From the IMG/VR virus record IMGVR_UViG_3300027538_000100, positions 1 through 20,971 of that record: a DNA stretch of 20,971 nt; one strand, given 5' to 3'. This DNA comes from a virus. This document shows, piece by piece, positions 1 to 20,971 of the stretch (positions are counted from its first letter, which is position 1; every line of letters begins with the position of its first letter). The notes beneath the pieces were generated by a model that saw only the letters and a list, made by a program, of their open reading frames with translations, did not search any database and was not told the origin of the DNA. Both the position numbers and the translations under genes were made by a program.

Positions 1-422
1 TGCACAATGTTAGTACTACTACTCCAAATCACAGGCTGATTCAGAGGATTAACAATTGGGCTTCCTGTTTGTTTATCAATAGCAGTAATTGCTGACGGAA
101 TGTAGTTTCCGTAGGTCAGTTCTACTCGCCAAAATACACCACTTTGAGAAACTTTTTCTATGTTCCCACACTGAAGAAGAACAAAGTTGGCTGATTTTGG
201 ATGTGTCGAGAAGTAGAAGCTGAATGTGATACCTGCCGGATTGAAATCCGTATTACCGGGAAAACCAGCGGCAGGTAGCGTATCAATCAGTTGAAAGATA
301 TGATCGGTAACGTTGTAGGCTTCTACCAGAGCTACTTCTGTGAACTCTGTCTCATTGAAGTTTGGTCTACCGCGTTCTTCATCACGAATGAAACCGTGTA
401 TCTTCTTTACACCGTTTGGCAT
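1..422 (-). CDS. Distal tail-region protein, C-terminus cut by window edge
   Basis: An open frame of 140 codons starts MPNGVKKIHGFIRDEERG and runs off the left edge without a stop. Its ATG (422-420) overlaps the TGA of the tape measure gene in an ATGA junction, so translation is probably coupled to that gene. The visible part is rich in beta-type and aromatic residues (for example GITFSFYFSTHP and FWRVELTYGNYIP) with no signal peptide, membrane segment or coiled coil. I do not recognise the family. In lambda-like phages the position just after the tape measure is held by distal tail or tail-tip genes (M/L type), and that is the only basis for the role suggested. That the frame is a real gene is supported by the exact coupling and by continuous non-repetitive coding sequence. 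Confidence 0.72.
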   Translation of the reverse strand, partial: MPNGVKKIHGFIRDEERGRPNFNETEFTEVALVEAYNVTDHIFQLIDTLPAAGFPGNTDFNPAGITFSFYFSTHPKSANFVLLQCGNIEKVSQSGVFWRVELTYGNYIPSAITAIDKQTGSPIVNPLNQPVIWSSSTNIV

Positions 423-2995
423 CACTTCACCTCAACAAATTTAATACCACCACGAGGATTATTAATCGCGTCTCTGATTGCTTTCAGTTCTCTGATCATG
501 GCTTTGTCTTTGGTATCACCCATAGCTCCCATGATCTGAGCGTTAGCATCTCCAAGAGCCTGAATCTTAGAAACAGTGTCAATTGACATTTTTGGTGCAG
601 AATCTTTCCACTGCTGTTCTAACTCATTTGCACGAGCCATTGCATTATTGTTGAATATGTTTTCAAGGTCTGCAGGTCCGGCAATACCAGATTCCATAAT
701 CTCAGCACGTTTTTTAGCCCATTCGTACTGAATCTTCTGTTCCTTAGTCATCTGAGACATTAACAAAGCTTCTTCAGACATTGCTTTGAGTTTTTCAAAC
801 TCTAGCTCATTGTTATCCATTTCTTCGTTTACTTGTCGTTGACGTGCTGCAGCTTCTTCGGCATCTTTGATTTTGTTTTCAACTTCCCATCGTTCTCTAG
901 CGATACGTAAACCTTCTTTACCGAGATCTTCGTATTCTTTTTCAAGTTCGATAAGACGTTGCTTACTTTCGATTTCTTTCTGCTGCCATTCTTCAACTGC
1001 TCCAGCTAACTGAAGCTTCATGTACAGTGGCTCAAGTTCGTTAACTTCAAATGTATTGATTTTGGTCTGTCGAGCTTCACGTAGATCATTGATCTCAGTT
1101 TCGATTGCAAGAATCTTTTTATCAGCTTCTTCAATCTTTTTCAGATTACCTTCGTAATCCGTCAACATGGAATCTAGTTTTTCTTTATCATCAAGTAGTT
1201 TTTTGATGTTGTCTGTTGATGTGATATCAGGTCCAAAGGTATCCGGACTTCCATCTAGCGTTGGATTTTCCAATCTTGATTTAGCTGTTAATGTACGTAA
1301 ATCGTTTTCCAAACTTACCATATCTTTATGGTAGTTTTTCAATACGTCTTCAAAGCGTACATCACCATTTTCTAATTGCTGTGCAAATCTGTTATTAATG
1401 GCTTCGTATTGTTTTTCAAGTTGATCAGCTAATAGTCGTTCTTCAACAGACAATTCACTTTTCAACTGTTTGATGCCGTCTTTAACAGCTTTAACTTCGG
1501 CAGTAGGAATCAATGTGCTTGCTAGTGAATTCTTGAATGCAGCATGTTCTTGAATCAGTTTGTCACGTTCATTTTTTGCGTTAGGAATACTATTTTCCTT
1601 TTCACGCATTGAACGATCTAGATCCCGTACTGAGAAGTTTTTATCCTGTATCTGTCTCGCATTAGACTGGATATCGATCTGTTGAGAAACAGCATCGTTA
1701 AACCGTGTGTATTCTTCTGTAAGTCGGCGTAGTGACGTAGCCTGTGCGTCAAATGCGTCAGACGCACCCCATACTGAGGAAATAAGCTGTCCGCCAAGAA
1801 TACCCGTAACAGACAAAGCAGCACCTAGCAACGGACCACCCATCAATGACGCAGCTTGTCCGATGTTGTTAGAAGCACCTCTCATAGCCATGCCGACACT
1901 GTTGATGTTGTAACCAGTGATGGACATAACCGTAATGAAGTCTTCAGCACCACGAGCAAGTTCACCAACAGCATATCCAAGATTACCAGCACCGTTACGC
2001 ATAGCCTGCTGTCTTCGTGTAGCTTCAGCAGTAGCTTCATTGTATGCGTCAAGTGTGATAAGTCCGTTAGCTCTGGCTACATCAAGTCTTCTAAGATCCT
2101 CAGTGATGATATGAGTTTGGTTACCGTACAGGCGTAGAAGTCTGTTTGCTTCCTGCTGCTCTGGTGAGATTTGACGTTCAAGAGCTAACTGACGTTGTAG
2201 TTCGGCGTTCAATTCAGCCTTAGCTCGTGCCAGCACTTCCGTAGACGATCCTGCCTTTGCTGCATCATCTCTGATCTTTGCCAAATTTCTGACGTAGGTT
2301 GCCTCTGGTGATTCAAATCGCTGCATTCTAGCTGCAGCTTGTGATTTAAGGGCCAGCCTACTATCAAGTTCTTCTTTGCGTTCTCTTGCTTTAATTTCCT
2401 GATCTTCATAATGCTTTCGCATCTGAGCAAGAACAACGTTAGAAGATCTTTCAAATTCAATTTGTTTTAAGTCTGCTGCTTGAATTCTTGCAAGACGTCT
2501 TTCACTAGCTTGCTGTTCTGCAGCTTCTGAACGTGCAAGAATGTCTCGTTTGAGAGTTTCCAACTCAATGAGTCTGCTCTTTTCAGATTCAATATTCTCA
2601 GCTTGAAATGCTAAACCTGCTTTATTGATTCTGTCATTTTCAACAGCTTCAATTTTCAAATACGAACTGTAGATTGCCTCCAATTCTTTATGGTAGGTAT
2701 CAGCACCGATAACCTTAGCACTCATAAGATTATCAAGACGTTCCATAGCTTTTGTAGCATCTTCGTTAGCCAATGCTACAGGGTCAGCATGCTTACGTCT
2801 GAGTTTTTCTCCTTCAGCACGCATCACAGCCATTTGTTCGGCTTTGATACGGTCTTCCGTAGACTTACGCATCTTCTCATTTTGTTTGATTGTTGCAGCA
2901 GTAAAGTTAGACATGAGTTTTTCAGCAGATGAGAATGAGTCCTCATCGCGAACCATGTTCAGCTTTACTGCCCAATCATGAATGGATTCAGCCAT
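422..2995 (-). CDS. Tail tape measure protein
   Basis: 857 residues, by far the longest gene in the tail region. Residues 1-330 and 420-840 are highly charged heptad-type helix (long runs rich in E, K, R, Q and A), predicted to be coiled coil. Between them, at about residues 335-420, lies a glycine/alanine-rich hydrophobic stretch (AASLMGGPLLGAALSVTGIL and neighbours). A coiled-coil rod with a central hydrophobic segment, placed right after the tail chaperone pair, is the usual form of siphovirus tape measures. These set tail length and help DNA cross the envelope. At the usual rule of about 0.15 nm per residue the tail would be near 130 nm (inference). The ATG at 2995-2993 overlaps the end of the frameshifted chaperone extension by 8 nt. 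No lytic transglycosylase or peptidase motif is visible. Confidence 0.9.
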   Translation of the reverse strand: MAESIHDWAVKLNMVRDEDSFSSAEKLMSNFTAATIKQNEKMRKSTEDRIKAEQMAVMRAEGEKLRRKHADPVALANEDATKAMERLDNLMSAKVIGADTYHKELEAIYSSYLKIEAVENDRINKAGLAFQAENIESEKSRLIELETLKRDILARSEAAEQQASERRLARIQAADLKQIEFERSSNVVLAQMRKHYEDQEIKARERKEELDSRLALKSQAAARMQRFESPEATYVRNLAKIRDDAAKAGSSTEVLARAKAELNAELQRQLALERQISPEQQEANRLLRLYGNQTHIITEDLRRLDVARANGLITLDAYNEATAEATRRQQAMRNGAGNLGYAVGELARGAEDFITVMSITGYNINSVGMAMRGASNNIGQAASLMGGPLLGAALSVTGILGGQLISSVWGASDAFDAQATSLRRLTEEYTRFNDAVSQQIDIQSNARQIQDKNFSVRDLDRSMREKENSIPNAKNERDKLIQEHAAFKNSLASTLIPTAEVKAVKDGIKQLKSELSVEERLLADQLEKQYEAINNRFAQQLENGDVRFEDVLKNYHKDMVSLENDLRTLTAKSRLENPTLDGSPDTFGPDITSTDNIKKLLDDKEKLDSMLTDYEGNLKKIEEADKKILAIETEINDLREARQTKINTFEVNELEPLYMKLQLAGAVEEWQQKEIESKQRLIELEKEYEDLGKEGLRIARERWEVENKIKDAEEAAARQRQVNEEMDNNELEFEKLKAMSEEALLMSQMTKEQKIQYEWAKKRAEIMESGIAGPADLENIFNNNAMARANELEQQWKDSAPKMSIDTVSKIQALGDANAQIMGAMGDTKDKAMIRELKAIRDAINNPRGGIKFVEVK

Positions 2996-3742
2996 TTGTT
3001 TTTCCTAAACCTTCAAACATACCGAAGATACTGCTACGTAGTACGTCTGCTGTTTCAATTACGAATGGTTTATGTGAGCATTTTTCCAATGCCCATGATT
3101 TAATTTGAATAGGATCAATTGGCGGTTTACCTGTCCTGTGTGCAACGATTTGGGAGGCTACCAAAGAAGAAATATCGTCCGATATTCCCCATTGATGAGC
3201 CTCCCAATACGATCGCTGAAAGATGAATTCAGTAGCAGGTAGTTCTTTGATGATCCACGAAGGAACGCCCCAGCGAGTAGATAGAAAACCTATGAACCAC
3301 TCATCTGACTCCGGGGTTAGTCGTTTTTTAGTTCTTCCTTTTTCTTCTGAGATACCATCAATTCATCATCGATGATTCTAAACCATTCGTTAATAGCACT
3401 GAGAGGAATAGAATCAGCTACGTTGTGGAGAAACTCAACAAATTCTTCATCCGGCAGAGCCATTACTTCCTCTGCAGATAATGGTTGTTGATTTTCGAGT
3501 TTCTTAAATGCGTTGTAGAAAATCCCTGCTATCGATGTAGAACATTCATCATTCACAACTGTGTGAATACAGGTGAGAACATGAATAGTTTTCCATAGCG
3601 AAGCAGGGATGTTTCCTTCAGCATCAGTAATAAGTTTGACCTTCTTTACAGCGTTAGTGTAAGCCCCTGTAGAGGGTTCGCGAAGACAGAACTTATCGTT
3701 GATGATGTGAACACGGTACAGAGAGTTGAAAATAGGGAACAT
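2988..3742 (-). CDS. Tail assembly chaperone fusion (GT-type) by -1 frameshift
   Basis: If ribosomes slip back one base at A AAA AAC (3329-3323), the 0-frame chaperone continues into a 111-codon open frame (3323-2991, stop TGA at 2990-2988), giving a protein of about 251 residues. I translated this extension and found no stop. It reads like real protein, with RWGVPSWIIKELPATEFIF, SYWEAHQWGISDD and IQIKSWALEKCS. It has no ATG near its beginning and no Shine-Dalgarno; its first ATG is only a few codons from the end. Lambda and many other siphoviruses make G and GT tail chaperones this way, with the T part binding the tail tube protein and the G part coating the tape measure. Gene order (tube, G, T, tape measure) and sizes (141 and about 251 residues) fit. 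Frameshifting itself is inferred. Confidence 0.85.
3317..3742 (-). CDS. Tail assembly chaperone, short form (G-type)
   Basis: 141 residues starting MFPIFNSLYRVHIINDKF. The ATG (3742-3740) is preceded by AAGGAT at 3756-3751. The protein is mostly helical with an acidic C-terminal half and ends in a lysine-rich stretch (KKKEELKND) encoded over the slippery run. I see no catalytic motif. The assignment rests on position between the tail tube and tape measure genes, size close to lambda G (140 residues), and the -1 frameshift signal just before the stop codon. In the lambda model this short form, made in excess, coats the tape measure protein before the tube polymerises and is absent from the finished virion. 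The sequence identity alone would not have named it. Confidence 0.82.
   Translation of the reverse strand: MFPIFNSLYRVHIINDKFCLREPSTGAYTNAVKKVKLITDAEGNIPASLWKTIHVLTCIHTVVNDECSTSIAGIFYNAFKKLENQQPLSAEEVMALPDEEFVEFLHNVADSIPLSAINEWFRIIDDELMVSQKKKEELKND
3323..3329 (-). promoter_or_regulatory. -1 ribosomal frameshift slippery heptamer A AAA AAC
   Basis: Read on the minus strand the chaperone frame is CTA AAA AAC GAC TAA, so A AAA AAC sits exactly in X XXY YYZ phase (3329-3323), two codons before the 0-frame stop at 3319-3317. After slipping, both tRNAs re-pair on AAA AAA and the -1 frame stays open for 111 codons. A AAA AAC is among the well-known bacterial slippery heptamers. I did not identify a convincing Shine-Dalgarno-like stimulator or a strong downstream hairpin, although AAGGAAGAA lies just 5' of the site and could act as an internal stimulator. 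Confidence 0.85.
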
Positions 3743-3757
3743 GTAGGGGCATCCTTA

Positions 3758-4252
3758 TTATGAACCGGGAGTGATAGTAATATCGCCTGCAATCTTGATT
3801 GTCAGATTACAGCGTGAACGAGATTCATCACCATTACCCATAACGTTAGTCATAGGATTGAAGTTAGTAACAAATCCCGGAATAGTGATGATAGGGCCAG
3901 TTGTTTCACCAACTGCCTTAGGAAACTTGAACTTGTAATCACCTGTCAGACCAGATTTGAATGCTGCGTACAGACGACCACCAGTTGTAGTAAGAGCATC
4001 TGGAGACCAGTCAGCATCAAAGCTGATTGACCCCATATCGATTTCTTTACCAGCCTGAAACGCTGCAACAAGGTTACCGAAGGCATCCAGAGTAGTTTCT
4101 GAACAGTCAGAACGTACAGGTTGTCTTGAGAAACCTGTCCAACTGAAGTTACCTGTCAAGCAGATATAAGTGTCGGTAGACGCTGTAGGCGTACCATCAC
4201 CTGTATCGTCAATCAAAGGCAATTGAACACGTACACGACTTGCATCACGCAT
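3758..4252 (-). CDS. Major tail tube protein
   Basis: 164 residues. The ATG at 4252 has AAGGA about nine bases upstream, overlapping the previous gene's stop region. The sequence is beta-rich and polar, with no membrane segment. Segments LTGNFSWTGFSRQPVRSDCS, MGSISFDADWSPD and NLTIKIAGDITIT have the look of tail tube subunits, in which a rolled beta sandwich and a long loop polymerise into hexameric rings around the tape measure. The position between a tail-terminator-like gene and the tail chaperones is that of lambda V. It lacks the C-terminal Ig-like domain found in lambda V and ends directly after the tube-like core. The family is inferred from length, composition and synteny rather than a signature motif. 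Confidence 0.8.
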   Translation of the reverse strand: MRDASRVRVQLPLIDDTGDGTPTASTDTYICLTGNFSWTGFSRQPVRSDCSETTLDAFGNLVAAFQAGKEIDMGSISFDADWSPDALTTTGGRLYAAFKSGLTGDYKFKFPKAVGETTGPIITIPGFVTNFNPMTNVMGNGDESRSRCNLTIKIAGDITITPGS

Positions 4253-4256
4253 TTTG

Positions 4257-4736
4257 CTATTCCTTTACTGAGAATGAACAATCAAAACTCATTACGGCTG
4301 CTGATAGCTCTGGTGTTGATTGTCCGGATTTCTGTATATCATATTCCTGAGTCGAAATATGATGTACAAAGTTAATGTACCCATCGGCTATGGCAAGTCC
4401 TCTCAGTGGGGTACGAACACCAGAGACTATCGGATAGAACAGATTCATTATCAGTTTTGAAATACTACTTCGTACAGAGAATCTGCCGGAGTAACATGTC
4501 ACTGTGAGTTCAAACTGAAGAGTGATGTAGTTGTCAGAGTTGGTAGTTGTCGTAACACCAGAATAACCAAATCCTTCGCTACATTCAAAGAACCCATGAT
4601 TGTCGGTTTCCCAGACAAAGAATCCTGATTGATTAGGAGCATCCTTGAATGGAGGGGCTTCATCAACAAAGTAACTAGGAACATCAACTGTTTTGAAAAG
4701 GGTTGTGAGGCTCTTTCTTAGGTTTGCTGGGATCAT
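4257..4736 (-). CDS. Tail terminator / tail completion protein (U-like)
   Basis: 159 residues, starting MIPANLRKSLTTLFKTVDVP. An N-terminal helix is followed by alternating beta segments, including DNYITLQFELTVTCYSGRF and AAVMSFDCSFSVKE. This alpha/beta layout, in which a strand of the type 'xxFxLTVxC' is followed by a helix and a final strand, suits the lambda U / DUF3168-like tail terminator group. Members cap the growing tail tube and join it to the head neck. Its ATG overlaps the upstream gene's TGA (4736-4733, ATGA) and it is followed 4 nt later by the tail tube gene, matching the lambda Z-U-V order. No diagnostic motif exists for this family, so the name depends largely on order and size. 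Confidence 0.66.
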   Translation of the reverse strand: MIPANLRKSLTTLFKTVDVPSYFVDEAPPFKDAPNQSGFFVWETDNHGFFECSEGFGYSGVTTTTNSDNYITLQFELTVTCYSGRFSVRSSISKLIMNLFYPIVSGVRTPLRGLAIADGYINFVHHISTQEYDIQKSGQSTPELSAAVMSFDCSFSVKE

Positions 4737-5428
4737 TTGTTAGCATTCCTGATCTTACGCTGTATTAGGCGTATTGTACTCTGAGTAAGGGCTATTTGCA
4801 AGTGTCTTCTGAAGTCTAATAGTGGTGCCGCATCAATGTAGGCTTTCTGAACAAAGTTATAACCTTCTACGGCTCTACCACTGTGGTGCATGAACCCTCT
4901 ATCAATGATATGCCAATAGTTGTTTGGTCTGCGTTTTACTATGCCCGTCTCTCTATTAGCTGTGTATGTTGAAGTTGATCTGAGTTGGGATTTGACTTCC
5001 TTTGTTTTAACTGTCCATGTCTTTGCTCTTGAGTTCCATTTTCTTGTTGTTTTCTCTGCCTTCAAAGCCATTCCTTTTAGGTTTGATCGGCCAGAGTATC
5101 TTCTTTTGATTTTTCCTTTTTGAGCAACTAACTGATTCAGATAGTGAACTTCAACTGCACGTCTCTGAATACCAGCATAGGCGTAGAATATATTTTTGTT
5201 TTTCTTACTACGTCCTGCTTTTGATGTGACTGCTCTTACCGTAGCACCTGTTGATTGTAGACTTTTTCTCAGTGAAACACTCGCTCTGAGTTTTAGTTTG
5301 TCTCTTGCTGGACGAATGGCATGACGAAGAGACTGAGCAATAGCAAGATTTGCTTCGTTGTTCAGAGAGTCCATAATCTCTCTAACATTTTCGGTGAGCT
5401 TAAATTCAAATCTTACAATGCCATGCAT
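4733..5428 (-). CDS. HK97 gp10 / Z-like neck or minor tail protein
   Basis: 231 residues and strongly basic, with arginine/lysine-rich stretches throughout (for example KRRYSGRSNLKGMALKAEKT). It opens with a helix (ENVREIMDSLNNEANLAIAQ) and has a later segment NNYWHIIDRGFMHHSGRAVE followed by FVQKAYIDA. That arrangement recalls the gp10-type neck proteins, where an invariant 'W..i..G' segment precedes a 'PF...A' helix. Such proteins act at the head-tail interface, like lambda Z. The gene sits between the head closure and tail terminator genes, as expected. The central basic insertion makes it longer than typical gp10 proteins. The Shine-Dalgarno is weak; the start lies 1 nt past the upstream stop, so coupling is likely. 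Confidence 0.62.
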   Translation of the reverse strand: MHGIVRFEFKLTENVREIMDSLNNEANLAIAQSLRHAIRPARDKLKLRASVSLRKSLQSTGATVRAVTSKAGRSKKNKNIFYAYAGIQRRAVEVHYLNQLVAQKGKIKRRYSGRSNLKGMALKAEKTTRKWNSRAKTWTVKTKEVKSQLRSTSTYTANRETGIVKRRPNNYWHIIDRGFMHHSGRAVEGYNFVQKAYIDAAPLLDFRRHLQIALTQSTIRLIQRKIRNANK

Positions 5429-5429
5429 A

Positions 5430-5837
5430 CTAAACTGGTGCCCCCGGAAACTTAGAGGCTATGTCCTGTGTGACGTTGTCAATGATACTAATCTGAATCC
5501 ACTGTTTGTCACCGTAGGGATCTGTTGCAGGACCATTTACAACGTACAACTTCTTTTCACTGGTGATGTAGCAGTAGTGTGCCCCGTTAACATTACTGAG
5601 AGAAGTAGTATAACGACCTTGGAGCGTGTGACGTTGCTCGTCAATTGATCTGTCACCCTCTTCAACTTCTGTTGCTGTCTTTGGTTTCTCTTTGGAAAAT
5701 AGCCCTACAGCTACAAGTGAGAACTCCTGCTCTAACTCGCCGTAAGCATTCGTAACAGGTACTCCATCTTTAGAGACAACACCATACCTGTAGAACTTGC
5801 ATCGACGTGTAACGTTTGGTCTTTCTTTTCGTTTCAT
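5430..5837 (-). CDS. Head closure / head-tail joining protein
   Basis: 135 residues. The N-terminus is basic (MKRKERPNVTRRCKFYRYG). The C-terminal half holds RHTLQGRYTTSLSNVNGAHY and VVNGPATDPYGDKQWIQISI. This succession, an 'R..LQGRY' segment followed by a strand and 'v.gp.tDpyg...W..i', is typical of the SPP1 gp16 / HK97 gp7-type joining family, small beta-barrel proteins that plug the connector after DNA packaging and give the tail a docking surface. It starts in an ATGA overlap with the connector gene (5837-5834) and is followed almost at once by the gp10-like gene, which is the usual neck gene order. Confidence 0.72.
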   Translation of the reverse strand: MKRKERPNVTRRCKFYRYGVVSKDGVPVTNAYGELEQEFSLVAVGLFSKEKPKTATEVEEGDRSIDEQRHTLQGRYTTSLSNVNGAHYCYITSEKKLYVVNGPATDPYGDKQWIQISIIDNVTQDIASKFPGAPV

Positions 5838-6511
5838 CGTGAGTTGACCTTAGTCCAATCATCGGCTACGTATTTGATTGCTCTACGATCGTTCAGAAGT
5901 CCGTGGTCACGATTATGGATGTAGGCAAGAGGCAGACCTACATTACTACCGTCAACAGCTTCTCGGAATGTGTTGAAGTGGTAGCATAGGATTTTCAGAG
6001 CACTGACTGTTGAGTATGGAATTTGTGTGTAGCTGCTGTATCCTGCGTAATACATTACAGTGAGGGGATAAGGGTCACATGTGTCAATGTTAGTCAGGAG
6101 GGAAGACCAGTCAGCACAGTATAGCCGAATTGGCTCACCTTCATATCGTCGAATAGTTGTCAGTGTGACGTTCTGAGTTGCTCCATCCTTATCGATGTAT
6201 GAGAGTGTACGTATTGCGTTACCAGACACTGGAGGAACAATAGGACCGAAAGGAAGAAACACCATACCATCGGCTTCGTTAAAAGCTTCGTAGGGAAGGT
6301 ATAGTGTGACTTTTTTTGGCAGAATGAATCGCCACTGTTCCATTTCACAAGTTGAGATAGCTTGTCTGAGCAGGTCTTCAACATCAAGTGGAATATCAGA
6401 AGCGGGGGTATCAGGATCGTAACCTAGATACTGTTTCAATCTATTCATAAAAGCTGTGTCAAACAATGTTGACAAAGCTGATTCTGTAGATCGATCAATT
6501 ACCATAGGCAT
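5834..6511 (-). CDS. Head-tail connector (gp6 / phiE125 gp8-like)
   Basis: 225 residues. Acidic helical N-terminus with DVEDLLRQAISTCEMEQWRF, then VFLPFGPIVPPVSGNAIRTL, SYIDKDGATQNVTL, PLTVMYYAGYSS and a closing helix KILCYHFNTFREAVDG. The order 'a helix ending at an aromatic, an LP-x-P-V turn, i.YiD.dG, vxYxAGY, and a final helix with yxxRE' matches the phiE125 gp8 / HK97 gp6-like connector family, whose members form the ring under the portal. AGGA lies eight bases before the ATG at 6511. The gene comes directly after the capsid cassette terminator, so its expression depends on read-through from upstream or on a promoter I cannot see. Confidence 0.75.
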   Translation of the reverse strand: MPMVIDRSTESALSTLFDTAFMNRLKQYLGYDPDTPASDIPLDVEDLLRQAISTCEMEQWRFILPKKVTLYLPYEAFNEADGMVFLPFGPIVPPVSGNAIRTLSYIDKDGATQNVTLTTIRRYEGEPIRLYCADWSSLLTNIDTCDPYPLTVMYYAGYSSYTQIPYSTVSALKILCYHFNTFREAVDGSNVGLPLAYIHNRDHGLLNDRRAIKYVADDWTKVNSR

Positions 6512-6528
6512 AGGAATAGTCCTGATTG

Positions 6529-6569
6529 AAAAAACCAGTGTCTGACGCCCCTACGAAATCAGACACTGG
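6529..6569 (-). terminator. Rho-independent terminator after capsid cassette
   Basis: On the minus strand ccagtgtctga (6569-6559) and tcagacactgg (6545-6535) form a perfect 11-bp stem with a 13-nt loop, followed at once by six T residues (6534-6529). This is a textbook intrinsic terminator in the correct orientation. It lies in the 100-nt gap between the putative decoration gene and the connector gene, 17 bases before the connector start. It probably lowers, rather than abolishes, transcription of the neck and tail genes relative to the capsid genes. Confidence 0.9.
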
Positions 6570-6576
6570 CGGATTG

Positions 6577-6607
6577 TGTTGTACCGGAGGAAGTGAACGG
6601 TACAACA
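6577..6607 (-). repeat. Second inverted repeat (hairpin) before terminator
   Basis: gttgtaccg (6578-6586) and cggtacaac (6598-6606) are perfect inverted copies, extended by a T-A pair at 6577/6607, giving a 10-bp stem with an 11-nt loop. It begins five bases after the stop codon of the putative decoration gene and precedes the terminator hairpin by eight bases. It has no T run of its own, so it may protect the 3' end of the capsid transcript or strengthen termination. Confidence 0.75.
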
Positions 6608-6611
6608 ACAA

Positions 6612-7064
6612 TTAGGAGACAGCAGTAACGTCACTAGGAGTCTGATCAGCGTATTCATGGAGACGTTCAACAACAATCGCTGCCTGAATAGTGTCAGTGT
6701 TGGTGCCGTCAATCTTGAATACCAAAGACTTAGCTGTTCCCGGTCCACCGTTGCGATCTTCGAAGTGGGCAATCAACTCTGATGGAATTTCCAGAGTGTA
6801 ATCACCTGCAGCAGAAGCAACGATAGGACATGTCATAGTAGCAATGACAGTGTCAGTACCGCCAGTACCTGTAGTACCGATGGAAGCTGTCAGTACGGCA
6901 GCACCTGTGAGAGTAGCACCGTTGATGACAAGGGTTGCACGTCGAATCTGACCGAATGTGATCAGGTTCAGACGTTTGAGGGTATCAGGACCAGCAGTAA
7001 GTGTCACATCACCCAGAGGTTCGATGTGAAGGATACTGCCAAGGTGGTTGTATCTGAGAGCCAT
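6612..7064 (-). CDS. Putative capsid decoration / cement protein
   Basis: 150 residues starting MALRYNHLGSILHIEPLGDV, with AAGGAA six bases upstream of the ATG. The sequence is beta-rich, low in charge and rich in threonine, glycine and alanine (for example TGTGGTDTVIATMTCP), with a final helical piece IQAAIVVERLHEYAD. There is no signal peptide or membrane segment. It is the only other gene in the transcription unit that begins at the capsid promoter and ends at the terminator, so it is likely made in amounts near those of the capsid protein. A decoration protein is therefore the best guess, by analogy with lambda D next to E, but I see no family motif. A minor head protein or fibritin-like protein are alternatives. 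Confidence 0.5.
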   Translation of the reverse strand: MALRYNHLGSILHIEPLGDVTLTAGPDTLKRLNLITFGQIRRATLVINGATLTGAAVLTASIGTTGTGGTDTVIATMTCPIVASAAGDYTLEIPSELIAHFEDRNGGPGTAKSLVFKIDGTNTDTIQAAIVVERLHEYADQTPSDVTAVS

Positions 7065-7082
7065 ATCTGTATTCCTTATGGA

Positions 7083-7131
7083 AGAGTTTGAGAAGAAATG
7101 GCCAGTTTATTTAAGAGAACTGGCAAACTCT
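7083..7131 (-). repeat. Nested hairpin between capsid and decoration genes
   Basis: On the minus strand agagtttg (7131-7124) pairs with caaactct (7090-7083), and inside it gccagtt/aactggc (7124-7118 with 7107-7101) form a second stem. The two stems share one base at 7124. There is no T run after it, so it does not look like a terminator. It ends 18 bases before the decoration start codon, which makes an mRNA-stability, RNase-processing or translation-control role possible (inference). The 111-nt gap holds nothing else that I can recognise apart from the downstream AAGGAA. Confidence 0.6.
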
Positions 7132-7175
7132 ACTCTACTTCGGGGGGAGAGTGTTAATTGACATTACCAGACTGA

Positions 7176-8615
7176 TTAGCCTGATACGTCAGTGTTGGTC
7201 AGCATCACGAATGGACTTCGTGTCGTTACACCACGTTTCGGCGTGAGAACAGTTTTCCACCATGGTCGAGCGTCGTCACTCGTTACAAACTGGAATACTT
7301 CTTCACGCTCACTGAAGCGAACATGAACAGATCGGTTGAACTCAGTGTAAAGCTGACCGTACAGAACCTGTGACATGTTTACACATGCCAGCATACCTGT
7401 AGACCATTCACTGATCTGGTTACCGTCCTGACCAGAAGTAATGCCCGGCATGTACTCAGTGAAGAAGATCGGACGACCCCACAGAGTAGCACCAACACCA
7501 CCTTCCATCGGACTGAACATCTTGACGATACCGGCATTGTTTGGCGATTCGTGGCAAACAAGTGACAGGATTTCGTACAGGTCATGGTTAGCGAGCCAGA
7601 TTGCATTGTCGTAACCCCAAACACGCTGAGTCATACGAACAATGTCACGACCACTAACAATCACACCGTCAGCCTGACCAGTCGTTCGGTCAACAGACAG
7701 AAGTGAAAGGTTAGCAGGATTGAGAACACCAAGAGGCGTTCCATTACCCTGACCATTGAGCAGTTCATCGATACGCTTGTCAACAGCAGCAAGACGCATT
7801 GAGGATTCAATCAGAGCAGGAATACTGATCGGACTGAAACGCATCAGCATCTGAGTTGCAGCAGCTTCACCGACAATTTCCGTAGCTTCCAGCTTGATCA
7901 TCTCAAACTGGTCTTTGGTTTTGTCAGCAGTACGAGTTTCGCTGGTACGGTAGACTCGTGTACCACCTGTCACACTGGTTGCATGATTCTTATCGACTCG
8001 TGCAGGAATCGATACCGATGGAGTAGCCATCGGAATAGAAGTCATACGTGGTGTCAGGAAGTCAGACTCCGGTGTCAGAGACAGAATTCGATTGATCATC
8101 GAATCAGGAATCAGAACACCAGCACTGGACCAATTACCACGAGCGTATTCGTCGTCACCAACTGCGTTGACGATGACTGAGCGTAGTCGTGGATTGATTT
8201 TTTCTGGGTTACACTTTTCTTTGTATGCGTTAGCAACGTCATACAGGAATTCAGTGCCACCACCCTTTTCATCATCAGCGTATCCGAAGCGTGGATCATT
8301 CTCATGATTTGGCTTCACACTGATAGACTGAGTAGCAAGATTGTGAAACACATTAGCAACCGTGTTAAGGTTACTTGGAAGTGTTGCCTGTCTTGCTCGT
8401 TCAGAAATGCCTGCATCACTTTCAGTGATCAGCTTGTTAACGACTTCCATTTCGGTGACAGCAGTGTTGAAGAGTTCTCGTTCTTCAGCATTGAGTGTCT
8501 TACCTTCTTCGACTCGTGCAGAATAGCCGTTGAGAACTGGAGTTAGCGTGGTTCGCACGTCCTTCAGTTCGTTGAAAGACATTTTTGCAAAGTCTTCCTT
8601 AGTTCGTGGTTTCAT
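7176..8615 (-). CDS. Major capsid protein, HK97 fold with delta domain
   Basis: 479 residues from the ATG at 8615. Residues 1-100 are helical and charged (KEDFAKMSFNELKDVRTTL, NAEERELFNTAVTEMEVVNK), like the N-terminal delta domain that acts as a built-in scaffold and is cut off by the head protease. The shell domain follows. SSAGVLIPDSMINRIL (about 163-178), a variable E-loop region around VTGGTRVYRTSET (about 215-227), DKRIDELLNGQGNGTPLGVL (about 279-298) and the C-terminal FNRSVHVRFSEREEVFQF are typical of the HK97 capsid family. A longer reading begins at a TTG at 8723, but that TTG is the -35 box of the promoter. The ATG used here has AAGGAA six bases upstream. No separate scaffold gene is seen. 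Confidence 0.95.
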   Translation of the reverse strand: MKPRTKEDFAKMSFNELKDVRTTLTPVLNGYSARVEEGKTLNAEERELFNTAVTEMEVVNKLITESDAGISERARQATLPSNLNTVANVFHNLATQSISVKPNHENDPRFGYADDEKGGGTEFLYDVANAYKEKCNPEKINPRLRSVIVNAVGDDEYARGNWSSAGVLIPDSMINRILSLTPESDFLTPRMTSIPMATPSVSIPARVDKNHATSVTGGTRVYRTSETRTADKTKDQFEMIKLEATEIVGEAAATQMLMRFSPISIPALIESSMRLAAVDKRIDELLNGQGNGTPLGVLNPANLSLLSVDRTTGQADGVIVSGRDIVRMTQRVWGYDNAIWLANHDLYEILSLVCHESPNNAGIVKMFSPMEGGVGATLWGRPIFFTEYMPGITSGQDGNQISEWSTGMLACVNMSQVLYGQLYTEFNRSVHVRFSEREEVFQFVTSDDARPWWKTVLTPKRGVTTRSPFVMLTNTDVSG

Positions 8616-8621
8616 TGTCTG

Positions 8622-8627
8622 TTCCTT
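8622..8627 (-). promoter_or_regulatory. Ribosome binding site deciding the capsid start
   Basis: AAGGAA on the minus strand, six bases before the ATG at 8615-8613. It fixes the start of the capsid gene 36 codons inside the longest open frame. Confidence 0.85.
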
Positions 8628-8695
8628 ATGTGAAATGAGAATTGATTTTCTTGTTTGCGTATTATGCTCTGCTTTTAGCAAACTGAACGACGCAC

Positions 8696-8723
8696 AATAT
8701 ACCAGATTAACGTAATACGTCAA
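8696..8723 (-). promoter_or_regulatory. Sigma-70-type promoter for the capsid cassette
   Basis: TTGACG (8723-8718) and TATATT (8701-8696) are separated by 16 bp on the minus strand, one mismatch from consensus in each box. The promoter lies between the protease stop (8728) and the capsid ATG (8615), leaving a leader of about 75 nt. With the terminator at 6529-6569 it defines a two-gene unit: capsid and putative decoration protein. Confidence 0.78.
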
Positions 8724-8727
8724 TAGG

Positions 8728-9420
8728 TTATTTCAGATTATCTGCTCTTAGTCTCAGAGCACGAGAATAGAGGTCTGAGCAGTCAACAGGGAATGAGTTT
8801 CTGACTTCTTCAGGCATTGCATTACGTACAGCAGAGTTCACTGGACGAATAATCTCCTGAATAGAATTGCAGAACTTATTCTCAATTGCCTGATTAGCTG
8901 TCATGAAGGTTTCATTCTCCATCATGTTCTTAACAGTGTCCGAAGGCAGACCTGTTCGATCAGTGATGATTGCATTGATAGCGTCTCTGTGTGCTGTCCA
9001 CTGATTCCTGATATTCTCAAAATCAGATTCTTTTCTGATTTCAGGATACATCATAGGATTGTGGACCATAACAAGACCACCAATGTTGATAGTACGCTCG
9101 TCACCTGCCAACAGAATCCACGAAGCACATGAATAAGCGTAACCATCAACAATACATTTCACTGTACCGTTGTGTTCTCTCAGACGTTGGTAGATGCTGA
9201 GAGCGTTACCAACTTCACCACCACGAGAGTTGATGCGGACAGTGATATCACCCTTCATGGTGTTGAGAGCATCAAGGAATTCATTAGCTGTGATACCCGG
9301 TTGTTCTTCGTAGTATCGCTGGCTGATGATGTAGTCGTAAAGTTCAATGGTGTTACCATCTACGTTTACAACTGTTGCCGTATTCTCTCGACTGCTGTAG
9401 TTGAGAACGTATGTCTTCAT
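8728..9420 (-). CDS. ClpP-like head maturation protease
   Basis: 230 residues of the ClpP/crotonase-type serine protease fold. DITVRINSRGGEVGNALSIY (residues 58-77) is the signature strand-turn-helix with the oxyanion-hole glycines. DGYAYSCASWILLAG carries the probable nucleophile Ser97, and VMVHNPMM holds the probable catalytic His120. The C-terminal ETFMTANQAIENKFCNSIQE corresponds to the usual 'ETWMTAeEAiexGfvDei' segment, except that the normal 'D' is Asn here. The protein is placed between portal and capsid genes, where such enzymes trim the capsid delta domain during head maturation. It starts in an ATGA overlap with the portal gene (9420-9417), so the two are probably coupled. Confidence 0.93.
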   Translation of the reverse strand: MKTYVLNYSSRENTATVVNVDGNTIELYDYIISQRYYEEQPGITANEFLDALNTMKGDITVRINSRGGEVGNALSIYQRLREHNGTVKCIVDGYAYSCASWILLAGDERTINIGGLVMVHNPMMYPEIRKESDFENIRNQWTAHRDAINAIITDRTGLPSDTVKNMMENETFMTANQAIENKFCNSIQEIIRPVNSAVRNAMPEEVRNSFPVDCSDLYSRALRLRADNLK

Positions 9421-11195
9421 TTAAGTAGTTCCAGAAAGTGTGAATGTCCTTCAGCATTATCCGTCAGACAATACTGAGAAGAAAACCATGTGTTTAGTAC
9501 ATCGCTTACAGAGGTGAATGGGCTGACTTCGGTGATGAAACTTTCGTACTCACATACAGCATTGGTAATGGTGTCTCTGAACTTCTCATGGAAGAGAGCC
9601 ATTGAAGTCTTCAGTTCTGCTGCGTCTGAGTATTTTTCTTTCTTCTGATTGAAGACTTTGAGTTCGTAGTCCTGCAATCCTTTTATGACAGCACGAAATG
9701 AGTTTTTTGCAACTCTTAGCCGTTTGTCAATGTTAGGATTATCCGGAGAATTGTCCTGACTATCTGATTCAGGCTCTGCATCTGAACTATCTCCCTGCTG
9801 ATCTGGTGGAACGAAATGGTCATTAGCGAGTTTTGCTGATCTGATCTGTTCGCTCAGAAGATCGTTAGCCATCAGAGCCTTATCCCGCAGAGCAATTGAA
9901 TGGTCTACGGTCATGAGGTTTACTGGGACGTAACGAAGAGTGTTGTTGTCGTCTGACGGATCAATACTCATACCGAGTAGATTAGCAATTGCTGTTCTAT
10001 CCATCACACCAATCTCAAAGAAGTTTCTCAACGCTTGTGAGAATTCGTTGATGATAGTTCTGAAGAGATAGATTAGGTTGAATTCGAAGTTGTACTGGAG
10101 TTGGTTACCTAGTGGGATCAGTTCATTCCTGATCTGCTTACCGATGCTATTGAGCATTGGGTGTAGACCAGTCTGAATGAATAGGTGAATCAGTTGAGAC
10201 AGATCAGAACTTGCTTCTTTACCGCCACCCATGTGAGAATGAAGAAGACCTACAGGAACGTTAAACCAGCGTGCAATGTCTTCAACAGAAAATGCTCTGG
10301 TCTGAATGAACTGAAGCTGCTCAAGAGGAATAGCTGTGTTAATAGGCTTCAAACCCTGTTCAAGTACACGGGTCTTGAATGCCTCAGCCATTGCCTGATT
10401 GGGATTCTCTTCGAAGATACCTTCGATACGCCTGAGAACATCTGGAGCAAGTCTTTGTTCTGTGCTGAGGAATGTCTGACTCTTATGACCTGTCTTGAAG
10501 AAGTGTACGCCATACTCTTCAGAGTTTTCGTACATGTTGAATGAACGTTGTGAGTTCTCAACAATACCGTAACCTCTGTGGTTAGCCTTATCCGGAATAC
10601 CACTCTGGATATGAAACATGTACTCTCTTGGAAGAAGTAATGCTGAAGGATTACTATCTTCTTTAGTATTGCCTGTTTCAATCCTATAGATCAGTTCGCC
10701 TCTGGAAGCTTGTCTGTTGGTACTGAGTAATTCTGTACCTTCAGCATAGAAGATGTTTCCACGAGGAATTCTGGATGGATGAATGTAGTGAATTCTGAAT
10801 GTTCGATTCTGCGAATCAAACTCTCTAAGAGCGTAGTAATTACCCCACATCAGCCTGTCGTTGACAATGTCAACAATCATCTGATCTGCAGAGTAATTAG
10901 GGTTAGCGTAATGCAGGAAGATTTTTACTGCTGGATGTTCGTCTGTACGTAGTTGACGGTCAGGCTTACCACTGTTTACGTCGATACGATAGACTGTGCG
11001 TGGTAGGCTGGAAATACTTCCTGTGTACAGATTCAAAGCACAGAAGACAGCAGACAATGAAAGACTGCTGTCTACGTTGTGTCTCTTTGATCGCCACATG
11101 AAGCTGTATAGGTCTCTGCCTGTTAAGGCTGAAGTAGCAACATTCAGAACATCCTTTAGGGTGAAAGGTGATTTCTTCCTGAATAGGTTAAACAT
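9417..11195 (-). CDS. Portal protein with acidic linker and C-terminal extension
   Basis: 592 residues. The first 450 or so read as an HK97-type portal: MFNLFRKKS start, a stretch SLSAVFCALNLYTGSISSLP near residue 45-65, WGNYYALREFDSQNRTFRIH, and FSVEDIARWFNVPVGLLHSH followed by a long helix up to NELIP, which forms part of the stem and wing. The gene makes the dodecameric DNA entry ring. After about residue 460 an aspartate/serine/proline-rich linker (PPDQQGDSSDAEPESDSQDN) leads to a roughly 105-residue helical C-terminal domain. HK97 portal itself has about 420 residues, so this domain is extra. The ATG overlaps the end of the terminase gene by 8 nt; the Shine-Dalgarno is weak, which points to coupling. 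Confidence 0.93.
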   Translation of the reverse strand: MFNLFRKKSPFTLKDVLNVATSALTGRDLYSFMWRSKRHNVDSSLSLSAVFCALNLYTGSISSLPRTVYRIDVNSGKPDRQLRTDEHPAVKIFLHYANPNYSADQMIVDIVNDRLMWGNYYALREFDSQNRTFRIHYIHPSRIPRGNIFYAEGTELLSTNRQASRGELIYRIETGNTKEDSNPSALLLPREYMFHIQSGIPDKANHRGYGIVENSQRSFNMYENSEEYGVHFFKTGHKSQTFLSTEQRLAPDVLRRIEGIFEENPNQAMAEAFKTRVLEQGLKPINTAIPLEQLQFIQTRAFSVEDIARWFNVPVGLLHSHMGGGKEASSDLSQLIHLFIQTGLHPMLNSIGKQIRNELIPLGNQLQYNFEFNLIYLFRTIINEFSQALRNFFEIGVMDRTAIANLLGMSIDPSDDNNTLRYVPVNLMTVDHSIALRDKALMANDLLSEQIRSAKLANDHFVPPDQQGDSSDAEPESDSQDNSPDNPNIDKRLRVAKNSFRAVIKGLQDYELKVFNQKKEKYSDAAELKTSMALFHEKFRDTITNAVCEYESFITEVSPFTSVSDVLNTWFSSQYCLTDNAEGHSHFLELLK

Positions 11196-13095
11196 CTTTT
11201 AATCCCGGAATGTCTGTAATGAGTTGCTGACCATGATACATGGAACCGCCAATAGCCATAAGCAGAGCTACGATACCGTCAATCTTGTCTGTTGACTTAT
11301 CTTTGGCAGGTCTCATCTGATCGTTGTTGTTGGTGGTGATAGACACGTTACCTATCATCCATCGAAGAACAGGGTTAGTACCGTGGAAAAGTTCTTTATT
11401 CTCTGCAGCAGCTTCTAATCTTCTGCAAGGTCCGTTCATTCCGACATAACTCTGAGGATATTTCTTTGAGTTGAGACCAGCATTGTAAAGTGTCTCATAG
11501 ATGAAGTTGCTTCCCCAAGCGTCGAAAGTTACTAGGTGTAAGCCTTTGAAATAGTTGCAAATGCCTGTGTGTGATCCATCACCTACAAGAGCCTTTGCAA
11601 TATCCCTTTCTGAAATAGAAGCTAATGGAGTATTATTGATAAGACCTGACTTAAACCATCTATCGTAAGGAAGTCTCTCTTCAACTGATCGACGATAGAT
11701 TGATTCAGCAGGAACCCAGAACCACGGCAGAACTATTCCCTGTGTCGGGAAGTACAAAACGAATGAAGCAATGTCTTTCACACTTGTATTGTCATAACCG
11801 CCATAACATTCGGCTTCAACAAGTTCTTCCAGTTTCTTAAAGTACCACGTGTAATACGCTTGATACTCAGAAAGATAGATATCTACTTGTGGAGTTGAGA
11901 ACCATTCAGGAGATGCAGCAAAGTTATGCCACTTTCGGTGATTATACAACCTATTCTTAATTTCGTCAATAGGTAGTAGTTCTGTTTCGGTGTTGTTTCC
12001 ATTAGCCCATACCCAACTAGGAATCCACACTGTTTCTGTTTTTGTGCGTACATTAAGATGCAGACGAAGAAATCTGTTAAGAAGAACAGGATTATTCTCA
12101 CAGATTCTAATCTGTTTCTCAAAGTAGTCAGCGTAGATACTTACGCCGTAATTAGGATTGGCTTTTCTCCAGACTGATTCCTTTCGGAAATCATCATCTA
12201 TTTGGGCTTCATAGATTACTGGCAAGAAATATGGTTCAGATGTTTGACCTTTAGCTACGGAAATGGCTCTGTCGTATAACTGATTACATGTTGAAGGTCT
12301 GTCGTAGTCTGCTGTTGTTGTGTAGATTGTGAGAGACTGTCTACGTGCAGCCGTACCAGTGATCATTACGTCAATCAGTTCGCTGCTCTTGTGTGCATGA
12401 ACTTCGTCGATGTAAACGTAATTAGGTGACAGACCGTGTTTTGTTTCGGCAATAGCTGAGAGCACTTTGAACATGCTTCCATCTTTAGCATACTCAAAGC
12501 TTTTAGTGCTTCTGTTTACCTTGTTCTGTCTGAGACGATTAAGAAGGTTTGGATTGTTCTCAATGATGTAAGACGTGTGTCTGAAGTTTACAGAAGCTTG
12601 TTCAAGGTCTGCAGCACAGCAAAAGTTTTGACTACGTTGTTCCTTATCGACGTAAAACATGTACAGGGTTGGAACTGAACCAAACGCTGTAGTCTTACCA
12701 TTCTTTCTAGGAACGTAAATGAATACTTCAGAGTATCGCCTGAAATTAGTCTTCTTAGACTTCCAACAGAAGATGTTGAAGTAAACTGCCCATTGCCAAG
12801 GTTCAGGAATGAACGGCAGACCTGTATTTTCACCTTCAGGAAAGACAACTTCATTGATAACGAACTGGATGAACTTATGCATTTCATCCAGATCGAAGTA
12901 ATAATCTTCAGCATCTTGGAAGCAATCGTAGTAAGGGATTGACTTAAGAAGTTGAGGAATATTGAATTGTTTGTATTCGTAGCCTACAAGTACGTCAGCG
13001 TTACGGATAGGTACAGGCACTTCCTGTGTACACTTACCGTCACCACCTTTGAAGAAACGTTTGTAGGAGACTTTGCTAGCTGTAGGAGCTATCAT
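11188..13095 (-). CDS. terL: Terminase large subunit
   Basis: 635 residues. VFIYVPRKNGKTTAFGSVPT (about 124-143) carries a Walker A variant, and NYVYIDEVHAH (about 225-235) the Walker B strand with the catalytic Glu and following His, as in HK97-type large terminases. The C-terminal half is the RNase H-like nuclease: CYGGYDNTSVKDIASFVLYF supplies a first acidic pair and STDKIDGIVALLMAIGG the conserved late aspartate. The enzyme cuts concatemeric DNA and pumps it through the portal. It begins in an ATGA overlap with the fibre-like gene upstream (13095-13092), and the portal follows directly. No small terminase subunit is recognisable just upstream, where it would usually be. Confidence 0.95.
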   Translation of the reverse strand: MIAPTASKVSYKRFFKGGDGKCTQEVPVPIRNADVLVGYEYKQFNIPQLLKSIPYYDCFQDAEDYYFDLDEMHKFIQFVINEVVFPEGENTGLPFIPEPWQWAVYFNIFCWKSKKTNFRRYSEVFIYVPRKNGKTTAFGSVPTLYMFYVDKEQRSQNFCCAADLEQASVNFRHTSYIIENNPNLLNRLRQNKVNRSTKSFEYAKDGSMFKVLSAIAETKHGLSPNYVYIDEVHAHKSSELIDVMITGTAARRQSLTIYTTTADYDRPSTCNQLYDRAISVAKGQTSEPYFLPVIYEAQIDDDFRKESVWRKANPNYGVSIYADYFEKQIRICENNPVLLNRFLRLHLNVRTKTETVWIPSWVWANGNNTETELLPIDEIKNRLYNHRKWHNFAASPEWFSTPQVDIYLSEYQAYYTWYFKKLEELVEAECYGGYDNTSVKDIASFVLYFPTQGIVLPWFWVPAESIYRRSVEERLPYDRWFKSGLINNTPLASISERDIAKALVGDGSHTGICNYFKGLHLVTFDAWGSNFIYETLYNAGLNSKKYPQSYVGMNGPCRRLEAAAENKELFHGTNPVLRWMIGNVSITTNNNDQMRPAKDKSTDKIDGIVALLMAIGGSMYHGQQLITDIPGLKDV

Positions 13096-14759
13096 GGATT
13101 TTCAACAAACTTAAATTGTGTTGTTTTGAATGTCTTTTGAGCGTCTTCTGATATCCAGATGAATTTCAATCGACCTTCGTAAGTAAACTCTGGAACGCCT
13201 TTAGAGGTTTCTGAAGAAGGAAGTATAATACTAACTACGCTTGATGCATAGGTACACACTCCTGTAATCCATTTTGATTCTGGATCGCCTGTTCTGTAGG
13301 CTATGAATTCAATGTCAGCGTCAACAAGAGCCAGAGAACCGATTGACGTAATCGGATCGCCTTCACTGTCAAGAATAGATACCTCAATATCTCCTGTGTC
13401 AGCATCATAGCTGTCACCGATGATTAATTCTGAAGGGAAACCTGTAATAGTTCCCGGAGCAAGAACAGCAGCAGCTATTAGAGAAGTGTTGCCTTGTGCT
13501 GTTCCGATAAGATCTGTTTTAGCTTTTACCTGTAGTAATGTGGTCTGTGAGGCATCACCGGCACCAGCAGTAGCAGAGTCACTAATCGCTTCCAGAGAAT
13601 CAGTTGTGCCAGCGAATGTTGCAGTGCCGCCAGTGTTGATTTCGGTCTGAGCAGTTGTCATGCCTGCAGTACCTGCATCCTTCCGACTGATTCGGCGAAC
13701 CCAGTCAGCCAGAGAGGTAATACCTGTGAACAGAGTAGAGGTGATACGTGTTACAAGATTACCTGTATCCGTTTTGACTGCAGCAATATCTGCAGCAACT
13801 GATGTAACAGGAGTACCGATTTTAGTGCTTACAGAAGCAATATCGTTAGATACCGTTACTGAAGGAATACCAATACGAGTCAGAATTGTATTAATCTGAG
13901 TAGCCGAATCATAGTCCACAATCTGTGGCATAATCACAGCAAACCGAGCTTCACCGCTGACTGTTCCTGAAGCTGCAAGTTTCAATGTTTCGTTTGTTGA
14001 AGACGAAGCAATAGTGATGGTGATTCCATATCGGCCCGTAGCAATAGTGCTTGTTGCAGTGATGAGAGCAGAACGGTCTGTACCTGAAGCATTAACAAGA
14101 GTTAATGATGGTGTTGAGTCCAAAGCAACCAGTTTGTCTTCATCGTCTTTCACAACCAGTTCAAACAGGTATACTCGATTTCCGCTGTCAGGGATTTCAA
14201 GTAATAGACTTCCGAAGATGTTTGCCTTTGCAGACAAGTTATTCAGAGCAGTGATACTGGACGCGATTGCCTGTAGTGCGGACGAATTGCTGTCAATCTC
14301 TGTTCTGATCTGCGTAACAGTAGGAGGAGTGAGACCGCTTTGATAGGCCCCAACACTTGCGTCAATTCGCCCGCTGATCAATGCAGCAGGAAGCTTCGCG
14401 AGGATCGCCGTCTGAGCATCAGAGACGTTTGTTGGGGTTGCTGGGGCAGTGTCGCTACCACGTTCAGCCAACACAACAACAGCGTGCCAGTGAAAAGGGG
14501 GTTGAGCCACTCCGCTGATAGTGACATTTTCAGCGAAACCATACACATCATGTTCCGCCTCTCCGGCAGGATCAAATGAGCATTGATACCAGCCAGTTGT
14601 TGCTGCAGGCTTTGTGACTGTGACAGACTCACCAGTCGGTACACCAGCCTTATACACGGTGATAGTAGGATTCGCATCACCATTAACAGCACCTGAGGCA
14701 TTCGACAGACGAATATCCCACGTCCAAGTTGTATCTTTTTTGAATATAGCTGGACGCAT
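13092..14759 (-). CDS. Fibre- or whisker-like protein with Ig-like domains and coiled coil
   Basis: 555 residues. Residues 1-95 form a probable beta-sandwich domain (TTWTWDIRLSNASGAVNGD through FHWHAVVVLAE). A short coiled coil follows, then a second beta domain around 185-285 (VYLFELVVKDDEDKLVALD). Next comes a heptad-type section with repeated IGxPVxSVxxDIAxVxTxT units (ILTRIGIPSVTVSNDIASVS, TKIGTPVTSVAADIAAVKTD). A C-terminal beta domain of about 110 residues (DTGDIEVSILDSEGDPITSI) resembles Ig-like or BppU-type N-terminal domains of tail appendages. Such trimeric rods usually bind host surface or decorate the neck. It is joined by TAATG to the repeat protein gene before it and by ATGA to terminase after it. 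Function is inferred from architecture. Confidence 0.6.
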   Translation of the reverse strand: MRPAIFKKDTTWTWDIRLSNASGAVNGDANPTITVYKAGVPTGESVTVTKPAATTGWYQCSFDPAGEAEHDVYGFAENVTISGVAQPPFHWHAVVVLAERGSDTAPATPTNVSDAQTAILAKLPAALISGRIDASVGAYQSGLTPPTVTQIRTEIDSNSSALQAIASSITALNNLSAKANIFGSLLLEIPDSGNRVYLFELVVKDDEDKLVALDSTPSLTLVNASGTDRSALITATSTIATGRYGITITIASSSTNETLKLAASGTVSGEARFAVIMPQIVDYDSATQINTILTRIGIPSVTVSNDIASVSTKIGTPVTSVAADIAAVKTDTGNLVTRITSTLFTGITSLADWVRRISRKDAGTAGMTTAQTEINTGGTATFAGTTDSLEAISDSATAGAGDASQTTLLQVKAKTDLIGTAQGNTSLIAAAVLAPGTITGFPSELIIGDSYDADTGDIEVSILDSEGDPITSIGSLALVDADIEFIAYRTGDPESKWITGVCTYASSVVSIILPSSETSKGVPEFTYEGRLKFIWISEDAQKTFKTTQFKFVENP

Positions 14760-15814
14760 TATGTTGCCCCAAATACTGAAGGAGGATGAAACACATTTTT
14801 GACCCCACCAGCGGAAAGTGTTACGAGTGTTCCGCTTGAATCTCTGACCCCAAGAGTCGCCACAGACAAGTCAATGAAAGCGACCTTGCCTGCATAAGGG
14901 AACACTCGATTGGTTCCCATCTCTGCACTTGCGATTGTTGTACTTCCAGTAACAGAACTGTTCACACCCGGACCCACATTGGAAATTGCCTTACCATTTA
15001 CAGTCAGTGTGCCTGTTCCTGTGTTACTAGCTCCGTAGGCCGTCGCGTTGCTGCCACCAGTGGCGTTGCCGGTGACTGTGATAGTTCCAGAGGACGAATT
15101 GAGAGCACCTATAGCAATTGCTGCCGAGCCACCGACAACAGAGCCGACTATAGTAATTGTGCCCGATCCGGCATTTTGCAACCCTGACGTGCTGCTCGCG
15201 GTGCCGCCAGTGACAGTGCCAGTCACTGTGCCGCCGCCACTAGCCCAGTATGCCGCCATCCCAGCCGCATTACCTGTGACAGTCCCTGTGATGTTCAGCG
15301 TTCCTGTTGACGCATTTCTCGTTCCTGCGGAAGCAGACCCAGCTCCAGCCGAGGGGTTTCCTGTGACGTTCACAGTTCCAGTAGAGTTATTGAGTACGCC
15401 GAAAGCACTCGCTGCCGCTCCTCCGGTTGGATTACCAGTGATGTTAAGCGTCCCGCTGCTGGTGTTCGAGACACCGTAGCGACTGCCCGTTGTTGCTGAT
15501 CCAATCGGATGCCCTATCAGCGTCGCAGAGTTACCGGTAGTTCCGGCGAAGGTAACGCAAGTCGTGCTACCCGCACGTGCTTCGCCGTTGCCATTATTCA
15601 ATGTCAGTGTCACCCCATTTGACAAAGTGAAACCACCACCTGCAACGGCTGTAGTCCCCGCCAGAGTGTACGCATTTTTCCAATGCGTGTTTACATTCAC
15701 GGTCACGGTGAACCCATTGGCATAGACATCATCATCTATGGCAGGGAGGGTTCCTCCATTCCATGTTGCTGTTGCGTTGGCATTTCCTGTTGCCACTGCC
15801 CATCGTTCAGCCAT
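14759..15814 (-). CDS. Gly/Thr/Asn-rich repeat (beta-helix-like) surface protein
   Basis: 351 residues, starting MAERWAVATGNANATATWNG. Residues 1-105 form a leading cap-like region containing DDDVYANGFTVTVN and ISNGVTLTL-type strands. Residues about 111-278 are seven tandem units of 23-26 residues with the pattern 'A.GvxNxssGTlnitGNxtGG', and the end is a short strand-rich cap finishing in NVFHPPSVFGAT. This layout suits a right-handed beta-helix or solenoid, common in phage fibres and adhesins. There is no signal peptide, so export would be on the virion. It is a clear paralogue of the last 380 residues of the gene before it, but is markedly richer in G+C. TAATG junctions on both sides suggest co-translation. 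Exact role unknown. Confidence 0.62.
   Translation of the reverse strand: MAERWAVATGNANATATWNGGTLPAIDDDVYANGFTVTVNVNTHWKNAYTLAGTTAVAGGGFTLSNGVTLTLNNGNGEARAGSTTCVTFAGTTGNSATLIGHPIGSATTGSRYGVSNTSSGTLNITGNPTGGAAASAFGVLNNSTGTVNVTGNPSAGAGSASAGTRNASTGTLNITGTVTGNAAGMAAYWASGGGTVTGTVTGGTASSTSGLQNAGSGTITIVGSVVGGSAAIAIGALNSSSGTITVTGNATGGSNATAYGASNTGTGTLTVNGKAISNVGPGVNSSVTGSTTIASAEMGTNRVFPYAGKVAFIDLSVATLGVRDSSGTLVTLSAGGVKNVFHPPSVFGAT
14981..15484 (-). repeat. Protein-level tandem repeat block, seven units
   Basis: Codons 111-278 of the 351-residue gene encode seven units of 23-26 residues ending in variants of TGNxTGG. The unit SNATAYGASNTGTGTLTVNG nearly matches a unit of the neighbouring paralogue. 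Identity is at the protein level; the DNA units have diverged. Confidence 0.8.
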
Positions 15815-17640
15815 TATGCAACACCTCCAAAAATAGTGGGAGGAGCGAATACACTCTTTGGAGACCCTGCAGTGAGGTTTTGTGTCGTCAACGCTGCGTT
15901 TCGAACAATAGCACTAGCAGTAGACAGGTTGGTCATCTCTACTTTACCCTCAACTGGTGCGATACAGGAAGATCCTGTTTCCATAGACTCCACACGAGTG
16001 GTTCCGGTTGTAGAACCATTCACACCAGTAGCAGTGGCGGATATTGCTTTACCGTTGACTACAAGTGTGCCACTGCTTGTGTTGCTAGCTCCGTATGCTG
16101 TGGCGTTGGTTCCGCCTGTTGCATTACCGTTCACGGTAACTGTGCCTGCACCGGCATTATACACTCCCCATGCTCTGGTACTACTCCCCCCAGTGACGTT
16201 GCCGTTAATGACAACTGTGCCGCCTACTAGATTTGCAACTCCTGTGGATAAATCAGCACCTCCACCTGTCGCATTTCCATTCACTGTCAACAACAGAGCA
16301 GATCCCCAATTGACACCGTGAGTACTACTCACACCCCCACCAGTAGCATTACCATTTATAGTAGCAGTACCGTTTGTGGTGAACCGCACTCCGGTAGTGG
16401 TAGATCCACCCAACGGAGTACCAATTGTATCACCATTCAATAACAATGATCCGGTTCCTTGGCAGCGAAGCCCTTCTGATCCTGATCCAATACCACCATA
16501 CGCGTTGCCGGTAACGACAATGTTTCCATTCGACCAGACAACCCCGATAGAGCCACCTGCTGATCCGCCTGTAGTATTTCCTATCAAATTGAATGTTCCT
16601 GTCTGGGAAACATTCACTCCATGGGCTGCAGTGTTCGTCGCTGAACCCACCACATTACCAACAAGTGTTGCTTGATTCGGAGAGGTTCCGGCATAAGTAA
16701 TACATGTCGTCGTTCCAGTGATGACGTTATTACCAGATCCGGTCAATGTCAGTGTCACACCATTCGAAATATTGAAAGTACCTCCAGCAGATGCAACTGT
16801 TCCTGCAGTGGTTCTGACTGTCTTCCAAGAGGTTGACTCATTGACTGTGACGGTATATCCATTGGCATAAACATCTTGTGTTGATGTTGGAACGGTTCCA
16901 GTGTTCCATGTTGCTCCGGAATTGCTATTCCCGCTTGCAACTGCGTAGACTTCAGTTGGCGATGCAACAGTTTCCTGCAATGCCAAAACCAACATTGCCT
17001 GAACGTTGCTGATTGGTTGTCCGTCAGCGTCGTTGGTCCATTCAAATGTTGTTGAACCAATCGCTCCGGCTGCTGCTCTAACACCTGTTGCACAAACCAT
17101 ACAACCACCGTTACCAGCGGTAGAGTTGAATGTTTTGCGAACTGTTACAGAGGTTAAATTAGCATTAGCAACAGCACAAGCAGCATCGTCGTTCAAATCT
17201 TCAGCATGTGTACCGATCAGGACAATCAAACAATCAGCAACTGATGTGGTAAATCCTGTAGCTGTGCCTGTTTGACCTGCTGAAGATAGAACGCTACCAG
17301 CAGAATGAAGAACAGGTGTTGTACCATCGACACCAGAGAATGCTGTGATCCATGCAATCTGATGATCGCCAGAGTCAGCAACAGTTGGTGCTGTGTCTCC
17401 AGATTGAGCTATTCTGCCAAATACATGTAAACGTGTTGCAGATGTTCCACCGGCAGTGCCTGTAGATTGAGGAGAGTTAGGGACTTCCGTCCATCCTGCA
17501 GGAGCAGAAACAGACTGGTTTGCTGTTTCCACTTTTAACAGCATATAATGTCCTGCAGCCCATCCAACAGGAAGTGCTGGGGTAATTGCTCCTACACCGG
17601 AAGCTTCAACACCAGATGCGACAAATGCTGGAACAGGCAT
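15814..17640 (-). CDS. Two-part surface protein: N-terminal beta domain plus repeat solenoid
   Basis: 608 residues. Residues 1-224 form a beta-rich domain with AGHYMLLKVETANQSVSAPA, GWTEVP, and HQIAWITAFSGVDGTTPVLH, ending in VQAMLVLALQE. This type of domain, seen in many phage and environmental proteins, looks like a jelly-roll or lectin-like module. From residue 229 the protein matches the next gene: cap DVYANGYTVTVN, then eight units of about 24-26 residues such as AGTVTVNGNATGG and TNATAYGASNTSSGTLVVNG, then a closing cap. The likely role is a virion appendage for adsorption (inference). GGAG lies upstream of the ATG at 17640, inside the end of the gene before it, which stops 4 nt earlier. 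No catalytic motif such as a depolymerase triad is evident. Confidence 0.62.
   Translation of the reverse strand: MPVPAFVASGVEASGVGAITPALPVGWAAGHYMLLKVETANQSVSAPAGWTEVPNSPQSTGTAGGTSATRLHVFGRIAQSGDTAPTVADSGDHQIAWITAFSGVDGTTPVLHSAGSVLSSAGQTGTATGFTTSVADCLIVLIGTHAEDLNDDAACAVANANLTSVTVRKTFNSTAGNGGCMVCATGVRAAAGAIGSTTFEWTNDADGQPISNVQAMLVLALQETVASPTEVYAVASGNSNSGATWNTGTVPTSTQDVYANGYTVTVNESTSWKTVRTTAGTVASAGGTFNISNGVTLTLTGSGNNVITGTTTCITYAGTSPNQATLVGNVVGSATNTAAHGVNVSQTGTFNLIGNTTGGSAGGSIGVVWSNGNIVVTGNAYGGIGSGSEGLRCQGTGSLLLNGDTIGTPLGGSTTTGVRFTTNGTATINGNATGGGVSSTHGVNWGSALLLTVNGNATGGGADLSTGVANLVGGTVVINGNVTGGSSTRAWGVYNAGAGTVTVNGNATGGTNATAYGASNTSSGTLVVNGKAISATATGVNGSTTGTTRVESMETGSSCIAPVEGKVEMTNLSTASAIVRNAALTTQNLTAGSPKSVFAPPTIFGGVA
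16039..16635 (-). repeat. Protein-level tandem repeat block, eight units
   Basis: Codons 336-534 of the 608-residue gene encode about eight units of 24-26 residues with the recurring core GTVTVNGNATGG. One unit (EGLRCQGTGSLLLNGDTIGT) departs from the pattern and is followed by a small insertion. Confidence 0.8.
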
Positions 17641-17643
17641 TGA

Positions 17644-18240
17644 TCACTCTCCAACCTGAACAGCAGCTACAAGTTCAGCGTAAGTCGTAATGCTACCTAA
17701 CCTGATATTTTCCAATGCAACATTTGTCTTTGCATCGAATGATTGACGTAAGGTAGTCAGATGACTACGTAGAATATCTTTTGCTTCTTCTTCTTCTGCT
17801 GCAACTTTTTGTGCAGAGTACTCTTCTACTGTCAAAGCAGCATAAGGACGTCCACCGTCCAAAGCATAGAAAGCTTCTCGCTGTTCTACGGTTACTACGC
17901 CCATCTGAATAAGCACATTCAGAAGTGTCCAAGTTTGAACAGCAATACTCGGATCTGTTGTATCGACTGCTTCAGATGTACGTTTTCCGATGTGGACAAA
18001 CAATGCCCTGAGACCAGCAACTACAGGTTCTGGTGAAGCTGGATGCTTAATTACATCAATCAGTGATCCTTGCCATACATTATCGATTGGATCATGTTCA
18101 GCAAGATTCTGTTCATCGAAGAACTGAATAACTTCTGCAACTGGAATTTTATCAACTGTTAACGCCTGCAGAATAGGAACAATCTGTTCAGGAGTTCCGG
18201 TAAGCTGTAACTGTTGAGATTTCTGATATCCGTTTAGCAT
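17644..18240 (-). CDS. Conserved-looking soluble protein of unknown function
   Basis: 198 residues from the ATG at 18240, starting MLNGYQKSQQLQLTGTPEQI. It is predicted mostly helical. Visible features are a segment DNVWQGSLIDVIKHPASPEP, a stretch YALDGGRPYAALTVEEYSAQ, and an acidic helix KVAAEEEEAKDILRSHLTTL. There is no membrane segment, signal peptide or catalytic motif. I do not recognise the family. A longer reading from a TTG at 18354 overlaps the upstream gene by 107 nt and has no Shine-Dalgarno; the chosen ATG lies 8 nt after the upstream stop with a weak TAGGT before it. An ATG at 18291 is a second alternative. Position between the holin-like genes and the appendage genes gives no firm clue. 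A tail fibre chaperone is one possibility only. Confidence 0.6.
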   Translation of the reverse strand: MLNGYQKSQQLQLTGTPEQIVPILQALTVDKIPVAEVIQFFDEQNLAEHDPIDNVWQGSLIDVIKHPASPEPVVAGLRALFVHIGKRTSEAVDTTDPSIAVQTWTLLNVLIQMGVVTVEQREAFYALDGGRPYAALTVEEYSAQKVAAEEEEAKDILRSHLTTLRQSFDAKTNVALENIRLGSITTYAELVAAVQVGE

Positions 18241-18247
18241 GGCAGAC

Positions 18248-18511
18248 CTAACGTGGTAGAATGAATGAGCCACTACCGGGAGTATAGACATGGTCAGTGG
18301 TTTTGATTTTTTCTGGCTCAGGAGCCATGTAACCAAAAATGTGTCCGCATACAAACCCTACTGAGAAGGAAACAGCAGGGTGTCGTAGGGCTGTTCGTTG
18401 CATGAACCGACTAATTGAACTACCGATGCTTAAATTGAAGGTAACAACAACAAGATCGTATATACCGAGGAATATAATAGCCCCTGTTACGATTAGTGCT
18501 GTCAGACTCAT
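18248..18511 (-). CDS. Small membrane protein, holin-like
   Basis: 87 residues with two probable membrane segments: residues 4-27 (LTALIVTGAIIFLGIYDLVV) and about 44-62 (HPAVSFSVGFVCGHIFGYM). These are followed by a polar C-terminus. Size and two-segment topology fit class II holins or a prophage membrane protein, but there is no sequence signature. It begins in an ATGA overlap (18511-18508) with another small membrane protein, and the pair lies directly behind a consensus promoter. A pair of small membrane proteins side by side is common in phage lysis regions (holin and antiholin or pinholin), which is the basis of this call. Confidence 0.5.
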   Translation of the reverse strand: MSLTALIVTGAIIFLGIYDLVVVTFNLSIGSSISRFMQRTALRHPAVSFSVGFVCGHIFGYMAPEPEKIKTTDHVYTPGSGSFILPR

Positions 18512-18834
18512 GTCGTTGCTTTCACAACTGCAGAGAGGTTATTAATTGCTGCTGTATTGTTTTCAACAGCATGGGAAAGAGCCTTAGCTGCATCGTGACC
18601 ATCTTTAGCAGTTTGATGCCTACCTGCGTTCTCTTTTTCTCTGTTTGTCTCGATCTTATCAAGGATACGTTCAAAATGTTCTCTTGTCTTTTCCTGTGCA
18701 GCGTCGTGCCGTTCAAGTAGTTGTGGAAACCACTTGGTTATCATCCATACGAACATTGCCAATACTACGCCTGTTGCTGTCATTTGTGCCCATGGTGCAA
18801 GATCTGTGATGTTGTGTACAGTTTCAGCTAACAT
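18508..18834 (-). CDS. Small membrane-anchored coiled-coil protein, holin-like
   Basis: 108 residues. One probable membrane segment at about residues 14-38 (WAQMTATGVVLAMFVWMITK) is followed by a highly charged, helical tail (LLERHDAAQEKTREHFERIL and onward) likely to form a coiled coil. AAGGAA lies five bases before the ATG at 18834, and this is the first gene after the TTGACA/TATAAT promoter. The N-in or N-out topology is not clear. A lysis-associated membrane protein is the likeliest role. A segment FVWMITKWFPQLL resembles FVWFFIKWIAPQIL in the gene just upstream of the promoter, so the two may be related. Confidence 0.55.
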   Translation of the reverse strand: MLAETVHNITDLAPWAQMTATGVVLAMFVWMITKWFPQLLERHDAAQEKTREHFERILDKIETNREKENAGRHQTAKDGHDAAKALSHAVENNTAAINNLSAVVKATT

Positions 18835-18861
18835 GATGGTTCCTTGATGAAAGAAGTTGGC

Positions 18862-18889
18862 ATTATACAGGGAAAGTCGATTATGTCAA
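18862..18889 (-). promoter_or_regulatory. Perfect-consensus sigma-70-type promoter
   Basis: TTGACA (18889-18884) and TATAAT (18867-18862) match the consensus exactly, with 16 bp between them, on the minus strand. The start of the 18834 gene lies 27 bases beyond the -10 box. The TGA stop of the upstream gene (18888-18886) falls inside the -35 box, so coding and promoter sequence overlap. Confidence 0.88.
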
Positions 18890-19221
18890 TAACCCGCTGT
18901 GGATTTATGTTCCCATAGATAGGCTAAGATTTGTGGAGCAATCCATTTGATGAAGAACCATACAAACCAACCTACAGCAATGGATGTTTGTAACTCCAAA
19001 TCACTGTAGGTGTTGATTTTTCCTGATCGCATTAGTTCAACGAATACAGGATAAATTTTGTCACAGGCTTTTCTTTTTCGTTTAGCTTCTTTCAAAGACT
19101 TCTTAACGTGTTCTGAGCCTAAGAAAGGAGAACGTGTCAGACCTGATATGAAAGAGTCACTACATCCGAAACTGGTATGTAGTGACGTCTGAAGGATACT
19201 TTCGGCAACAGTCATTTTCAT
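18886..19221 (-). CDS. Small basic protein with C-terminal membrane anchor
   Basis: 111 residues. A polar N-terminus (MKMTVAESILQTSLHTSFGC) is followed by a strongly basic stretch HVKKSLKEAKRKRKACDKIY at about 39-58. A single probable membrane segment lies at about 83-105 (IAVGWFVWFFIKWIAPQIL), near the C-terminus. The ATG overlaps the TGA of the gene before it (19221-19218). I do not recognise the family. Tail-anchored topology with a basic cytoplasmic part is compatible with a lysis or envelope role, but nothing proves it. Its membrane motif recurs in the first gene after the promoter. Confidence 0.58.
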   Translation of the reverse strand: MKMTVAESILQTSLHTSFGCSDSFISGLTRSPFLGSEHVKKSLKEAKRKRKACDKIYPVFVELMRSGKINTYSDLELQTSIAVGWFVWFFIKWIAPQILAYLWEHKSTAGY

Positions 19222-19988
19222 TTGAAGTTTACCGTTAGGTTTGGACAGGTTGTAAGTTCCGCCTCAATACGTTTCCCACTGTCTTTGATTGTTAGCTGTT
19301 TCAAAGATGTGGAATAACTGAAGATGCCTTTCTTCGCATGGATAGTAGGTGGTGGTGAGAATACGATTTTGTCTTTCTCAATAGAGACTGTTCGTTTACC
19401 GTTCCAGTCAATTGTAAGTACACCGTTAGTCCAGCGTTGTCCACTCATTAACGTGTTGATCATTCCCGGAACAGCATCGGGAGCATCAATATCAATTTCG
19501 AATAGTGAAGAGTATGTGTAGTCTTTACTGGATTGGCAGAGCAGATGATCTGTGAGAGTGGCAAGAAACACATGAGCAGATGGAGCGTATTGCACTTCTG
19601 CTGATTGTGTATTGATTGGAGCGGAGTAATCGAATTCAAATGGGATGCGAGTAACGATCTGACCTAGTTGTGCAGCTTCTGCAATTGAAATCTCTGTGAA
19701 GGCAATACCTTGAGACTTCAAATAGTTCTTTCTTGGAATGCAGTAGGCACAGTTGGGACCAGTGACAAGATAATGTACCTGAGGAGCACTACCTGTTACC
19801 TGATTCCATTTGACTTCAAACTTATCTTTCTTCTTCTCTTCCTTAACAGCTTCCTTGACTGCATACTGAGAAAGAACTTGTTTGTAGACTTCTCGTGCTT
19901 TTGTGAGGTGACTGTAATCGATATCCTCATAATCAGGAGGAACATATCCTTCAAACATGAGCGACAATAGTATCATCCAAGCAACCAT
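19218..19988 (-). CDS. Glutaredoxin-like CxxC protein with hydrophobic N-terminus
   Basis: 256 residues from the ATG at 19988. Residues 1-12 (MVAWMILLSLMF) are hydrophobic, resembling a short anchor or signal. A lysine/glutamate-rich helix follows (about 28-60). Residues 70-110 read VHYLVTGPNCAYCIPRKNYL..., giving a C-A-Y-C pair (Cys80, Cys83) at the start of a helix, then GIAFTEISIAE and TRIPFEFDY. This is the strand-CxxC-helix-strand pattern of glutaredoxin or thioredoxin folds, and the proline after RI could be the cis-Pro. The C-terminal 120 residues are beta-rich and unrecognised. The likely role is thiol-disulphide exchange, perhaps at the envelope. A longer frame begins at a TTG at 20000, which is actually part of the Shine-Dalgarno. 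Confidence 0.66.
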   Translation of the reverse strand: MVAWMILLSLMFEGYVPPDYEDIDYSHLTKAREVYKQVLSQYAVKEAVKEEKKKDKFEVKWNQVTGSAPQVHYLVTGPNCAYCIPRKNYLKSQGIAFTEISIAEAAQLGQIVTRIPFEFDYSAPINTQSAEVQYAPSAHVFLATLTDHLLCQSSKDYTYSSLFEIDIDAPDAVPGMINTLMSGQRWTNGVLTIDWNGKRTVSIEKDKIVFSPPPTIHAKKGIFSYSTSLKQLTIKDSGKRIEAELTTCPNLTVNFK

Positions 19989-20836
19989 TGTGAACTCCAA
20001 TCGATTTCTCGTGGTTCAGGTGAAGAAAGATCTGATACGCCGATAGTGACAGTGAAATTGCTCATTGCCTGTTGTTCGATGAACTCACGACTCTGGTAAG
20101 AGAATCCTTTGTCACCGTAGGATTCGTAATGGCTGTTAGCCTCTACCAGATAGATTACCCCATCAATAGTAATCCAGTCAACGTATGAGCGAGCATGACC
20201 GCCTCCACCGTCAACAAAACGAGTACAAATACCTCTTGCATTAGGTCTCCAGTTTCCCCATGAACCGCCAACAATGACAGCACCTTGGTTAGCTTGCAGG
20301 AATCGAAGAATATCATCAAAGCCTTTAAGCTCAATTGAATAACCAATCTTCCAATCCGCTGCAATCTGAGCAGCGTTAGGAGGATAGGTCATGTTGTAGT
20401 CTTGTCGGTATGGAACTTCTACAACACCATCATTATCGAAGTCTTCAGGCAGGAAGCCTGTATTCTTAGAAGCTTTAACAACACCGTGGATAGTAGCACC
20501 ACTGTCACCACGAATGTTGTTGACTTCCTGTCCACGACGATAGGACCACATTGGGTTGAACTGTTGCCATTTCAGAGTTTGAAGGTAGTATGTTACTTCT
20601 CCGGAGTTGGTCATACCGAAGCCAGCACAACTACTGATTCGCCCCTGATCGTCTCGTCTCATGAGTTCTTTGATATTGCGTGTTGGTGGAATATCACCAC
20701 ACACTACAAAATCTTTAGGATCGAAGTCGATACACTCAGCTTTGAGGAGTTCTCTTAGCTCAGCGTGTTTATCGTAACCTGACCACCATTCATCAGGAAT
20801 AAACGATCGTCCCTGTGGTGTAACGATGCGACTCAT
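19973..20836 (-). CDS. Papain-like (C1-type) cysteine peptidase
   Basis: 287 residues. GRISSCAGFGMTNS (about 65-78) corresponds to the active-site helix of papain-type enzymes, with the nucleophile at Cys70. GGGGHARSYVDWITIDG (about 210-226) supplies His214, and VEANSHYESYGDKGF (about 231-245) the Asn234 that takes the place of 'NSWG..WG..Gy' in papain. The order Cys-His-Asn and the motif around Asn fit family C1. There is no signal peptide or obvious propeptide. AAGGAA lies six bases before the ATG, which overlaps the previous gene's stop. As a phage protein it could act as a lysin or virion-associated peptidase on peptide cross-links, or on host proteins. The specific target cannot be read from the sequence. 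Confidence 0.72.
   Translation of the reverse strand: MSRIVTPQGRSFIPDEWWSGYDKHAELRELLKAECIDFDPKDFVVCGDIPPTRNIKELMRRDDQGRISSCAGFGMTNSGEVTYYLQTLKWQQFNPMWSYRRGQEVNNIRGDSGATIHGVVKASKNTGFLPEDFDNDGVVEVPYRQDYNMTYPPNAAQIAADWKIGYSIELKGFDDILRFLQANQGAVIVGGSWGNWRPNARGICTRFVDGGGGHARSYVDWITIDGVIYLVEANSHYESYGDKGFSYQSREFIEQQAMSNFTVTIGVSDLSSPEPREIDWSSQWLLG
19995..19998 (-). promoter_or_regulatory. Ribosome binding site deciding the CxxC protein start
   Basis: GGAG on the minus strand, six bases before the ATG at 19988-19986. It shows that the upstream TTG at 20000 is not the start. Confidence 0.7.
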
Positions 20837-20971
20837 TTCAATTCCTTGCTTCTGAGTGATGTTGCGAAGTCTTTAACTTTGTTGTCTTTGACTGCTGTCT
20901 GTAGTCTGGTATTTACATCGTTGAATGCTGCTTTCCTTGCAGCCTCTGTATGCTCAAGAATGAACTTGAGT
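20833..20971 (-). CDS. C-terminal end of an unidentified helical protein
   Basis: A 45-codon open frame enters from the right edge and ends at TGA (20835-20833), overlapping the peptidase ATG as ATGA. The residues visible (for example ILEHTEAARKAAFNDVNTRL) are charged and helical. The ATGA coupling supports it as a real gene end. Too little is present to name a family. Confidence 0.6.
   Translation of the reverse strand, partial: LKFILEHTEAARKAAFNDVNTRLQTAVKDNKVKDFATSLRSKELK

Follow-up and report, generated by a model that had tools for sequence, protein, structure and literature searches.

A probable programmed -1 frameshift joins the G and T frames of a putative tail assembly chaperone in a diverged phage family

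Results

The window, the whole 20,971-nucleotide stretch of viral DNA analysed here, very probably carries a textbook G/GT tail chaperone made by programmed -1 frameshifting, a member of a diverged chaperone family. The phage itself is siphovirus-like, and its head genes are of the HK97 type. An initial annotation had proposed a programmed -1 frameshift leading to a GT-type chaperone. Comparison with relatives supports this proposal through the frame relation of G and T (41/41 members), purifying selection in both frames, the retained slipperiness of the heptamers at the junction, and a downstream stem-loop that appears to be selected in the family. In the proposed mechanism, most ribosomes would terminate at the TAA at 3319-3317 to give G (141 aa), and a minority would slip back one base on A_AAA_AAC to give GT (251 aa), probably aided by an upstream SD-like AAGGA and a downstream stem-loop. 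We infer that the ribosome, not the polymerase, slips, and likewise the slip rate and the chaperone function.

The features discussed below, in the order of transcription, are as follows.

3758-4252, minus strand: upstream gene, probable major tail tube protein (164 aa, lambda V position), from a PF16461 match and its place as a conserved neighbour of G in relatives
3317-3742, minus strand: gene G, putative 0-frame tail assembly chaperone (ORF with ATG start, 141 aa), from relatives, dN/dS and an AF2 model
2988-3742, minus strand: GT, predicted -1 fusion of 251 aa, computed from a slip at the heptamer; architecture common to 41 distinct members
3336-3340, minus strand: SD-like AAGGA, possible stimulator, 6 bases 5' of the heptamer
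3323-3329, minus strand: slippery heptamer A_AAA_AAC, kept or swapped for another X_XXY_YYZ in 41/41
2988-3323, minus strand: T domain of 111 aa, read in the -1 frame and closed by the TGA at 2990-2988, from alignment, purifying selection and a start-codon scan
3268-3316, minus strand: predicted stem-loop, 6 bases downstream of the heptamer, whose outer stem (CCCCGG/CUGGGG) pairs 3316-3311 with 3273-3268
422-2995, minus strand: downstream gene, probable tape measure protein (857 aa, lambda H position), from position, length and order
Predicted GT junction peptide: ...EELKNRLTPESDEWF

Genomic setting

The order around G, tube-G-GT-long gene, is the V-G-GT-H order of lambda, with the tube and tape-measure identities of the two neighbours drawn from weak or positional evidence. 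The gene before G matches the lambda tail tube family PF16461 with an E-value of 0.0093, below the curated cut-off, and the 857-aa gene, whose ATG (2995) overlaps the end of T (2988), had no Pfam or PHROG match. Upstream, the terminase, portal, protease and capsid genes have strong PHROG matches.

Other genes in the window also drew our attention. Upstream of the terminase, two adjacent minus-strand genes (14759-15814 and 15814-17640) encode 47%-identical repetitive proteins of a TVNGNATGG type, which returned no match in Pfam and PHROG searches and are perhaps beta-solenoid decoration or adhesin proteins. The minus-strand gene at 19218-20000 contains a weak glutaredoxin/thioredoxin-like segment, and the 287-aa gene at 19973-20836 on the same strand has no family match and resembles, by eye, a papain-type cysteine peptidase (SCAGFG motif).

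A conserved frame relation among relatives

Relatives were sought in viral contigs of IMG/VR, of which the window is one, with G, T and the terminase, portal and capsid proteins as queries. This yielded 41 distinct G/T pairs, namely the window's sequence and 40 others; one of the 41 (L002) is protein-identical to the window. In all 41 the T frame is -1 relative to G and open, and a canonical heptamer lies at the junction; the initial annotation had named stops in the -1 frame or a broken heptamer in relatives as evidence against its reading, and neither was found. Because 41 distinct members share the architecture, a chance origin of the layout is ruled out. The relatives also refute the idea that the junction stems from faulty sequencing or assembly, or from an indel that turned the gene into a pseudogene: the distinct sequences come from many contigs, and both G and T are under purifying selection. 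We consider the probability of such an artefact negligible.

In searches of 50,697 phage records the GT region had no match at the DNA or protein level in named phages (one chance-level match was seen), and of 13 pattern matches in bacterial genome contigs none was confirmed, so neither search pointed to a host. Rfam and tRNA scans returned no match.

The slippery heptamer

G ends in CTA AAA AAC GAC TAA, with its stop TAA at 3319-3317. The A_AAA_AAC within this sequence is phased for a tandem -1 slip, and one sense codon separates it from the stop. A count of in-frame X_XXY_YYZ heptamers gave 11 in 6,493 codons, which corresponds to approximately 0.025 expected in the 15-codon overlap. Among the 41 distinct members, 37 have A_AAA_AAC, three have G_GGA_AAC (L045, L048, L072) and one has A_AAA_AAA (L070). 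A tree of 24 members, judged by its well-supported branches, calls for at least two separate switches to G_GGA_AAC. On the same tree the codon whose last base opens the heptamer has changed at least 12 times, with the first triplet always intact; the codons found there among relatives are CTA, GTA, GCA, GAA, ACA, GGA and AAG (L, V, A, E, T, G and K). Only 21% of third codon positions in G are A.

In relatives, zero or one codon separates the heptamer from the G stop, except in L046, where G runs ten codons beyond it. This member also has about 313 bases without an assigned gene between the tube gene and G (15425-15737). The most divergent member, L070, has eight A at its junction (4985-5007, GAA AAA AAA GAT TAG).

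Runs of A of this kind could be read by a slipping polymerase, and a shifted mRNA population would then encode GT without any ribosomal frameshifting. The six-A run at the window's junction is compatible with such transcriptional slippage, as is the longer run in L070, in which it is more plausible than in other members. However, the three members with G_GGA_AAC, which fall in two lineages, have no long homopolymer at the slip point and still place T in the -1 frame, and the conserved X_XXY_YYZ phase, together with the stem-loop and SD-like element, points to the ribosome. Because of the G_GGA_AAC switches in particular, we favor ribosomal slippage and regard slippage during transcription as very unlikely.

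The T extension is coding and lacks a conserved start

From the last base of the heptamer the -1 frame runs for exactly 111 codons to the TGA at 2990-2988, which gives a fusion of 251 aa. These values, and the junction at a phased A AAA AAC, agree on recomputation with those in the initial annotation. An open -1 frame of this length has a probability of about 0.001 by chance at the window's composition. The annotation had further claimed that this stretch is coding even though no ATG-started gene lies in it and that ORF calling would miss it. The first claim is borne out by purifying selection (below); as to the second, the sole called ORF of at least 50 aa on the minus strand inside the T stretch is a 58-aa TTG ORF at 3164-2988. 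T thus represents coding sequence that routine gene prediction would overlook in these uncultured phages.

Alignment of T revealed a core motif, WF-x3-L-x2-RWG...P-x2-E...WG-x2-DD, and 16 columns, the first at residue 4, that do not vary across 17 members. A profile of this core (WF-x3-L-x2-RWG...WG-x2-DD) could be used to find T elsewhere. Counting synonymous and non-synonymous differences between pairs of relatives gave dN/dS values of 0.037-0.28 for G and, when T was read in its own frame, 0.009-0.258 for T. When the T bases were read in the other two frames, values were mostly 0.75-5.9, the exceptions being near-identical pairs with few changes (L074/L077, 0.46-0.60; L029/L036, 0.16). These ratios, which also answer to the check on codon conservation in both frames that had been proposed, indicate that the G and T frames are both under purifying selection.

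T could alternatively be a separate protein with its own start downstream of G. The -1 frame is open for 3-61 codons upstream of the extension among relatives (13 codons ahead of the first extension residue in the window), and in some of them an in-frame start codon lies close to the junction. In the window, however, the first ATG, GTG or TTG in the -1 frame is the TTG at extension residue 54, which falls inside the conserved domain, and several relatives likewise lack one ahead of residue 28. A separate start is therefore not conserved. Conserved T residues begin at positions 4-10 of the extension. Independent initiation would also leave the conservation of the heptamer unexplained, and we view it as extremely improbable compared with expression of T as part of a GT fusion.

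Possible stimulatory elements around the heptamer

Both SD-like elements and structures downstream of the slip site are known to stimulate -1 frameshifting (PMC10885494). Many relatives carry an SD-like AGGA approximately 6 bases 5' of the heptamer (AAGGA at 3340-3336 in the window). Of 18 non-redundant members, 11 have their best anti-SD match 5-7 bases upstream of the heptamer, the window's AAGGA being one of these; the members are homologous and hence not independent.

Most relatives have a stem-loop that opens about 6 bases downstream of the heptamer. Compared with dinucleotide shuffles, bases 5-65 gave z-scores of -2 to -5.5 in many members. A stronger control than shuffling redraws synonymous codons while keeping the amino acids. 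Against it, the summed energy over the 18 non-redundant members was -403 versus -256 +/- 13 kcal/mol (11 SD), and the number of stem pairs was 159 versus 120 +/- 6. In the family alignment 83% of stem cells are paired, versus at most 57% when every partner is slid. One pair, 14-51 in alignment A3, covaries: of 25 sequences, 16 have A-U and 5 have G-C. At this pair a nearly fixed Arg codon has a third base that tracks the opposing codon (Fisher p 0.0006, uncorrected for kinship), and the well-supported branches of the tree require the G-C state to have changed at least three times. As a control on covariation, shuffling gave a moderate result, with the score reached in 15/500. The window's own stem-loop is shifted by a base and has an energy of -17.2 kcal/mol, which alone is non-significant (p 0.26 versus synonymous controls). 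Overall, these comparisons indicate that the downstream structure is under selection in the family.

In E. coli, A_AAA_AAC is far less shifty than A_AAA_AAG (PMC5009743), and its rate may differ in this phage's own host. Given that the heptamer ends in AAC in all but one member and that the stem-loop appears to be selected, stimulators or the host Asn tRNA may set the rate. One proposal, on which we are evenly divided, is that the frameshift operates as a three-part cassette, consisting of an SD-like element, a heptamer with Asn AAC as its second codon, and a covarying stem-loop. The heptamer would have been swapped at least twice, from A_AAA_AAC to G_GGA_AAC, with the rest retained, and the poor shifting of AAC known from E. 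coli would be offset by the stimulators or by a more slip-prone host Asn tRNA. The family offers a natural experiment in which the heptamer is exchanged and the probably stimulatory stem-loop is conserved.

Protein identity

Neither G nor T of the window matched Pfam or PHROGs above noise. The AF2 model of G (pLDDT 84) has as its top match among all PDB chains the HK97 tail assembly chaperone 2OB9, a weak match (E 0.17, probability 0.30, TM ~0.3), and among viral models it matched several entries named 'tail assembly chaperone', below significance. The T model has lower confidence (pLDDT 73), and a fold search in viral models returned nothing significant.

Alignment of the extension with T-domain families, a check suggested by the initial annotation, gave weak matches at most. 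Three of 17 members matched PF06223 (Phage_tail_T; best E 0.078, under the curated cut-off), and three of 17 weakly matched phrog_337 (best E 0.0065), a family also matched by lambda T (4.7e-7); the window's own T matched neither. None of the 17 matched phrog_42, the lambda gpG family. We also tried a profile built from lambda T and seven relatives, in which residues 9-57 were collinear with 7-55; the alignment fell within the range of column-shuffled controls (P 0.047), and profile comparisons with lambda T or G were no better than chance.

A real -1 fusion at this position might have a function other than tail assembly. Consistent with this, G and T have no significant sequence match to known chaperones. 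The location between probable tube and tape-measure genes, the protein sizes and the match to the HK97 chaperone fold argue otherwise, and we think a different function highly unlikely. The assignment as a chaperone is supported by gene order, by the weak HK97 fold match and by weak hits of the T extension of a few relatives to T-domain profiles. The case for G/GT membership by position and mechanism is good; the sequences do not establish homology to lambda G/T. Judged from sequence, the family is diverged, in that the family libraries searched do not recognise it.

Comparison with known systems

The HK97 tail assembly chaperone (2OB9) is the best PDB match of the G model, although that match is weak. 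Among haloarchaeal viruses, the g-t genes of HCTV-1 and HCTV-2 use G_GGA_AAC and A_AAA_AAC, respectively (PMC5009743). Both heptamers recur in the window's family; the viruses and hosts differ, and the likeness noted here is one of heptamers. The frameshift site of E. coli dnaX, with its upstream SD-like element, A-rich heptamer and downstream stem-loop, resembles the site described here. Unlike GT, the dnaX frameshift yields a shorter product, and dnaX is a cellular gene. Its heptamer is A_AAA_AAG (PMC5009743).

Lambda G/T provides the closest parallel in gene order (tube-G-T-tape measure). The lambda-like sizes that had been claimed hold for G (140 aa in lambda, 141 aa here) but not for GT, which is 279 aa in lambda by record coordinates versus 251 aa here, where the T extension is shorter (111 aa). 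The lambda slippery site, which ends in AAG, also differs from the AAC-ending heptamer of the window. Further differences are that no sequence homology was detected and that a downstream stem-loop is conserved in the window's family. As in lambda, the predicted -1 slip lies just before the G stop and the end of T runs into the beginning of the gene that follows (PMC5009743). Lambda tails assemble only with both G and GT, at a ratio of ~30:1; the tape measure protein is bound by G and the tube protein by the T part (PMC5009743). By analogy, G would coat the tape measure protein here and the T part would recruit the tube protein, and the slip rate would set the G:GT ratio and so control tail assembly. 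The G/GT arrangement is widely conserved in long-tailed phages despite low sequence similarity (PMC5009743). The -1 frameshift principle has been known since lambda, and the phages described here provide an ordinary, well-supported new case of it.
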